DNA of 64,000 bases from Chthonomonadia bacterium (lineage in GTDB: Bacteria; Armatimonadota; HRBIN16), in assembly GCA_013314755.1 (NCBI GenBank), contig JABUFA010000007.1, forward strand, positions 1 to 64,000. Reading direction: 5' to 3'. The position numbers and the translations under genes were made by a program. Positions 1-64,000 of this stretch are shown here, piece after piece (positions within the stretch are counted from its first letter, which is position 1; each line of letters starts with the position of its first letter). Below the pieces are notes generated by a model. That model saw only the letters and a program-made list of their open reading frames with translations. It did no database searches and had not been told where the DNA came from.

Positions 1-44
1 CGGCGTTCTGGGGATGTGATTCCACGTGAGGTCTCTTTCTCCTC

Positions 45-73
45 TTGCCAGTGTCATCCGTTTACGGTAGAAT
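45..73 (+). promoter_or_regulatory. sigma70-like promoter of the GH1 gene
   Basis: A -35-like TTGCCA at 45-50 and a -10-like TAGAAT at 68-73 are separated by 17 nt. The start codon at 107 lies 33 nt downstream, and a strong ribosome binding site, AGGAGGG at 95-101, sits just before it. This implies a short 5' leader. Seen by pattern only. Confidence 0.55.
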
Positions 74-106
74 GTTACTGAAAGGTTTAAGTTCAGGAGG
101 GAAAAG

Positions 107-1447
107 ATGTCTGTCATTCGTTTCCCCGAAGGTTTTCTGTGGGGGGTTGCGACCGCTTCCTATCAGATAGAGGGATCTCCGCTGGCGGACGGCGCAGGGG
201 CTTCTATCTGGCATCGCTTTTCTCACACCCCCGGAACCACCCATAACGGCGACACAGGCGATGTGGCGTGCGACCATTATCGACGGTGGCGCGATGATGT
301 GAACATGATGCGCGAGATGGGGCTGAAGGCATACCGTTTCTCCATCAGCTGGCCCCGTATCCTCCCCGAAGGCAAAGGAGCGATCAATCCCGCAGGGCTG
401 GACTTCTATGACCGTCTGGTAGATGCGCTGGCGGAAGCCGGCATTGAGCCGATGGTTACCCTTTATCACTGGGATCTGCCGGGGGCGCTTCAGGACCTGG
501 GCGGATGGGCGAACCGTGAGGTCGTGAACTGGTTTGCGGACTATGCGCAGGTAGTCGCCATGCGACTGGGTGACAGAGTGCGTTTGTGGGCAACGCTTAA
601 CGAGCCCTGGGTGTTTACCTTCCTGGGTTACGTGTTCGGTCAACATGCGCCCGGCATGCGCGACCTGTGGGCAGGGCTTCGAGCCATGCATCACTGCCTG
701 CTGGCGCACGGTGAGGCGGTTGCCCGGCTACGTTCGGTGCTCTCCGATAGCGCGCAGGTGGGCATTGTGTTGAACCTTTCTCCTCAACACCCGGCATCCG
801 ACAGCGAAGAGGATAAGGCAGCGGCGGAACGGATACACACGATGAACAATGCCCTGTTTGTAGAGCCGGTGTTGAAAGGCAGGTATCCCGCCTTAGCGGA
901 GCAGATGGTCCACTTCGCCTGGCCTCCCATTCAGTCCGGGGATATGGAGCGCATCGCTCAGCCCATCGACTTTATCGGTATCAACTACTACTCCCGTGGC
1001 ATCGTCAAACATGCTGAGCACGGTTACCTGGGTGTGCAACACGTAGAGAATAGGGAGGCATTGCACACAGAGATGGGATGGGAGGTCTATCCTGACGGGC
1101 TGTACGAGATACTGCAGTGGGTGCACTCTGAGGCTCCGCGCCTGAGTCTTTACGTGACCGAGAACGGCGCTGCCTTCCGGGATGAGGTGCAGGATGGCAG
1201 GGTCGCCGACGGGCAGAGGCTGGAATACCTGCGCCAGCATTTCTTGAGCGCACATCGTGCGATTCAAAGCGGCGTGCCGCTGAAGGGCTACTTCGTCTGG
1301 TCGCTGATGGACAACTTCGAGTGGGCGTTCGGTTACTCCAAGCGCTTCGGCATCGTGTACGTGGATTACGCCACGCAGGAGCGCATCTGGAAGGATAGCG
1401 CACGCTGGTACCAGCAGGTCATCGCGCAGAACGGAGTAGAGGCGTAA
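107..1447 (+). CDS. beta-glucosidase, glycoside hydrolase family 1
   Basis: This 446-aa protein is a full-length GH1 enzyme, which releases beta-linked glucose (or galactose and similar sugars) from the non-reducing end of short oligosaccharides with retention of configuration. The N-terminus carries the GH1 signature FPEGFLWGVATASYQIEG. The acid/base glutamate is E166 in TLNEPW and the nucleophile is E352 in VTENGAAF; both are present. No signal peptide is visible, so it should act in the cytoplasm on imported oligosaccharides. It has its own promoter and a ribosome binding site at 95-101 and ends at a hairpin, so it looks monocistronic. The exact sugar specificity cannot be read from the sequence. 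Confidence 0.95.
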   Translation: MSVIRFPEGFLWGVATASYQIEGSPLADGAGASIWHRFSHTPGTTHNGDTGDVACDHYRRWRDDVNMMREMGLKAYRFSISWPRILPEGKGAINPAGLDFYDRLVDALAEAGIEPMVTLYHWDLPGALQDLGGWANREVVNWFADYAQVVAMRLGDRVRLWATLNEPWVFTFLGYVFGQHAPGMRDLWAGLRAMHHCLLAHGEAVARLRSVLSDSAQVGIVLNLSPQHPASDSEEDKAAAERIHTMNNALFVEPVLKGRYPALAEQMVHFAWPPIQSGDMERIAQPIDFIGINYYSRGIVKHAEHGYLGVQHVENREALHTEMGWEVYPDGLYEILQWVHSEAPRLSLYVTENGAAFRDEVQDGRVADGQRLEYLRQHFLSAHRAIQSGVPLKGYFVWSLMDNFEWAFGYSKRFGIVYVDYATQERIWKDSARWYQQVIAQNGVEA

Positions 1448-1466
1448 GCAACTCGCGGGAAAGGAA

Positions 1467-1490
1467 GGGGCAACCGGTAGCGGTTGCCCC
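1467..1490. terminator. hairpin between convergent genes
   Basis: A perfect 10-bp stem, GGGGCAACCG (1467-1476) with CGGTTGCCCC (1481-1490), closes on a 4-nt loop. It sits 20 nt after the GH1 stop and 12 nt after the stop of the convergent minus-strand gene, so it may serve both. The following T-tract is weak. Confidence 0.6.
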
Positions 1491-1501
1491 TGTTGCTTCG
1501 C

Positions 1502-3811
1502 TTACGGGGTCTGCTCCAGCGCGAAGGAGGCTTGCTCGTGATAGTCGTATGCCTCAATGCGTGAACTGCCCGTGAAATGCTTCGCCCGCACGTGCAGATA
1601 CACCGAGAAGGTGCATCGCGTGTGCGTGGTGGGGAAGCCGGGGAACGGACCCAGCAACTGCCCGATGGTTGGGGCGCTGGACGCCTGGGGTGGAGCTGGC
1701 GGCTCGCCCACATCGGCGGTTCCCGCGGCGAATGTCCCACCCGGACCGTTCAGCCCACGTCGCCACGTCAGCGAGTAGGACATCATGAACGTGTTGTTGG
1801 GATTGGACACGCCCCGCTGGTGGTAGGCGCGGAAGCCTACGGACACTGTGGTGCTGTCCGGTCCGCTGATGAACTGGCACTCCTCACTGCTGGGCACGCC
1901 GTTGCGGCGGATGTCCACAATGTCGCCCTGCACGGGGGTGTTGTCGATCCAGAACACGCTCACCACGTCGGCGAAGGGTACGTTGTCGGTGGAGTTGGGG
2001 TCGCCCTGTCGCCAGCGGCGGAACTGGAAGTTGCGGGCGTTGCCCGGGTCGCTGGCTGGTGCGGAGCTGGGCTTGATGCGGTTGCCCGAAGCGTCGAACA
2101 GCTCCAGAATCAGCATATAGCGCCCCGGGTTGAACAGCGTGGTATTCCACACCTGATGATACTGACCGCTCAGCCAGTAGTTGCCGCCGCTCCAGTAGGG
2201 GATTCGGTTCAGCCCCACCTGACCACCCACATCTGCCGGGTTAACGGTCAGGCTGTCTGCAGTGACCTTCCACTCGCCGCCGACGAACACAAAGCGGTTC
2301 CATGCCACCGGGGCGTCGAGGATAGTTACTGAACCGGCTGGTGTGCCGGTATCGTCCACTCGCACCACCGACAGGCGATAGTACTTCGCCATTGGTTCCA
2401 TCTCGGGCGAAACCCACAACCTGATACCCAGCGAACCACCCCACGGGCAATCTGGCGCATAGGAAGTGGTGAACGTGCCGGAGCCGGCGCCAAGTGCACC
2501 TGTTCGCGAAAGCCCCGTCTGAGATGGGAAGTTGAAGTGGCGCGAACCCTGGCTGCCGATGTACTCCACCATCGCGAAGGGTATCCCTTCTGAGGGAGGT
2601 GGGTCTCCCGGACTGGAGCCGCAAACCAGTGCCCGCCAATCCCATGTGCGAAGGTCTGCCGTTTCACCCTGCGCGAACCAGTTGTGCGATGCCACACCGT
2701 CGTACACGGTTACCCAGTTACCCTGGATGCGCTGTCGCACCTTGAAAGCGAAGGTGGTGTGGCACCTAACACCGGATGGCGTGAGGCGACGAGGACGCAG
2801 ATAGCAGAAGTCAAACCTTCCACCCGGCTGAAGGGGCGTTTCGCCCACCTTGCGCATGGAGCAGGTGCATATCAGCCCAAGCAGGTAGGGTCGGGCGAGC
2901 ACATACTCCTCCGCCTGCTGAGCGTTCAACGTGGTCAACGCCACGTAGTCCGCATACAGTCGCTCGGCAGGCATGGTGGAGACCTCCGCTGGGGTGTTCG
3001 CCAGCCGCCGCCGCAGGTCGGCTACCTGAGCGCGGATGCCCATGGAAACCTGCGGGCGCACTGCGGGGCGAATGGCGGTCAGCTCCAGCCGTTCCGCCAG
3101 CCTGCTCAGGCTTGCACCTGCGAAGGGAAGCGGGTCGGGTCCTGGTCCGGGTGGGAACGGTCCGGGCGGACCAATGGGGGGTGGGTCTGGCAGGGGAATG
3201 GGGATGTCTTCCAGGATGTCGCGCAGGCGGTCGAGCAGGTCGGGAATGCGGATGCGCCAGCAACAGCACACGCGCTCGTAAATCTCCACGATACCATCGC
3301 ACAGAGGCAGACAGTGGACGGGAAGAAGCGTGTGCAGCTCCGGGCGCAGGGCAAGGCTCTTGATCGCCACGTTGCGCGACAGGTTCAGCCCGGCAACGAT
3401 ATCCAGCCTGTCGATAACGTCCCACCACCAGGGGCGGCACTTGCGGGCGGTGCCGCTGACGCAGACGAACTCGAACAGAAATCGCTCCCAGATGTCTGGT
3501 CCGATGGTCAAACCTCGTTCGCGCCAGATAGGAATAGTGGCATCGGGGCGAAAGGTGACGAGGCTCTCGGTGGTCAGCTGAGCGAGGTCTGCAACATCTG
3601 GACCAAGCGCGATGGCAGGAAGTCTTGTCCATTCTGCCTGCACGTTTAGTTGATTCTTCTCGACACGGGCGAGTTTCCTCACCGGCTTGCCCACGACGTC
3701 CACTTCGTACACCGCAATGGCGGGCGCGGTTTCGTCGGGTTTGAGGTCAGCAAGTTGCACCTGCACGCTGAAGGCAGGCTTGCTGCGCTGTGTTTCCTGT
3801 GATTCTTTCAC
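1502..3811 (-). CDS. large protein of unknown function with proline-rich linker
   Basis: I do not recognise this 769-aa protein. It starts at GTG (3809-3811) with an AAGGAGA ribosome binding site. No signal peptide or membrane segment is visible. The N-terminal ~110 residues resemble a beta-rich regulatory or adhesive domain (inference). A Cys-rich segment near residues 140-205 includes CVSGTARKC and ERVCCCW, then a proline/glycine linker near 215-235 (PIPLPDPPPIGPPG). The C-terminal ~400 residues are rich in W, G, S and T, as in beta-sandwich extracellular proteins. The gene upstream encodes a sigma-like regulator 82 nt away on the same strand, so the two may be a regulated pair. A structural or surface role is possible but unproven. 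Confidence 0.7.
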   Translation of the reverse strand: MKESQETQRSKPAFSVQVQLADLKPDETAPAIAVYEVDVVGKPVRKLARVEKNQLNVQAEWTRLPAIALGPDVADLAQLTTESLVTFRPDATIPIWRERGLTIGPDIWERFLFEFVCVSGTARKCRPWWWDVIDRLDIVAGLNLSRNVAIKSLALRPELHTLLPVHCLPLCDGIVEIYERVCCCWRIRIPDLLDRLRDILEDIPIPLPDPPPIGPPGPFPPGPGPDPLPFAGASLSRLAERLELTAIRPAVRPQVSMGIRAQVADLRRRLANTPAEVSTMPAERLYADYVALTTLNAQQAEEYVLARPYLLGLICTCSMRKVGETPLQPGGRFDFCYLRPRRLTPSGVRCHTTFAFKVRQRIQGNWVTVYDGVASHNWFAQGETADLRTWDWRALVCGSSPGDPPPSEGIPFAMVEYIGSQGSRHFNFPSQTGLSRTGALGAGSGTFTTSYAPDCPWGGSLGIRLWVSPEMEPMAKYYRLSVVRVDDTGTPAGSVTILDAPVAWNRFVFVGGEWKVTADSLTVNPADVGGQVGLNRIPYWSGGNYWLSGQYHQVWNTTLFNPGRYMLILELFDASGNRIKPSSAPASDPGNARNFQFRRWRQGDPNSTDNVPFADVVSVFWIDNTPVQGDIVDIRRNGVPSSEECQFISGPDSTTVSVGFRAYHQRGVSNPNNTFMMSYSLTWRRGLNGPGGTFAAGTADVGEPPAPPQASSAPTIGQLLGPFPGFPTTHTRCTFSVYLHVRAKHFTGSSRIEAYDYHEQASFALEQTP

Positions 3812-3893
3812 GGAATGGTCTCCTTCTTGAGTAAAGATTGGGGCGCTACGTGGCTACCCTGTAGAATATACTTGCGCGAAGTCTCCGTTATGG

Positions 3894-4493
3894 TCACCGG
3901 TATGCCGGCAGGTCGGCAAGAACGCTTTGCAATTTGCACCTCAGCTGCACCAGCCGTTTGTGTACCGCGGTTTTACTGAGGTTCATCCGCCGGGCGATTT
4001 CCCGCTCGGTCATCTCTTGCTCATACCAGAAGGACAGGAGGCTGCGCTCGGCGTCGGAGAGCGATCTCAGCGCACGCTGGATGTCGCATGTTTGCTCGCA
4101 GTGTTCAAAAGGCGTTTGCCAGGCGGGGTCGGCGGGGTCAATCTCCTCACCGGTGGTTTCGTCGCAGGGCAGGGGCATGACGTGGGAGCTCCATCGCCAG
4201 GCGAGCCGGTGCTCGCGGCGGATTGCCTGTACCGCGCTGAAGAAGGCGTACACGGAGAATGCCACGCCCGCGTTCGGGTCGTAAGAGAGGTGAGCGCTCC
4301 ACACTGCAATGCGGGCGATGGAGATGCGCTCCTCCTCCCAGTACGCAGGCTCATAGCAGGGGGGAACTTTCCATCCCTGGGTTCTGCGCAGGGCTTGCTG
4401 TGCGATTTGCTCGAGATGTGCCGGCATCTCGGCGTATTCTGTTGCCTGCTCGCATCGGGACGGCGAAGGCTGGTCGTCTCGGAACCGACTCAT
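3894..4493 (-). CDS. sigma-70-like RNA polymerase sigma factor
   Basis: The 199-aa protein has a clear region-4 helix-turn-helix near residues 138-192: IQRALRSLSDAERSLLSFWYEQ, then EREIARRMNLSKTAVHKRL. An earlier segment around residues 70-95, ending in SVYAFFSAVQAIRREHR, resembles part of sigma region 2. About 45 residues between the two parts are poorly conserved and acidic. The family directs RNA polymerase to alternative promoters. The gene is transcribed towards the 769-aa unknown protein and could control it. No anti-sigma partner is visible next to it. Assignment to a particular sigma group is not possible by eye. Confidence 0.75.
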   Translation of the reverse strand: MSRFRDDQPSPSRCEQATEYAEMPAHLEQIAQQALRRTQGWKVPPCYEPAYWEEERISIARIAVWSAHLSYDPNAGVAFSVYAFFSAVQAIRREHRLAWRWSSHVMPLPCDETTGEEIDPADPAWQTPFEHCEQTCDIQRALRSLSDAERSLLSFWYEQEMTEREIARRMNLSKTAVHKRLVQLRCKLQSVLADLPAYR

Positions 4494-4559
4494 GGGTTAC
4501 CTCCTTAATAACAAAATACGCAAAACACGAAGAAATACCTGCATAGAAGGAAGGTGAAC

Positions 4560-4890
4560 CGAGAGAGTTTTGGAGTGCTGAATCTTACTTCAGCGGAGTA
4601 CATCTGCTTGGAAAGACAACCCTGCAACTGGAAGTTGCGGGCTACTCATGACAAAGCCTCCTTCGGAGGCTGACTTTGGAGTGCTGAAGCTTGCTTCAGC
4701 AGACCCCTTAACCTGCTTCAGCAGGGTTCGTCTTGTGTAGCCTGCGACTTCCAATCGCAAGGCTGTCTTCAAAAACGTCCTTGGGCACGAGAGTTGCGGA
4801 TTATTCGTTTGGTGCTGAAGCATGGCTTCAGCACTCCATAGCCCGGCAGGTTTTGCCATGTGTAGCCTGCGATTTCCAACCCAAGGGTAC
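4560..4890. repeat. cluster of short palindromic intergenic repeats
   Basis: The 429-nt gap 4494-4922 has no convincing gene and is filled with two kinds of short palindrome. Family A has the core GTGCTGAAGC..GCTTCAGCA: degenerate at 4574-4594, clear at 4681-4700 and 4812-4834, with a half copy at 4711-4724. Family B is built on TGCGACTtccaatCGCA-like palindromes at 4619-4645, 4738-4765 and 4860-4885. Copies alternate A-B-A-B. Both families recur at 31490-31735 and family A at 33650-33728, always between genes. Confidence 0.8.
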
Positions 4891-4922
4891 AATAGAAAAG
4901 GTACAACCCTGCCGGGTCGCCC

Positions 4923-5534
4923 CTATTGTGGTTTTGTCTGCGATATTTTTACCTCTCTCATGATGTCGTACTGCTGGATTTTGCGCACGACGTCCATGCC
5001 CTGAATCACCTTGCCGAACACCGCATAGTCGCCGTCCAGCTGGTGCTGGGGACCCAGGCAGATGTAGAATTGACTGCCCGCGCTGTTCTTGTCGCCCGGA
5101 TTAAGCGCCATTGCCACCGCGCCGTCCTCGTGCTTCAGTCCCGTGTTTTCAAAGGGGATGGTGTAGCCTGGTCCACCGGTGCCGTTGCCGTTGGGGTCGC
5201 CCCCCTGAACAACGAAGTCGGGCACCACGCGGTGGAAGGTCAGTCCGTTATAGAAGCCCTGCTCTGCCAGCTTGATGAAGTTGCCTGCGGTCTTCGGCGC
5301 CTTCTCCAGGTTGAGTTCGATAACGAATTTGCCCTTGCCATCCACCTCCACGATGGCGTATGCCACCTTCGAAGGGGTAGGGGAGGGTGCCGGCTCAGTA
5401 GTTGATTCGGTAGATGTCTGCGGCGTGGAAGAGGGGGAAGGAGCCTGTGCGGTCTCCTTCTTGCCACAGCCCGCCGCTATCAGCGCGAGTGCGGTTATGC
5501 AAACAGCCACCCATGCCGTAAGGTCTCTTCTCAT
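4923..5534 (-). CDS. peptidyl-prolyl cis-trans isomerase, cyclophilin type, lipoprotein
   Basis: The 203-aa protein carries an N-terminal membrane segment ending in a lipobox-like LIAAGC (Cys23), so it is probably a lipid-anchored envelope protein. A Pro/Ser/Thr linker of about 30 residues follows. The cyclophilin domain runs from about residue 57 to the end, with FHRVVPDFVVQGGDPNGNG and SQFYICL motifs. Cyclophilins speed the cis-trans isomerisation of X-Pro bonds and help fold exported proteins. The Arg-Phe region (FHRVVPDF) and the glutamine (VQGGDP) of the active site are present. It is the last gene of the minus-strand run that starts at 8979, though a 27-nt gap separates it from the gene before. 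Confidence 0.92.
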   Translation of the reverse strand: MRRDLTAWVAVCITALALIAAGCGKKETAQAPSPSSTPQTSTESTTEPAPSPTPSKVAYAIVEVDGKGKFVIELNLEKAPKTAGNFIKLAEQGFYNGLTFHRVVPDFVVQGGDPNGNGTGGPGYTIPFENTGLKHEDGAVAMALNPGDKNSAGSQFYICLGPQHQLDGDYAVFGKVIQGMDVVRKIQQYDIMREVKISQTKPQ

Positions 5535-5561
5535 GTGTATCGCCTCCGTTCACTGGTCCTA

Positions 5562-6437
5562 TCAATCGGGTTGCAGAGCCTCGCGTTCGTGCATCGTCAG
5601 CGATTGCCCGTCATGCAGGGCGTATGGAAACTTCGCGTAGCTGGCGGAGACGCCGAAAGAGCCATCTGCCCGCACAGCAAGCACCGCCGCATGGGGTGGA
5701 ACGCCTTTTTCGTCAGAGCGTTTACGCATGAGGTAGCGAATCGCCTCGTCACACGCCTCCTGTGCGCTCCTGCCGAGCTCCATCAGAAACGCCACTCGAC
5801 TGCACAGCGCCACCCGGCTGATTTCATCGCCGTTGCCGGTCGCGACCGCCGCGCCGACCTCCGCGTCCGCATACAGCCCCGCGCCCACAATCGGGCTGTC
5901 GCCCACACGCCCCGGGTATTTCCATTTCAGACCCGAAGTAGAACAGCCCACCACAATGGTATCAGGCGTCCACAGTATCATCCCGACGGTATCATGGTCT
6001 TCTACGTCGGCAGGAGGAGCCTGCGTTTCACGCCACTGAAGCCACTGCTCGGACGCCTCCGGGGAGAGGGTCTCTTCTTCCTCAAAGCCTTGCTCCCGTG
6101 CGAACTCGGCGGCGCCTTCGCCCACCAGCAGGGCATGGGGCAGTACCTCCATCACCCGCCTCGCCACCGAAATCGCACGAGGAAACCCTCGAAGCGCAGC
6201 CACCGCTCCCGAGCGATGTCCATGGGCGTCCATGATGGCGGCATCCAGCTCCACGTAGCCCGCCCGGTTGGGCAAGCCGCCGTAGCCGACGGATTGCACG
6301 CTCGGGTCCATCTCCACGGCGTTAATGCCCGTTTCTACGGCGTCCAGCGCAGAGGCTCCAAGCTCCAGCGCGTTGAATGCCCGTTCTACCGCCAGCCTGC
6401 CAAAGTTCCACGTGGCGGTCAGCAGTATCCCCTTCAT
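5562..6437 (-). CDS. isoaspartyl peptidase / N4-glycosylasparaginase-like Ntn hydrolase
   Basis: The 291-aa protein belongs to the plant-type asparaginase / aspartylglucosaminidase family. These precursors cut themselves before a threonine that becomes the catalytic N-terminal nucleophile. The expected site is visible in VEDHDTVGMI near residue 150, followed by the family motifs VGDSPIVGAGLYAD and AAVATGNGDEI. The N-terminal GASALDAVETGINAVE also fits. Substrates in the family are glycosylated asparagine, isoaspartyl dipeptides or asparagine; I cannot choose between them, though VGYGGLPN..G.VELDA is closest to the glycosylasparaginase branch. Its start overlaps the stop of the adenylyltransferase gene by 4 nt, so they are translationally coupled. 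Confidence 0.88.
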   Translation of the reverse strand: MKGILLTATWNFGRLAVERAFNALELGASALDAVETGINAVEMDPSVQSVGYGGLPNRAGYVELDAAIMDAHGHRSGAVAALRGFPRAISVARRVMEVLPHALLVGEGAAEFAREQGFEEEETLSPEASEQWLQWRETQAPPADVEDHDTVGMILWTPDTIVVGCSTSGLKWKYPGRVGDSPIVGAGLYADAEVGAAVATGNGDEISRVALCSRVAFLMELGRSAQEACDEAIRYLMRKRSDEKGVPPHAAVLAVRADGSFGVSASYAKFPYALHDGQSLTMHEREALQPD

Positions 6438-6946
6438 ACCTTCTCTTCCTCACGTTCGGCTAACATCTTCACCACTCGCTCCACCAGCCGGGTGGTCGAG
6501 CGTCCCTGTACCAGAGTGACGGTAACGACCTGCCCGCCGTACGAGCGCACCAGGGGCGCTTCCGGGATGTGTTCCGGCTGGTAGTCGCCGCCCTTCACGT
6601 AAATCTCGGGGCGCAATAGCCGGATTACTGCCTCGGCGGTCAGCTCGTCGTAGATGGTGACGTAATCCACGCTCTCCAGCGCAGCAAGCATTTCGGCGCG
6701 TTCGTCCTGCGTCACAAAAGGGCGCGGATAGCCCTTCAGCTGACGCACCGAGCTGTCGCTGTTGATAGCAACCACCAGATAATCTCCCAGCTCGCGTGCC
6801 TCCTGCAGGTACCGAATATGTCCAACATGCAGGATGTCAAAACAGCCGTTGGTAAACACGCATCGCTCGCCGCGCTCACGTCGCGCCTGCACCACCTGCG
6901 CGAGGTCGGCTTGTTCCTTTACCTTGTCTTCTGCCCTTCTCGGCAT
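6434..6946 (-). CDS. rfaE2: RfaE2-type adenylyltransferase (heptose-1-phosphate), copy 1
   Basis: This 170-aa protein is a stand-alone nucleotidyltransferase of the kind fused to the kinase in HldE. The catalytic HxGH is H40-V-G-H43 within TNGCFDILHVGHIRYL. NSDSSVRQLKGYPRP and the C-terminal VQGRSTTRLVERV (an ISTT-like nucleotide-binding motif) are also present. The family activates D-glycero-D-manno-heptose-1-phosphate to an ADP-heptose for envelope polysaccharide. A second copy lies at 18069-18560, while only one kinase (22478-23488) is seen. It overlaps the neighbours on both sides by 1-4 nt. One of the two copies might use another sugar phosphate. Confidence 0.85.
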   Translation of the reverse strand: MPRRAEDKVKEQADLAQVVQARRERGERCVFTNGCFDILHVGHIRYLQEARELGDYLVVAINSDSSVRQLKGYPRPFVTQDERAEMLAALESVDYVTIYDELTAEAVIRLLRPEIYVKGGDYQPEHIPEAPLVRSYGGQVVTVTLVQGRSTTRLVERVVKMLAEREEEKV

Positions 6947-8979
6947 TAAATCTCCTCCAGATACAGTCTGGTTTGCTGGACAATGCGGTCAAACCACCTC
7001 CCGGAGGGGTCTACCAGCGGTATCCACCAGAAGGTGGGGCGGTGGTTGGTGTGCACCAGCCCTTCAGAGACCAGAATCGCCTGGCGCACCAGCTCCATTT
7101 TGCGCAGTTCCGCCCGACGTTCTATCTCCATTGCTCGCTGGCGGGCACGCTGGTTTTGCTCTCCGCGTTCCAGCATCTGCCGCTGAGGCTTGAGGCGTGC
7201 TACCTCCGCCCGAGCTTCCGCAATCCATTCGCGCCGCTGTTGCAGTTCTCGGTCAAAGCGCGTTCGCTCCTGCTCATGCTGGCGAATCTGCTCGTGGATG
7301 CGCATGACCTCCTCCCCGCTGGTGATGCCCTGCTGTGCCAGCTCCCACAGGCGTTCCTTCAGCGGCTTAATCGTCTGTCGGTAATTTTCGCCTTTCTCGC
7401 GTTCTATCCTCTGGTATTCCTGTTTCCACTCCTCTATCTGCGCGTAGAGAGCGTGAATGCGCTGGTGAATTGCCTCTGCCTGCAGACGCAGTTCGCGCAG
7501 GGTGGAGATGTGTCCGTCGTACTCCTGGCGAAGGCGGTGCCACTCCTCGCCCTCTCGCTCTGCCAGAAACTCCAGCACCTCGCGGGGGCTGGTCAGGTGG
7601 CGGATGGTTTCCAGCAGTGCCTTCTGCTCCTCGACCACCTCGCGCCATCTGCGGGAGAACTCGGCGGTGTGGATCTGGCTCTTCCCAAAAGCATTTGCCA
7701 GGTGCTCGGGCAGGGTAAGCGCCAGGTCGTCCTCGTCGCCCATGGTGTCCCAGGTGGGGTAGACCAGTCGCAGGATGGGGTGGATGTTCCATTCGATGCC
7801 GTGCTCGCGCAGATACTGGTTCATTTTGCGCGTGCGCCACACATAGGGTGAGCCTTCCTCGTTCATCACAAACAGGAACTCGCGGGCAAGCATGGAAACC
7901 AGCGCAACCGCCTTGCCCACCAGCGTCACACTCGTGTCGAAATGCTGTTGAGTCACCTGAGCCAGCTCCGCTACCGAACGCACCGGCTGTTGCAGGGGGA
8001 TGGTGATGGGCTGTTCGGTCTCCACAATCAGCCAGCGGTCGGTCAGGCGGATGGTTCCTCTGCCTCGCTTCGCGATAATCAGGTCGAACGGAATGGCTCC
8101 TTCGCCAAAACGGTCCAGCGTATAGATTTCCGAATCCTTAACTGCCTGATTATAAGCCTCCTCGGCGACGGGGCGGGTGTTGGGGTTCAGGAACAGGTCT
8201 ACCAGCTGAAAGCGGGGAAGAGAAGCGGTTTGCGGGCTAAACTTCAACAGATTCGCCGAACAGTTTGTGCTGAGGTTATCGGTTGGTGCGCCCATCATGG
8301 CGAAAAAGCGGGGGAACAGCCACTGGTACAGTGCGCTCAAACACTGGTCAGGATACTGTTTAGCAAAGTCTGTTACCCATCCAAGTATTCGGTCGGCAAC
8401 GACGGAGCGTGCTTCCGCGCGGCGATGTTCGGGCAGGAGTTTCAGGCTCTCTTCAAAACCCCATTCCAGCAGTTCCATCAACGGCTCCAGCACATGTTGC
8501 AGGCAAACCTCATGTACAATCACGGAGTGAAACTCGGTGTGCACCAGCCCTCGCCAGCCCCAGGCTTCGGTCATTCGGTCGGTGAACTGTTGTTCGCCGT
8601 CGGGGTGCCATTTCGCCACCTTATCAAAGGCGACACCCGCGTTGACATAGCGCTGGCGCGTGGGAACGGTCTCGCTTCCGAACAGGCAGGATAGTTCGCC
8701 CGCAGCGGACCAGAGGTCACGTGTTGTGCCATCGTTATGAGGCAGAGCAACGATTTTGCGCTCGGTCTGGATGGGCGAAGAGAGCTTGGCGAAGTAGTCG
8801 GTGCAATGCACGCACAGCAAGAACGGCAATCGATAGCCCAGCTCGTCCATCAAACGGTTCAGCGCAGCTTTGGTCGGCTCGTCCCAGAATACCGTCTGTC
8901 CGAGTGCCAGGAGAGTGACGTTAGGATACTTCTCCCGCAGTTGAGATAGCACGGTGACAACAGATGGGTGCATGGTCAT
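6946..8979 (-). CDS. 677-aa protein of unknown function with long coiled coil
   Basis: I do not recognise a family. No signal peptide or membrane helix is visible. The first ~110 residues look like a small alpha/beta domain (NVTLLALGQTVFWDEPTK, RLPFLLCVHCTDYF, KIVALPHNDGTT). A middle helical part follows to about residue 440, with HSVIVHEVCLQHV near residue 150. From about 450 to 620 the sequence is a charged coiled coil rich in E, R and Q. It ends in a short conserved-looking tail (PTFWWIPLVDPSGRWF). It is the first gene of the minus-strand run, with a TATAAT-type -10 at 9031-9036. Its 3' end overlaps the adenylyltransferase start by 1 nt, so it is co-expressed with sugar-activation functions. 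Confidence 0.85.
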   Translation of the reverse strand: MTMHPSVVTVLSQLREKYPNVTLLALGQTVFWDEPTKAALNRLMDELGYRLPFLLCVHCTDYFAKLSSPIQTERKIVALPHNDGTTRDLWSAAGELSCLFGSETVPTRQRYVNAGVAFDKVAKWHPDGEQQFTDRMTEAWGWRGLVHTEFHSVIVHEVCLQHVLEPLMELLEWGFEESLKLLPEHRRAEARSVVADRILGWVTDFAKQYPDQCLSALYQWLFPRFFAMMGAPTDNLSTNCSANLLKFSPQTASLPRFQLVDLFLNPNTRPVAEEAYNQAVKDSEIYTLDRFGEGAIPFDLIIAKRGRGTIRLTDRWLIVETEQPITIPLQQPVRSVAELAQVTQQHFDTSVTLVGKAVALVSMLAREFLFVMNEEGSPYVWRTRKMNQYLREHGIEWNIHPILRLVYPTWDTMGDEDDLALTLPEHLANAFGKSQIHTAEFSRRWREVVEEQKALLETIRHLTSPREVLEFLAEREGEEWHRLRQEYDGHISTLRELRLQAEAIHQRIHALYAQIEEWKQEYQRIEREKGENYRQTIKPLKERLWELAQQGITSGEEVMRIHEQIRQHEQERTRFDRELQQRREWIAEARAEVARLKPQRQMLERGEQNQRARQRAMEIERRAELRKMELVRQAILVSEGLVHTNHRPTFWWIPLVDPSGRWFDRIVQQTRLYLEEI

Positions 8980-9030
8980 TCCTTATCTCCTGCGATTTTA
9001 TCCTGAGTTGACGACGGTAACAGCGTTTTG

Positions 9031-9036
9031 ATTATA
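9031..9036 (-). promoter_or_regulatory. -10 element for the 677-aa protein operon
   Basis: On the minus strand the motif TATAAT occupies 9031-9036, 52 nt before the start codon at 8979, in the 93-nt gap after feoA. No good -35 is seen at 17 nt. An ATAAGGA-type ribosome binding site precedes the start. Confidence 0.4.
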
Positions 9037-9072
9037 GCCTATGCGCAAAGCCGCAAGCAAGGGCAACGGAGG

Positions 9073-9354
9073 TCAGCTCTCGGTGTCAGGTTCTACCCGG
9101 ATGGCTCTGGCGAGGTGATGGTCGATAGCAATCTGAGTAAAGCCGATTGTGATGACGTAAGCGGGGAAGCGTTGTACCACTTTCAGCCGTGCTCCCGGCA
9201 CGATTCCCAGCGCAAGCAGTTTCTGGGCAGTCGCGTGGTCATGCAGATGCAGGTCGCGCACAAAGCCTGCCTCGCCCACATGCAGAGCGGTTAGCGGCAG
9301 AGTGCCTTCAGGTATTGTTTCAGGACGTCCGTGCTGGCGATGACGTTTGCGCAC
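9073..9354 (-). CDS. feoA: FeoA family protein
   Basis: The 93-aa protein is a single SH3-like FeoA domain: LTALHVGEAGFVRDL, then ATAQKLLALGIVPGARLKVVQRFP, and a final strand VITIGFTQIAIDHHLARAIRV. FeoA proteins are small cytoplasmic partners of the ferrous iron transporter FeoB. It is the last gene of the iron operon, only 4 nt after the zinc-ribbon gene. The order feoB-feoA is the reverse of the common feoA-feoB order. The C-terminal part of the regulator at 11533-12246 also contains an FeoA-like domain, so the operon encodes the fold twice. Confidence 0.9.
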   Translation of the reverse strand: MRKRHRQHGRPETIPEGTLPLTALHVGEAGFVRDLHLHDHATAQKLLALGIVPGARLKVVQRFPAYVITIGFTQIAIDHHLARAIRVEPDTES

Positions 9355-9358
9355 CGGG

Positions 9359-9562
9359 TTACGCCCTCTCGCGGTCGGCTATCTGGATAGCACGCCTGGC
9401 ACGCCAGCGACGAAGCCACTGTATCACCGCCGGCTCTTGAGGCTGTTCGTAGCCACAGCGCGGGCACTTGGTCAGATGACACCCGCCGAACAGCCCGCAC
9501 CCCTGGCATACCAGGGCGGACTCGTCCTGCTCATATGTGTAGCCACAGAAGGCGCATTTCAT
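9359..9562 (-). CDS. small double zinc-ribbon protein in the feo operon
   Basis: This 67-aa protein has eight cysteines, seven of them in four pairs or near pairs: C3-x2-C6, C19-x2-C22, and C28 with C34-x2-C37 (CHLTKCPRCGYEQP). Such a pattern binds zinc or an iron-sulfur cluster. The last ~20 residues are basic (WLRRWRARRA). It overlaps the end of the membrane FeoB ORF by 4 nt and is followed by feoA after 4 nt, so it is made together with the transporter. By position it could play a FeoC-like accessory role, but it does not have the winged-helix fold of FeoC and the assignment is inference. Confidence 0.8.
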   Translation of the reverse strand: MKCAFCGYTYEQDESALVCQGCGLFGGCHLTKCPRCGYEQPQEPAVIQWLRRWRARRAIQIADRERA

Positions 9563-11028
9563 AGTCGTACCCCCATTACCTGCAGTATCAGGTTCATAAT
9601 GGCTCCGATGGTGATGGCGAAGGGAAAGATGATGCCCGAAATCGCCAGCGCGGTTTTCAGTCCGCGCTCCTTCTTCATCATCAGAAACTGTGCCACGCAG
9701 GGTAGGAACAGCGTGAGCGTCACAGCGGAAACCAGCAGCTGGCGTCCGTTCAGCACATGACTTTCCTGCAGATGATACAGCCCCGCCGCGCCGTAGTCGC
9801 GACGGAAGAAGCCGAACAGGAACGCCGACGCCGCTTCATCGGGCAAGCCGAGCAGGTGTACCACAGGAGTTAGCGCACGCAGGGCAAGGTCAAACAACCC
9901 TGTCATCTGTCCCAGCCATATCACCACGCTGGCAAGGATGAACAGGGGAAACACTTCGCGGAAGTACCAGTGCATTCGTGCATAAGTTTTGGTAAGAACA
10001 TTAGACAGAACCGGCAGGCGCATCGGCGGGATTTCCATGTGGAAGGTAGCGGGCGTGCCGGGTAGAACCTTCGCAGTTAGCCAGCCGATGAACAGGAAGA
10101 CCCCAGCCAGCGTGACCGCCCATATCAGCAGTGCGCCCGGGTGCGATGCCAGCAGTGCCATAATCACTCCCAGCTGTGCCGAGCAGGGAATTGCCAGCGC
10201 CAGCAGGAAGGTGGCGATGAGCCGCTCGCGCGGGGTTTCCAAAATGCGCGTGACCAGCGTTGCCATCGTGTCGCATCCAAAGCCCAGCACCATCGGAATG
10301 ACTGCGCGACCGTTCAGCCCTATCTTCTTGAACAGGCGGTCAATCAGCATCGCCAGACGGGGAAAATAGCCGCTGTCCTCCAGAATGGAAAACATCAGGA
10401 AAAAGGTTCCGACAATCGGCAGAATCAGCGCCACCGCGTAGGTGATGCCCAGCGTGAACACGCCGTACTCGCCCACGAGCAGTTCCTGAATGGGCGCGAA
10501 GGGAATAAGCGTCTTCACCCAGTGTGTCAGGAAGGGATTGATGTATTCCCCGAACAGCCTGTTCTCCAGCAGGTCGACCAGCGTGCCCCCTCCGAACACC
10601 CCGACGAACTTGTACAGCCCGTAGTATAGCACCACCAGAAGGATGGGAATACCTGTTACGGGATGCATGCACACCCTGCCCAGCCACTCGGCGAAACCGC
10701 TGGTCGTCGTGGGGGGATAGTAGACAACCTCCTGCGCTAAGGACTGGGCAGTCTTCTGTCGGTAGGCGAGAATGACCATACTGAGCGGTTCGCGGTAATG
10801 CGATTGCGCTTTGCGGATATGCTCGGCAATAGCAGCAAAACGTTCCTCTCCTTCCTGTCGCCGCACCATGCCCTCAATCTCTTCGTCGTGCTGTAGAAGC
10901 AGCAGAGCAATGGCGCGTTTGCTCAGCGTGTAGTCCACACTTAATATTGTCTCTATCGCTTCAGCCGCCTCTTCAATGGGCGGCGGATAGGTTACTGTCC
11001 GCTCTGTTGGAAAGATATTCACCGACAA
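9559..11028 (-). CDS. feoB: FeoB membrane domain, separate ORF
   Basis: The 489-aa protein is the transmembrane part of the ferrous iron transporter FeoB, lacking the G domain. The N-terminal ~100 residues (YPPPIEEAAEAIETILS) correspond to the linker region that follows the G domain in normal FeoB. Core motifs follow: GYFPRLAMLIDRLFKKIGLNGRAVIPMVLGFGCD, TRILETPRERLIATFLLALAIPCSAQ, and FFRRDYGAAGLY. About 9-10 membrane helices are visible. The open frame begins at TTG 11026-11028; GTG at 11020-11022 is an alternative. It lies in the +1 frame relative to the G-domain ORF and overlaps it by 56 nt, so FeoB is split. Coupled translation or a frameshift could join the parts. Confidence 0.92.
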   Translation of the reverse strand: MSVNIFPTERTVTYPPPIEEAAEAIETILSVDYTLSKRAIALLLLQHDEEIEGMVRRQEGEERFAAIAEHIRKAQSHYREPLSMVILAYRQKTAQSLAQEVVYYPPTTTSGFAEWLGRVCMHPVTGIPILLVVLYYGLYKFVGVFGGGTLVDLLENRLFGEYINPFLTHWVKTLIPFAPIQELLVGEYGVFTLGITYAVALILPIVGTFFLMFSILEDSGYFPRLAMLIDRLFKKIGLNGRAVIPMVLGFGCDTMATLVTRILETPRERLIATFLLALAIPCSAQLGVIMALLASHPGALLIWAVTLAGVFLFIGWLTAKVLPGTPATFHMEIPPMRLPVLSNVLTKTYARMHWYFREVFPLFILASVVIWLGQMTGLFDLALRALTPVVHLLGLPDEAASAFLFGFFRRDYGAAGLYHLQESHVLNGRQLLVSAVTLTLFLPCVAQFLMMKKERGLKTALAISGIIFPFAITIGAIMNLILQVMGVRL

Positions 11029-11536
11029 TGTTCTTCAGCTCCTCAACGCCCCGTCCTGTAATCAGCGAGGCAGGAATAACAGGGATACCCAATCGTTTTG
11101 CCAGCGCATGGTGGTCGATGCGCAGGTGGAGCCTTTCGGCTTCGTCCATCATGTTCAGCAGGAGGATAACAGGCAAGCCCGCTTCCAGCAATTGCAGGGT
11201 AAGCGCCAGCATCCGGTTCAGGTTCTTGGCATCCACCACGTGGATGACCACATCAGGCTGCTCTTTCAGCAACAGTGCCCGCGCCACCCGTTCCTCTTCC
11301 GTGATGGGCGAAAGGGAGTACATGCCGGGTGTATCTATCACCTCGCAGGGGTGTCCGCCAATCTGCGTCTGACCGCGGGCAATCTCCACCGTCGTGCCCG
11401 GATAGTTGGAGACCACCACGTACCTGCCCGTCAGCCGATTGAACAGTACGCTTTTGCCCACGTTTGGGTTGCCCACCAGCGCAATGCGGGCGGGCTGAGG
11501 CTGTGCCTGATTCTCTCCTCCATCCGTGCGGCTCAT
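10973..11536 (-). CDS. feoB: FeoB G domain, separate ORF
   Basis: The 187-aa protein is the GTPase half of FeoB. It has the P-loop GNPNVGKS (residues 22-29), the switch region NYPGTTVEIA, DTPG, and the NMMD guanine motif; the last matches the FeoB type. It ends at residue 187 (ELKNIVGEYLSNRADSNLSAAH) just where the linker to the membrane domain should begin. GTP binding and hydrolysis regulate iron flux. Its ATG overlaps the regulator stop by 4 nt. The downstream membrane part is read from the +1 frame, so translation of an intact FeoB would need a frameshift between about 10973 and 11028. Alternatively the two halves assemble as subunits. Confidence 0.92.
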   Translation of the reverse strand: MSRTDGGENQAQPQPARIALVGNPNVGKSVLFNRLTGRYVVVSNYPGTTVEIARGQTQIGGHPCEVIDTPGMYSLSPITEEERVARALLLKEQPDVVIHVVDAKNLNRMLALTLQLLEAGLPVILLLNMMDEAERLHLRIDHHALAKRLGIPVIPASLITGRGVEELKNIVGEYLSNRADSNLSAAH

Positions 11537-12246
11537 GATGGCTCCTTTACCCAGACGTAACGTGCCACTTCGGGACCGATGGTATGCTGTTTGCCGTCTA
11601 CGTTAATCTGAATCAGCCCATCGAACGGCGTGCGCGATACCACCTCGACCTGCGCACCGGGAACCAATCCCAGCGATTCTATATATTCCAGAAACTCACG
11701 CCTCTCGTCGGTGATTTTTATCACCAGTAAGTCTGTTCCGGCGACGGCATCGCTCAACCGCCACGACCCATCGTCGAAGGTGGGGTCTATGGGGTTGCCA
11801 TGCGGGCAGGTTGCCGGGAAACCCAGCGCCTCAGCAATCTTATCTGCGATTTCGGGGGCGATATAGTGCTCCAGCTTGCAGGCGAAATCATGCACATCGT
11901 TCCACGGCAGACCGATGATGTCGGTCAACAGTCGCTCGGTGAGACGATGGATGCGCAGCAGCTGATGCGCCAGCTGCGTACCTTCGTCGGTGAGCAGGAT
12001 TCCGCGATAGGGGGTATGCTCCACCAGATTCATCTCCGCTAACCGCTTGAGCATGATACTGGCGGAGGCAGGGGAGACGCCCATGTACTGCGCGACCTCG
12101 TTTGTTGCCACGCGCCCAACTTCCTGCTGGAGCCGGTAGATGCCTTCTATATATTCCTGAATGGTTTCATTGATCTGCCCTTCGCGCATGGCGCTCGGGC
12201 GGCAGACTTCAGGAACTCGGAGCTGGATGTCATAGCGACTGCGCAT
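11533..12246 (-). CDS. DtxR/MntR-family iron-dependent regulator with C-terminal FeoA domain
   Basis: The 237-aa protein has a winged helix near residues 24-90 (YIEGIYRLQQEVGRVATNEVAQYMGVSPASASIMLKRLAE), a dimerisation and metal-binding region to about residue 145 (HDFACKLEHYIAPEIADKI, CPHGNPI) and a C-terminal FeoA/SH3-like domain (ESLGLVPGAQVEVVSRTPFDG). This is the full DtxR/IdeR layout. Such proteins bind Fe(II) or Mn(II) and repress uptake genes. It is first in the feo operon and overlaps feoB by 4 nt, so autoregulated iron-responsive control is likely. An internal ATG at 12187-12189 (MREGQINETI) is an alternative start closer to the usual family N-terminus. Confidence 0.92.
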   Translation of the reverse strand: MRSRYDIQLRVPEVCRPSAMREGQINETIQEYIEGIYRLQQEVGRVATNEVAQYMGVSPASASIMLKRLAEMNLVEHTPYRGILLTDEGTQLAHQLLRIHRLTERLLTDIIGLPWNDVHDFACKLEHYIAPEIADKIAEALGFPATCPHGNPIDPTFDDGSWRLSDAVAGTDLLVIKITDERREFLEYIESLGLVPGAQVEVVSRTPFDGLIQINVDGKQHTIGPEVARYVWVKEPS

Positions 12247-12291
12247 CGCCGGGATTTCCTTCCGTCAAAGAGCTTTTTTAACCTCATCTAA

Positions 12292-12297
12292 ATTATA
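12292..12297 (-). promoter_or_regulatory. -10 element of the feo operon
   Basis: TATAAT on the minus strand lies at 12292-12297, 46 nt before the regulator start. The downstream stretch TTTAGATGAGGTTAAA is a weak half-palindrome and could be the operator for a DtxR-type protein. The -35 is poor, as in many regulated promoters. Confidence 0.35.
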
Positions 12298-12344
12298 CAT
12301 CATATATGCTTCAAAAATACAGTAGATTTTCGTGTACCCTCTTC

Positions 12345-13727
12345 TTATTTTCCGATGCAGAAGTCGCTGAAGATGCGCTCCACGATGTCTTCCGTTGCCG
12401 TTTCGCCCGTAATCAGCCCGACCGCATCCAGCGCGCCGCGAAGGTCCACCGAAATCAGCTCGGCGGGCAGAGCCGCTTCTGCGCTCAGCAATGCCTGCTG
12501 GAGGCTGGATACCGCCTGTTGCAGGGCAATCTGATGTCGTTCGCTGGTGATGACTGCCCCTTCCGGCGTCAGCCAGTCACTGCCCAGCAGTCGCTCGCCA
12601 ATACGCTCTGTCAGCTCCTGAAGGTTCCAGCCGGTGAGTGCACTGACCGTCAGAGCAGGGGAGGGGAGCTCTGTTGCTGTTTGTTCTATCAACCGGGAAA
12701 GCGCACTTTCCGACACGAGGTCACACTTATTCCAGACGAGCAGGGTGCGCTCGTGCGGGAGGCGAGCCAGCAGGCGACGGTCATCGTCGGTGATCCCTTC
12801 GGGAGCGGATAGCAGAAACAGTATCAGGTCGGCGTTCTGGATGGAGCGTTGCGTGCGTTCCACGCCAAACTGCTCCACCACGTCTTCTGTATCGCGCAGT
12901 CCAGCGGTGTCCCACAACTGCACGGGGATGCCGTGTATCTGGATGCTTTCCTTAATCACGTCGCGGGTGGTGCCGGGGATGTCGGTAACGATGGCGCGGT
13001 CCTCGCCCAGCAGGGCGTTCAGCAGGCTGGATTTGCCCACGTTCGGTCGCCCGGCAATCACCACCATTGCCCCCTCGCGCGTCAGCCGTCCGTATCTGGC
13101 GGTGGCGAGCAGGTGCTGACAGTGTGCGATGAGCGACCGCAACTGCTGGACCAGGTAATCGTGGTCCATTTCGCCGATGTCCTCGGAGAAGTCCAGATGC
13201 GCTTCCACCGACGCCAGCAGGTGCACCAGTTCGTCGCGCAGGGCGTGGATGGCGCGAGACAGCTCTCCCTCATGCTGGCGCATGGCGAGGCGCTGTGCGC
13301 TTTCGGTGCGTGCACGCACGAGGTCGGCGACCGCCTCTGCCTGTGCCAGGTCCAGCTGTCCGTTCAGGAAGGCACGCAGGGTGAACTCGCCCGGCTGGGC
13401 AAGGCGTGCGCCATGTTGCAGGGTAAGCCTCAGCACCCGGCGCAGAAGCACCGTTCCCCCATGGCAGCTGAACTCCACCACGTCTTCACCGGTGTAACTG
13501 CGCGGGGCGAGAAAGGTCAGCAGGAGCGCACGGTCGACATGTTCACCCGTGTCGGGGTCAATGATGGTTCCCACGTAGATGTGGTGGCTTTGCACCCGTT
13601 CGGGCAGAGGGGTGAACATCCTGCGTGCTATCTGGAGGGCTTTTGCGCCGCTGACTCGCACGATGCCGATCCCGCCTTCACCGGGCGGAGTAGCGATGGC
13701 TGAGATGGTGTCCAGCGAAGGAAGCAT
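12345..13727 (-). CDS. mnmE: tRNA modification GTPase MnmE
   Basis: MnmE works with MnmG to add an aminomethyl or carboxymethylaminomethyl group to U34 of certain tRNAs. The 460-aa protein has the N-terminal domain beginning MLPSLDTISAIATPPGEGG, the helical domain, an inserted G domain (P-loop GRPNVGKS 226-233, then DTAGLRDTEDVVE and NKCD) and the C-terminal CIGK that activates the one-carbon donor. I start it at ATG 13725-13727. The longer open frame (to 13802) would run through the tRNA-Ser gene and lacks family similarity. It is 24 nt after the tRNA and may be read through from it. Confidence 0.96.
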   Translation of the reverse strand: MLPSLDTISAIATPPGEGGIGIVRVSGAKALQIARRMFTPLPERVQSHHIYVGTIIDPDTGEHVDRALLLTFLAPRSYTGEDVVEFSCHGGTVLLRRVLRLTLQHGARLAQPGEFTLRAFLNGQLDLAQAEAVADLVRARTESAQRLAMRQHEGELSRAIHALRDELVHLLASVEAHLDFSEDIGEMDHDYLVQQLRSLIAHCQHLLATARYGRLTREGAMVVIAGRPNVGKSSLLNALLGEDRAIVTDIPGTTRDVIKESIQIHGIPVQLWDTAGLRDTEDVVEQFGVERTQRSIQNADLILFLLSAPEGITDDDRRLLARLPHERTLLVWNKCDLVSESALSRLIEQTATELPSPALTVSALTGWNLQELTERIGERLLGSDWLTPEGAVITSERHQIALQQAVSSLQQALLSAEAALPAELISVDLRGALDAVGLITGETATEDIVERIFSDFCIGK

Positions 13728-13750
13728 GGCGGTACCTCGAGATGAAAAAA

Positions 13751-13843
13751 TGGCGGAGCGGGTGGGATTCGAACCCACGAGGCCCGTTTTGCGAGCCCAC
13801 ACGCTCTCCAGGCGTGCGCCTTAGTCCACTCGGCCACCGCTCC
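13751..13843 (-). tRNA. tRNA-Ser (GGA anticodon)
   Basis: The minus strand reads GGAGCGG at the 5' acceptor end, a D arm TGGCCGAGTGGACTAAGGC, an anticodon stem CACGC/GCGTG around loop CTGGAGA (anticodon GGA, reading UCC and UCU), a long variable arm as in class II tRNAs, T-arm GTGGGTTCGAATCCCACC, the 3' acceptor strand CGCTCC, discriminator G and an encoded CCA at 13751-13753. The length of 93 nt and the extra arm fit tRNA-Ser. Confidence 0.95.
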
Positions 13844-13917
13844 ACGCAAAGCAATTATATCACAACGGGCGCCGGGTATCAACAGGAAACGCTCCCGTTC
13901 CGTCCACAGCGAGATTC

Positions 13918-13926
13918 TGGTATAAT
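13918..13926 (+). promoter_or_regulatory. extended -10 promoter of the rfbD-ileS-lspA operon
   Basis: TGGTATAAT at 13918-13926 is an extended -10. No good -35 is seen, as is normal for this type. It lies 27 nt before the GTG start at 13954 and points away from the tRNA gene. Confidence 0.55.
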
Positions 13927-13953
13927 CTTGTGCAGAGGGGCTGACAAGAGGCG

Positions 13954-14835
13954 GTGAAGGAGAAAGTTCTGGTCATTGGTGCGAGCGGGATGCTGGGGCA
14001 GGATGTATGCGCCCGTTTTGCCCCCCATTTTGCGCTTGTCACCGCCTCGAGGCAGACGGGAGATGTCCTGCTGGACATTACCGAGCCTGCTTCCGTGCGT
14101 CAGGCGGTTGCCGATGTCGCGCCCGATGTGGTGATATTGTGCGCAGCGTATACCGATGTAGACGGTTGTGAGCGCAACCCGGAGAGGGCTTATCAGGTCA
14201 ATGCGTTCGGAGCGGGCAATGTGGCTTCTGCCTGTGCTGAGGTGGGCGCACGGCTACTGTACGTCAGCACCGATTACGTATTTGATGGCGAGAAGAGCGA
14301 CGGTTACACCGAATGGGACGCACCTCGCCCGCTCAATGTGTACGGCGCCAGCAAGCTTGCCGGTGAAGAGTGGATACGCGAGGTCTGCCCGCGCCACTGG
14401 ACTGTGCGAACGGCATGGTTGTATGGCACCGGGGGTAAGTGCTTTCCGCGCACCGTGCTGAATGTAGCGCGAAGAGGTGAGCCTCTGCGCGTGGTGAGCG
14501 ACCAGACCGGTTCGCCAACGTTCACCTGGGACCTGGCGGGTGTTTTGCTGGAGATGGTGCGTCAGCGAGTGCCATACGGAACCTATCATGTGGTCAATCA
14601 GGGTTCCGCGACGTGGTATGAACTGGCGTGTAAGGTGGTGGATCTGGCGCGGGCGAAAGGGCTGATATCGGAGGCGGTGAGCGTGACGCCCATTCGCAGC
14701 GGTGAATGGTTATCGCCGACCCGTCGCCCCGCCAACTCGGTGTTGAAGATGAGACGGTTAGCCTGGACAGGTTTACCCCTGCCCAGACACTGGCACGAGG
14801 CATTGCAGGATTATATCCAGCGACTGGACCTATGA
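13954..14835 (+). CDS. rfbD: dTDP-4-dehydrorhamnose reductase (RmlD family)
   Basis: The 293-aa protein starts at GTG 13954 and is a Rossmann-fold short-chain reductase. GASGMLGQDV is the NADPH-binding loop, STDYVFDGEKSDGYTEWD contains the family signature, and YGASKLAGEEW holds the catalytic Tyr-x3-Lys. It should make dTDP-L-rhamnose from the 4-keto precursor for envelope polysaccharide. The partners rmlA, rmlB and rmlC are not in the window. It is the first gene of the plus-strand run; ileS follows after 8 nt. A relative of similar fold acting on another sugar nucleotide is possible. Confidence 0.88.
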   Translation: MKEKVLVIGASGMLGQDVCARFAPHFALVTASRQTGDVLLDITEPASVRQAVADVAPDVVILCAAYTDVDGCERNPERAYQVNAFGAGNVASACAEVGARLLYVSTDYVFDGEKSDGYTEWDAPRPLNVYGASKLAGEEWIREVCPRHWTVRTAWLYGTGGKCFPRTVLNVARRGEPLRVVSDQTGSPTFTWDLAGVLLEMVRQRVPYGTYHVVNQGSATWYELACKVVDLARAKGLISEAVSVTPIRSGEWLSPTRRPANSVLKMRRLAWTGLPLPRHWHEALQDYIQRLDL

Positions 14836-14843
14836 GGTGAGAG

Positions 14844-17609
14844 ATGGACTACGACCATACGTTGAACCTTCCGAAAACATCCTTTCCGATGAAGGCAGAA
14901 CTGGTAAAGCGGGAGCCGCAGTTTCAGCGGTTCTGGCAGGAGCATGATGTGTACCATAAGGCGTTGGAAAAGCCTGCCCCGCGCGGGCTGTTCATCCTGC
15001 ACGACGGTCCGCCTTACTCCAACGGCGACATCCACATGGGACATGCGCTGAATAAGACTCTGAAAGACATTATCGTAAAGTTCCGCATGTTGCAGGGGTA
15101 TCGGGCGCCGTTTGTTCCCGGCTGGGACAATCACGGCATGCCCATTGAGAACGAGGTGACCAAAGAGTTCCGCCGCAAAGGCGAAAAGCCCGACAAGGTC
15201 ACCCTGCGCCGACGGTGTCGCGAGTACGCCAACCACTTTGTCAGCCGCCAGCGCGAGCAGTTCAAGAGGCTTGGCTGTATCGGCGACTGGGAGAACCCCT
15301 ACCTCACCATGTCGTATGAGTTCGAAGCCACTTTAGTGCGCGTGTTCGGCGAGCTGGTAGAGCGCGGCTATATCTACCGCGGGCTGAAGCCGGTGCTGTG
15401 GTGCCCGGTTTGTGAGACGGCTCTGGCGGACGCCGAGATAGAGTACCACACGCACACCTCGCCTTCCATCACCGTGCGCTTCGCCCTGAAGCACGACCCC
15501 AACAGCGTCTTTCCACAGGAGGACGGCAAACGGGCATACATTCTTATCTGGACCACAACCCCCTGGACCATCCCGTCCAACCTGGCGGTGGCGGTTCATC
15601 CTGCCGAACCGTATGCCGTTGTGGAGGCTGATGGCGCATACTACCTGCTGGCGGAGTCGCTGGTGGAAAGCACCATGTCGCGCATCGGGGCGAAGGAGTA
15701 TCGCGTGGTGCGCACCCTGCAGGGCAATGCGCTGTCGGGGCTGGTGTTCCAGCATCCACTGTACGGACGCGAGTCGCCGGTGGTGTTTGCGGATTATGTG
15801 ACCATGACCGAAGGCACAGGCGTAGTGCATATCGCGCCCGGGCACGGCGAGGAGGACTTCAATACCGGTCAGGAGTACGGTTTGCGCGTGCTCTGTCCGG
15901 TAGATACGCAGGGCAAATTCACCGGCGAGGTTGGCGAGCGTCTGGCTGGCAGGTACGTGCGCGACGCCGATGCGGAGATTATCCAGTGGCTTCGCGAAGA
16001 GGGGGCTCTGCTGGCGTACGAGCCGTACGAGCACCAGTATCCCTATTGCTGGCGCTGTCATTCGCCTCTTTTGTTCCGGGCGACGGTGCAGTGGTTCATG
16101 AGCATTGACCACAATGATCACCGTCAGCGCTGTCTGCAGGCGATTGACCGCGTGAAGTGGTTCCCGCCCCAGAGCATCAACCGCATACGCAGTATGGTGC
16201 AGGGGCGACCAGACTGGTGTCTCAGCCGACAGCGGGCATGGGGCGTGGGCATTCCTGCCTTCTACTGCAAAGGGTGCGGCGAGGTGTTGCTGGACCCTGT
16301 GCTGATCAACCGAGTTGCCGATGAGGTGGAGAAGGCAGGGAGCGACATCTGGTTTGACAAGCCCGCCGAGTTCTTCCTGCCCGAAGGGACGAAATGTCCG
16401 AAGTGCGGGGGCACCGCCTTCGAGAAGGAGACGGATATCCTCGACGTGTGGTTCGACAGCGGATGCACGCATCGCGCCGTGCTGGAGAAGCGACCGGAAC
16501 TGCGCTGGCCCTCCGATGTGTATCTGGAAGGCTCGGACCAGCACCGCGGCTGGTTCAACTCCAGCCTGATGATTGCCGTTGCCACGAAAGACGATGCCCC
16601 GTATCGCGCCGTTATCACCAACGGGTGGATGCTGGACGGCGAGGGGCGCGCCATGCACAAGTCCTGGGGCAACGTTATCAGCCCGCTGGAGGTCATTGAT
16701 AAATACGGTGCGGACGTGTTGCGGCTGTGGGTGTCCAGCTGTAACTACTTCGAGGACGTGCGCCTGTCGTTTGAAATCCTGGACCGCACCGCCGAGGCAT
16801 ATCGGCGCATCCGCAACACCATCCGATTCCTGCTGGGCAATCTGTACGACTATGATCCGGCGCAGCACCGCGTGGTGGAAAGCGAGATGTTGCCGCTCGA
16901 CCAGTGGGCGGTGGCGCGAACGCGCAAACTGCTGGCAGACTGCGTGTCCGCATACGAGGTGTACGAGTTCCACCGCGTGTATCAGAACGTGCATAACTTC
17001 TGCGTGGTGGATATGAGCGCGTTCTATCTGGACGTGCTGAAGGACCGGTTGTATTGCTCGCCACCTGCTTCACACGAGAGGCGTTCCGCGCAGACAGCTC
17101 TGCACTTCATCGCGCAGACGCTGGCGCAGCTGCTGGCGCCCATCATCACGCATACCTCCGAGGAGGTTTGGCAGGCTCTGCCCGGCGATAAGAAGGCGGA
17201 AAGCGTGCTCCTTTCACAGCTGCCCGATGAGCCCTTCTCGGTGCACGACCAGGCGATGCTGGACCGATGGGAGCCAGTGCTGGCGGTGCGTGAAGCGGTG
17301 AACAAGGCGCTGGAGCAGGCACGCCAGACCGACCTGATTCGCCGTTCCCAGGAGGCTTCTCTGCACCTGAAGCTGGATTCCGAGACATGGAACGCGCTGA
17401 AGCCCTTCTTCGTCGACCTGTCGACGCTGTATATGGTGGCTTCCGTGAGCGTGGAGGAATGGGACGAAGAAGAGATAGCGGTTGACGTGCAGAAAGCCGA
17501 AGGGGAGAAGTGTCCGCGTTGCTGGCAAATCCGTACTGATGTCGGCGCGGACGCCGAGTATCCTGAGGTGTGTACACGCTGTGCACACGCACTCCGAGCA
17601 ATCGCATGA
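14844..17609 (+). CDS. ileS: isoleucyl-tRNA synthetase
   Basis: The 921-aa protein is a bacterial-type IleRS, which charges tRNA-Ile and edits valine. HIGH is HMGH at residues 64-67. The KMSKS site reads AMHKS at residues 603-607, a variant that keeps the second lysine and serine. The CP1 editing domain lies in between (TTTPWTIPSNLAVAVHP). The C-terminus has a zinc site, CPRCW and CTRC. Length matches the family. The stop TGA overlaps the ATG of lspA (ATGA at 17606-17609), so the two are coupled. Confidence 0.97.
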   Translation: MDYDHTLNLPKTSFPMKAELVKREPQFQRFWQEHDVYHKALEKPAPRGLFILHDGPPYSNGDIHMGHALNKTLKDIIVKFRMLQGYRAPFVPGWDNHGMPIENEVTKEFRRKGEKPDKVTLRRRCREYANHFVSRQREQFKRLGCIGDWENPYLTMSYEFEATLVRVFGELVERGYIYRGLKPVLWCPVCETALADAEIEYHTHTSPSITVRFALKHDPNSVFPQEDGKRAYILIWTTTPWTIPSNLAVAVHPAEPYAVVEADGAYYLLAESLVESTMSRIGAKEYRVVRTLQGNALSGLVFQHPLYGRESPVVFADYVTMTEGTGVVHIAPGHGEEDFNTGQEYGLRVLCPVDTQGKFTGEVGERLAGRYVRDADAEIIQWLREEGALLAYEPYEHQYPYCWRCHSPLLFRATVQWFMSIDHNDHRQRCLQAIDRVKWFPPQSINRIRSMVQGRPDWCLSRQRAWGVGIPAFYCKGCGEVLLDPVLINRVADEVEKAGSDIWFDKPAEFFLPEGTKCPKCGGTAFEKETDILDVWFDSGCTHRAVLEKRPELRWPSDVYLEGSDQHRGWFNSSLMIAVATKDDAPYRAVITNGWMLDGEGRAMHKSWGNVISPLEVIDKYGADVLRLWVSSCNYFEDVRLSFEILDRTAEAYRRIRNTIRFLLGNLYDYDPAQHRVVESEMLPLDQWAVARTRKLLADCVSAYEVYEFHRVYQNVHNFCVVDMSAFYLDVLKDRLYCSPPASHERRSAQTALHFIAQTLAQLLAPIITHTSEEVWQALPGDKKAESVLLSQLPDEPFSVHDQAMLDRWEPVLAVREAVNKALEQARQTDLIRRSQEASLHLKLDSETWNALKPFFVDLSTLYMVASVSVEEWDEEEIAVDVQKAEGEKCPRCWQIRTDVGADAEYPEVCTRCAHALRAIA

Positions 17610-18094
17610 GGGTATGGTTCTTCGCGACGGCTGGGCTGGTTACTCTGCTGGACCAGCTCAGCAAGTGGTGGGCACAGTGGTTGCTGGCGCCCGGTCAGTC
17701 CATTCCGATTGTACCGGGCGTCCTGCATCTGACGCTGGCATTTAACAGGGGCATCGCCTTCGGGCTGTTTCCCTCGCTGGGGGAGGTGTTCCTGTGGGTG
17801 TCGCTGGCGATTACGGTTGGAGTGCTGGTCTACTACCTGCGCCTGCCATCGCCAACCCCGTGGACGACCACCATCGCCAGCCTGCTGGTTGGCGGCTCGT
17901 TGGGTAACCTGTGGGACCGCGTACGGCTGGGGCATGTGGTGGACTTCATTGACTTTCGGGTGTTTCCCGTTTTCAACATCGCAGATACGGCGATTACCTG
18001 CGCCACGGTGCTGTGGATTATGCATCTGTGGTCGGCGATAAGAAGCGAGCAACAGGCGGAGTCGGCGGATGGGGAAGATTGTCGGCTGGGATGA
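17606..18094 (+). CDS. lspA: lipoprotein signal peptidase
   Basis: LspA cuts the signal peptide of diacylated prolipoproteins in the inner membrane. The 162-aa protein, read from ATG 17606, has four membrane helices, DQLSKWW near residue 15, the NRGIAFGLF motif near residue 48, GGSLGNLWDRVRLG and VVDFIDF. The two catalytic aspartates (in NLWDR and VVDF) are present. I chose the ATG that overlaps the ileS stop; an upstream in-frame start at 17570 would lie inside ileS. A likely local client is the cyclophilin lipoprotein at 4923-5534. Its 3' end overlaps the next gene by 26 nt. Confidence 0.95.
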   Translation: MRVWFFATAGLVTLLDQLSKWWAQWLLAPGQSIPIVPGVLHLTLAFNRGIAFGLFPSLGEVFLWVSLAITVGVLVYYLRLPSPTPWTTTIASLLVGGSLGNLWDRVRLGHVVDFIDFRVFPVFNIADTAITCATVLWIMHLWSAIRSEQQAESADGEDCRLG

Positions 18095-18560
18095 ACTCCT
18101 GCGCTTGCGGGAACAGTGGCGCAGGGATGGGAAAACCGTGGTGTGGACAAACGGGTGCTTTGACCTTCTGCACCTGGGGCACGTGAAGGGTTTGCAGGCG
18201 GCGAAGTCACTCGGTGATGTGCTGGTAGTTGGACTAAACAGCGACAGCAGTGTGCGCCAGCTGAAAGGCAGTCCGCGCCCGGTGTTTCCCCAGCAATACC
18301 GTGCCGAGATGCTGTGTGCGCTGGAGTGTGTCGATTACGTCACGATATTCGATGACCTGACGCCTGAACGATTGCTGGCGGAACTCCAGCCCGATGTCCA
18401 TTGCAAAGGCGCGGACTACGCCGACGGCAAGCCCATGCCTGAAGCAGAAGTCGTGCGTGCTTACGGAGGCAGGGTGGCTTTTATACCGCTGTATGAGAGC
18501 TATTCCACGACCGAGATTCTCAGACGCATCAGCATTTTGCTGAGCGAAGAGGCAGGCTGA
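18069..18560 (+). CDS. rfaE2: RfaE2-type adenylyltransferase, copy 2
   Basis: The 163-aa protein is a paralog of the gene at 6434-6946: TNGCFDLLHLGHVKGL has the HxGH at residues 35-38, and NSDSSVRQLKGSPRP and YESYSTTEILRRI (an ISTT-like motif) are shared. It transfers AMP from ATP to a sugar phosphate, most likely D-glycero-beta-D-manno-heptose-1-phosphate. It overlaps lspA by 26 nt and ends one base before the stop of the convergent glycosyltransferase. Together with the kinase at 22478-23488 and the two GT9 genes next door it fits an ADP-heptose pathway. This copy, by position, is the better candidate for that role. Confidence 0.87.
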   Translation: MGKIVGWDELLRLREQWRRDGKTVVWTNGCFDLLHLGHVKGLQAAKSLGDVLVVGLNSDSSVRQLKGSPRPVFPQQYRAEMLCALECVDYVTIFDDLTPERLLAELQPDVHCKGADYADGKPMPEAEVVRAYGGRVAFIPLYESYSTTEILRRISILLSEEAG

Positions 18561-19607
18561 CTACAATCCCAGCTCATGCGCCAGTGATAAGGCGGCTTCC
18601 ACCACCGCATCCGCTGTTATCGACCGTTTACAGGATTCGCCTCCCATCGCACACTTCTGCGGGGTACATCCAGGGCACATAGCCGTTGCCGGCACGATAC
18701 GGTAGGGAACCATCCATGGATGCCACCGTTTCTCGCGTATGCGGTAGTCGGATACGGGATGCACCACGACGCACGGGGTGCCCACACTCGCTGCGACATG
18801 CACTGCGCCAGTATCTCCGCTGACGAGCAGTTTCGCACGCCTTAGCACGGCGCCCAGCACAGGAACGGAGGTCTGCCCAGCAAAGTTCACAGCCACTTCC
18901 CCTGCCTGATGGCAAACCACCTCTGCCAGTGCTTTCTCATTGTTGCCGCCTGTTACTACCGCTTTCCATCCTGTTGCCTCGCTCAGTTTACGGGCAACCT
19001 GTCCATAGCGTTCGGGGTACCATGAGTGGGAAGAACCTCCGGTGCCAGGGTGAACGCAGAAGAAGGGCTCCACGGGGTTTATCCCGCTCACTTGGAGCAG
19101 TTTTTCCGCCTGTTGTTCATGCAGTGGCAGGACCGGCAGGTAGAGCCGTTCCAGTTGCAGGGGAACGGAAGTGATATGCTGTGCCATTGTTGTAACAAGC
19201 TCCACCTCGTGTATAGGCGGGTTATGAAAGTCGAAGGGCAGGTTATGGGTCAGGAACCGCGCGTAGTACTTGTGGGTACTGCCGACACGAACCGGTATCC
19301 TCGCCAGCGCTGCAATCCACGTGTGTGCACCCGAGTCGGGCTTGCCCAGTATGATGGCATCCAGTCGTTCTCTGCGGATTTTGCGAATCCAGTGCAACCA
19401 CTCAGAGACCGGCGGACTGTATGCGGTATGCCAGACGGCGTCGATGTTCGGGTTGTACTCGACAATCTCGTGCAGGTGCGGGCGGATCATATAGGTGATA
19501 TGACACTCGGGGACAGCCTTTTTCAATACGGTGGCAACGGGCGTGGTGAGCAGGAGGTCGCCAAGTCTATCCTGACGGACTACCAGAACACGTCGCGGTG
19601 TTCTCAT
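18561..19607 (-). CDS. glycosyltransferase family 9 (heptosyltransferase-like), copy 1
   Basis: The 348-aa protein has the GT9 layout of two Rossmann halves. The N-terminal motif RRVLVVRQDRLGDLLLTTPV is typical (RxDxxGDxxLxTP). FFCVHPGTGGSSHSWYPERY and LVSGDTGAVHVAASVGTPCVV are the donor-binding motifs in the C-terminal half. GT9 enzymes transfer heptose from ADP-heptose to lipopolysaccharide core or to proteins. The C-terminus carries CPGCTPQKCAMGGESC, a Cys-rich patch also seen in other GT9 members. Its start overlaps the end of the second GT9 gene by 41 nt. Confidence 0.9.
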   Translation of the reverse strand: MRTPRRVLVVRQDRLGDLLLTTPVATVLKKAVPECHITYMIRPHLHEIVEYNPNIDAVWHTAYSPPVSEWLHWIRKIRRERLDAIILGKPDSGAHTWIAALARIPVRVGSTHKYYARFLTHNLPFDFHNPPIHEVELVTTMAQHITSVPLQLERLYLPVLPLHEQQAEKLLQVSGINPVEPFFCVHPGTGGSSHSWYPERYGQVARKLSEATGWKAVVTGGNNEKALAEVVCHQAGEVAVNFAGQTSVPVLGAVLRRAKLLVSGDTGAVHVAASVGTPCVVVHPVSDYRIREKRWHPWMVPYRIVPATAMCPGCTPQKCAMGGESCKRSITADAVVEAALSLAHELGL

Positions 19608-20613
19608 GCAGAATCCTCCTCACCGCCTCCAGCACTTCCTGCACGCTGATACGCTTCATGCACTCGTGGTCGTGCAGACACTTCTCTGCGCTGCATCCTG
19701 TGCATACCTCGTGATGTCGGATGATGACGTGTCCCCTGCCAAAGGGACCCGTATAGTCGGGGTTACTGAAGCCGTACAGTGCCACTATCCTCGTGCCCAT
19801 CGCTGAGGCGATGTGCATCGGTCCGGTGTCGCCGGTAATCAGCAGGCGCAGACAGGGCATCAGGGCGGCGGTCTGCAGGATGGTCAGCCTGCCGGCGAAC
19901 ACCAGCGGTCGGCTCCGGCAGTTGCTCAGGATTTGCTTCGCCAGAGGGATGTCCTGCGCTCCCCCCAGAATCACGCACTCAGCCCCATCCTCTGCCAGCG
20001 CATCGCACACCTGCGCGAACCGGTCGGGTAGCCACCGGCGATGCTTCCTGCTCGCGCCCGGATGGATGCCCACCAGTGGCAATTCGCCGTCCCAGCCTGC
20101 CTGGCTCAACAACGCTTCGATGGTCTGCCTGTCTTCGGGCGACGGGTACAGTCGCGGTCGGTAGTCTGAGGTGTCACAGCCCAGCAGTTGCACCAGGTCG
20201 CGGAAGTGGTCAAGCGTTTCGTGGCGCGTGGGGTCATGCGGGACGAAGGCAGTATACAGTCGTCGGAACTTCGGCTTGCGGCTCACGCCGTATCGCAGGG
20301 GGATGCCTGCCAGCCATGCGTGCATCACCATATCTGCGCTGTCGTCCAGTATCACCGCGAGGTCGAACCGCTCCCTGCGCAGGCGTCGGATAAAAGCCAG
20401 CTTGCCCCACAGCCCCTGATGGGTCGGGCGTATCCACACCTCGTCTATGCCCGGAAAGCCGTTCAGTACCTGCGCCGCACGCTCGCCCACCTCCACGCAC
20501 AGATGAGCCTGCGGGAAACGCCGGCGCAGGCAGTGCAGAGCCGCCGTGCTGTTCACCACATCGCCGATATGTTCTCGCAGAAAAATGAACACTCGCGATG
20601 GCTGTTGCGTCAT
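19567..20613 (-). CDS. glycosyltransferase family 9 (heptosyltransferase-like), copy 2
   Basis: Same family and length (348 aa) as the gene it overlaps. The N-terminus RVFIFLREHIGDVVNSTAALH fits the GT9 motif. LVGIHPGASRKHRRWLPDRF and LLITGDTGPMHIASAMGTRIVALYG match the donor-binding regions. The C-terminus has CTGCSAEKCLHDHECM, the same Cys spacing as copy 1. The pair is probably a duplication with different acceptor specificity. The start overlaps the stop of the exported protein gene by 4 nt, so all three are coupled. Confidence 0.9.
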   Translation of the reverse strand: MTQQPSRVFIFLREHIGDVVNSTAALHCLRRRFPQAHLCVEVGERAAQVLNGFPGIDEVWIRPTHQGLWGKLAFIRRLRRERFDLAVILDDSADMVMHAWLAGIPLRYGVSRKPKFRRLYTAFVPHDPTRHETLDHFRDLVQLLGCDTSDYRPRLYPSPEDRQTIEALLSQAGWDGELPLVGIHPGASRKHRRWLPDRFAQVCDALAEDGAECVILGGAQDIPLAKQILSNCRSRPLVFAGRLTILQTAALMPCLRLLITGDTGPMHIASAMGTRIVALYGFSNPDYTGPFGRGHVIIRHHEVCTGCSAEKCLHDHECMKRISVQEVLEAVRRILHENTATCSGSPSG

Positions 20614-22454
20614 GAGCGAACCATCAGCGTCGCCGGGTAGTTTGAACCTGCCAGCGGCATCGTGCGGATGGTAATGGTGCGTTTCTGGTTCGGCTGCAGC
20701 CGCACGCGGGTGATGGAAAACTCGTTGGGCGGGAAGATGCGCGGGATGCCCCGAATATCGCCTCCGATGGCGAACACACCGCCCGCCTCGCCACCGCTGG
20801 GCTCAAAAGCCATCTCCACATCGCGCGCCTTATCGGTCGGGTTCACCAGCTCCAGGCGCAGCTCATAAATCACGCCGTAGTTTCCGTCCAGCTTGCGCTG
20901 ATTCGTGTGATTTTGCACCGCCTGTTCACCAATGCGAATAAACTGCCAGCGCTGTCCCACCACGTAGGTGGCGGTCAGTACCTTGACGCTGGTGGGGTAG
21001 ATGTGGTCGGTGCTGGCGACCTGGCGTCGCTCCTCGGCGGACAGGGGGCGCGGCGGCGCGAAACCCCATGCCATGGTGGTTCCCACCAGCGGCAGCGGCT
21101 GATTTTGAAACGCCAGCATCGCCACTTTGAGTACGCAGGGCGCAAGCGTTTGCGCTCCGTTGGACGGGAGCACCCGCAACTGAAGCACACCGCTGGCAGT
21201 ATCCAGAGGGCGTATCTTCTGTGCCAGCAGAACCACCTTGCTCTGCGGGGGGACCGTTACCAGATGCCCGATGTTATAGGTTATCGCCTTCAGGAACAGC
21301 TCGCCGGCGATATAGCCCACCCGAACCGTATCGCGCATGGGCACACTGGCAGCGCCGGTGATATGCACCGTCCGGGCAACGTCCGCCGGATTGAGCAGTT
21401 CAATCTGCAGGAGACCGTCCTGAACCATGCCGTTCATGTGGTGGTACAGCAGGCGTGCGCCCTGCCCACTGCCAATCTCGCCGGTGAACAGCGTTTGTGG
21501 CTTCTGCACGCGCTCCGGGTCGTTACTGACCATCAGCAATACGGCATCGCTGAAAGCCAGCGGACGATTGGTCACGGTCAGTTCCACGTTCTGCTCGCGT
21601 GGGATGTAGCCCGACCCGGTGGCGCGAACGGTCGCTCGAGCGGTGGTGGACTGTCCCACGTCGGGAACGCTGTTTAGGCGAATGTCAGAGGCAACTTGCA
21701 ATTGCGCGCCCGGTTCCAGCTGTGCCCAGCGGCTAATCGCCGCGATGATTGCCTGCTGGAGGAAGTCTGCCGAAAGGGATGTCCCCGTCACCACCACGGG
21801 TTCCGGCGGGCTGACTATCCCGGCGTATTTGCGTACGGTCACCGTCAGGGGAACGGACAGCTCGCCCACAGAGACCAGCACGCGCTCGGTGCCAACCGCA
21901 AGTCCGGTGACCCGAATCGTGCGCCCATCGCCTGTTACCGCAGGGTCCACCACGCCGTCATCGGGTGCACCTGTTGGTGCGACGACCGCCGACCCTTCCA
22001 GCCAGCCGTTCACCCGTACCAGGCGTGACTCGCCCAGCGGCACCAGCAGTTCGTTCGTGCTCAGGCTGAGCGGCGGAATGGACAGGCAATGACGCAAGGA
22101 GCTAGCCCACGTGCGCGCAAGAGCCAGAGGGGTCGTGCCTGCAGAGCGAGCGTCGGCACGGGTGGCGTACAGCAGAACACTGCCCCCAAAGGTGACGATA
22201 GCGCGGCGCCGCTCTGCCTTCACGCCGACATGCTGAGCGCGTAAGCCCTGTTCAATCCCGGCTCTCAGCCTCTCCCCGGCAATCTCTGCCCGCCGTTCAG
22301 GAGTTAGCGGTCCGTTGGATGCCCGAATACGGATGGCGATAGAACGGTTGACCACGATGGTGCTGCCCTTCACCTCCACGCGCGGCGGTATCTGCGCATG
22401 GGCGCACCACGCGGTGATTAACAGAAGTATCAGTGTCAGAACGTATTTTCCCAT
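20610..22454 (-). CDS. exported protein of unknown function with Ig-like segments
   Basis: I do not recognise a family. The 614-aa protein, started here at MGKYVLTLILLLITAWCAHA, has a signal peptide with likely cleavage after AHA. A longer start five codons upstream (22469) is possible. Residues ~20-150 form a domain containing VVNRSIAIRIRA, a fold resembling a periplasmic adaptor. Around 190-230 the pattern TGLAVGTERVLVSVGELSVPLTVTVRK is typical of bacterial Ig-like folds, and more beta-rich segments follow (RTVHITGAAS, RDVEMAFEPSGG). It overlaps the start of GT9 copy 2 by 4 nt and lies between the GT9 genes and the heptose kinase, so a link to surface polysaccharide is plausible. Confidence 0.75.
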   Translation of the reverse strand: MGKYVLTLILLLITAWCAHAQIPPRVEVKGSTIVVNRSIAIRIRASNGPLTPERRAEIAGERLRAGIEQGLRAQHVGVKAERRRAIVTFGGSVLLYATRADARSAGTTPLALARTWASSLRHCLSIPPLSLSTNELLVPLGESRLVRVNGWLEGSAVVAPTGAPDDGVVDPAVTGDGRTIRVTGLAVGTERVLVSVGELSVPLTVTVRKYAGIVSPPEPVVVTGTSLSADFLQQAIIAAISRWAQLEPGAQLQVASDIRLNSVPDVGQSTTARATVRATGSGYIPREQNVELTVTNRPLAFSDAVLLMVSNDPERVQKPQTLFTGEIGSGQGARLLYHHMNGMVQDGLLQIELLNPADVARTVHITGAASVPMRDTVRVGYIAGELFLKAITYNIGHLVTVPPQSKVVLLAQKIRPLDTASGVLQLRVLPSNGAQTLAPCVLKVAMLAFQNQPLPLVGTTMAWGFAPPRPLSAEERRQVASTDHIYPTSVKVLTATYVVGQRWQFIRIGEQAVQNHTNQRKLDGNYGVIYELRLELVNPTDKARDVEMAFEPSGGEAGGVFAIGGDIRGIPRIFPPNEFSITRVRLQPNQKRTITIRTMPLAGSNYPATLMVRS

Positions 22455-22477
22455 TCTCCCGGTTACCATCTCCTTGC

Positions 22478-23488
22478 TCAGTCTTGCTCGTTGTGATTTT
22501 CGGAAAGCAGGCGCAGTATCTCTTCCCGGCGCGGCGGTACCACCCCCACATGCCGTACCACACAGCCTGCAGAAGCGTTCGCCAGACGCGCCGCGGTACG
22601 CCAGTCCGCCCCTGCGGTAAGCGCACAGGCCAGGGTGGCAATCACCGTGTCGCCTGCGCCGGCGGTGTCATATACTTCCACAGGCATGGCTGGCACGTGC
22701 AGGGGCGGTGCACCCTCGGTGGCGAGAAGAATACCCTGCGCTCCCAGTGTGACAGCCAGCGCGTGTACCTCCAGCATCTCGCGCCACGCCGGGGCGTGCG
22801 ACGCCACCTGTGAGACCGTATGCAGTTCGGTCTCGTTGCCCACACTGTTCGCGAACGCCTGCGCCTCCAGCAGGTTAACCGACACCAGCTTTGCCCCCCT
22901 GAGATGACGCAGGAGCGGAGGCTTGGGATTTGCCATCACCGGTAGACCTCTCGCAATGCACCGCTGAATCACCTCGCGCACAAGCGAGGGCGTCAGCATC
23001 CCTTTCTGGTAGTCCGAAAGCAACACCGCCTGAGCACGGGGCAGAGCGGTCTCCAGCCGATGCAATAACTCCTCCTGCAGATGCTGGGGAACAGGATGAC
23101 GCTGTTCACGGTCCAGACGCACCACCTGCTGGCTGTGGGCAATTACCCGCGTCTTGCACGTGGTAATGCGCGAGGGGTCGACTAACACGCCCGTCACATC
23201 TGCGCCGCTTTGCGCCAGATGGGCGGTAAGGGTACGCCCCTTCTCATCATCTCCCACCACCCCGAACACGCTCGCCTGCGCGCCCAGCGCCAGCAGGTTA
23301 TTCACCACATTGGCAGCTCCACCCGGCACAAAGCTCTCTTCCGTCCATTCTACCACAGGCACCGGCGCCTCGGGTGAAATACGACGCACGATGCCGAACA
23401 CATACTCGTCCAGCATCAGGTCGCCTATCACAATCAGGCGCAGGTCAGCGAATCTTTGCAGTATCTGCTCGTATTGCGCGACGGACAC
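22478..23488 (-). CDS. rfaE1: D-glycero-beta-D-manno-heptose-7-phosphate kinase
   Basis: The 336-aa protein is a PfkB/ribokinase-type kinase corresponding to the N-terminal half of HldE. IGDLMLDEYVFGIVRRISPEAPVPV is the heptose-kinase start; FVPGGAANVVNNLLALGAQ and the catalytic YDTAGAGDTVIA (DTxGAGD) follow. It phosphorylates heptose-7-P at C1. I start it at GTG 23486-23488 because a strong AAGGAGG on the minus strand lies 5 nt before it; the open frame extends upstream to 23644 but would overlap cas6. HldE is split here: the adenylyltransferase halves are separate genes. Downstream the GT9 cluster continues. Confidence 0.93.
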   Translation of the reverse strand: MSVAQYEQILQRFADLRLIVIGDLMLDEYVFGIVRRISPEAPVPVVEWTEESFVPGGAANVVNNLLALGAQASVFGVVGDDEKGRTLTAHLAQSGADVTGVLVDPSRITTCKTRVIAHSQQVVRLDREQRHPVPQHLQEELLHRLETALPRAQAVLLSDYQKGMLTPSLVREVIQRCIARGLPVMANPKPPLLRHLRGAKLVSVNLLEAQAFANSVGNETELHTVSQVASHAPAWREMLEVHALAVTLGAQGILLATEGAPPLHVPAMPVEVYDTAGAGDTVIATLACALTAGADWRTAARLANASAGCVVRHVGVVPPRREEILRLLSENHNEQD

Positions 23489-23619
23489 CACTCCCTCCTT
23501 GCAACCACTGGCTTTCTGGACAATTCGCGATACAGGCGGGGAATCCCTGCATGGGCTGTCTGAAGGATTAGCCATCGTCACGGTAGAAACAGTTAAAAAC
23601 GGACAATAAGGGCAGTAAC

Positions 23620-24603
23620 ATGTTGCAAAGGCTGATAGTAGCATGTTATGACTTCAACCTGAACTGCTTTTCTCCCGTAGAGTTTCGAGGGTTCGCCGGT
23701 TCCACACTACGCGGGGCGCTGGGAGGGGTGTTTCGCAATCTGGTATGCGTCACCCGTGCGCCCACCTGTGAGGGCTGTCTCCTGCGCCATCAATGCGCGT
23801 ACGGCTACGTATTTGAGACCGCACCGCCCCCGTCGTCGGAACGCCTGCGCCTGTACGAAAGCGTGCCGCGCCCCTACGTGCTGGATGTACACGACAGCGG
23901 TCGCCTGCTTTTTGAGGAGGGTGAGCAGTTGTGGTTTACGCTGACGCTGGTGGGGCGAGCGATAGACTACTTCCCGTACGTGGTGCTGGCTGTGGAGCGC
24001 CTGCAGGAGAGCGGACTGGGCAAAGGCAGGCGGGAGGGCAGGGGACGGTTCGCGCTGGGGGAGATACACGCCCGGCGGGCTGACGGCTCAACGGTGCGCG
24101 TGTACACCCCCGAAACGCGGCTGGACCTCCTGAACCTGCCCACCATCCGCGGCGCGGAGATGCTTCATCAGGCACACAGCCTACCCACCCATCGCCTGCG
24201 TTTGCGCTTCCTCACCCCCACGCGCCTGCGCTTTGAGGGCAGGCTGACCGACGACATCCAGTTCCACCATCTGGTGCGGGCGTTACTGCATCGGCTGTCC
24301 GGTCTGCTTTACTTCCACTGCGGGGCGGAGCCCGAGACCGACTACACCGCTCTGATTGCGCAGGCGCAGGAGGTGCGCACCGTACATCGCGACCTGCAGT
24401 GGGTGGACCAGGTGCGCTACTCGCAATGGCAGAAGAGCATGGTGCGGATGGGCGGTTTCACCGGCGAAATGGTGTTTGAAGGTGACCTTGAACCCTTCCT
24501 GCCTCTGCTGGTGGCAGGGGAATACGTGCATGTTGGCAAGGGTACGGTGATGGGCATGGGCAAGATTCAGATAGTTCGCGAGGAGGAGCGGGACAATGCA
24601 TGA
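23620..24603 (+). CDS. cas6: CRISPR pre-crRNA endoribonuclease Cas6
   Basis: The 327-aa protein is a RAMP-fold Cas6, which cuts the repeat in the precursor crRNA and leaves the 8-nt 5' handle. The N-terminal half has the family's Cys cluster C50-x2-C53-x5-C59. The glycine-rich loop near the C-terminus, VGKGTVMGMGKIQI (residues 305-318), is the usual Cas6 G-loop. It heads the csm operon and overlaps cas10 by 8 nt. The divergent heptose kinase starts 131 nt away. No adaptation genes lie with it. Confidence 0.93.
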   Translation: MLQRLIVACYDFNLNCFSPVEFRGFAGSTLRGALGGVFRNLVCVTRAPTCEGCLLRHQCAYGYVFETAPPPSSERLRLYESVPRPYVLDVHDSGRLLFEEGEQLWFTLTLVGRAIDYFPYVVLAVERLQESGLGKGRREGRGRFALGEIHARRADGSTVRVYTPETRLDLLNLPTIRGAEMLHQAHSLPTHRLRLRFLTPTRLRFEGRLTDDIQFHHLVRALLHRLSGLLYFHCGAEPETDYTALIAQAQEVRTVHRDLQWVDQVRYSQWQKSMVRMGGFTGEMVFEGDLEPFLPLLVAGEYVHVGKGTVMGMGKIQIVREEERDNA

Positions 24604-26992
24604 TTGGGAGTTAGACCTGTGGCTGGCGGCGCTGTTCCACGACGCGGGCAAGGTGAGCCAGCGGTTCGGCGGCGACTACCGCCAGAAACATGCGGCGATG
24701 AGTCAGGACTTCGTGCGCTCGCTGAGTGCTTATCTGGGCGAGGAGAGGGCGCAACGGGTGGCGCAGCTGGCAGGCGCGCACCATGACACCCCCCGCAGTC
24801 GGCTGGAGAAACTGCTCCATGTGGCGGACAAACTCGCTTCGCTGGAGCGCACTGCCGAGCCGCGCGCCCAGATGAACAGCGACGAAGCCGCGCTGGTTTC
24901 GGTGACCAGCCGGGTGGAGTTTCGCGCCGAACGGGCGAAGGAGCGATACCATCCCCTGAAGCCGTTGACCGGCGACCTGCAGGCGCTGTTTCCGGGCGAC
25001 GACGCACGCGTGCAGACAGGGCAGTACCAGCAGCTCTGGAACGCCTTCGTGCAGGAGGTGCAGAGCCTGTCGCCCTTCCGCCCCATAGACCTGCACACCC
25101 TGCTATCGCTGATTCGCAAATACTGGGCGTTTGTGCCGTCCGCCACCCCGTGGGAGAGCACGGCATATCGGACAGTGCCCGATGTTTCGCTGTACGACCA
25201 TACGAAGGTGGTCACCGCCATTGCCGCGTGCCTGGGAAAGCTGGACGAGGGAAGCCTGCCCGACAGCCGACTGGACGCGCTGATTGCCCAGCTGAGGCGA
25301 TTCGCGGAAGAGGGCGCACTGGAGAACCTCCAGCAGATAGAGCAGAACCAGCCTCCACTTGCCCGTTTCGTGCGGTGGGACCTGGGAGGCATCCAGTCCT
25401 TCATCTTCCGCATCGCCCGACCCGAAGCCGATACCAGCGGCGTGGCGCGACGACTGCGCGGGCGTTCGTTCATGGTCGCCATGCTCACGCAGGCGATAGC
25501 CGACTGGACCGTGCGCCTGTGCGAGGTGACCCCAGCCAACGTGCTGTTCTGCGGGGGCGGAGTGATAGACCTGTTGCTACCAGCCACCCCACAGACTGAA
25601 GAGGCGATTCGGCAGGCGCATCATCAGGTAAGCCAGTATCTGCTGGAGATGAGCGGCGGTCTGCTGACCCTTCAGGGGGCACGGGTGGACCTGTGGGCGC
25701 ACGACTTCGGCAACTTCGGCGACGTCTACACCCGCGCCGCCGCCCGACTGGGCGAGGCGAAGAACCGCCGCGCCTATGGGCTGATCCAGCAGGACCCCGA
25801 ACGGTTCTTCGCGCCCGAGGGGGACGTGTACGACATATGCCCTTCCTGTGGAATCGTGCCGGTGGAGGGCGACCGCCTGTGTGAGCACTGCCAGCACCAG
25901 CAGACGCTTGGCGCGAAACTGCCGCGCACGCATACCCTCGCATTCGTGTGGGGCGATGCGCCTCGGGGGGTGGAACGGATAGCCTTCCCGCTGATGAACC
26001 TGCAGGTGGCTCTGCTCGACCCCGCCGAGCGACAGCAGTTCCTGCAGGAGCCGCCCGATGCGCCCTGCGTGCTGGTGTGCCTCAACGACCCGGAGCAGTT
26101 CCTCTCGACGCGCGGAGAGGCGGACATTGGCTTCCGGTTCCAGTTCGTGGCGAACGGCGTGCCCACCCGCGCCGGCGAGCTGATACCCTTCGAGCCGATG
26201 GCGGGGCTGGGCGAGGGCGCGGAAAGGCTGGGCGTGCTGAAGATGGATGTGGACTATCTGGGCGCGGTGTTCGGGATGGGGGTGGAACCGCCTACCATCA
26301 GCCGACTTGCCACGCTCAGCAGTGCCATGGAAGCCTTCTTCGGCGGGTGGCTCAACCAGCTGTGCGTGCAGGTGAGCCGGGAGTGCCTGCCCAACGCGCC
26401 CGTCGACCCGCAAGCGGGCGTGTACTACACCCTGTATGCAGGCGGGGATGACCTGTTCGTGCTGGGACCGTGGGAGGCGGTGGTGCGTCTGGCGCAGAAG
26501 GTGCAGGACGACTTCCGCCGCTTTGTAGGGCACAACCCGAATCTAACGCTATCGGGCGGGCTGGTTTGCGTGAAGCCGAAGTTCCCCGTGCCTCGCTTCG
26601 CCGAGCTGGCGGAAGAGGCGCTTGCCCGCGCCAAAGGCGCCCGCCACGCCGACCCCCTGGCGCGTGGTGACCACCTGTGCCTGTTCGATACGGTGGTACC
26701 CTGGCAGGAGCTGCCCGAACTGCTGGAGTTTGCGGAAGACCTGTACCGTGCGGTGCAGGAGAAGCAAATCTCGCGCGGCTTTGTGTACTTCCTTCTGCGC
26801 CTGCACGAGCAGTTCTTCGCCGACCCGCAACAGCCCAACCTGCTGTGGATACCCCGCTTCCATTATCAGCTGGCACGGCGCGTGCACCCGGACGTCATCC
26901 AGAATCTGCGCCTGCTGGAGCGTGTGCCGCGAGCCATGCCAGCGGTGCGAATACCCGTCTCTTATGTCAGTCTCAAAATGAGGGAGGATTAG
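24596..26992 (+). CDS. cas10: type III-A CRISPR Cas10/Csm1
   Basis: The 798-aa protein is the large Csm subunit, which cuts ssDNA near transcribed targets and makes cyclic oligoadenylate. The N-terminal HD nuclease motif is H15-D16 (LFHDAGKVSQR), with GAHHDTPRSR and HVADKLAS further on. A zinc knuckle C415-x2-C418...C429-x2-C432 lies in the middle. The palm polymerase motif is GGDD at residues 616-619. All catalytic motifs look intact, so both DNase and second-messenger synthesis are expected. It overlaps cas6 by 8 nt and ends 5 nt before csm2. Confidence 0.97.
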   Translation: MHDWELDLWLAALFHDAGKVSQRFGGDYRQKHAAMSQDFVRSLSAYLGEERAQRVAQLAGAHHDTPRSRLEKLLHVADKLASLERTAEPRAQMNSDEAALVSVTSRVEFRAERAKERYHPLKPLTGDLQALFPGDDARVQTGQYQQLWNAFVQEVQSLSPFRPIDLHTLLSLIRKYWAFVPSATPWESTAYRTVPDVSLYDHTKVVTAIAACLGKLDEGSLPDSRLDALIAQLRRFAEEGALENLQQIEQNQPPLARFVRWDLGGIQSFIFRIARPEADTSGVARRLRGRSFMVAMLTQAIADWTVRLCEVTPANVLFCGGGVIDLLLPATPQTEEAIRQAHHQVSQYLLEMSGGLLTLQGARVDLWAHDFGNFGDVYTRAAARLGEAKNRRAYGLIQQDPERFFAPEGDVYDICPSCGIVPVEGDRLCEHCQHQQTLGAKLPRTHTLAFVWGDAPRGVERIAFPLMNLQVALLDPAERQQFLQEPPDAPCVLVCLNDPEQFLSTRGEADIGFRFQFVANGVPTRAGELIPFEPMAGLGEGAERLGVLKMDVDYLGAVFGMGVEPPTISRLATLSSAMEAFFGGWLNQLCVQVSRECLPNAPVDPQAGVYYTLYAGGDDLFVLGPWEAVVRLAQKVQDDFRRFVGHNPNLTLSGGLVCVKPKFPVPRFAELAEEALARAKGARHADPLARGDHLCLFDTVVPWQELPELLEFAEDLYRAVQEKQISRGFVYFLLRLHEQFFADPQQPNLLWIPRFHYQLARRVHPDVIQNLRLLERVPRAMPAVRIPVSYVSLKMRED

Positions 26993-26997
26993 ATGCA

Positions 26998-27423
26998 ATG
27001 GCAACACAGGGAAAATCCGACATCGACACCGTCATCGAACGCATCCGGTCGCTTCAGCGCATGAGCGACCTGCGGGTGGAGGAGTTCGCCGTGGAGGACG
27101 GTCTGGCAGACCAGGTGGTGAAGGCTGTCGGCACGTCCCAGCTCAAGCCCACCCAGCTGCGCAAGGTATTTCATACCCTCAAAGGCATTCAGCAGAGGGT
27201 CAAGCAGGCGCCTGAGCCAGACCCGTTCAACAGCGCCGAACTGCTCAAGCTGATGCCTGTGCTGGCGTACGCGGTGGGCAGAGACCTCATCCCGCGTGAT
27301 TTCTACCGTCTGCTGAAGGAGGTCTTTGAACCGAAGCGCCTGCGCACGAATGCCGATTTCCTGCGGGCGTTTGACTTTGTGGAAGCCATCCTTGCCTATC
27401 ACAAATATCGGGGAGGAAAGTAG
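26998..27423 (+). CDS. csm2: Csm2 small subunit
   Basis: The 141-aa, mostly helical protein starts at ATG 26998, just after cas10. The pattern VVKAVGTSQLKPTQLRKVF...IQQRV, then LKLMPVLAYAVGRD and DFLRAFDFVEAILAYHKYRGGK, matches Csm2 (Cse2-like small subunit), which lines the belly of the Csm complex. The open reading frame continues upstream to 26677, but that part overlaps cas10 and is a shadow. csm3 starts 3 nt after its stop. Confidence 0.9.
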   Translation: MATQGKSDIDTVIERIRSLQRMSDLRVEEFAVEDGLADQVVKAVGTSQLKPTQLRKVFHTLKGIQQRVKQAPEPDPFNSAELLKLMPVLAYAVGRDLIPRDFYRLLKEVFEPKRLRTNADFLRAFDFVEAILAYHKYRGGK

Positions 27424-27426
27424 ACC

Positions 27427-28284
27427 ATGAACCATGCATCTTTCGAGGGCAAGTACATCATTAGCGTATCGCTGGAGGCAGTGACCGGACTGCACATCGG
27501 GGGCACGACCACCGGCTTCGAAATCGGAGGGGTGGACAACCCCGTTATCCGCGACCCGCTGACCGACCAGCCGTACATTCCCGGCTCGTCGCTGAAGGGC
27601 AAACTGCGCCACCTCACCGAGTGGAGCCTGGGCTTAATTGACAAGCACCCCAAGCACAAGGTGTACGGCGCGTATCACTGCGAGGAGCTCAAAGGGCCCC
27701 GACCGACCGACAATCCTGCACGGTGGGACAGAGTGTACCTGCTGGGCAGGCTGTTCGGGGTAGCATCCGACGATACGCAGGTGCGCCAGACCGCCGGTCC
27801 CACCCGCCTGACCGTGCGCGACTCCTTCCTGACCAACGGCTCGGTGAAGGAGCTGGAGCGCATCCTGGGCGAGGGCATCTTTACCGAGCTCAAGACCGAG
27901 AACTTTCTGGACCGCGTGACCTCCGAGGCGAACCCGCGCTCGCTGGAGCGGGTGCCCGCTGGCGCCACCTTCTCGGTGCAGATGGTGTTAGACCGGTACG
28001 CGGGCGACGGCGCAGAGCTCCTGCGCCAGCTGTTCGTCGCCATGCGCCTGCTGGAGGACAGCACCCTGGGCGGCAGCGGCTCGCGCGGAAGCGGTCGGGT
28101 GGCGTTCCGCCGGCTGCGCGTGACGTGGCGCGGGCTGAACTATTATCTGGACGGCGAACCCGAACGGGTGCTGTTCCCACCCGAACAGGTAGCGGAAGAG
28201 GAGCAAAACGAGATTCTGTACTTCCCCCTGCGCTATCTGCAGGCGGAGGGCAGGTTCGAGAAATACTTCGGACGGGAGGAGTAA
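27427..28284 (+). CDS. csm3: Csm3 backbone subunit and target-RNA nuclease
   Basis: The 285-aa RAMP protein forms the backbone filament that holds the crRNA and cleaves target RNA at 6-nt steps. The family motif IGGVDNPVIRDPL contains the catalytic aspartate D37, followed by YIPGSSLKGKLRHLTEW. A glycine-rich loop SGSRGSGRVAFRRLRV lies near residue 218. Both the catalytic and binding motifs are intact. It has a good ribosome binding site (GGGGAGGAAAG) and is followed by csm4 after 3 nt. Confidence 0.96.
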   Translation: MNHASFEGKYIISVSLEAVTGLHIGGTTTGFEIGGVDNPVIRDPLTDQPYIPGSSLKGKLRHLTEWSLGLIDKHPKHKVYGAYHCEELKGPRPTDNPARWDRVYLLGRLFGVASDDTQVRQTAGPTRLTVRDSFLTNGSVKELERILGEGIFTELKTENFLDRVTSEANPRSLERVPAGATFSVQMVLDRYAGDGAELLRQLFVAMRLLEDSTLGGSGSRGSGRVAFRRLRVTWRGLNYYLDGEPERVLFPPEQVAEEEQNEILYFPLRYLQAEGRFEKYFGREE

Positions 28285-28287
28285 CCG

Positions 28288-29334
28288 ATGCCAGTGGCAG
28301 TGGTCCACCTTCAGCCACGGGGTTCGGTGGTGGGCGCGCCGCCGCCGTCCCCTACCCTTTACGGTGCGCTGTGCTGGGCGACGGCGGTGCTGTACGGCGA
28401 GGAGCAGGCGCAGGCAATGGCGCAGGAGCTCACCTGCACGGACGCCTTCCCTCTTGCCCACAGCGGACAGGGATACACGGTGCGCTTCTTCCCCATGCCT
28501 GTCCTGCCCCAGCCGGTCACTCCCCTGCCCGAACGCACCCTGAGCCACAAACAGCAAGCGGTGCGCCAGCTCAACCTGTTCAAACGGCTCAAGCGGGCGC
28601 GATACCTCAGCGAGGGGCTGTTCACGCGCTACCTGCAGGGCGACCTCTCCGCGAGCACGCTTGCTGATGCCCTGCAGGAGGGACAGGCGGTGCTGAGAGG
28701 CAACTGCCTGATGCTGGCGCAGGAGGCACAGGACGTGGGATGGACCTCTCGCGCCACCGCGCCGCTCGCCTCCGCCGATGTCACTCGCAACGAAATCGAC
28801 CGCTGGAGCCTGGCGACCGCAGAGGGCAGAATGTTCCTGCGCGAGGAGACCTTCTTTGCGCCCGGGGTGGGGCTGTGGTTCGGCGTGCACCTGCCAGAGG
28901 AACAGATGCGCCTTCTGCCCGCCCTCCTGCGCTACCTCGAGGACACCGGCGTCGGCGGGGAGCGGTCGTCGGGCAAGGGGCAGTTCGCCTTCCAGCTGGA
29001 AGAGGGGTCGCTGGCTTTGCCTCAGCCCGCCAGCCCAGACGCCTGGGTGAGCCTGAGCCACTATCTGCCCACGCCGGAAGAGGTGAAGGGGTGGCAGAGT
29101 GCGCCCCGCTATACGCTGGTGTCGTGGCTGGCGCGCTACGAATCCGCCTTCGTGGGGGGACAGCGGGTGTTCAAGCCCCTGCGACGGATGCTGGAGCCCG
29201 GTTCGGTGTTCCCCCTAACAGAACGGCGCGAGGTGTACGGCAGGCTGGTGCGCTCAGGCGAACGGCTGGGACATACCGTGTGGGTGTGTGGACGCGCCCT
29301 GCCCGCCTTTGCGCAGAGAGGAGGTGACCTATGA
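28288..29334 (+). CDS. csm4: Csm4 subunit (5'-handle binding)
   Basis: The 348-aa protein is a Csm4/Cas5-like RAMP that caps the complex and holds the 5' tag of the crRNA next to Cas10. It starts VVHLQPRGSVVG.PPPSPTLYGALCWATAVLYG, a Csm4 pattern. GVGGERSSGKGQFAFQL near residue 229 and the C-terminal LGHTVWVCGRALP are family-like. It overlaps csm5 by 4 nt. Confidence 0.92.
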   Translation: MPVAVVHLQPRGSVVGAPPPSPTLYGALCWATAVLYGEEQAQAMAQELTCTDAFPLAHSGQGYTVRFFPMPVLPQPVTPLPERTLSHKQQAVRQLNLFKRLKRARYLSEGLFTRYLQGDLSASTLADALQEGQAVLRGNCLMLAQEAQDVGWTSRATAPLASADVTRNEIDRWSLATAEGRMFLREETFFAPGVGLWFGVHLPEEQMRLLPALLRYLEDTGVGGERSSGKGQFAFQLEEGSLALPQPASPDAWVSLSHYLPTPEEVKGWQSAPRYTLVSWLARYESAFVGGQRVFKPLRRMLEPGSVFPLTERREVYGRLVRSGERLGHTVWVCGRALPAFAQRGGDL

Positions 29335-30509
29335 AAACGGAGAGCTATATCGTGAAGGTTGAGGTGCTGACGCCCGTGCATGTGGGTAGCGGCGATAGCC
29401 TCAACGCGCTGAACTATATCCGTCAGGGCGACACGCTGTACGTGCTGGACCCCGACCGCTGGATGGAGTGGCTGGGCGGCAGGCAGGGCGCCATTGAGCG
29501 ATACATCGGCTGGGTGGAAGCCAGCCTGGGGCGGGGCGTGAGCCTGAACGAGTTCCTGCAGGAGCGGCTTCGCCTCAACCCGTCCGAGGTGGCAACAGCG
29601 GCAAAGCAGGTGAGCCGATACGCCGTGCGCCTGGAGGAGTGCGGCACTCCCGACCCCATGCGCGGCTTCCGCACGCACATCCGCGACGCCCGAAACCGCG
29701 CCTACCTGCCAGGCAGTTCGCTGAAGGGGGCAATCCGCACCGCGCTGATTGAAGACCTTCTGCTGGAGGAGGACGCCCTGCAGGCGAGGTTGGTTGCCCC
29801 GTTGAAAAGGATAGACGGTGGGGGCGACCCGCGCCGGCTGCGCCGGGAGGCGCGACAGGTATGGCAGGGGATGGAAGCGGGCACCCTGCGCGGGGGCGAA
29901 ATGGATGCGCACTATGACCTCCTGCGCTTTGTGCAGGTGTCGGACAGCGAGCCGGTGGCGCACGAGCAGGTGAGCGTGCGCAAGGTTCGTTCGGAGGGCA
30001 CGAACCGAAACACGAACACCTGGCTGGAGGCGTTGCGCGAAGGCGCGGGGACGCGCGTGAGGCTGTCGTTCCAGCCCGAGGCTCCCCTGCGTCTGCTTGG
30101 ACTGGAGGGGGAGCTGGCGCAGTATCTGCGTCCGCAGGAGCTGTTCGCGGTGCTGGCAGAGCGGGCAGAGCGCCGGCTGGAGCGGGAGCTGGCGTATCCC
30201 TATCCGCCCGCGGTGAAGCAAAAGGTGCAGGATTTGCTGGCGCAGAACAGCGAAGAGACCCCCCTGCTGTGCATCGGCTGGGGACAGGGCTACCTGGGCA
30301 CGACGGTGATGGGGCTGGTGCTGGACGAGAGCGCGGAGGAGTATGCGCAGGCGGTGCGCCGGCTACTTCCCATCCTGCCGCGGCGCGGGCAGGGCATCGA
30401 CGCGAGACGCTTTCCGAAGACACGCCGGGCGGTGCGCGATACGAAGGATACCGCACGCAGTCCGTTAGGCTGGGTACGGCTGGTGCTGGAGGAAGCATCT
30501 GCGGGATGA
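29331..30509 (+). CDS. csm5: Csm5 subunit
   Basis: The 392-aa RAMP protein caps the other end of the Csm filament and is needed for 3' maturation of crRNA. LTPVHVGSGDSLNALNY and YLPGSSLKGAIRTALIEDLL are the expected motifs, and YLGTTVMGLVL lies near the C-terminus. It ends the operon, about 420 nt before the CRISPR array on the same strand. Confidence 0.93.
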   Translation: MKTESYIVKVEVLTPVHVGSGDSLNALNYIRQGDTLYVLDPDRWMEWLGGRQGAIERYIGWVEASLGRGVSLNEFLQERLRLNPSEVATAAKQVSRYAVRLEECGTPDPMRGFRTHIRDARNRAYLPGSSLKGAIRTALIEDLLLEEDALQARLVAPLKRIDGGGDPRRLRREARQVWQGMEAGTLRGGEMDAHYDLLRFVQVSDSEPVAHEQVSVRKVRSEGTNRNTNTWLEALREGAGTRVRLSFQPEAPLRLLGLEGELAQYLRPQELFAVLAERAERRLERELAYPYPPAVKQKVQDLLAQNSEETPLLCIGWGQGYLGTTVMGLVLDESAEEYAQAVRRLLPILPRRGQGIDARRFPKTRRAVRDTKDTARSPLGWVRLVLEEASAG

Positions 30510-30514
30510 AGCCC

Positions 30515-30720
30515 TGCGCCGTCGCCCTGAGCGGGGCGAAGAGCCCAGCAGGATTCCGCCCCGGGCAGGACGAAAGGTCTCAAGGGGTGTCGCCCTTCGT
30601 TGTCACCCTGAGCGCAGCGAAGGGTCTTTCTGTGTTGTCACCCTGAGCGAAGCGAAGGGTCTCAAGAGATGCTTCGCTAACGCTCAGCATGACAATGAGC
30701 GTCACCCTGAACAAGTCCTA
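30515..30720. repeat. dispersed palindromic repeats, family C
   Basis: After csm5 the gap 30510-30926 holds no gene. Its first half contains three partial copies of a family whose core reads CACCCTGAGCGAAGCGAAGGG, near 30519, 30605 and 30641, the last followed by GAGATGCTTCGCTAACGCTCAGCATGA in the opposite sense. Related copies occur at 32999-33060, 39555-39632 and 45725-45790. Their ends form long imperfect hairpins. Confidence 0.75.
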
Positions 30721-30756
30721 TTGTCTGAAAAAGACGGAATCGGTGACAAAAAGCCG

Positions 30757-30799
30757 TGTAGAACCTCGATTGGCGACGTCTCAAGCGTGAGGTTCTACA
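30757..30799. repeat. 11-bp inverted repeat upstream of the CRISPR leader
   Basis: TGTAGAACCTC at 30757-30767 and GAGGTTCTACA at 30789-30799 are perfect complements around a 21-nt spacer. It lies 127 nt before the first CRISPR repeat. No T-tract follows, so it does not look like a simple terminator for csm5. Confidence 0.6.
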
Positions 30800-30865
30800 G
30801 GGTCCGTGTAGGGTGCATTGCAGGACCCGCGCAGGACAGGGCGCCTCGCGGGGGAAAGGTGCATC

Positions 30866-30926
30866 TTGACAATTAGATAATTCAACAAAAAAGCCGATTT
30901 TGTTGAATTATATGCTGTTATGCGGC
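30866..30926 (+). promoter_or_regulatory. AT-rich CRISPR leader with 12-bp palindrome
   Basis: The 60 nt before the first repeat are much richer in A and T than the neighbours. They contain a perfect inverted repeat, AATTCAACAAAA (30879-30890) and TTTTGTTGAATT (30898-30909), with a 7-nt loop, ending 17 nt before repeat 1. TTGACA at 30866-30871 looks like a -35, but no -10 lies at 16-18 nt. The leader lies at this end because the far end has the degenerate repeat. Confidence 0.6.
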
Positions 30927-31467
30927 GTAACAACGCTTGCCCCGACGAATAGGGGACTGAAACATATTCGAGTGCTTTAAATGGAGGTACAAGAACCAGT
31001 AACAACGCTTGCCCCGACGAATAGGGGACTGAAACGCGATTGCAGCCCGCGATGTATCGCACGTTCTCGGTAACAACGCTTGCCCCGACGAATAGGGGAC
31101 TGAAACCTGTTCGTGATACGGGCGAATACTGTCATCTCGGAGTAACAACGCTTGCCCCGACGAATAGGGGACTGAAACATTTGCTCAGTCGTTGCTGTGT
31201 GTTGCGTTAGGTTGTAACAACGCTTGCCCCGACGAATAGGGGACTGAAACAGGATACGTGAAACTCGCAGACATGATGAATGAGTTGGTAACAACGCTTG
31301 CCCCGACGAATAGGGGACTGAAACTGGAATAGTCAATGCCCCCTAACTCGCGTCAGGGGGCGTAACAACGCTTGCCCCGACGAATAGGGGACTGAAACTC
31401 CTGGGACAACCACTCAGGATACACGTAGTTGCCCGTAACAACGCTTGCCCCGACGAATAGGGGATTG
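30927..31467 (+). CRISPR. CRISPR array, 8 repeats and 7 spacers
   Basis: Repeats of 37 nt begin GTAACAACGC and end GGGGACTGAAAC. Starts are 30927, 30999, 31070, 31142, 31214, 31288, 31362 and 31435. The first seven are identical. The last (31435-31467) breaks down after GGGGA: the C becomes T and AAAC is replaced by CGTG, which marks the leader-distal end. Spacers are 34-37 nt. The ACTGAAAC end is the type of 8-nt handle made by Cas6, so crRNA is read on the plus strand, the same way as the csm operon. The csm genes just upstream are the obvious partner. Confidence 0.98.
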
Positions 31468-31489
31468 CGTGAGCCGTTCGGACATATCC

Positions 31490-31735
31490 GTGCGACCCGA
31501 AATCGCAGGCAACACGGGACAAAATCTGCTGGCGCAGGTTCCTATGGAGTGCTGAAGCCATGCTTCAGCATTTCAAAGCAGCCCGCAACTTCCGTCCGCA
31601 GGGGTGTTTTTTAAGGCGACCTTGCGACTGGAAGTCGCAGGCAACACAGAACAAAACCTGCTAAAGCAGGTTTCGCTGAAGCAAGCTTCAGCACTCCAAA
31701 GAGGTAAAGGAAGCAAGCTTCAGCACTCCAAAGGG
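31490..31735. repeat. second cluster of family A and B palindromic repeats
   Basis: The gap 31468-31788 has no gene. Family A copies: 31549-31570, a pair at 31680-31700 and 31711-31728 with AGCAAGCTTCAGCACTCC. Family B copies: around 31495-31512, 31575-31600 and 31617-31645 (TGCGACTggaAGTCGCA). The same two families fill 4560-4890. Confidence 0.8.
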
Positions 31736-31740
31736 GAAAA

Positions 31741-31773
31741 GGGCAGGGCGTTCGCGCCCTGCCCTCTGTTTTT
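31741..31773. terminator. bidirectional rho-independent terminator
   Basis: A perfect 10-bp stem, GGGCAGGGCG (31741-31750) with CGCCCTGCCC (31755-31764), closes on a TTCG tetraloop. On the plus strand TCTGTTTTT follows; on the minus strand TTTTCCCC follows. It lies 25 nt after the stop of the minus-strand dehydrogenase. Confidence 0.85.
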
Positions 31774-31788
31774 GGGAAGATAGTTGGT

Positions 31789-32901
31789 TCAAGGCGTAGA
31801 GGGTGGGTCGCCCCAGTCGGGGATTTTGAGCAGTTCGCCGTCGCGCAGGGCGGACTGGTGCGCCACCACGCCGGGCGCCAGATACCGCACCGCCTCCCAC
31901 ACGTGGATGCGCGGCAGCCTTCCGCGGTTGCAGGCATCCACGAACTCGTGCACCAGGTAGGCGTGCGATCCGCCGTGCCCGCCCTTGTCCTGCGCCAGCG
32001 GTTCGGGAAGCGGTTCACCCACCTGCGCCAGGTCTATCGGTTCCCAGCCCTCCTTCGTCACCCATTTGGCGCCCGAGACGTCGTTTTCGAAGCTGGCTTC
32101 GGTGCCGTAGATGCGGAACCCCTCGCGCCCAATGTGCCCAATCCGACGGAACTCGGCGATGCGGGCGGTTGCACCGTTGCTCATGCGGTACAGCGCCACC
32201 TCGTTGCTGAAGAGATTGCCCCAGATGGTGTCGGTGCGATACCAGTCGTCATCGGGGTAGATATAGCCCTGCGCGGAGACCTCGGTCATGTGTGCGCCCA
32301 TCACGCTGATGATTCCACTGGTGGAGTGGGTGGGGTAGTACATGGGCGGGTCGCCCGTCTTGTCCCTGCCGAACTGTTCGCCCCAGCGGTTGCGCAGAAC
32401 CTCATACAGCCCGTGCGAGAGGTCATGGAAGTATTCACCCTCCGCGTACACGAACCGCCCAAACGCGCCTTTCTGTGCTTTCTGGCGGCAGTAGATGGTT
32501 TCGGGTCGGAAGAAGGTGGTTTCGCCCAGCATGTAGATTTGCCCCGTTCGCCTGACGGTCTCCACCAGCCGGTCGCACAGTTCCAGCGTCCGTTCGGGTT
32601 CGCGCGCGTAGGCGGGAGGTACTGCGCTGTATACATGTTTGCCCGCTTCCATCGCCTGGATTGCCTGTTCGGCGTGGAGCCAGTGCTGGGTAAAGAGGGC
32701 AATGGCGTCCAGGTCGCTTCGGCAGATTTCTTCTAAAGAGCCGTAGGTTTCGGTGATGCCGAATTCGCGGGCGGCGTGCGCCAGGCGGTCGGCGTTCAGG
32801 TCGCACAGCGCGAGGCGGTGCACGTCCGGGTGGTCGCGGAACAGTCGGATGAAGTGCCAGCCGAACTGCCCCACGCCCACAATGCCAACGCTGATGCTCA
32901 T
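31789..32901 (-). CDS. Gfo/Idh/MocA-family oxidoreductase
   Basis: The 370-aa protein has the N-terminal NAD(P)-binding GIVGVGQFGWHFIRLF and the family motif EAGKHVYSAVPPA near residue 90 (usual EKP replaced by SAVPP). The C-terminal alpha/beta domain includes IISVMGAHMTEVSAQG. The family oxidises or reduces sugars, inositols and sugar-nucleotides. The change of the usual EKP lysine loop is notable, because that lysine is catalytic in many members; this protein may have a divergent mechanism. Given the glycoside hydrolases in the window it probably acts on a sugar or sugar derivative. It appears monocistronic, in a repeat-rich region. Confidence 0.85.
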   Translation of the reverse strand: MSISVGIVGVGQFGWHFIRLFRDHPDVHRLALCDLNADRLAHAAREFGITETYGSLEEICRSDLDAIALFTQHWLHAEQAIQAMEAGKHVYSAVPPAYAREPERTLELCDRLVETVRRTGQIYMLGETTFFRPETIYCRQKAQKGAFGRFVYAEGEYFHDLSHGLYEVLRNRWGEQFGRDKTGDPPMYYPTHSTSGIISVMGAHMTEVSAQGYIYPDDDWYRTDTIWGNLFSNEVALYRMSNGATARIAEFRRIGHIGREGFRIYGTEASFENDVSGAKWVTKEGWEPIDLAQVGEPLPEPLAQDKGGHGGSHAYLVHEFVDACNRGRLPRIHVWEAVRYLAPGVVAHQSALRDGELLKIPDWGDPPSTP

Positions 32902-32998
32902 CGGTGTTCCTCCTTGCGGGTTTTCGGGTGAGGATTCGCGGTTTCATGGGGTTGTCCTGCCCGGCAGAATGGGCTGGCTGGCGGGGCGAAGGGGTTTT

Positions 32999-33060
32999 GA
33001 GATGCTTCACTTCGTTCAGCGTAACATTTGGTATCACCCTGAACGCAGTGAGGGGTCTCA
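32999..33060. repeat. full-length family C repeat
   Basis: The 62 nt start GAGATGCTTCACTTCGTTCAGCG and end CCTGAACGCAGTGAGGGGTCTC, so the two halves are imperfect inverted repeats that can fold on each other. It sits between the dehydrogenase start and the PEP-CTERM remnant. No transposase lies nearby; it looks like a small non-autonomous element. Confidence 0.7.
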
Positions 33061-33107
33061 AAAAAACCCCCCTTCACTGCCGTTTAATGAAGCAATCGCC
33101 ATATCCA

Positions 33108-33562
33108 GTATGGAATACTGTATTTTTCAAAAGCAGACTGTGGCTCAACATCGACCCGTTCGTGTCCGATGTGTCGTTGGTTTCAGGCTCGGTCGTTGGT
33201 GGGGGCCTCTGTCTCCATCGGGGATTTAGACGAGGATGAAGTTCTCGGTCTCGGTGAAGGATTCGACCTGCGGATCGACTTCCCCACCGAAAATGTGTCA
33301 GGTAGGCTGATGAACACAGAATTGGTGTCGTGGATACTGCAGGGTACCGGGCTGACCGAGAGCCACTTCCTTGCAAGGTCAGTGAAAAAGCAGGGACAGA
33401 CAATAGGGCCGGGGGACCTACTATACCCTCCTGCATGTGCAGGGCATAGATTCAGGCGGACAAGGTTCCAGCCATCTAACGATTCCAGAGCCGGGCACGA
33501 TTCTGTTGTTCGCGGCTGGGCTGACTGCACCGCTGATGAGCCGTCTGCGCAGGCGCACATAG
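33108..33562 (+). pseudogene. frameshifted remnant of a PEP-CTERM surface protein
   Basis: No single frame is open, but three frames read together give one protein. Frame 3 gives NIDPFVSDVSLVSGSVVGG up to a run of five G near 33200. Frame 1 continues ASVSIGDLDEDEVLGLGEG and, further on, DFPTENVSGRLMNTELVSW, up to a second G5 run at 33411-33415. Frame 2 continues TYYTLLHVQGIDSGGQGSS and ends in a PEP-CTERM signal: PEPGTILLFAAGLTAP, then MSRLRRRT and a stop at 33560-33562. In each case one G too many breaks the frame. The 5' end is unclear; no signal peptide is visible. A perfect terminator hairpin follows at 33595. PEP-CTERM proteins are exported and sorted by exosortase; none is in the window. 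Confidence 0.75.
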
Positions 33563-33594
33563 CCGGGATGTGCTCAAGCTGGTGAACACGAGCG

Positions 33595-33622
33595 GGGGTA
33601 GCCCCGGTGGGCTACCCCGTTT
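33595..33622 (+). terminator. terminator of the PEP-CTERM remnant
   Basis: GGGGTAGCCC (33595-33604) pairs perfectly with GGGCTACCCC (33609-33618) around a CGGT loop and is followed by GTTTTC. It lies 33 nt after the remnant's stop, which supports it having been a real plus-strand gene. Confidence 0.8.
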
Positions 33623-33649
33623 TCGTTCGACTGCGGTTGGGACGGGATT

Positions 33650-33728
33650 TTTGGAGTGCTGAAGCTTGCTTCAGCAAATCCGCACTTGAGACGTTGCCCC
33701 GCTGAAGCATGGCTTCAGCACTCCATAT
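33650..33728. repeat. two family A palindromic repeats
   Basis: GTGCTGAAGCTTGCTTCAGCA at 33656-33676 and GCTGAAGCATGGCTTCAGCAC at 33701-33721, the same elements as at 4560-4890 and 31490-31735. They lie between the terminator at 33595 and the promoter at 33741. Confidence 0.8.
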
Positions 33729-33740
33729 CCGCGCAGGCTC

Positions 33741-33770
33741 TTGACAACTCCTGCCTGTTACGGGCATAAT
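33741..33770 (+). promoter_or_regulatory. strong sigma70-like promoter
   Basis: A consensus -35, TTGACA at 33741-33746, and a -10, CATAAT at 33765-33770, are 18 nt apart. Transcription should begin near 33777 and run through the small unit that ends at 33978. Confidence 0.65.
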
Positions 33771-33798
33771 ACAATTGTCATACTTTGCGAGGTGGACT

Positions 33799-33939
33799 GT
33801 GCAGGTCTGGAACCAACAACTGATACTGGATAACGAGCGGACAGTCGGTGGCTGGCTGTGTGGAGGGATGTCCGCACAGCAAGACAGGCACTGGCGTCAT
33901 CATCGCTTCGGACACGTGATGCGTATTCGGAATAGCTAG
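33799..33939 (+). CDS. candidate 46-aa small protein (or structured RNA)
   Basis: Between a good promoter (33741-33770) and a terminator (33948-33978) there is a GTG-started open frame of 46 codons. GAGG lies 6 nt before the GTG. The product begins VQVWNQQLILDNERTVGGWL and is rich in Trp, His and Arg towards the end (DRHWRHHRFGHVMRIRNS). I know no family. The stop is 8 nt before the terminator stem, as in a compact gene. The same RNA has several complementary segments: GCGGACA (33837-33843) with TGTCCGC (33869-33875), GCTGTGTGG with CCGCACAGC (33855-33863 and 33871-33879), and CGGACACG (33909-33916) with CGTGTCCG in the terminator loop (33958-33965). A non-coding or leader RNA is therefore equally possible. 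Confidence 0.35.
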   Translation: MQVWNQQLILDNERTVGGWLCGGMSAQQDRHWRHHRFGHVMRIRNS

Positions 33940-33947
33940 ACCAGCCA

Positions 33948-33978
33948 AGCCCGCTGCCGTGTCCGCAGTGGGCTTTTT
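33948..33978 (+). terminator. rho-independent terminator just before the HNH gene
   Basis: AGCCCGCTG (33948-33956) pairs with CAGTGGGCT (33966-33974) with one G-U pair, loop CCGTGTCCG, followed by TTTTT (33974-33978). It lies 25 nt before the HNH start codon, so it either ends a separate small transcript or acts as an attenuator of the HNH gene. Confidence 0.75.
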
Positions 33979-34003
33979 CGTTACACCATGCGGGAAGGGA
34001 TCG

Positions 34004-34546
34004 ATGTTGGAGACGGACAGACAGGTACTGGTATTGAACAACGACTACGAGCCGTTGAACGTTTGCAACGTTCGGCGGGCGGTGGTGCTTGTACTGCTGG
34101 GCAAGGCGGAGGTTCTGCACGCCGACGGCATCGCTCTGCACACGGCGGACAAAGTGATTCAGGTGCCGTCGGTGGTGAAGCTGCGCTATCACGTCAAGCG
34201 CCCTCTGCCAGAGCTCAAACTCACTCGGCGTACCATCTTCGCGCGAGACGACTATACCTGCCAGTACTGCGGCTATCGGGGCAAGGACCTGACGGTAGAC
34301 CACGTGATCCCGCGCCGGTTGGGTGGCAGTGACGACTGGGAGAACTTGGTGACCTGCTGTCGCAAGTGCAATCTGAAGAAGGGTGACAAGCCTCTGCATC
34401 AGACGGGGATGACGCTGTTGCGCCAGCCTCGCCGTCCGCGCTACGTGCCGTATATCAGCCTGAGCAAATACATCGAGGGCACGAGGAACGAGGTGTGGCG
34501 CAACTACCTGCCGTTCTTCAGCGACGTCGCTCCCTCTCAGGATTGA
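34004..34546 (+). CDS. HNH endonuclease family protein
   Basis: The 180-aa protein has an N-terminal domain starting VLVLNNDYEPLNVCNVRRAV, found in a widespread group of small HNH proteins, and a C-terminal HNH nuclease. The zinc cysteines are C86-x2-C89 (CQYCG) and C119-x2-C122 (CRKCN). The catalytic D99-H100 (VDHVIPRRLGG) and N114 are all present. I start it at ATG 34004 with a GGAAGGGA ribosome binding site; the open frame reaches upstream to 33959, inside the terminator. It is not an IscB or Cas9 relative, since it lacks RuvC parts and is short. The family's role is not known to me; possibly DNA repair or defence. Confidence 0.88.
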   Translation: MLETDRQVLVLNNDYEPLNVCNVRRAVVLVLLGKAEVLHADGIALHTADKVIQVPSVVKLRYHVKRPLPELKLTRRTIFARDDYTCQYCGYRGKDLTVDHVIPRRLGGSDDWENLVTCCRKCNLKKGDKPLHQTGMTLLRQPRRPRYVPYISLSKYIEGTRNEVWRNYLPFFSDVAPSQD

Positions 34547-34823
34547 GCGTGCCAATCGGAGGGCGGACCTGTGGTTGTAGGGGCAACCCTCTGTGGTTGC
34601 CCTCTCCCGGCAAAAGCCCTCACCCTGACCCTCTCCCACAAGGAGAGGGAATGTCCCCCTGCTTGCGGGGGGACAATAGGGGGGCTGACACCTCAAACGG
34701 CTCGGCGGGAGCCTCGCCCTCCAGAGACGATACCCCTCTCCCTGCCTCTCCCCGACGCGGGGAGAGGAGATACGCCCCTTCCCTCGCAGAGAAGGGACTG
34801 GGGGGCAGGTAGACAACAGTTGT
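34547..34823. repeat. low-complexity intergenic repeat region
   Basis: These 277 nt contain no gene. They consist of CT/AG-rich, partly palindromic stretches such as CCTCTCCCACAAGGAGAGGG (34631-34650), CCCCCTGCTTGCGGGGG (34654-34670) and CTCTCCCCGACGCGGGGAGAG (34754-34774). This looks like a multi-copy intergenic element built of short hairpins, unlike families A-C. Confidence 0.6.
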
Positions 34824-36647
34824 CTACTCGGCGCGGGCTTCCAGTGTCAGCCTCAGCTCCACTTCCTTGCCGTCGCGCAGAACGACCACGGTCACCGTGT
34901 CGCCCGGTTTGTAACGGTTGAGAGCGTCCATATAATCGTAGATGCTTTCCACCTTCGTCTCACCGAAGCGGATGATGACGTCTCCTGCACGCAGTCCTGC
35001 CTTGTGGGCGGGGCTACCCTCGCGTACTCCGGTCAGGCGCATGCCCTTTACATCCTCGCTGTAATCGGGCACCGTGCCCACGTATACGCGGATGCCACGC
35101 TCCGGTCCCTGGCGACGGGGCTGAGCCTGCTGCGGCTCGCTGAAGGCGATGCGCTCGGACAGGTTCGCGATATGTTCGGTTATCTCCGCTACCAGTCGCG
35201 CCACCCGTGCTGCGCCGGGTGCGTTGATGGTCTCAGGTTTGTCGGCAGGGGTGTGATACTCGCGATGCATGCCGGTGAAGAAGAACAACACCGGAATCTT
35301 TTTGGCGAAGAAGGGGGTGTGGTCACTCCCCCCGAAACCACCGCCGCTGAGCGCAAGGTCAAAGCCCGCCTCGCGGTTCAGCTCTTCCAGCAAAGGTCGC
35401 CACACGGGGGAGGTGTCGACGCCGCTGATGCTCAGTTTGTCGTCGCGCAGGCGCCCAATCATATCCATGTTCAGCATGGCGACCGTTTTCTCCAGCGGGA
35501 TAATCGGATGGCTGGTGTAATGAGCCGAGCCGAGCAGTCCCAGCTCCTCGCCGGAGAACGCCATGAAGATGAGCGAGCGTTTGGGTGGGTTGCCTGCGAA
35601 GTATTGCGCCAGCTCCAGCACGCCTGCTGTGCCGGAGGCGTTGTCGTCCGCTCCGTAGTGGATCGCGGGCAGTTTGCCAGTGTACATCGAGCCTCCCTGC
35701 AAGCCCCAGCCGAGGTGGTCCATGTGCGCGCCGATGACGATGTATTCGTTCTTCAACTGCGGGTCGGTGCCTTCCACCAGCCCAATGATGTTTGCCGTGG
35801 CGCCGTATCGCTGAATGACCTCGGTTTGCACCGTCGCGGAGGCGCGTTCCAGTGGTCTGCTCTTCGGGTTCTGCCACAGGTCGCTCAGTGAGACCCCACA
35901 CGCGGAGAACAGCCTCTCCGCCGCCTGCCGGCGCAGGGTCACCACCGGAATGCCCGAATCGGCGCCGCGCCCTGCCAGCATCGCGGACAGGGGAGCGTCT
36001 TCCTTCTGCACAATCACCAGCGCCACCGCTCCCTGTTCTTTGGCGGTACGCGCCTTCGCCCGGGCGGATTGATAGGCGCGAAGCAGGTTCGGTCCCTCGG
36101 TAACGGGCGGCGTTCCCTCCAGAGCAATTACCACCTTGCCCTTTACGTCAATGCCAGCATAGTCCTCATGACCTGCCAGGCTGGAATGAATGCCATAGCC
36201 CACAAACACAAGTTCACCGCTGGCGGTGCCGGTGGCGGCTACCGGTTCAGGCATGAAGTCCTCGCGCAGTTTGAAGGCAAGTTTCTTACCTTTGACCTGC
36301 GCTTCCAGCCGGTTTGCCCTGCCCGCTTCTGTGCCGACATACACACGGAACGGCTGGAAGTATCCACTGCCATCCATCGGCGCCTGCAGGTCATGGTAGC
36401 GCGACGTGCCAATCGGTTTCAGACCGTATTCCGCGAAGCGTTCGGCGATGTAGTGCGCGGCGGCTTCGTTTCCTGCACTGCCCGAGCCGCGCCCTTCAAA
36501 CTCTTCGGATGCCAGCGTGTAGATGTGCGACCAGATACGCCACGAGTAGATGCCCGTGGAACCTTTGCGCACATCCCCTGCCTGAGCAACCAGCCCTGCA
36601 AACAGCAGGACGAGAACCAGCAAAGCACTACAACGACGAAAACGCAT
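34824..36647 (-). CDS. exported M28-family aminopeptidase with PDZ domain
   Basis: The 607-aa protein begins with a signal peptide (LLVLVLLFAGLVAQA). A protease-associated region lies around residues 140-270. The M28 zinc peptidase core includes VIGAHMDHLGWG (first zinc ligand His and Asp), HYGADDNASGTAGVLEL (bridging Asp), FMAFSGEELGLLGS (Glu pair), LNMDMIG and GGSDHTPFF (last His). A C-terminal PDZ domain (SPAHKAGLRAGDVIIRFG) covers the last ~90 residues. It should release amino acids from peptides outside the cytoplasm. surE lies upstream (45-nt gap) on the same strand and may share the promoter. Confidence 0.95.
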   Translation of the reverse strand: MRFRRCSALLVLVLLFAGLVAQAGDVRKGSTGIYSWRIWSHIYTLASEEFEGRGSGSAGNEAAAHYIAERFAEYGLKPIGTSRYHDLQAPMDGSGYFQPFRVYVGTEAGRANRLEAQVKGKKLAFKLREDFMPEPVAATGTASGELVFVGYGIHSSLAGHEDYAGIDVKGKVVIALEGTPPVTEGPNLLRAYQSARAKARTAKEQGAVALVIVQKEDAPLSAMLAGRGADSGIPVVTLRRQAAERLFSACGVSLSDLWQNPKSRPLERASATVQTEVIQRYGATANIIGLVEGTDPQLKNEYIVIGAHMDHLGWGLQGGSMYTGKLPAIHYGADDNASGTAGVLELAQYFAGNPPKRSLIFMAFSGEELGLLGSAHYTSHPIIPLEKTVAMLNMDMIGRLRDDKLSISGVDTSPVWRPLLEELNREAGFDLALSGGGFGGSDHTPFFAKKIPVLFFFTGMHREYHTPADKPETINAPGAARVARLVAEITEHIANLSERIAFSEPQQAQPRRQGPERGIRVYVGTVPDYSEDVKGMRLTGVREGSPAHKAGLRAGDVIIRFGETKVESIYDYMDALNRYKPGDTVTVVVLRDGKEVELRLTLEARAE

Positions 36648-36692
36648 CAGCGTATCCCCCTTCTAAACGACCATAGTGTCTTATTTTACCTT

Positions 36693-37463
36693 TTATTCCA
36701 GCGGCCAGGTGCGCAGCTCCTCCAGCAGTGCCTCGGCGGTGAGGTCCAGATGGATGGGCGTTACCGAAATCTTGCCCGCGCGGATGGCGGCGACGTCACT
36801 GTCGGGAGGCACTTCCTCGTTGGCGAGGCTTCCCGTGAGCCAGTAGTATTTGCGCCCCCAGGGGTCCACACGCGCTTCCACGCGGTCCACATACTGCCTC
36901 GTGCCCTGTCGGGTGACCGCCACTCCGTTCACCTGTGCAAAGGTGCAGTTGGGCACGTTCACGTTCAGCAGGGTATGGGCAGGTAGTCGGTGTTCGCGCA
37001 GAATCTGTGCCAGCTTGCGAGCAAAGTGAAAGGCGGCATCGTACTCGGGCGTCTCGTCGTCGCCACAGCATACCGAAATCGCCACAGAGGGGATATTGAA
37101 GATAGCCCCTTCCATCGCCGCCGAGACCGTGCCCGAGTAGGTGACGTCCCATCCCAGGTTCGCCCCCTGATTGATGCCTGAAAAGACCAGGTCGCACCGC
37201 CCGTTCATAACCACGGTCGTGCCGAGTGTCACACAGTCGGAGGGCGTGCCGTTGGTGGAATAGCCCAGCGAACCATCGTTCAGGCGAACGGTATGCAGTC
37301 GCAGGGGCTTGTGCAGGGTGATAGAGTGCCCGGAACCACTGCGTGGGCGCTCGGGGGCAACCACAAACACCTCGCCCAGCGGCTCCAGAGCGCGTTTGAG
37401 CACCAGCAATCCTTCGGCTAAAATGCCGTCGTCATTCGTCACCAGTATTCGCATAGCGGTCAT
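36693..37463 (-). CDS. surE: 5'/3'-nucleotidase SurE
   Basis: SurE removes phosphate from nucleoside monophosphates and is linked to stationary-phase survival. The 256-aa protein has ILVTNDDGILAEGLLVL (metal ligands D11-D12), APERPRSGSGHSITLHKPLR, GTPSDCV and SGINQGANLGWDVTYSGTVSAA with the conserved asparagine. Another possible start is ATG codon 4 (MRILVTNDDG). The divergent membrane-protein gene begins 21 nt away, so their promoters must overlap the 5' ends. Confidence 0.96.
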   Translation of the reverse strand: MTAMRILVTNDDGILAEGLLVLKRALEPLGEVFVVAPERPRSGSGHSITLHKPLRLHTVRLNDGSLGYSTNGTPSDCVTLGTTVVMNGRCDLVFSGINQGANLGWDVTYSGTVSAAMEGAIFNIPSVAISVCCGDDETPEYDAAFHFARKLAQILREHRLPAHTLLNVNVPNCTFAQVNGVAVTRQGTRQYVDRVEARVDPWGRKYYWLTGSLANEEVPPDSDVAAIRAGKISVTPIHLDLTAEALLEELRTWPLE

Positions 37464-37484
37464 ATCTTAGCACAAAGTGCGGGC

Positions 37485-39527
37485 ATGTGCAAAGGGGGGG
37501 TGAAGGGGAAAAGTTCTCTCAAACCGAATCTGTGGACTGCGGAAGTTTACTCGCGCGGTCCAAAATACAGGTACAGCGAACAGGTGGTTGCAGAGCGCAC
37601 AGTTACCGATTCTTCCAACAGGCACAAAGATGGTCATCCCTCGGGAACCATCTCGCTTCGCGCTCTTGTACTGGGCGTTTTGCTTATCCCGCTGAATGTA
37701 TACTGGGTGATTGTTGCCGAACTGCGCTGGTATGCTATCCTCACCCTCAACCCGCTGTTTGTGACGCCAGTGTTTTACCTGTTTGTGCTGGTGCTTCTGA
37801 ATGCTCTTTTGCACCGTTTTGCCCCACGCTGGGCGTTCAGCGCGGCGGAACTGGTGGTGATTTACCTGATGCTGGTGATGTCCTGCACCATCGCCACGCA
37901 CGATTTCATCATCAACCTCATCTCGCTGATGGGCTGGGCGCGGTGGTTTGCCACACCCACCAACCGCTGGGAGGATACGCTTTTTCCCCATCTGCCTCGC
38001 TGGCTCTTGGTGTGGGACAAGGAGCTGCTGGAGGGCTACTTTCAGGGCAACAGCACGCTCTATCGTTTAGATGTGTTGCGGATGTGGCTGGCGCCGCTGG
38101 CGTTCTGGAGCCTTTTCATCCTAATTGCTGGCTGGACGATGCTGTGCCTGAACGTGCTGTTCCGCCGCGCGTGGATGGACCAAACCCGTCTCTCGTTCCC
38201 CATCGTGCGCCTGCCACTTGCCCTCACCGAGCCGTTCGCTCCCGGCTCGATGATACGCTCCCGCGCTCTGTGGATCGGCTTCGTGGCGGCGGCGGGGCTT
38301 GACCTGTTGAACGGTTTGCACGAATGGTTTCCCAGCCTGCCCTATTTCCAAACGCGGGCGGTTCCCATCCAGTTTACCCAGCCTCCCTGGACGGCGGTGG
38401 GCTGGTTCGTGCGAACGTTCTATCCCTTCGCGATTGGGCTGGCGTATCTGGTGCCGCTGGACGTCTCCTTCTCGTGCTGGTTTTTCTATCTGTTTATCAA
38501 GGCGCAGATGGTTATCGGCTATCAGCTGGGCTACGGCAACATTCCCGATTTTCCCTACGTCAGCGAGCAGGGCATCGGCGCGTGGGTTACCTTTGGGGTA
38601 TTGCTGTTATACTCCAGCAGGGGCTATTTGAAGGAGATATTTACCGCTGTGTGGCGCGGCGACCGCACGCTGGACACGGGAGAGCCTCTGCCGTATCGCG
38701 TGGCGCTGTGGGGTGCGCTGGTAGGGCTGGTGGCGTTTGCGGGCTTCTGGTGGCTGGCGGGAATGAGCCTGCTGTGGGTGCTGATGATGGTTGCCACTTA
38801 TTTTCTGCTGGCGCTGTGCATCACGCGAGTGCGGGCGGAGGCAGGCGGACAGCACACCGTGTGGGACCTGGAGCCGATACGCCTGTTTCGGCTCTTCGAT
38901 TCCAGCCTGATGACTCCTGCCACAATGTCTGCCGCTGCACTCAGCCACTGGTTCTGGCGCCTGAACCGCAGTCACATCATGCCCAGCCAGATGGAGGGGT
39001 TCAAGCTGGCGCAGGAGCATGGCATCCCACTTCGCCGGCTGGTGCTGCCGATACTGCTGTCGCTGGCGGTGGCGACGGTGGCGGGGCAGTGGGCATGTCT
39101 GCACGTGCTGTATCGCGAGGGCGCACTGGCAAAATGTCGCGGGTTCGCCGTGTGGACGGGCGTGGAGAGCTTTGGATGGCTGGATAGCGCTATCAATTCA
39201 GGATTCAAGGCAGAGGTCAATCGCTGGGGAGTGGTGGGTGTGTCCAGCCTGTTCACGCTGTTTCTGTATGCCATGCGCACGCGCTTTGTGGGTTTTCCGT
39301 TTCATCCGCTGGGGTATTGCATCGGTCCGGGGCTGGTGTGGCTGTGGTTGCCGTTCTTTATTGCATGGCTGGTAAAGTTCTTCGTGTTGCGCTATGGAGG
39401 ATTGCGCATGTATCGGCGCACGTTGCCGTTCTTCTTAGGGCTGGTTCTGGGAGACTACACGATGGGGGCATTGTGGTCGTTGATTGGCGTGGCGTGGGAT
39501 GTGCCCACTCTGCAGATATTCCACTGA
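37485..39527 (+). CDS. DUF6785/DUF6784-type integral membrane protein
   Basis: The 680-aa protein has about 14 predicted membrane helices. ISLRALVLGVLLIPLNVYWV, AELVVIYLMLVMSCTIATHD and QTRLSFPIVRLPLAL are features of the large family found in Armatimonadota and Verrucomicrobia, with a resemblance to OPT transporters. The substrate is unknown. The first ~55 residues are not membrane and not family-like; a GTG near 37584 may be the true start, leaving room for promoters between this gene and surE. Membership is recognised by pattern, not by search. Confidence 0.8.
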   Translation: MCKGGVKGKSSLKPNLWTAEVYSRGPKYRYSEQVVAERTVTDSSNRHKDGHPSGTISLRALVLGVLLIPLNVYWVIVAELRWYAILTLNPLFVTPVFYLFVLVLLNALLHRFAPRWAFSAAELVVIYLMLVMSCTIATHDFIINLISLMGWARWFATPTNRWEDTLFPHLPRWLLVWDKELLEGYFQGNSTLYRLDVLRMWLAPLAFWSLFILIAGWTMLCLNVLFRRAWMDQTRLSFPIVRLPLALTEPFAPGSMIRSRALWIGFVAAAGLDLLNGLHEWFPSLPYFQTRAVPIQFTQPPWTAVGWFVRTFYPFAIGLAYLVPLDVSFSCWFFYLFIKAQMVIGYQLGYGNIPDFPYVSEQGIGAWVTFGVLLLYSSRGYLKEIFTAVWRGDRTLDTGEPLPYRVALWGALVGLVAFAGFWWLAGMSLLWVLMMVATYFLLALCITRVRAEAGGQHTVWDLEPIRLFRLFDSSLMTPATMSAAALSHWFWRLNRSHIMPSQMEGFKLAQEHGIPLRRLVLPILLSLAVATVAGQWACLHVLYREGALAKCRGFAVWTGVESFGWLDSAINSGFKAEVNRWGVVGVSSLFTLFLYAMRTRFVGFPFHPLGYCIGPGLVWLWLPFFIAWLVKFFVLRYGGLRMYRRTLPFFLGLVLGDYTMGALWSLIGVAWDVPTLQIFH

Positions 39528-39809
39528 GCTCAGCAGGCAGAACAAAGGGATGGGGGGAAGGCATTCTTCACTGCGTTTAGGGTAACCATCACGTCGTGCG
39601 GAGCATCAGTGAAGCATCTCTGTTCGTTGTCCTATTGATGAATTTTTTTGATTAAACGCTTCATCATATTGACTCTTGCGGCCAGTTTTCGTATACTAAG
39701 GATACAGTTACTTAATCGTTTCATGTCAGCCGTGTTCGCGGTTCTTCCGCAGTTCCTGCCGAGTCCAAAATGTACATTGACAAACACTTTGATGAAGGAG
39801 GTCTCTCAG
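39528..39809. other. intergenic region before the prepilin gene
   Basis: The 282 nt hold a partial family C repeat near 39555-39632 and an AT-rich stretch around 39635-39720. The prepilin's ribosome binding site GAAGGAGG is at 39794-39801. A possible promoter lies between, but no convincing -35/-10 pair was found. Confidence 0.5.
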
Positions 39810-40595
39810 ATGAAAAGGGCTTTCACCCTCATCGAGTTGCTCGTCGTCATTGCGATTATTGCGATTCTGGCGGCGATACTGTTCCCCGTGTTTTCGCAGG
39901 CACGCGAGAAGGCCCGTCAGACGCAATGCCTTTCGAATACCAAGCAAATTGGTCTGGCGTGCATGATGTACATTCAGGACTACGACGAAGTCATGCCGCC
40001 TGGATACGACTACCGTCAGGGGGGCGATACCACCGTCTGGTACATGCAGTTGCTCTATCCGTATCTTAAGGACCTGAACGAGGGCGGTATTCGCACCTGC
40101 CCCTCCGCGACCTATCGCCATGCGTGGGCGTATGCCTATAACGACTTGCTCAACTACAAGTCGCAGGCAGCGATGCCACGCCCTGCGGAGACCATCCTGC
40201 AAGGGGACACCGGGCAGGTTCCCGAGTGGGGCGGCTACTGCTCCTCCACCTTCTGGAACTGGTGGACGCCCGAAGTGTGGCAGGATCCTGCTACGGGGCA
40301 GATTCCGCCGGCTAACTACTGGAGCGACAGCCAGGTGAACCCGCAGTCGGTGCTGCTGTGGAGACTGCCCGACGGCACCAACATCGACGATGATGCGCCG
40401 AACCCCATCCAGATCTGGAGTGCGGTCGGCAAAGTGGGCAACCTGCGCTTCCGCCACAACATGACGGCGAATGTCACGTTTGCCGACGGACACGCCGCGA
40501 ACGTGAAGCGCACTGCCAGCCCCGGTGCCGGAGGTGCAGGAGGCACCACCGTGAAGCTGTATTACTTCCGCTTCAGCCTGCAGAACCGGCTGTAG
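39810..40595 (+). CDS. DUF1559-type prepilin-like protein (major pilin/pseudopilin fold)
   Basis: The 261-aa protein starts [20 protein letters not shown], a type IV prepilin leader; the prepilin peptidase should cut after A4, before F5. The start ATG 39810 has GAAGGAGG 8 nt upstream; the longer open frame to 39648 is not needed. The rest has the DUF1559 pattern ([33 protein letters not shown] and, near the end, [17 protein letters not shown]). Such proteins are expanded in Armatimonadota and Planctomycetes. Function is uncertain. A strong terminator follows. No prepilin peptidase is in the window. Confidence 0.9.
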
Positions 40596-40628
40596 GTTCG
40601 TTGTCTCGGCACGGCTGACATGAACAGA

Positions 40629-40650
40629 GGGGGAGCCGCAAGGCTCCCCC
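40629..40650. terminator. hairpin between prepilin and convergent gene
   Basis: GGGGGAGCC (40629-40637) and GGCTCCCCC (40642-40650) pair perfectly around GCAA. It lies 34 nt after the prepilin stop and touches the stop of the minus-strand gene at 40651. The tail TTAACGTT is T-poor. Confidence 0.7.
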
Positions 40651-42276
40651 TTAACGTTCCTCTATGGCAATCTGTGCCCAGTAGCCCGCTTCCCACGACC
40701 AGCCGCTCGGTTCGTTGAGCAGCTCCACACGGACGCTTTGCCCCGCGTATCGCGACAGGTCTATCGCCACGTCCAGCCAGCCGTTCCGCGCCGTCTCCCT
40801 GCCCACCACCTGGCGCAGTATCTGCTCGCCGTTTGCCTTCACCACCAGCGTCCAGTCGCCCTGTGGATGATGTCCTACCGTCAACTTCAGCAGGCTTTTC
40901 CTGCCGGCAGGCAGGTTCAGGGTGCGAACGATGCGACAGGCGGTTTGCTGGTTCAGCGGATGGGTAACGAACACATTGCGCCTGCCGTTCCATTCCTGGC
41001 GCAGTCCGGGCTCCATGTCTTCGCCGCAGTCCAGCAATGTCCAGCCCGATGACCATTCTTCAAAGCTCTTCGCCAGCGCCTTCGCCCAGGGCAGTTCGCG
41101 GATTCGCGCCATCTCCGCAAGGCTGAAACGTGCGCCTGCTATCCGTTCGGGTGACCACGATTGCACCAGACGCGATGGACGCGGCGGGCGTACAGGTATC
41201 AGCCAGACCTCCTTGCCGCTGCCATCGCGCTGTATCCTGCCGCCATAACGGATAACTGCCTGCCTTGCCAAACGAAGACAAACATCCACCAGCCGGTCAA
41301 AGGTGTATTCGCTGAAGGCGAAAGTGGCTTTGGGGTCCAGATGCAATTTGAACCGTTCCGGCAGGCGCGCATAGCCGATGGTGGTGAACAGAATGCCCCC
41401 GGCGTTTGAAGGGTTGCAGTCCGAATCCTGCCCACAGCGCATCGCGACCGTAATGGTGCGTTCGATATCGCCCCCTCCATATAGCAAGCCCATCACGATA
41501 TATGCACCGTTCAGCTTGGCGTCGATGTTGAACTCGCCTTTCGTGCACGAGAAGCGGCGATATTCGGGCGTACGGTTGTACTTGCGCTCTACCAGCTCCC
41601 AGGTTCTCTGCCACTCATTCGGATACTGGCGATACCAGCGAAGCACATCGCGAATAGCCTCGGCGTACTGGCTCCGGGACGGGATGCATCGCAGTCCCGC
41701 CTCCACAATCTTCACGGGGTCGCTCTCGAAAAAGGCGGTGGCGTACATCCCTCCCACAAATTGCCCGCCGTACACGCCGTCCCCGTAGTTCATCAGTCTG
41801 CCGAAGACCTCCCCAAGGTCTACAGCAGCCTGCGGTATTCCGGGCGCAATCAGTCCGGAGAAATCCGCCTCTATCTGGTAGTCGATATCGTCGGCATGTG
41901 GGTTGAACTGCGGATGCCCGGAGTCGGGTGGGGCGATGCCGTTTCGCAGATTTTCCCGTCCCTGACGGTTGGCGTGCCAGAGCGGGTAGCGGCTGTTGGC
42001 GAAGTCAATCCCTGCCTGGCGGATGTTCACCTTCAACCCGTGTTGTTCCAACGTGCGCAGGAAGGTCATCTCCACGTACAGGTCGTCCTGCCAGAACTGA
42101 CTGACCATCTCCGGGCGCCAGGCAGGTACTTCCGCTTCGGGGATGATGGCGCCGGTGTAACGAAACTCGGTGGGCGCGCCCCATCCCACGCCCACCATCT
42201 GTCCAATCCATCCCGCCTTCATCCGGTCCAGATACTCGTCGGCGGAGATGCGTAACCACGGTGCGGATGCCGGCAT
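40651..42276 (-). CDS. ADP-ribosylglycohydrolase-family protein with C-terminal extension
   Basis: The 541-aa protein has the family's helical core in residues 1-330: GWIGQMVGVGWGAPTEF, FWQDDLYVEMTFLRTL (metal-binding acidic pair) and MRCGQDSDCNPSNAGGIL, the variant of the usual GxDxDTxAxxxG site. The remaining ~200 residues form a beta-rich domain (RVELLNEPSGWSWEAGYWAQI) like a carbohydrate-binding jelly roll. I start it at ATG 42276, since upstream residues in the open frame are shadows of the next gene. No signal peptide. The substrate may be a sugar derivative rather than ADP-ribose. Confidence 0.85.
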   Translation of the reverse strand: MPASAPWLRISADEYLDRMKAGWIGQMVGVGWGAPTEFRYTGAIIPEAEVPAWRPEMVSQFWQDDLYVEMTFLRTLEQHGLKVNIRQAGIDFANSRYPLWHANRQGRENLRNGIAPPDSGHPQFNPHADDIDYQIEADFSGLIAPGIPQAAVDLGEVFGRLMNYGDGVYGGQFVGGMYATAFFESDPVKIVEAGLRCIPSRSQYAEAIRDVLRWYRQYPNEWQRTWELVERKYNRTPEYRRFSCTKGEFNIDAKLNGAYIVMGLLYGGGDIERTITVAMRCGQDSDCNPSNAGGILFTTIGYARLPERFKLHLDPKATFAFSEYTFDRLVDVCLRLARQAVIRYGGRIQRDGSGKEVWLIPVRPPRPSRLVQSWSPERIAGARFSLAEMARIRELPWAKALAKSFEEWSSGWTLLDCGEDMEPGLRQEWNGRRNVFVTHPLNQQTACRIVRTLNLPAGRKSLLKLTVGHHPQGDWTLVVKANGEQILRQVVGRETARNGWLDVAIDLSRYAGQSVRVELLNEPSGWSWEAGYWAQIAIEER

Positions 42277-42281
42277 GGGTA

Positions 42282-42587
42282 CTATTTCCCTTCCTGCAAC
42301 ATACTGGCGTCTATTCTGCCTTTGATTTTTCCGTCCGCGCCGTAGAACACGACGCTCTCGGTGCCGACCAGCGTGCGCAGCCGCCCCTGCCCGTCGTACA
42401 GCGCAAGGAGAGTATCTTCTCCCGATGTTTTCAGCTCGGCGCGGATTCTGCCTTCCCTGTCCATCAGCTCGATGCGCTGGGTACGCACGACCGCAGGTAT
42501 TTGCGTCCGCGACTGCGCCCACAGTGCGCCTATCAGGAGCAGAATCCCCGCCACAGGTAGCATCGTCACACGAACCACTCGTTTCAT
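42282..42587 (-). CDS. small exported protein of unknown function
   Basis: A 101-aa protein beginning with a signal or anchor (VTMLPVAGILLLIGALWAQS). The rest repeats short beta motifs: IELMDREGRIRAEL, LALYDGQGRLRTLV and VVFYGADGKIKGRI, each ending in a turn (DREG, DGQG, ADGK). It lies 5 nt before the hydrolase-like gene at 42276, so they are likely co-transcribed. GGAGG on the minus strand precedes the ATG at 42587. Earlier in-frame starts exist. No function can be inferred. Confidence 0.7.
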   Translation of the reverse strand: MKRVVRVTMLPVAGILLLIGALWAQSRTQIPAVVRTQRIELMDREGRIRAELKTSGEDTLLALYDGQGRLRTLVGTESVVFYGADGKIKGRIDASMLQEGK

Positions 42588-42720
42588 CTCTGCTCGCCTC
42601 CTGTCTGTTTCTTTCACCATAGCATATTTTTCTGGGGCGAGGCAACCCGCAAGGAGTGCACAGACGGAAGCACGAAATATCAGCCTGTACGCCGTCTGGA
42701 AAAACGGAGGAACCGAAACG

Positions 42721-44739
42721 ATGCCCCTCACCGCACGGGTGGCAGTTCGCCGGGGAGTGCCCGCCCTGTTGATAAATGGCAAGCCCGTGGCGCCGCTAAT
42801 GGTGTTCGTCAACCTGGTGGGCGAAAATCGGGAGGCGGGCTTGAGCACCATCCGTCGCGCCGCGCAGGCGGGGGTGAATCTTGTGTCCTTCGTGGAGCAC
42901 TATTTCCCGCTGACGCCGCCCGGCGAGAAGCCGAACTATCAGCCCTACGAGGCACAGATAGAAGCCATCCTGCGCGAGAATCCTAATGCTCTGCTACTGC
43001 CTCGGTTCGGCTTGAACAACCTTCCTGACTGGTGGGTGCAGCGCAACCCCGAAGAGATGATGATGTACGACAACGGTCAGCGTGGGTTGGTCAGCATGGC
43101 GTCCCGCAAATGGCGCGACGAGGCAAGCGAGGCACTGCGTCTGCTGGTGCGCCATCTGGAGTCGCGCTACGGTGAACATATCTTTGGCTATCATCCCTGC
43201 GCACAAAACACGGGCGAATGGTTTTACGACCGCGTGTGGGAGGGTCTCCTTCCCAGTTTCGAGATGCCCATGCGGTCTGCCTTCCAAACCTACCTGCGCG
43301 ACGGGAGTGTGCCGCTACCTGCCGCTTACGAGCGCACGGCAAAGGGCAGAGGGGCGTTCCTGCATCCTTTCGCGCAACGCCGGCTGATTCAGTTCTGGCG
43401 GTTCCAGCAAGAGGTGATGGTAGAGGCGATGGAAGAGTTCGCCCGGATCATCAAGGAGGAGACGCAGGGTCGCAAACTGGTGGTGTATTTCTACGGCTAT
43501 CTGTTCGAACTGGCAGGCTTGCCCGGCGGCGCGGCGGTGTCGGGGCATCTGGCGTTAGAGCGTTTGCTGAAGTGTCCCCATGTGGACATCCTTTGCTCGC
43601 CCATCTCTTACCTTGACCGCCAGGCAGGCGGAACCGGTGGGTTTATGGCGCCGGTGGACTCGGTGCATCTGCACGGTAAGCTCTGGCTGAACGAAGACGA
43701 CACGCGCACCTACCTTTCCAAACCCGAAGACAACTACGGCAGAGCCGAGACGCTGGCGGAGACGGTGGCGGTGCATCAACGCAACTTCGCCCATATCGCC
43801 TCGCGGGGGGCAGCGTGCTGGTGGATGGACCTCATGGGCGCGGGCTGGCTGGACAGCAAAGAGATATGGGACAACCTCGCCGGGCTGAGCAGGCTGTATG
43901 CCGACCTCCTGCCCAGCATGAGACCGTACCGCCCCGAAATCGCGGTGGTGGTGGATGAAGCCAGCCTGTGTTACCTCTCTTACGGCAACGCGGTAACGCT
44001 TCCTCTGCTCTCGCAGATGCGTCAGGCACTGTATCGGATTGGTGCGCCGGTGGGGCTTTACCTGCTCAGCGATGTTTGCGCGGGAAAGGTGGAACACGCC
44101 CGCCTGTTTCTGGTACTGAACGCTTTCGCTCCGATGGATGCCCAGCGACGCGCCCTGCAGGGCTTGATGCATCGGGGCAAGATGGTGGTCTGGTTTTACG
44201 CGCCCGGCTACATCCGGGGCAGTTCCATTTCCGCCGAGAACATCTCCGAGCTGGTCGGCATCCGTGTCGCCGAGAGGGAGCGGATACCTTCCGGGCGGGT
44301 GTCCGTTCTGCCTCTGGATGCCACGCAGGCTCAGCGTGAGCGGTTCGGTGTGGATGCGCCGCTTGAACCCGCCTTTGTGGTGGACGACCCCGCGGCGCGT
44401 TCCCTCGCCACGTTCGATGCGACCGGAGAGGTGGCAGTAGCGATGAAGAAGGCAGGGCAGGGCTGGTCGGTCTTTGTCGGCACGTTAGGCGCGAGCGCCA
44501 GCTTCCTGAAATCGCTTGCGGAACAGGCAGGAGTGCACATCTACACCCGCCCTGGCGATGTGGTGATAGCGGGGAACAGCCTGCTGGCGATACATGGCGC
44601 AGAGAAGTATTCCCAGATTCGTCTGCCCGCACGCGCTACCGTGTACGACGCCATCCGCGGCGAGCCCCTGGCGAAACACGTGCAGGAGGTAAAGGTGCGG
44701 GCTGAGAAAGCAAAAACACTGTTGTTCAGACTGCGATAA
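42721..44739 (+). CDS. GH42-like family A-fold glycoside hydrolase
   Basis: The 672-aa protein, started at ATG 42721 with GGAGG upstream, has a TIM-barrel N-terminal two thirds and a trimerisation-like domain (AVVVDEASLCYLSYGN) from about residue 400. The pattern GEHIFGYHPCAQNTGEWFY, followed by PHVDILCSPISYLDRQ and DSVHLHGKLWLNEDDTRTYL, fits beta-galactosidase-like clan A enzymes, with E in TGEW and NEDDTR as candidate catalytic residues. There is no signal peptide. The sugar specificity cannot be told. It is followed after 11 nt by the zinc dehydrogenase, so they form an operon. Confidence 0.8.
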   Translation: MPLTARVAVRRGVPALLINGKPVAPLMVFVNLVGENREAGLSTIRRAAQAGVNLVSFVEHYFPLTPPGEKPNYQPYEAQIEAILRENPNALLLPRFGLNNLPDWWVQRNPEEMMMYDNGQRGLVSMASRKWRDEASEALRLLVRHLESRYGEHIFGYHPCAQNTGEWFYDRVWEGLLPSFEMPMRSAFQTYLRDGSVPLPAAYERTAKGRGAFLHPFAQRRLIQFWRFQQEVMVEAMEEFARIIKEETQGRKLVVYFYGYLFELAGLPGGAAVSGHLALERLLKCPHVDILCSPISYLDRQAGGTGGFMAPVDSVHLHGKLWLNEDDTRTYLSKPEDNYGRAETLAETVAVHQRNFAHIASRGAACWWMDLMGAGWLDSKEIWDNLAGLSRLYADLLPSMRPYRPEIAVVVDEASLCYLSYGNAVTLPLLSQMRQALYRIGAPVGLYLLSDVCAGKVEHARLFLVLNAFAPMDAQRRALQGLMHRGKMVVWFYAPGYIRGSSISAENISELVGIRVAERERIPSGRVSVLPLDATQAQRERFGVDAPLEPAFVVDDPAARSLATFDATGEVAVAMKKAGQGWSVFVGTLGASASFLKSLAEQAGVHIYTRPGDVVIAGNSLLAIHGAEKYSQIRLPARATVYDAIRGEPLAKHVQEVKVRAEKAKTLLFRLR

Positions 44740-44750
44740 GGAGGCTGTCA

Positions 44751-45713
44751 GTGAAGCGCAAACGAGTGGTAGCAATGCTGGTGGAGCCGCGGCGATTTGA
44801 GCTGCAGGAAGAGGAAGTAGAGGTTCGTCCCGACCAGGTATGGGTTCGGGTAGAAGCATGTGGTGTCTGCCACAGCGAGATGGTGTTCTATCTGGGCAAA
44901 TGGGAGGGCATGCGCTTTCCCACGAAGCTGGGACACGAACACAGCGGCGTCATTGAGGAGGTAGGTAGCGAGGTCAAAGGCTGGCAGGTGGGCGACAGGG
45001 TAACGTGTCTGCCCTGGCCCGGCTTTGCCACGCACGTGGCAGCGGACCCCTCTGAAATCGCCCGTGTGCCCGATGGTCTGGACCTGGACCATGCGCTGGG
45101 TGAGCCGCTACAGTGTGCAGCGCGCTGTGCCCGAGCCAGCGCGATAGAGTTCGGGGATACCGTTCTGCTTGTCGGCTGTGGGTTCATGGGGCTGTTGACC
45201 ATGTGCGGTCTGGTTGGCAACGGTGCGGCAGAAATTATCGCGGTGGACACCAACCCCTATCGCCTGCAGGTAGCAAAGTCGCTGGGCGCAACAGTTACTT
45301 TGAACCCAAAGGAGGTGGACGTGGTCGCCGAGACCTTACGCATCACCGAAGGGCGCGGAGTGGACGTTGCCATTGAAGCCACCGGCAAGCCCGAGCCGCT
45401 GGAGATAGCGAGCCGGGTGCTGCGCAGACCTCGCCCCAAGCTGGTGCTGGTTGGCTGGCACAATGTGCCTGCGACCTATAACCTCAGCCACTGGGCGAAC
45501 GGCGCGGTGGTGCACAATCCTCATCCCGACTACTCCCTGAACCCGACAGAAGACATCCGCCGCGGTCTGTGGGCAGCGCAAAAAGGCGTCTTTCCCATGG
45601 ACAGAATGGTAACCCATCGCTTTGCCTTCAAAGACATCGGCAGGGCGTTTGAGATGGCGCTGTCGCAGGAGGATGGATACATCAAAGGGGTGGTCAAACC
45701 GAACTGGCTTTAG
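44751..45713 (+). CDS. zinc-dependent alcohol/sorbitol-type dehydrogenase (MDR family)
   Basis: The 320-aa protein starts at GTG 44751 with AAGGAGG before it. It has EACGVCHSEMV (catalytic zinc Cys) and KLGHEHSGVIEEVG (zinc His and Glu). The coenzyme loop VLLVGCGFMGLL (GxGxxG type) lies near residue 145, with AVDTNPYRLQVAKSLGA. The structural zinc loop with four cysteines is absent. It likely oxidises a sugar alcohol or sugar using NAD(P). By position after the GH42-like gene it may act on the released sugar. Confidence 0.88.
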   Translation: MKRKRVVAMLVEPRRFELQEEEVEVRPDQVWVRVEACGVCHSEMVFYLGKWEGMRFPTKLGHEHSGVIEEVGSEVKGWQVGDRVTCLPWPGFATHVAADPSEIARVPDGLDLDHALGEPLQCAARCARASAIEFGDTVLLVGCGFMGLLTMCGLVGNGAAEIIAVDTNPYRLQVAKSLGATVTLNPKEVDVVAETLRITEGRGVDVAIEATGKPEPLEIASRVLRRPRPKLVLVGWHNVPATYNLSHWANGAVVHNPHPDYSLNPTEDIRRGLWAAQKGVFPMDRMVTHRFAFKDIGRAFEMALSQEDGYIKGVVKPNWL

Positions 45714-45795
45714 AGTAGTAGTGCAAACACCCCTTCTCTGTCGTGCTGAACGACAGTGAAGCATCTCTTGAGACCCCGCGCTGTGCTCAGGCGGT
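45714..45795. repeat. partial family C repeat between convergent genes
   Basis: CGTGCTGAACGACAGTGAAGCATCTC around 45741-45766 is a family C half, lying between the dehydrogenase and gltD stops. No separate terminator hairpin is seen. Confidence 0.55.
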
Positions 45796-47256
45796 TTAAA
45801 TTAGTTTCGCGCCCGTCAGCGGCAGGTAACTGCGCCCCATCAGGTATTTATCCACGTAGTGCGCGGCTTCGCGCCCCTCGGCGATCGCCCACACAATCAG
45901 CGACTGCCCCCGGCGCATATCACCCGCCGCAAACACACCCGGCACGCTGGTCGCGTAGTCTACCGTCTTCACATTGCCCCGCGCGTCATACTCCACGCCC
46001 AGCGCGTCCAGCAAGCCGTCGTGCTGGGGATGCAGGAAACCCATTGCCAGCAGCACCAGGTCCACCTCGATGCTGAACTCACTGCCCGGTATCTCGCGGA
46101 ACTGTCGGCGTCCACTGGAATCGGTGTACCACTCGAGGCGCACTGCGTGCAGGCGTTTCACGTTGCCGTGCTCGTCGCCTTCGAACCATTTGGTGTTGAT
46201 GCTCCAGTCGCGGATGCCGCCCTCCTCATGCGCGCTGGAGGTGCGCAGGATCATCGGATAGGTGGGCCAGGGCTGGGTCAGCTCGTCGCGCTCTGCCGGT
46301 GGCTTTGGCAGAAGCTCTATCTGATAGACCTCTTTTGCCCCCTGCCGAATCGCCGTGCCCAGACAGTCCGCGCCCGTGTCTCCTCCACCGATAATCACCA
46401 CTCGCTTGCCCTCGGCGGTGATGCGCTGTTCAGGCGGAATATGGTCGCCGGCGTTGATCCGGTTCTGCTGGGTGAGATATTCCATCGCGAAGTGGATGCC
46501 TTTCAGCTCTCGCCCGGGTACGGGCAGGTCGCGTGGAATGGTGGAGCCGCCCGTTAACAGCACGGCATCAAAGCCAGCCAGCAGTTCCGCAGGGCTCAGG
46601 TCAACGCCCACGTTCACACACGGCTCGAAGCGGATACCTTCCGCTTCCATCAGCTGCAGGCGACGGTCCAGGATCTTTTTATCCAGTTTGAAGTCGGGAA
46701 TACCGTAGCGCAGAAGCCCGCCGATGCGGTCGGCACGCTCGAAGACGGTAACCCAGTGCCCCGCACGGTTGAGCTGCTGTGCCGCCGCCAGCCCCGCCGG
46801 TCCCGAACCCACCACCGCCACATGCTTGCCAGTGCGCAGTGGTGGAGGCTCAGGCTCCACCCAGCCTTTCTCAAAGCCGTGTTCGATGATATGCTCTTCA
46901 ATCTGCTTGATGGTGACCGCCGGTTGATTGATGCCCAGCACGCAGGCGGTCTCACACGGGGCGGGGCACAACCTGCCGGTGAACTCCGGGAAGTTGTTGG
47001 TTGCGTGCAGGCGCCTCAGCGCCTCGTGCCACTTGTTGCGGTACACCAGGTCGTTCCAGTCCGGGATGATGTTGCCCAGCGGACAGCCCAGGTGGCAGAA
47101 AGGCACGCCACAATCCATGCACCGTGCCGCCTGAATGCGCAGGCGCTCGGGTGGCATGTGCGTGTGTACCTCCAGCCAGTCGCGCTTGCGCTCCTCTACC
47201 GGGCGGTAGGGCGCTACTTCACGGGTATATTTCAGGAAGCCTTTCGGGTCTGCCAT
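45796..47256 (-). CDS. gltD: glutamate synthase small subunit
   Basis: The 486-aa protein passes electrons from NADPH to the large subunit. The N-terminal domain has the cysteine motif [17 protein letters not shown] and [10 protein letters not shown] for the iron-sulfur centres. FAD and NADPH Rossmann motifs follow: [17 protein letters not shown] near residue 147 and [15 protein letters not shown] near residue 290. The C-terminal [19 protein letters not shown] is the usual FAD motif. Start is ATG 47256 (MADPKGFL), 10 nt after the gltB stop, so gltB-gltD is one operon. Confidence 0.97.
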
Positions 47257-47266
47257 CGGTTGCACC

Positions 47267-50200
47267 TCAATCCAGCATGACCTGCGCGTCGGACTTTTCC
47301 TTCGCCATCTCGGCAAGCACGGTCTTGTACTCCACCGAAATCACCTTCACGAACTGCGGAAGCACCTCGTTCCAGTGGTCCAGTACCTCTTTCGCCCGCA
47401 CACTGCCAGTGTAGCGATAGTGCCGTTCCACCAGGTCGCGCAGCAGCGAGATGTCTTCGGGGTCTTCCACTGGCTCGAGCAGGATGGAGCCGCCGCCGTA
47501 GTTGACGCGCTTCTCAAACAGCCCGTCAATATCCCACACGAAGGCGACACCACCGCTCATGCCCGCGGCGAAGTTGCGCCCCGTCTTGCCCAGCACCACC
47601 ACCACGCCGCCGGTCATGTACTCACAGCAGTGGTCGCCTGCGCCTTCCACGACCGCTCGCGCGCCGCTGTTGCGCACGGCAAACCGCTCGCCCACCACAC
47701 CGCTCAGGAACACCTCGCCGCCCGTTGCGCCGTACAGCAGGGTGTTGCCCGCGATGATGTTCTCGTGCGCCGGGAAGTCGCATTCCTTTGGCGGATAGGC
47801 GATGATGCGCCCACCCGAGATGCCCTTGCCAAGGTAGTCGTTGGCGTCGCCCTCGAGGATTAATGTGACGCCGTTGTGCAGGAACGCGCCGAAGCTCTGT
47901 CCCGCTGAACCCTTGAAGTGGATGCGGATGGTGTCGTCGGGCAAGCCCTCTTCGCCGTAGCGACGGGCAATCTCGCCGCTGAGCATCGTGCCCACGGTGC
48001 GGTGACAGTTGCGGATGGGCAGTCGCAGTTCCACCTTCTCGCCGCGCTCCAGCGCCGGTTTGCACCAGTCCAGCAGGTGGATGTCCAGCTGTTTCTCCAG
48101 CCCATGGTCCTGCTTCTCCACACAGCGAATGGGCACACTCGGGTCAACGTCGGGCTTTTGCAGGAGCACGCTGACGTCCACACCCTTCGCCTTCCAGTGG
48201 TCAATCGCCTCGCGCGTCTCCAGCATGTCCACGCGACCGACCATCTCGTCAAACTTGCGGAAGCCCAGTTCCGCCATAATCTCGCGCACCTCCTGCGCGA
48301 CAAAGGTGAAGAAGTTCACCACATGCTCGGGCTTGCCGGCAAAGCGTTCGCGAAGCACCGGGTCCTGCGTGGCGATGCCCACCGGACAGGTGTTCAGGTG
48401 ACAGACGCGCATCATGACACAGCCCAGCGCCACCAGCGCCGCGCTGGAGAAGCCGAACTCCTCTGCGCCCAGCAGGGCAGCTATCACCACATCGCGCCCC
48501 GTCTTCAGCTGTCCGTCCGTCTGGAGCACCACGCGCCCGCGCAGGTTGTTCTTCACCAGCACCTGCTGTGTCTCCGCAATGCCCAGCTCCCACGGGATGC
48601 CCGCGTGCTTGATGGACGACAGCGGGGATGCTCCCGTGCCTCCCTCGAAACCGCTGATAAGGATATGGTCGGCATGTGCTTTGGCGACGCCAGCCGCCAC
48701 CGTGCCCACGCCTACCTCCGCCACCAGCTTCACCGAGATGCGCGCGTACGGGTTGACGTTCTTCAGGTCAAAGATCAGCTGCGCCAGGTCTTCAATAGAG
48801 TAGATGTCGTGGTGTGGCGGCGGCGAGATGAGCGTCACGCCCGGCGTGGAGTGGCGCACCTTGGCGATGTATTTGCTCACCTTGTGTCCGGGCAGTTGCC
48901 CGCCCTCGCCCGGCTTCGCGCCCTGCGCCATCTTAATCTGCAGTTCGTCGGCGTTCACCAGATAGTGCGTGGTTACGCCAAACCGCCCCGAAGCCACCTG
49001 CTTGATGGCGCTGCGCTTGCTGTCGCCGTTGGGCAGAGGGATATATCGTTCAGGGTCTTCGCCGCCCTCGCCCGTGTTGCTCTTGCCGCCCAAGCGGTTC
49101 ATGGCAATCGCCAGCGTCTCGTGCGCCTCCTTGCTGATGGAGCCGAGCGACATCGCCCCCGTGGCAAACCGTTTCACGATTTCGCTGACCGGCTCTACCT
49201 CCTCAATGGGGATGGGGTTGCCTTTCTTGAAGCGGAACAGCCCGCGCAGGGTCGCCAGCTGCTCGTTCTGCTTGTTCACCAGCTCGGCGTATTCCTTGTA
49301 TATCTGGTAGTTGCCCGTGCGCACCGCGTGCTGAAGCTTGGCGATGACGTCGGGGTTCATCTGGTGGAACTCGCCGCCGCGCCGCCACTTGTACCAGCCG
49401 CCCGGGTCCAGGTCCAGATTCTCGGGCACAGGCGCCGGCGGATAGGCAAAGCGGTGCCGCGCTAAGGTCTCCTCGGCGATGACGTCCAGCTTCACGCCGC
49501 TGATGCGCGAGGCGGTGTGCGTGAAGTATTTGTCGATAACCTCCTGGTGCAAGCCTATCGCCTCGAAAATCTGCGCACCGCGATAGCTCTGCAGGGTAGA
49601 GATGCCCATCTTGGACATCGTCTTCAGCAAGCCCTTGTTGATGGACTTGATGAAGTTCTTGCACGCCTGCTCGTAGCTCAGGTCTTCTGGCAGAAGCCCT
49701 TCGCGCTTCATGTCCGCCAGCGTTTCGAACACCAGATAGGGGTTCACCGCGCTGGCGCCGTAGCCGATAAGCAGGGCGAAGTGGTGCACCTCGCGCGGCT
49801 CGCCCGATTCCACCACCAGCCCCACGGCGGTGCGTGTGCCCTCGCGAATCAGGTGGTGATGCACCGCCGAAGTCGCCAGCAGGGCGGGAATGGGCACGTG
49901 GTGACGGTCTACCCCTCTGTCCGAAAGGATGATGATGCTCACCCCGTCGGCAACAGCGCGGCTCGCCTCTTTGCACAGGCGGGTGAGTGCCACCTCCATG
50001 CCCGCCGCGCCGGCATCGGGGTCAAACAGCATGGACAGCGTGCGTGCGCTGAAGCTGCCCGTCTGGATATGGCGCAGCTTCTCCAGCTCCACGTTGGTCA
50101 GGATAGGCGTTTCAATGCGCAGCTGCCGGCAGTGCTCCGGCGTCTCCTCCAGCAGGCTGCCGTCCTTGCCGATGTAGTCCGCCAGCGACATCACAATCTC

Positions 50201-51805
50201 TTCGCGGATATGGTCAATGGGCGGATTGGTCACCTGCGCGAACAGCTGCTTGAAGTAGTTATAAAGCAGTTGCGGTCGCTGCGACAGCACCGCGATAGGC
50301 GTATCGTTGCCCATCGAGCCGACGGGTTCCTCGCCGTCGATAGCCATTGGAGCCAGAATCATGTTCAGGTCTTCCAGCGTGTAGCCGAACACTTTCTGGC
50401 GCTCCAGAATGGTCTCGTGGTCGGGCAGGTGCACGTGCGGCGGGTCGGGCAGTTTGCTCAGCTCGATGCGGTTCTGCATGAGCCACTGCCGATAGGGCTT
50501 CTGGTGCACCAGACGGTCTTTAATCTCCTCGTCGTCAATGATTCGCCCCTCTTCGGTGTCCACCAGGAAAATCTTGCCCGGCTGCAGTCGCCATTTCGAG
50601 CGGATGTTCTTGTCCGGAATATCCAGCACGCCCGTTTCGGACGCCATGATGACATGGTCGTCTTTGGTGACCAGATAGCGGGCGGGGCGCAGTCCGTTGC
50701 GGTCGAGCATGGCACCGATCTGGCGTCCATCGGTGAACGCCACCGCCGCCGGACCGTCCCACGGCTCCATGATGCAGGCGTGGTACTCGTAGAACGCCTT
50801 GCGGTCCTCGTCCATGAATTGATGGTTGCCCCAGGCTTCGGGGATGAGCATCAGCATGGCGTGGGCAAGGCTTCGCCCGCCGCGCACCAGCAGCTCCAGC
50901 GCGTTGTCCAGCGTGGCGGAGTCACTGCCCGTCTCGGTAACCAGCGGGGTCAGTTTCTTCACGTCGTCACCGAACAGGGGCGAACGCAGCTGCGCCTCGC
51001 GTGCACGCATCCAGTTGCGGTTGCCGCGCAGGGTGTTAATCTCGCCGTTGTGCGCAATCATGCGATAGGGGTGCGCCAGCGGCCACGTGGGGAAGGTGTT
51101 GGTGCTGAACCGCTGGTGCACCAGCGCCAGCGAGGTCACCACATCCGGCTCGGCGAGGTCCAGATAGAAGCCGCTGATCTGATGTGCCAGCAACAGCCCT
51201 TTGTAAACAATCGTTCGGGACGACAGACTGCAGATATAGAAGTACTCCGGCTGTTTCAGGTGCAGACGCGCCACACGGTTCTCTATCACCTTGCGTATCA
51301 CAAAAAGCTTGCGCTCAAACGCCTCCTGGTCGGGCAGGTCCTTCGCCCGCCCGATGAAGAATTGCTTAATCACCGGTTCCACCGCACGCGACGCGGTGCC
51401 AATCTTGCTGTTATCCACCGGCACCTCGCGCCAGCCCAGGAAGACCTGTCCTTCCTCTTTCGTGGTGACCTCTATCGCCGCCTCGCACAGGGCGCGGTCA
51501 CGCTCGTCGCGGGGTAGAAACACCATGCCCACCCCATAGTAGCCCTCCTCGGGCAGGTTTCCATCGCGCTGACGCAGGAAGAACTGATGCGGTATCTGAA
51601 TCAGGATGCCTGCGCCGTCGCCCGTTTCGGGGTCACTACCAGCCGCGCCCCGGTGCACCAGGTTCTCCAGAATCTGGATACCCTGCTCCACAATGGCGTG
51701 CGACTTTTTGCCCTTGATGTTGACCACAAAGCCCACACCACAGGCGTCATGTTCATATGCCGGATGGTATAATCCATCTGGTTGCGGCAAGCCGTGATAA
51801 TGCAT
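47267..51805 (-). CDS. gltB: glutamate synthase large subunit
   Basis: The 1512-aa enzyme makes glutamate from 2-oxoglutarate and glutamine. The N-terminal amidotransferase domain starts with a 21-residue propeptide before the catalytic C22 ([10 protein letters not shown]). The FMN domain includes [27 protein letters not shown] and the [3Fe-4S] ligands [15 protein letters not shown]. The C-terminal glutamate-synthase GXGXG domain is present. The length is normal for the bacterial alpha subunit. The next upstream gene on the minus strand ends at 51975, so the 169-nt gap probably holds its promoter. Confidence 0.98.
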
Positions 51806-51974
51806 ACCCCTTCACCAACTCCCTGTCGTGCAATTATTGCAATCGTTTGGCGTCTGTAAGACAAATAATGCCCGTTGTCGCAGGTGCGTTTGCTCCGCAC
51901 GAACGACACGGGCGCCTTTGGAACCGTGTGCGTGCCTTATTTTACCCTACTCTGCACGCTCTTTGCAAGCGTTT

Positions 51975-54500
51975 TTATCCCCGATGTGCCTTTGTGGTGG
52001 TCTCTACCCACACACTGCGATACTCGTCTAACGGACGATACTGCTTGCGTGCCTTCTCCAGCAGGAGGCGCAGGGTGATAATCTCATAGGGCTTCAGGCT
52101 TACCTGCACGCTGTTGCCCTCTATCGTCAGCGGTTCAGGGTTGCACAACAGCATATCGGTACGCTCTGCCTTCTCCACCCCACCGTAGAAGCCGAACCGG
52201 GCAGTGGCGGGCTTGCCGTTCACTTCGTACACCCGAAGCACACACCATTCGCCCTCGCGGTAGAAAGCGGAAAGGAGCACGTCTCCCTCCACCTGCAAGA
52301 AGCTCATGGTCGCGGGCATCTGCGCCTGGTCTACCCTGTCGCGGTACACCGCCATCAGAGGACGATTGAAAGCAATCGCCTCGCGCAGGAGTACGCTTCT
52401 GGCAGGGACCTGTTCCCACACGCGATAGGCATAGCGCAGTTCCACCTCGCGCACCCAATTCTCCTCGTCCCACGCATCGTACATGAACAGGATATTGCGA
52501 ACGACATCCCCATCGCGCAGGAAGCCCTGATTGCCTGCGTGCAGATACTGAAGCCCTCGCACGCCGTCGGTCAGGAAGATGAAGTTCAGCCCGGTGAACG
52601 GATTGACCACCTCCTCGAAGAACTGTGGCGAGGTCATCCAGTCGCCGGTGGGATACTTCTTGCGATAGACCCCTTCCGCACGCACAGGCGTCACCGCAAA
52701 GGGATGGTCGTGCCAGATTTCCGTATGCTCCAGCCGAGCGGCGATGTCGGTCTGCAGTGAACGCATCATAGATGGCTCAGGGCGCTGGAGGAACTTCAAG
52801 TGCGTGCTAACCTCTACCTGTGCGCCCACAGCGTTAAGGGCAATCCGCGAGCGGAACCGCACCACCTCGCCCAGACTGCCTTCCACCAGCACGCTCGCCA
52901 GCACAGGACCGAAATGCTCTATCCTCACCGAACGCACGCCATCCTGCGAGCGATATAGCCTGTCGCCAAAGGGAATGTGCATGGCGTTCAACTGCACATC
53001 CTCGCGCACGAACTCCGTGCCATCCACCACCGATTGCAGGCTGGTAATCGTGCCGTGGCGTTTGTCAACGCAAACCTTTACCTGCGGGTTGACCAGCTCT
53101 ATCGAGTCGGCATGTTCGATGACGGTCACCTGTGGTGCGTTGCTGGCGTCCGCTTCCCCAAAGCGGCAGGCGCGATAGCCCACCGACGGCACGTCGTGCA
53201 CGGGGAAGCAGACCGTCGCCTCCTCGCCGTTCTGCGCGAGCACCTGCACAGGCAGGGCATGTCCCTCGGCGTCCAGAAGAGCCGGTTTCACGCGGTCAGC
53301 CGGTATCGTCGCGGTGACAACACCTGTCTGCGCCCAGCCCAGCGGATTGAACACCACGATATCTGCCTCACCACCGATGCGCCTGGCGATGTGTCTCAGG
53401 TTTCGCTCTAACACTATGCGCGAGAGTTCAATGCTGTTGCGGTAGTAAAGCTTGCCGGTATCCCCGCAAAGCCCCTCGCACTCGTCCACGTCGTGATGCT
53501 GAGCCAGCAACAGGTCGCGCCACGCCTGCCGGAGCTCCCATTCAGGGTACACATCCCACTGCGCATACGGTCTGCCCAGCATTCCCGATACCAGCGCGAA
53601 ACTCTCCGCGCTCAGCAGTTGATTCTCCGCCTGCTTGCTGAGGTAGCGCACCAGGTCACCGTTCTTGCCGACCGACATGCCGTGGAACACGTCGTCCAGC
53701 GTGTACTCCAGCACCGGTTCGTCGCCCTTTGCCTGCGCGAGGAACTCGCTCAGCGTCACCCAGCGGATGTCAAACTCGGGCTGGCTGGCAATCTCTTTCA
53801 TTCGGGGAGCTATCAGCTCGGCGCGACACATCCAGTCGGGCGTGGGCAGGAGCTCCAGCCACTGGATAATCAGCGGGTCATCCATCTGCTCTACCGCTTC
53901 ATGGCGCAAGCCCTGCTCGAAGTCCTCGGGCCACTGGTGCAGGCACAGGTCGGTTTTGGGGGCAACCAGTATCTCGGAGCCGTCCAGTCCGCGCCAGCGC
54001 GCCCGCGAGACCTTTTCAATGGGAATGTGCGGCGTGTGCCATGTCCACTGAAAGAAGAGACAGCCGTACTCAAAGCCGCATCCCCGCAGTATCTGAGGCA
54101 GTTGCGGGAAGAAATCAAATTCCTCTTCCCACCAGGTCACGGGGCGCACGCCGAACAGCTTTTCGCATACCAGCACGCCCATCACCAGCTGGCGCACGTT
54201 CGCCTCGCCGCCGCAGAACAGTCCGTAAGGCTGACCGTACGATGCCCCGGCGATTTCCGCCCGTCCCTCGTGGATTGCCCGTTTCAGTGCCTCAAACGCC
54301 TCGGGGTCAGTAATGGCGAGTTGTTCATAGCCCACCACGTCGAAGTTCACGTTCCCCTTCGCGCCTGTCTGCTCCATCAGCAACAGCATGTCGCGCACGC
54401 TGGCAGGGAGCACAAACTCCCCCCAGTTCCATACCATATCCACCCAGTGTTTATGGTTGCCGAAGGTATAGTAAACCGTTCGTTTGGCTGTTACAGACAT
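51975..54500 (-). CDS. GH38-like alpha-mannosidase
   Basis: The 841-aa protein has the GH38 fold: an N-terminal catalytic barrel (YYTFGNHKHWVDMVWNW, then PVTWWEEEFDFFPQLPQIL and ARWRGLDGSEIL), and from about residue 370 the C-terminal beta domain (IVVFNPLGWAQTGVVTA and VCVDKRHGTITSLQSVVDG). In classical members the zinc site reads HxHxD; here the spacing is NHKHWVD, one residue longer. No signal peptide. It would remove alpha-mannose or related sugars. SD AGGAGTGA precedes the ATG. Family placement is by pattern; substrate is unknown. Confidence 0.78.
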   Translation of the reverse strand: MSVTAKRTVYYTFGNHKHWVDMVWNWGEFVLPASVRDMLLLMEQTGAKGNVNFDVVGYEQLAITDPEAFEALKRAIHEGRAEIAGASYGQPYGLFCGGEANVRQLVMGVLVCEKLFGVRPVTWWEEEFDFFPQLPQILRGCGFEYGCLFFQWTWHTPHIPIEKVSRARWRGLDGSEILVAPKTDLCLHQWPEDFEQGLRHEAVEQMDDPLIIQWLELLPTPDWMCRAELIAPRMKEIASQPEFDIRWVTLSEFLAQAKGDEPVLEYTLDDVFHGMSVGKNGDLVRYLSKQAENQLLSAESFALVSGMLGRPYAQWDVYPEWELRQAWRDLLLAQHHDVDECEGLCGDTGKLYYRNSIELSRIVLERNLRHIARRIGGEADIVVFNPLGWAQTGVVTATIPADRVKPALLDAEGHALPVQVLAQNGEEATVCFPVHDVPSVGYRACRFGEADASNAPQVTVIEHADSIELVNPQVKVCVDKRHGTITSLQSVVDGTEFVREDVQLNAMHIPFGDRLYRSQDGVRSVRIEHFGPVLASVLVEGSLGEVVRFRSRIALNAVGAQVEVSTHLKFLQRPEPSMMRSLQTDIAARLEHTEIWHDHPFAVTPVRAEGVYRKKYPTGDWMTSPQFFEEVVNPFTGLNFIFLTDGVRGLQYLHAGNQGFLRDGDVVRNILFMYDAWDEENWVREVELRYAYRVWEQVPARSVLLREAIAFNRPLMAVYRDRVDQAQMPATMSFLQVEGDVLLSAFYREGEWCVLRVYEVNGKPATARFGFYGGVEKAERTDMLLCNPEPLTIEGNSVQVSLKPYEIITLRLLLEKARKQYRPLDEYRSVWVETTTKAHRG

Positions 54501-54841
54501 CTTCTCACTCCTGTTGGTTTATTCTGTTGGGATGCTCTGTGGTGACAAGACTCGCGCTTGTCCCAGCACGATGCCTCTTATCAGTTGCCCTCCGTTTGTC
54601 ACCATGAAGCAGAGCCAGTCCCTGCCCGGCAGCGAGAGCCGGATAGACTTAAGGGCACAAAGACCCATTAACAGAGACCGCTTCGCTGCCCAACCGGCGG
54701 TGCACTTTTTCAGCATAACACAAACAGAGCATAAGAGGCAACAACAATGCGACCTTTACGTCGCAACAAATCGTACGGGAAGCCGTTTCTTGAGGTATCA
54801 TCACAGAGGTTAACAACCATTATAGCGTGCAGGAGGAAGCA
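54501..54841. other. intergenic region between divergent genes
   Basis: The 341-nt gap separates the GH38-like gene (minus) from the CoA-binding gene (plus). A 65-codon open frame exists on the minus strand (54519-54716) but has no recognisable features and ends just before the GH38-like start. Promoters for both genes must lie here. No palindromic repeats of families A-C are seen. Confidence 0.5.
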
Positions 54842-55246
54842 ATGATTCCTGAGCAGACCATCCGTTCGTTCCTGAGCGCACGTCCGATAGCGGTGTTTGG
54901 TGTGTCGCGCGACCCTGAGAAATACGGCTACAAGGTGTACCGCACGCTGAAAGAGAAGGGGCTGAAAGTGTACGGCGTTAACCCCCGTGCGAGCGAAGTG
55001 GACGGCGACCCGCTGTATCCCGACCTGCAGTCCCTGCCCGAAGTGCCACAGGCTATCGTCACAGTGGTGCCGCCAGAGGTCACCCGAAGCGTGGTAGAGC
55101 AGGCTTTGCAGGCAGGCGTTCGGCTTATCTGGATGCAGCCCGGTTCCGAACACCCCGAAGCCATCCAGAAAGCAGAGCAGGCAGGCGCGACCGTGGTGCA
55201 CGGCGGACCCTGCATCATGGTTGTCGCCAGGACGCACCTGCCTTAA
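54842..55246 (+). CDS. CoA-binding domain protein (YccU type)
   Basis: The 134-aa protein is a single Rossmann domain: IAVFGVSRDPEKYGYKVYRTLKEKGLKVYGVNP is the CoA-binding start, and AIVTVVPPEVTRSVVEQAL and GVRLIWMQPGSEHPEA follow. Such stand-alone proteins bind CoA or acyl-CoA; their role is not known. I chose ATG 54842 with AGGAGG upstream. Its stop TAA (55244-55246) shares the palindrome TTAA with the stop of the convergent secretin gene. Confidence 0.9.
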   Translation: MIPEQTIRSFLSARPIAVFGVSRDPEKYGYKVYRTLKEKGLKVYGVNPRASEVDGDPLYPDLQSLPEVPQAIVTVVPPEVTRSVVEQALQAGVRLIWMQPGSEHPEAIQKAEQAGATVVHGGPCIMVVARTHLP

Positions 55247-56910
55247 GGTTTTTGCGGTTCCAGCATCCTCTGGCGGATGTTCTGTTCCTGCTGAGAGTCC
55301 TTCAGCCGACCCTGGTCGGTAAGGATGTGCGGCGTCACGAAGATGAGCAGTTCCGAGTTGATGCGGCTGGTCTTCGTGCCCTGGAACAGCGGTCCCACTA
55401 TCGGCAGGTCGCCCAGAATGGGTATTTTCGTGTTCGTTTTGTACTCCTGACGCTGGGTTAATCCGCCGATGACGATGGTTTCGCCGTCCTTCACGCGCAC
55501 GGTGGTTTGCGCCCGCCGCGTAGAAAGCACAGGCATGCCCGTCTCGCGGTCCAGTTCGCTGATGTTGCTCACCTCTGGCTCGATGGTGAGCGTGATTTCG
55601 CCATTGCCGCCCGTCCATGGGCGCACCGAAAGCTTCACACCCACATCCACGCCCTGAATGCGCTCCTGCTTGCCTCCGTAAGAGGTAACCTCCACCTTGA
55701 TGAACTTGGTCTGCCCGATAAAGATGTCGGCGTTCTGACCATTGACCGCTGCCATTCGCGGGTTTGCCCGAACGCGCGCCCTGCCCTGTGCCTCCAGCGC
55801 ATCCAGCCTCGCCTTGAACTCCTCGGGCAGTGTACCGACCGTGCGATACAGAAAGTCGCCCGTGCCCGAATCGGAGGCGGTGGTAATCCAGCTATCGGTA
55901 AACGAAAGCCCTAAGGAGGCAGAGATGTCCTCGGTAGAAGAAATCTCCACCGCCAGCGCTTCTATCATAATCTGGGGCGGCGGCAGGTCAATCTTCTGGA
56001 AGTCGGCGCGAATCTTTTCCAGCATCTGCGTGGGAGCGGTCACCACCACGGCGTTCTGCGCCTCGTTCACGTGCAAGTAGCTGTAAAGGAAGGTGGGCAA
56101 CAGTCCCGATGCCACCTGTGCCTTGATGTACTTCATGCGGAACGATTCGGTTCCCGACAGGCGGTAAGGCGCCAGGTCGGTCGGTACGCCATCGCTGACC
56201 ATGTACACCCCGTTTACCTCCGACAGCGCCAGTCCATACGCGCTGGCGATGCCGCGTATCATCTCATCCACAGGCAGGTTATCCACCGACATGGAGACCT
56301 CGCGGTTGCGCACCGAGTCGTCCACAGCGATGTTCACTCCCGTCCGCCGGGCGATTTCCGCCATCAGCTGGTACAGGCGCGTCTTCACGCTGTGCACCGA
56401 CAGCAGACCGTTCTCGTACTCTATATGCAGTTGGGCGGCGGCTTCGGTACGCACAGCCTGGTTGTTCGTGGTCTGTCTGCCTACCAGCGTGCGTTCACTG
56501 CTAACGGTGATAATCACGCTCTGCTGGTCGTTACTGCGTTCCACGTTCACCCGCGAGGGTTCAAACAGCGCAACTACCATCGATACCCCGATACCCTCTA
56601 CCGCGTTCTGGGGAACCGATAGCTGGATGTAGCTCACGGGGAACTTGCTCACGTCAATGAAGTTCTTGCCGATTTGCGATTTGGCGTTCGTAAAGAGCAG
56701 GGCGATACGGTTGCGCCTGCCGTACAGCATCCCCCAGTTACCGCCTTCCGGCTGCCACTCCAGCACACCGTCGGCGCGAACCGTTATTTGAACGCCGTTG
56801 CTCAGCTGGTCGGCACGGATCTCGGTGATATTGCAGTATGCAGAGGTCTGCGCCAGTGCGGGCACAGCTAGGAACAGCCCCAGTATGGTTGCAACAAAGG
56901 TGCGTCTCAT
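55243..56910 (-). CDS. secretin-like protein, copy 1 of 3
   Basis: The 555-aa exported protein has a signal peptide (FVATILGLFLAVPALAQ), an AMIN-like beta domain to about residue 150, an STN/N0-like segment (YQLMAEIARRTGVNIAVDDSVRNREVSMSVDNLPVDEMI), an N1-like domain (VNEAQNAVVVTAPTQMLEKIRADF) and the C-terminal secretin core with TKIPILGDLPIVGPLFQG and SELLIFVTPHIL. Secretins form outer-membrane gates for type II secretion or type IV pili (PilQ, GspD). I start it at ATG 56910, which overlaps copy 2's stop by 4 nt; the open frame upstream to 57306 is a shadow. Confidence 0.9.
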   Translation of the reverse strand: MRRTFVATILGLFLAVPALAQTSAYCNITEIRADQLSNGVQITVRADGVLEWQPEGGNWGMLYGRRNRIALLFTNAKSQIGKNFIDVSKFPVSYIQLSVPQNAVEGIGVSMVVALFEPSRVNVERSNDQQSVIITVSSERTLVGRQTTNNQAVRTEAAAQLHIEYENGLLSVHSVKTRLYQLMAEIARRTGVNIAVDDSVRNREVSMSVDNLPVDEMIRGIASAYGLALSEVNGVYMVSDGVPTDLAPYRLSGTESFRMKYIKAQVASGLLPTFLYSYLHVNEAQNAVVVTAPTQMLEKIRADFQKIDLPPPQIMIEALAVEISSTEDISASLGLSFTDSWITTASDSGTGDFLYRTVGTLPEEFKARLDALEAQGRARVRANPRMAAVNGQNADIFIGQTKFIKVEVTSYGGKQERIQGVDVGVKLSVRPWTGGNGEITLTIEPEVSNISELDRETGMPVLSTRRAQTTVRVKDGETIVIGGLTQRQEYKTNTKIPILGDLPIVGPLFQGTKTSRINSELLIFVTPHILTDQGRLKDSQQEQNIRQRMLEPQKP

Positions 56911-58637
56911 TGGATACTGCTGACCTCCCTGTGTGTTGAAGTGATGATACGCGGTGTCACGAAGATTGCCAGTTCCGTAGTGGTATGGCGTTGGGTGCGC
57001 ACCCGGAAGAGCCCCCCAATCAAGGGAAGGTCGCCCAGAATGGGTACTTTGCGCGTCAGGGTGTCCTGCTGTTGCAGTTTCAAACCACCAATCAACAGGG
57101 TTTCGCCGTCGCGAAGGAGAAGGGTGGTCTCCGCCCTGCGCGTGGAAGTTGTCGGCAGTCCGGTGGTGACGTCCAGCTCCGCCACGGCGGTCACCTGCGG
57201 CACAACGGTTGCCAGAATCACTCCTTCCGCCCCCACCCAGCAGCTCATCTCCAGGCTCGCGCCCACATCCACCGGGATAACGCGCGTGATAAAGGCTTGC
57301 GACCACTCCTCAAAGTAGTCCGCCTTGATATATCGCTGTTGCCCGCTGAAGATGCGTGCCTTCTGCCCGTTAAGTGCGATCGCGGTGGGCTTTGCGCGGA
57401 TACGTACCTTGCCCTGAGCCTGCAGGGCACGCAGGCGGGTTTCGATATCGGTGCGTGGGACGCCGGTTATCCGATAGGTGAGATCGCCTGTGCCCACGTT
57501 CACCGTCGCCTGGTTGTGTGCGTCGGCGATGGCAAAACGCAGAACGTTCTCGCTTTCGGCGGTATCGCTGATCTCCACAACCAGCGCGTCTATCTGCACA
57601 TGCGGCACCGGGCGGTCAATCCGGCGGATATCCTCCCGCACCTTCTGCACCAGCGCAGGCGGTCCCACCACGGTCAGGGAGTTCTCGCCGGCGTTCACGC
57701 GCAGGTATCTCAGCAGGAACTCGGGCAGGCTGTTGCGGGCGGACGCTGCGCTGATATAGTAAAGGGGGATTTTTTCCAGCGTGCTCTGCAGATAGGTGCT
57801 CATACTGCCCACAGCCCCCTCGCCAATTGCCCATGCGCCATCGGTACGCCCCAGCTCCAGCCCGTATCCCACGGCGATGACGTGCAGGGCTTCTTCGGGA
57901 GAGATCTCCTGCAGGCAAAGGCTGACCACCCGTTCCAGGTCGGGGTCTACCAGCACCACCTGCCCTGTCCGGCGGGCGAATTCGCGGAGCAGTTCGCGCA
58001 GGTCGGCGTTGAGGGCAAACAGGCTCACCGTGTCGCCGTCCGTCTCTATCTGCAGTTCGGAAGTTGCCACCTCGCCCGGCTTGCGTCGCTGGACGGGCGG
58101 CATGGTGCGTCGGTCGCTGGTGACCAGGATAATCAGCGAACGCTGGTCCTGGGTTTGTCGAATGCTGAAGGTGGGACCGTCATACGGCAGTGACCCGAAA
58201 TCCACCTCTTCCCCGCCCACTCTGCCCGAGCGCAGAACGCCCGGAGCAAACAGCACTATCCGCATATCCACGCCCAGCCCATCGGGGGTATCGGAGGGCA
58301 GAGACACCTCCACGTGGCTGACCGGATAGATGCCCACGTCCACGAAACTGCTGACCTGCGAGCGGGCGTTGGTCACCCGGAAAGGGATTTCCAGAATCGG
58401 CTTGCGCGGGTCGCCTCCGTCCCGCCGTTCTGCCCGCGCCGTGTCCACGAACCGCTCGGGGTCAAATTGCAGGCGCATCAAGCCATCCGCGCGGATGGTC
58501 ACCTGCACCGCGTTGCCGATACGCTGGCTCTCCACCGCCACGATGTTGCAGAAGGGTATGCGACGCTGGGCGGTGGACGGTAAGGTGCACAGCGCGGTCA
58601 GCACTATAGCGATGGCGAAGAGGCTAACGCGTTTCAT
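56907..58637 (-). CDS. secretin-like protein, copy 2 of 3
   Basis: The 576-aa protein has a signal peptide (SLFAIAIVLTALCTLPSTAQ), an AMIN-like domain, the STN-like LLREFARRTGQVVLVDPDLERVVSLCLQEISPEEAL, NSLTVVGPPALVQKVREDIRR and the secretin core RKVPILGDLPLIGGLFRVRTQ with TELAIFVTPRIIT. It is similar in plan to copies 1 and 3. It overlaps both neighbours (4 and 14 nt), so the three are one operon. Confidence 0.9.
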   Translation of the reverse strand: MKRVSLFAIAIVLTALCTLPSTAQRRIPFCNIVAVESQRIGNAVQVTIRADGLMRLQFDPERFVDTARAERRDGGDPRKPILEIPFRVTNARSQVSSFVDVGIYPVSHVEVSLPSDTPDGLGVDMRIVLFAPGVLRSGRVGGEEVDFGSLPYDGPTFSIRQTQDQRSLIILVTSDRRTMPPVQRRKPGEVATSELQIETDGDTVSLFALNADLRELLREFARRTGQVVLVDPDLERVVSLCLQEISPEEALHVIAVGYGLELGRTDGAWAIGEGAVGSMSTYLQSTLEKIPLYYISAASARNSLPEFLLRYLRVNAGENSLTVVGPPALVQKVREDIRRIDRPVPHVQIDALVVEISDTAESENVLRFAIADAHNQATVNVGTGDLTYRITGVPRTDIETRLRALQAQGKVRIRAKPTAIALNGQKARIFSGQQRYIKADYFEEWSQAFITRVIPVDVGASLEMSCWVGAEGVILATVVPQVTAVAELDVTTGLPTTSTRRAETTLLLRDGETLLIGGLKLQQQDTLTRKVPILGDLPLIGGLFRVRTQRHTTTELAIFVTPRIITSTHREVSSIQ

Positions 58638-59961
58638 GGCTTTCGTCTTGCAGGAAGTGTTTCTTCAGAGCCTCCTCCTGCTCGGCGGGCAGGTGTCCGG
58701 TCTGCGAGAGGATGCGGGGCGTGATGAAGATCGCCATCTCGGTCATGACCTCTTTGGTGTCCTCCGAGCGGAAAAACTGCCCGATGAGCGGAATATCTCC
58801 CAGAATGGGTATCTTCGTCTTCGTGGACATCAGCTCGCGCTGAACCAGCCCGCCGATGATGATGGTATCGCCATCGCGCACGCGCACGGTGGTCTCGGCG
58901 CGGCGGGTGCTTTTGTCGGGCAAGCCCGTTTTGGGGTCGGGGGCACTCAGCACGCTGATTTCCGGCTCCACGTCCACAATAATCTCGCCCTCGCCGCCTG
59001 TCCACGGCGTGATGTTCAGGCGCACACCAGCATCGATAAAGTTGGTCTGGCGGAAGAAGTCACCACCCCCGCCGATGCTGACCGGCGTGCTGAGATAGCG
59101 CTGTTTGCCGATGAAGATGCTCGCCCGCTGACCGCTGACGGTGGCGATGCGCGGGTTGGCGTGCACACGTGCCTTGCCCTGGGTGACCAGCGCACGCAGG
59201 CTGGTGAAGAACTCCGTCGGCAGGGTCATGACCGACTGGAAGGTTATCTGCCCCAGCGGCGAGTCCACCGTCAGGCTTCGTCGGTCGTTGCTCCAGCCCC
59301 ATCGCGCTCGGAACTCGCGCGCAGCCGAATCGGTAAACTCCACCATCAGCACATCTACCATAATCTGTGCCGCGGGGATATCGAACTGCTTGATGTCTTC
59401 GCGGAACTTTTTCAGCACCTCCGGCGGTGCGGACAGAATCACCGCGTTCTGCTCGGCGTTGGTCTTTACATGGTCCTGCAGGAACACCGGCAGAAGGGAT
59501 TTGGCGTTGGGAGCCAGCACGTACTGCGTGGTGATGGTGTCGATGTCGCTCAAAAGATACGAGGAGGGACTGCGTGGAATGCCCTCGCTAATCATGAAGA
59601 TGCCGTTGACCTCACGATAGGACAGCCCGTATGCCGCGGCGATGACCTCCAGGATGCGCGTCACGGGCATGTTGACCAGATTGATGGTGACCGTCCGGCG
59701 AACAGTGTCGTCCACAATCAGGCGGATGCCCGTCTCTCTGGCAAGGCGGGTGAGCAGTTCCTGGGCGTCCACTCCCGCAGCGAACACCGATACCCCTTCC
59801 GCCCCGGCGGTAATCTGCAGAGAGGGAAGCTGTTGTCCGTTGTTCTGCACGGGAGGGGAGGGACCGTTTCCGCCAGGCTGGCCGTTCTCTTGCGCCAGAA
59901 GTGTGCCCGTCAGCCCGAAAAGCAGTACCAGCGCGACGGCAAAGCGATTCCAGACCCACAT
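58624..59961 (-). CDS. secretin-like protein, copy 3 of 3
   Basis: The 445-aa protein is the first gene of the run. It has a signal peptide (FAVALVLLFGLTGTLLAQ), a Pro/Gly/Asn-rich linker, the STN-like ELLTRLARETGIRLIVDDTVRRTVTINLVNMPVTRILEVI, TNAEQNAVILSAPPEVLKKFRED and the core TKIPILGDIPLIGQFFRSED with MAIFITPRIL. It lacks the AMIN-like N-terminal domain of the other two. No PilM-P or Gsp genes lie beside it. Confidence 0.9.
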   Translation of the reverse strand: MWVWNRFAVALVLLFGLTGTLLAQENGQPGGNGPSPPVQNNGQQLPSLQITAGAEGVSVFAAGVDAQELLTRLARETGIRLIVDDTVRRTVTINLVNMPVTRILEVIAAAYGLSYREVNGIFMISEGIPRSPSSYLLSDIDTITTQYVLAPNAKSLLPVFLQDHVKTNAEQNAVILSAPPEVLKKFREDIKQFDIPAAQIMVDVLMVEFTDSAAREFRARWGWSNDRRSLTVDSPLGQITFQSVMTLPTEFFTSLRALVTQGKARVHANPRIATVSGQRASIFIGKQRYLSTPVSIGGGGDFFRQTNFIDAGVRLNITPWTGGEGEIIVDVEPEISVLSAPDPKTGLPDKSTRRAETTVRVRDGDTIIIGGLVQRELMSTKTKIPILGDIPLIGQFFRSEDTKEVMTEMAIFITPRILSQTGHLPAEQEEALKKHFLQDESHETR

Positions 59962-60082
59962 GCCACAGTAACCCCTTTCGGCGAGATGCGTGTTAGATTT
60001 AGGCAGAAGCGCACGAAATGCCTGCCCCTGATGGGTTGACTACACCACATATAGTGACGTCAGCCGCGGCGGGAAGTTTCGG

Positions 60083-60907
60083 CTAGAACACCTTCTGCTC
60101 AATGCCCAGCTGTTCGCACAGACAGCGAATCTCCTCGGGTGTTAACCCTTGCGCCATCTCGCCGTTCACCAGGTTCAGATACTCGTAGCGTGCCCCCGTC
60201 TCGGCGTACTCGATCCGGTCTAACGCTCGCTTCACCGACGCATCCGAACGCGCCATCACGCCATGCTTCGCCCACACCACCACGCGGTGCACACGCAGTT
60301 TCTCCATCGTCGCCTGCATCAGCTCGGGCGAACCGGGCAGGAGAAACGGCACCAGCCCCACGCCTTCAGGCAGTTGCACGATACATTCGGGCTGCCAGCG
60401 CAGGATATGTTGGTTCAGATAACGCTCATCCTGATAGCGCGGGATGTGGCTGAGGTAGGTCAGATGCAGGGGCTGTGCGTGGATCAGCGCGTGAAAGTTG
60501 GTGCCGGTGCGCGAAATCTGGTCGGCGTGTACTGCCAGATGGCTGTTGAACTCGCTGGTCAGCCTCTCGAACAGCCGCCGGGGCGAGGTGTACAGGGTGG
60601 CGGTCTGCCCATCGGGGTTCACTCGCACCGCGCCGAGGTTTGCCTCGGGGTCGTGGGCGATTTCACGCAGGCGTCTGCCCGAACCGGTGACGAGGAACAG
60701 CCCGTCGTGCAATTCGGGCACCGGCGTCGGCAGGGGGATGGTCTCTTCCAGCGGAAAGCGGCGACGGGGGTCTACCTCCCAGCCGAGATATACCGAGATG
60801 TTGCCGGCGGCGCCTTCACTGGCTTCAATTTCGGCAAGACGCTGACCCGCTTCGCCAATCAGGGCGAGTATCTCGCCAAGGTCAGGATAGGGTGGTTGAA
60901 CAGGCAT
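60083..60907 (-). CDS. class II aldolase/adducin family protein (rhamnulose-1-phosphate-aldolase-like)
   Basis: The 274-aa protein, started at ATG 60907, has the zinc aldolase fold. NFHALIHAQPLHLTYLS carries the first two zinc histidines (HxH), and VVWAKHGVMARS holds the third. The overall layout and the C-terminal DRIEYAETGARYEYLNLV resemble RhaD, which splits L-rhamnulose-1-phosphate. It fits with the dTDP-rhamnose and sugar genes in the window, but the true substrate could be another ketose phosphate. It follows miaB by 4 nt. Confidence 0.83.
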   Translation of the reverse strand: MPVQPPYPDLGEILALIGEAGQRLAEIEASEGAAGNISVYLGWEVDPRRRFPLEETIPLPTPVPELHDGLFLVTGSGRRLREIAHDPEANLGAVRVNPDGQTATLYTSPRRLFERLTSEFNSHLAVHADQISRTGTNFHALIHAQPLHLTYLSHIPRYQDERYLNQHILRWQPECIVQLPEGVGLVPFLLPGSPELMQATMEKLRVHRVVVWAKHGVMARSDASVKRALDRIEYAETGARYEYLNLVNGEMAQGLTPEEIRCLCEQLGIEQKVF

Positions 60908-60911
60908 GTTT

Positions 60912-62267
<1,356 letters not shown>

Positions 62268-62303
62268 CTGCGTTCCCCTCGTTCCCCTTTCTTTTGCAAA
62301 AAT

Positions 62304-62347
62304 ATTATAGCATACAGGAACAGGAGACGGTATTTAGCGTGTATAAT
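62304..62347. promoter_or_regulatory. divergent -10 elements
   Basis: On the minus strand TATAAT at 62304-62309 serves miaB (start 62267). On the plus strand TATAAT at 62342-62347 serves the Cys-rich gene (start 62401). Neither has a good -35 at 17 nt. AAGGAGG at 62386-62392 precedes the plus-strand gene. Confidence 0.45.
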
Positions 62348-62400
62348 AAAGTAAGCACTACCTACACGACAATCAAACAACTGCACAAGGAGGAAAAAGG

Positions 62401-62856
62401 ATGCGTAAGCGTTTTGTGGGGATTGGAGCGGTGCTGTTGCTTGGCATCGCGACGGTGCTGTGGGTATCCGCCAATCCGCAGGATAAGCCTTCGGTGAAGC
62501 CTGCTGTGATGAAGTCGGGTTCCTGCTGTCCCAGCGAGGGCGCAGTGAAGGCAACCTCAGCACAGGCAAAGAGCGACGTGAAGCCGGTGGCACTGCAGGA
62601 AGGCAAGTCAGCCTGCCCTTACGCAGCAAAAGCAGCAGCTGCTGCGAACGGCACGAAGAACTGCGCCGATTGCCCGCAGACCAGGTCCAACACGGCTACG
62701 GTAGCGGCGAAAGACAATCCGCACGGTGGTTGCCCGTTCATGAAGTCCACCAGCAAGGCAATGGAGGCGAAGGCAAAGCCCGCTCCTGCCAAGCCAGCGG
62801 TGAAGGCTGTTCAGGCGAAGAAGACCAACGGCGCGAAGGCGGAGAAGAGCCTGTAA
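62401..62856 (+). CDS. small exported Cys-, Lys- and Ala-rich protein of unknown function
   Basis: The 151-aa protein has a clear signal peptide (VGIGAVLLLGIATVLWVSA). The mature part is very rich in Ala, Lys and Pro, with cysteines in short motifs: SCCPSEG, ACPYAAK, CADCPQ and GCPFMKS. The last ~40 residues are Lys/Ala/Pro repeats, likely disordered. The repeated C-P pairs could bind metal. Spaced ~22-36 residues apart, they look like a loose repeat. A terminator follows. No family is recognised, and the coding region is real by the promoter, ribosome binding site and terminator. Confidence 0.85.
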   Translation: MRKRFVGIGAVLLLGIATVLWVSANPQDKPSVKPAVMKSGSCCPSEGAVKATSAQAKSDVKPVALQEGKSACPYAAKAAAAANGTKNCADCPQTRSNTATVAAKDNPHGGCPFMKSTSKAMEAKAKPAPAKPAVKAVQAKKTNGAKAEKSL

Positions 62857-62887
62857 CGGTTCGGACGCGGTCTACTTTTGCAGGTCC

Positions 62888-62930
62888 GGCGGAAGCGAAG
62901 GCGATCTTCGCTTCCGCCATCGTGTTTTTA
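62888..62930 (+). terminator. rho-independent terminator
   Basis: GGCGGAAGCGAAG (62888-62900) pairs perfectly with CTTCGCTTCCGCC (62906-62918) around GCGAT, followed by ATCGTGTTTTTA. It ends the Cys-rich gene, 31 nt after its stop. Confidence 0.9.
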
Positions 62931-63013
62931 TATCCCCTGCCCTTCCATAGAAGGAACCTGCCCCGTGTTGCCTCGAATCGCAGGGTAAGTATACTGCGCA
63001 AACGGAGGTTACC

Positions 63014-64000
63014 ATGCCACCTGTGAAGATAGCCCTTATCGGTGCAGGGAGTCGGTCGTTCGGACCGTCCACCATTCGCGATGTACTGTTGAGCAAGCCG
63101 CTGACCGAGGCGGGCGTGGAGCTGGTGCTGATGGATAAGGTTGCTGAACATCTGGTAGATGTGGAGCGATACGCCCGCTATGTGATAGAACGGCTCGGCG
63201 TGAAGGCGGAGGTTCGCGCCACCACCGACCTGCAGGAGGCTCTGGACGGAGCGCATTTTGTGGTCTCTGCCATTGAGGTCAACCGCTTCCTCTACTGGTC
63301 TCAGGACTTTCACATCCCGCGCAAGTACGGTTTCCGGCAGGTGTTCGGCGAGAACGGCGGACCGGGCGGGCTGTTTCACGCCCTGCGCAACATGGGTCCC
63401 ACGATAGAGATTGCCCGCACGATGGAACGGCTGTGCCCGGAGGCATGGCTCATCAACTTCACCAACCCCGAACACAAGCTGTGCGAGGCGGTATCGCGCC
63501 TGACCAGCATCCGCGTCGTGGGGCTGTGTCATGGCTTCTTTATGGGGCTGGAACAGATTGCGCGCATTCTGGATATTCCCGCGGAAGAGATAGATGCCAT
63601 CGCGTGCGGGATTAACCACTTCACCTGGTTCCAGAAGATACGCCATCGCCACACCGGCGAAGACCTGTACCCTCGCCTGCGCGAGGCGGAACGGGAGGGC
63701 GACTGGCTGTCCGACTGGCACGAGATTGGTCTGGGGCGCATCCTGTTCCGACGGTTTGGGCTGTGGCCTTCACCCGCCGCCAACCACTACGGCGAGTATA
63801 TCCGCTGGGCAGACGAGTTTGTATGCAGTGAACTGCAGTACTTTTACGACCCCGCCGATGGGCATCCGTGGCAGACGGGGCGCATCCCGGAGTTCGTCTA
63901 CTCGTTGACCGGCGACCCTACCCAACGCCCGTGGAAGCCTGAGCCGTCTCAGCCCTGGCGATTGGAAGATGCTCCCCTGCAACCGTCGGGCGAGCTGGCA
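63014..64000 (+). CDS. glycoside hydrolase family 4 enzyme (alpha-galactosidase/6-phospho-glucosidase-like), partial
   Basis: The gene runs off the window end; 329 codons are present. GH4 enzymes use NAD+ and Mn2+ to cleave sugars by an elimination route. KIALIGAGSRSFGPSTIRDV is the NAD-binding start, and ENGGPGGLFHALRN is family-like. GLCHGFFMGLEQI holds the metal-binding cysteine and GINHFTWFQKI the histidine. GGAGG lies before ATG 63014. Alpha-galactosidase (MelA-type) is the best guess, but alpha-glucosidase or glucuronidase activities are possible in the family. Confidence 0.9.
   Translation, partial: MPPVKIALIGAGSRSFGPSTIRDVLLSKPLTEAGVELVLMDKVAEHLVDVERYARYVIERLGVKAEVRATTDLQEALDGAHFVVSAIEVNRFLYWSQDFHIPRKYGFRQVFGENGGPGGLFHALRNMGPTIEIARTMERLCPEAWLINFTNPEHKLCEAVSRLTSIRVVGLCHGFFMGLEQIARILDIPAEEIDAIACGINHFTWFQKIRHRHTGEDLYPRLREAEREGDWLSDWHEIGLGRILFRRFGLWPSPAANHYGEYIRWADEFVCSELQYFYDPADGHPWQTGRIPEFVYSLTGDPTQRPWKPEPSQPWRLEDAPLQPSGELA

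Follow-up and report, generated by a model that had tools for sequence, protein, structure and literature searches.

A short leader ORF ending at an intrinsic terminator: a proposed translation-coupled attenuator of the HNH endonuclease gene in Armatimonadota

An HNH endonuclease gene of a Chthonomonadia bacterium (phylum Armatimonadota) is preceded by a strong promoter, a 46-codon leader ORF and an intrinsic terminator. We propose, with a probability of about 0.68, that this unit is a transcription attenuator switched by translation of the leader, as in pyrBI. The unit was found in a stretch of 64,000 nucleotides from contig JABUFA010000007.1, and "the window" denotes that whole stretch. An earlier note on the window had offered three options for the unit, namely a small protein, a leader attenuating the HNH gene or a stand-alone RNA. 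The attenuating leader, in which the ORF would be the operative element, is the best of these, because the ORF is coding and the unit is tied to the HNH gene across the phylum; the RNA switch envisaged in the same note was not supported.

All parts of the unit lie on the + strand. The consensus -35 and near-consensus -10 hexamers described previously form a sigma-70-type promoter (TTGACA-18-CATAAT, 33741-33770) that matches at 11/12 positions and is followed by a nearly invariant ACAATTG reaching 33777. The leader ORF, MQVWNQQLILDNERTVGGWLCGGMSAQQDRHWRHHRFGHVMRIRNS, occupies 33799-33939, starts with GTG and stops with TAG. Its ribosome binding site, previously judged plausible, is the Shine-Dalgarno GAGGTG at 33789-33794. 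Seven nucleotides past the stop lies the intrinsic terminator (33947-33978), with an 11-bp stem (33947-33957/33965-33975), the 7-nt loop CGTGTCC and a T-run to 33978; as claimed, it ends 25 nt upstream of the HNH start codon, an ATG at 34004. A Shine-Dalgarno region for the HNH gene (GGGAAGGGA) was read from the sequence at 33992-34000. The promoter and terminator calls are pattern-based, and single-sequence scans barely exceeded shuffle expectation (2 promoters found vs 0.8; 3 terminators vs 2.4).

The presumed target of the attenuator, the HNH endonuclease family gene (34004-34546), encodes 180 aa in which a domain search found PF01844 (60.8 bits) and PF14279 (55.8 bits) and no further domain. 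Other labels for this locus were considered and rejected. PADLOC matches spanned the HNH motif alone, and a defence-system label was rejected. A HEARO or IscB-type RNA beside an HNH ORF, with an IscB/IsrB-type protein, was likewise rejected: Rfam gave no match, the protein has 180 aa with the HNH domain only, and the IscB model reached 76 bits (cut-off 175) and aligned to no more than the HNH part.

Several features of the upstream neighbourhood were recorded. A palindromic element, GCTGAAGC..GCTTCAGC (33656-33730), abuts the HNH promoter; the genome contains some 50 partial copies of it, which marks it as a REP-like dispersed repeat. Farther upstream, the ORF at 33437-33562 carries a C-terminal PEP-CTERM sorting tail (PEPGTILLFAAGLTAPLMSRLRRR; TIGR02595, 25.1 bits); together with an ORF in another frame that overlaps it (33169-33585), it looks like the remnant of a frameshifted PEP-CTERM gene. 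This apparent remnant (33169-33618) is followed by a terminator of its own at 33595-33618. In the interval 27427-31560, RAMP-like ORFs resembling type III CRISPR genes adjoin a CRISPR-like array with repeated units of the GTTTCAGTCCC type, judged from ORF translations only.

Regions upstream of related HNH genes were compared within the genus, a check that the earlier note had proposed. The promoter, the ORF with its stop position and the terminator were all kept in 8/8 genomes that have the HNH gene (the window's own genome, G000, included). Neither the unit nor an HNH match was present in G007 (77% complete) and G008 (80% complete). The alignment is continuous from the -35 hexamer into the HNH gene, and farther upstream several genomes diverge. 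The -10 hexamer is CATAAT in the window vs TATAAT in the seven congeners, and the pattern TTGACAN{16,20}ATAATACAATTG occurred once per genome in 7/10 genus genomes, exclusively at the HNH unit. AGGT of the leader Shine-Dalgarno was invariant in the eight genomes, and the Shine-Dalgarno region of the HNH gene was kept in seven of them. The terminator stem was paired in 88/88 cells (8 genomes), including one compensatory change from G-C to A-U. This comparison indicates that the unit is not a chance arrangement.

The ORF was open in all eight genomes, with GTG 2-7 nt past the Shine-Dalgarno and the stop at a single alignment position. Its variable columns were distributed 10/7/20 over the three codon positions. 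In the coding-potential test, likewise proposed earlier, pN/pS was 0.29 vs 0.88 ± 0.27 in column shuffles, with 0/500 shuffles as low. The other two frames of the same strand gave 2.1 and 1.6; one reverse frame was also low (0.32) but is interrupted by stops. By this pattern of substitution, the leader ORF is protein-coding. Conservation within the genus is confined to the last ~24 residues: most of the peptides share QQD.HWRHHRFGHVMR.R in a conserved C-terminal half, and the N-terminal half is variable. A conserved C-terminus with a variable N-terminus is the pattern expected of arrest peptides, and similarity between families is weak. No known small-protein family matched the peptide, and a lone PDB hit was at chance level. 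When 291 genomes of the phylum were searched with a profile of the genus peptide, strong matches were confined to the eight genus members; at the best weak match (L027, in G271), the locus was read and contained no such unit.

The HNH gene itself was present in 135/151 sampled Armatimonadota genomes, with a single match per genome; the nearest named relatives are Chthonomonadales, Capsulimonadaceae and Armatimonadetes. For 127 of these HNH genes, representing 34 families with anonymous labels (f12, f19 etc.), the sequence upstream was compared under one terminator scoring rule. A terminator lay at most 160 nt upstream in 91/127 of them. The corresponding counts were 6/75 for HNH relatives outside the phylum (11/80 minus five Armatimonadota loci), 11/97 for other genes of the same loci and 26/635 for shuffled sequences. 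Promoters with at least 11/12 matches, most of them 190-340 nt ahead of HNH, were found in 46/124 regions of the phylum vs 0.3% of dinucleotide shuffles; in other phyla the count was 8/77, so that a strong promoter is commoner in Armatimonadota. These comparisons indicate that, across the phylum, the unit goes with the HNH gene. It counts against the proposal that there are loci without a leader, some of them (f19, part of f45) with a promoter-like site near HNH; in loci without a leader, the device was lost or never present. The combination of leader and terminator was not found among the HNH relatives compared from outside the phylum. In two Eremiobacterota loci (L223, L235), an ORF of ~100 codons that ends in LAITQ(M/L)LTETRM.FVRKRG precedes HNH, and its stop overlaps a terminator; this may be another, separate example of such a device. 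In open-access papers, we found no leader upstream of an HNH gene and no attenuators from Armatimonadota.

The position of the leader relative to its terminator was the constant feature across families. In most loci with a terminator, a short ORF ends on it or just before it. Among 63 curated leaders, the median distance from stop to terminator was 0 nt, and 58/63 lay at 9 nt or less, a spacing that is partly imposed, as only stops between 26 nt within the terminator and ~13 nt ahead of it were considered. Ordinary genes, taken from the window and from the compared loci, had a median of 19 nt (n=13). It also counts against the proposal that a terminator close behind the stop codon also occurs at such genes, 4/13 of which were at 9 nt or less. 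The exception among families is f12 (16 loci), where an ORF with DTIIR or a close variant spans the terminator and stops -17 to +11 nt from the HNH start. In most loci its ATG precedes the D by exactly 19 codons (M-x18-DTIIR), and the codon test favoured coding (pN/pS 0.66 vs 0.96, 1/300). Within L113-L142, several f12 loci have a TATAAT-like hexamer 8-15 nt before the leader ATG. The 5' untranslated region of the f12 leader mRNA may therefore be almost absent, and the consistency of a leaderless start across f12 is only suggestive.

In the proposed mechanism, RNA polymerase would start at the strong promoter, transcribe the 46-codon leader and, by default, stop at the intrinsic terminator. 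If a ribosome kept pace with the polymerase and completed the leader, it would cover the terminator from the leader's end, no hairpin would form and the polymerase would enter the HNH gene; otherwise transcription would terminate. An alternative RNA hairpin would not be required. When a stop codon occupies its A site, a ribosome covers ~12 nt past the first base of that codon. With this reach, the stem would be hidden at its base in the window and to a greater extent in most other families. E. coli ribosomes almost completely repress a terminator that follows a stop codon by a few nucleotides, and full termination is reached only >27 nt beyond the stop codon (PMC4824070). We therefore propose translation-coupled attenuation for the unit. 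We infer, for this model, that the leader is translated and the terminator works in vivo, that the ribosome occludes the hairpin, that the nascent peptide causes a pause and that a signal exists.

Occlusion alone does not explain the conserved C-terminus, because pyrBI needs no conserved peptide. Leader peptides differ by family, and outside a short C-terminal motif they have little in common, but they do resemble one another. The C-terminal sequences include RRLRLVEDSLCHSQHFQ (f39), SLRLLEDGLCVAQHYF (f38), LADSFEHVHLQ (f24), DDGFGHVYFQH (f29), DTVFHIR (f20) and, in the window, HRFGHVMRIR. In a leave-one-family-out profile, hand-picked leaders ranked first among the ORFs of their locus in 36/67 cases (5.2 expected) and rule-picked leaders in 28/68 (5.3 expected), a set for which controls with random other ORFs gave 3, 7 and 6 first ranks. 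The conserved C-terminus suggests a nascent-peptide pause or sensor. On arrival of the ribosome at the stop codon, these residues would not yet have left its exit tunnel, and could slow or arrest the ribosome there, possibly on a signal. That the peptide senses a signal is a guess. Tentatively, the leaders could be nascent-peptide sensors throughout the phylum, with the C-terminus (D-S/T-x-F-x-I/H-R in its variants; FGHVMR in the window genus) holding the ribosome on the terminator in response to a cellular signal and so switching on HNH. We consider this extension possible rather than probable. Were it correct, the gene so controlled would be the nearly universal HNH nuclease of the phylum.

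The same peptide data bear on a different explanation, that the ORF encodes an ordinary small protein and shares an operon with HNH; the terminator, by passing a fixed fraction of transcripts on to HNH, would determine the proportion of the two products, and the protein would act in trans, e.g. by binding HNH. A conserved basic peptide rich in His, Trp and Arg, with a good Shine-Dalgarno and strict linkage to HNH, is what such a gene would show. However, only the last ~24 residues are conserved in the genus and the families have little more than the C-terminal motif in common, a divergence that would be unusual for the trans partner of an HNH protein conserved at 65-67% identity between families. 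The f12 ORF, moreover, crosses the terminator. On balance, we regard this explanation as unlikely.

A further candidate for the site of control is the segment CGGACACG (33909-33916, + strand), which lies inside the leader ORF, is complementary to the terminator loop and has a putative role. Both sides are invariant in the eight genomes: pairing of CGGACACG with CGTGTCCG was kept in 64/64 cells, and this invariance leaves no covariation. Such invariance fits a contact between leader and loop, and fits equally well the FGHV codons combined with some constraint on the loop. It also agrees with a model in which read-through is controlled by a protein, e.g. a general anti-terminator or HNH itself, bound to the leader or to the loop of the terminator at a site including CGTGTCC and CGGACACG, as nearby synonymous sites vary while both segments do not. 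Yet other families do not preserve the loop sequence, and neither the coding constraint on the leader nor the f12 ORF across the terminator is explained by a bound protein. We assign this model a low probability.

The earlier note had pointed to mutually exclusive complementary segments as a possible RNA switch, and we compared the window with a classical attenuator or riboswitch operating through such hairpins. The segments are indeed all present in the window. The 206-nt transcript folded better than 200 dinucleotide shuffles (z -3.0), and much of the excess comes from the terminator. Two of the three pairings, GCGGACA/TGTCCGC and GCTGTG/CACAGC, were nevertheless broken in every congener (paired at 32/56 and 28/48 cells), and the covariation term of the consensus fold was about zero. 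Across 95 loci, complementarity between leader and terminator was no greater than in shuffles (mean z 0.18), and an RNA anti-terminator is unlikely as a common principle because it stands at chance level in these loci. Rfam covariance models gave no match at the gathering score; at a lax threshold, the sole match (17 bits, on the opposite strand) was at chance level. The note's statement that the unit belongs to no known riboswitch class agrees with this result. A classical amino-acid attenuator was also rejected, as we saw no mutually exclusive anti-terminator and terminator hairpins, and the terminator begins 7 nt past the leader stop in the window instead of >20 bp. Control by RNA hairpins is accordingly very improbable. 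The remaining option, a stand-alone small RNA gene merely adjoining HNH, agrees with a compact promoter-to-terminator unit but is scarcely credible, given substitutions that follow codon positions, the lack of an Rfam match, linkage to HNH in many families and a gap of only 25 nt between terminator and HNH in which a promoter scan found no further promoter.

Attenuation by a translated leader can be set beside known systems. Attenuators of the trpL/hisL type likewise consist of a promoter, a leader peptide, an intrinsic terminator and a regulated gene; these use an RNA anti-terminator and place the terminator >20 bp behind the leader stop (PMC4824070). Here, in contrast, no anti-terminator was seen and the distance from stop to terminator is around 0-9 nt. 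Among arrest leaders, TnaC blocks Rho-dependent termination, whereas the terminator here is intrinsic, and arrest and an inducer are hypothetical. The likeness to TnaC-type leaders is a short leader with a conserved C-terminus at the stop, where a held ribosome would prevent termination downstream (PMC8429421).

The closest likeness in design is to pyrBI of E. coli, with its leader PyrL. There too, a promoter is followed by a short leader ORF that reaches an intrinsic terminator ahead of the regulated gene; the pyrBI leader ORF runs across its terminator and the ribosome prevents the hairpin (PMC4824070, PMC5021804). The leaders described here end on, across or a few nucleotides before the terminator (7 nt in the window; median 0 for the 63 leaders), and in f12 the terminator is inside the leader ORF, as in pyrBI. 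The systems differ in target gene and phylum, in the stop codon of the window genus, which stands before the terminator and not beyond it, and in the C-terminus, which is conserved here. The pyrBI type also involves UTP-sensitive polymerase pausing in the leader, a feature that our proposal does not include. If our reading is right, an attenuator that uses the ribosome and an intrinsic terminator alone would be conserved across a whole, little-studied phylum, and it would be a device like that of pyrBI, yet with a conserved peptide.
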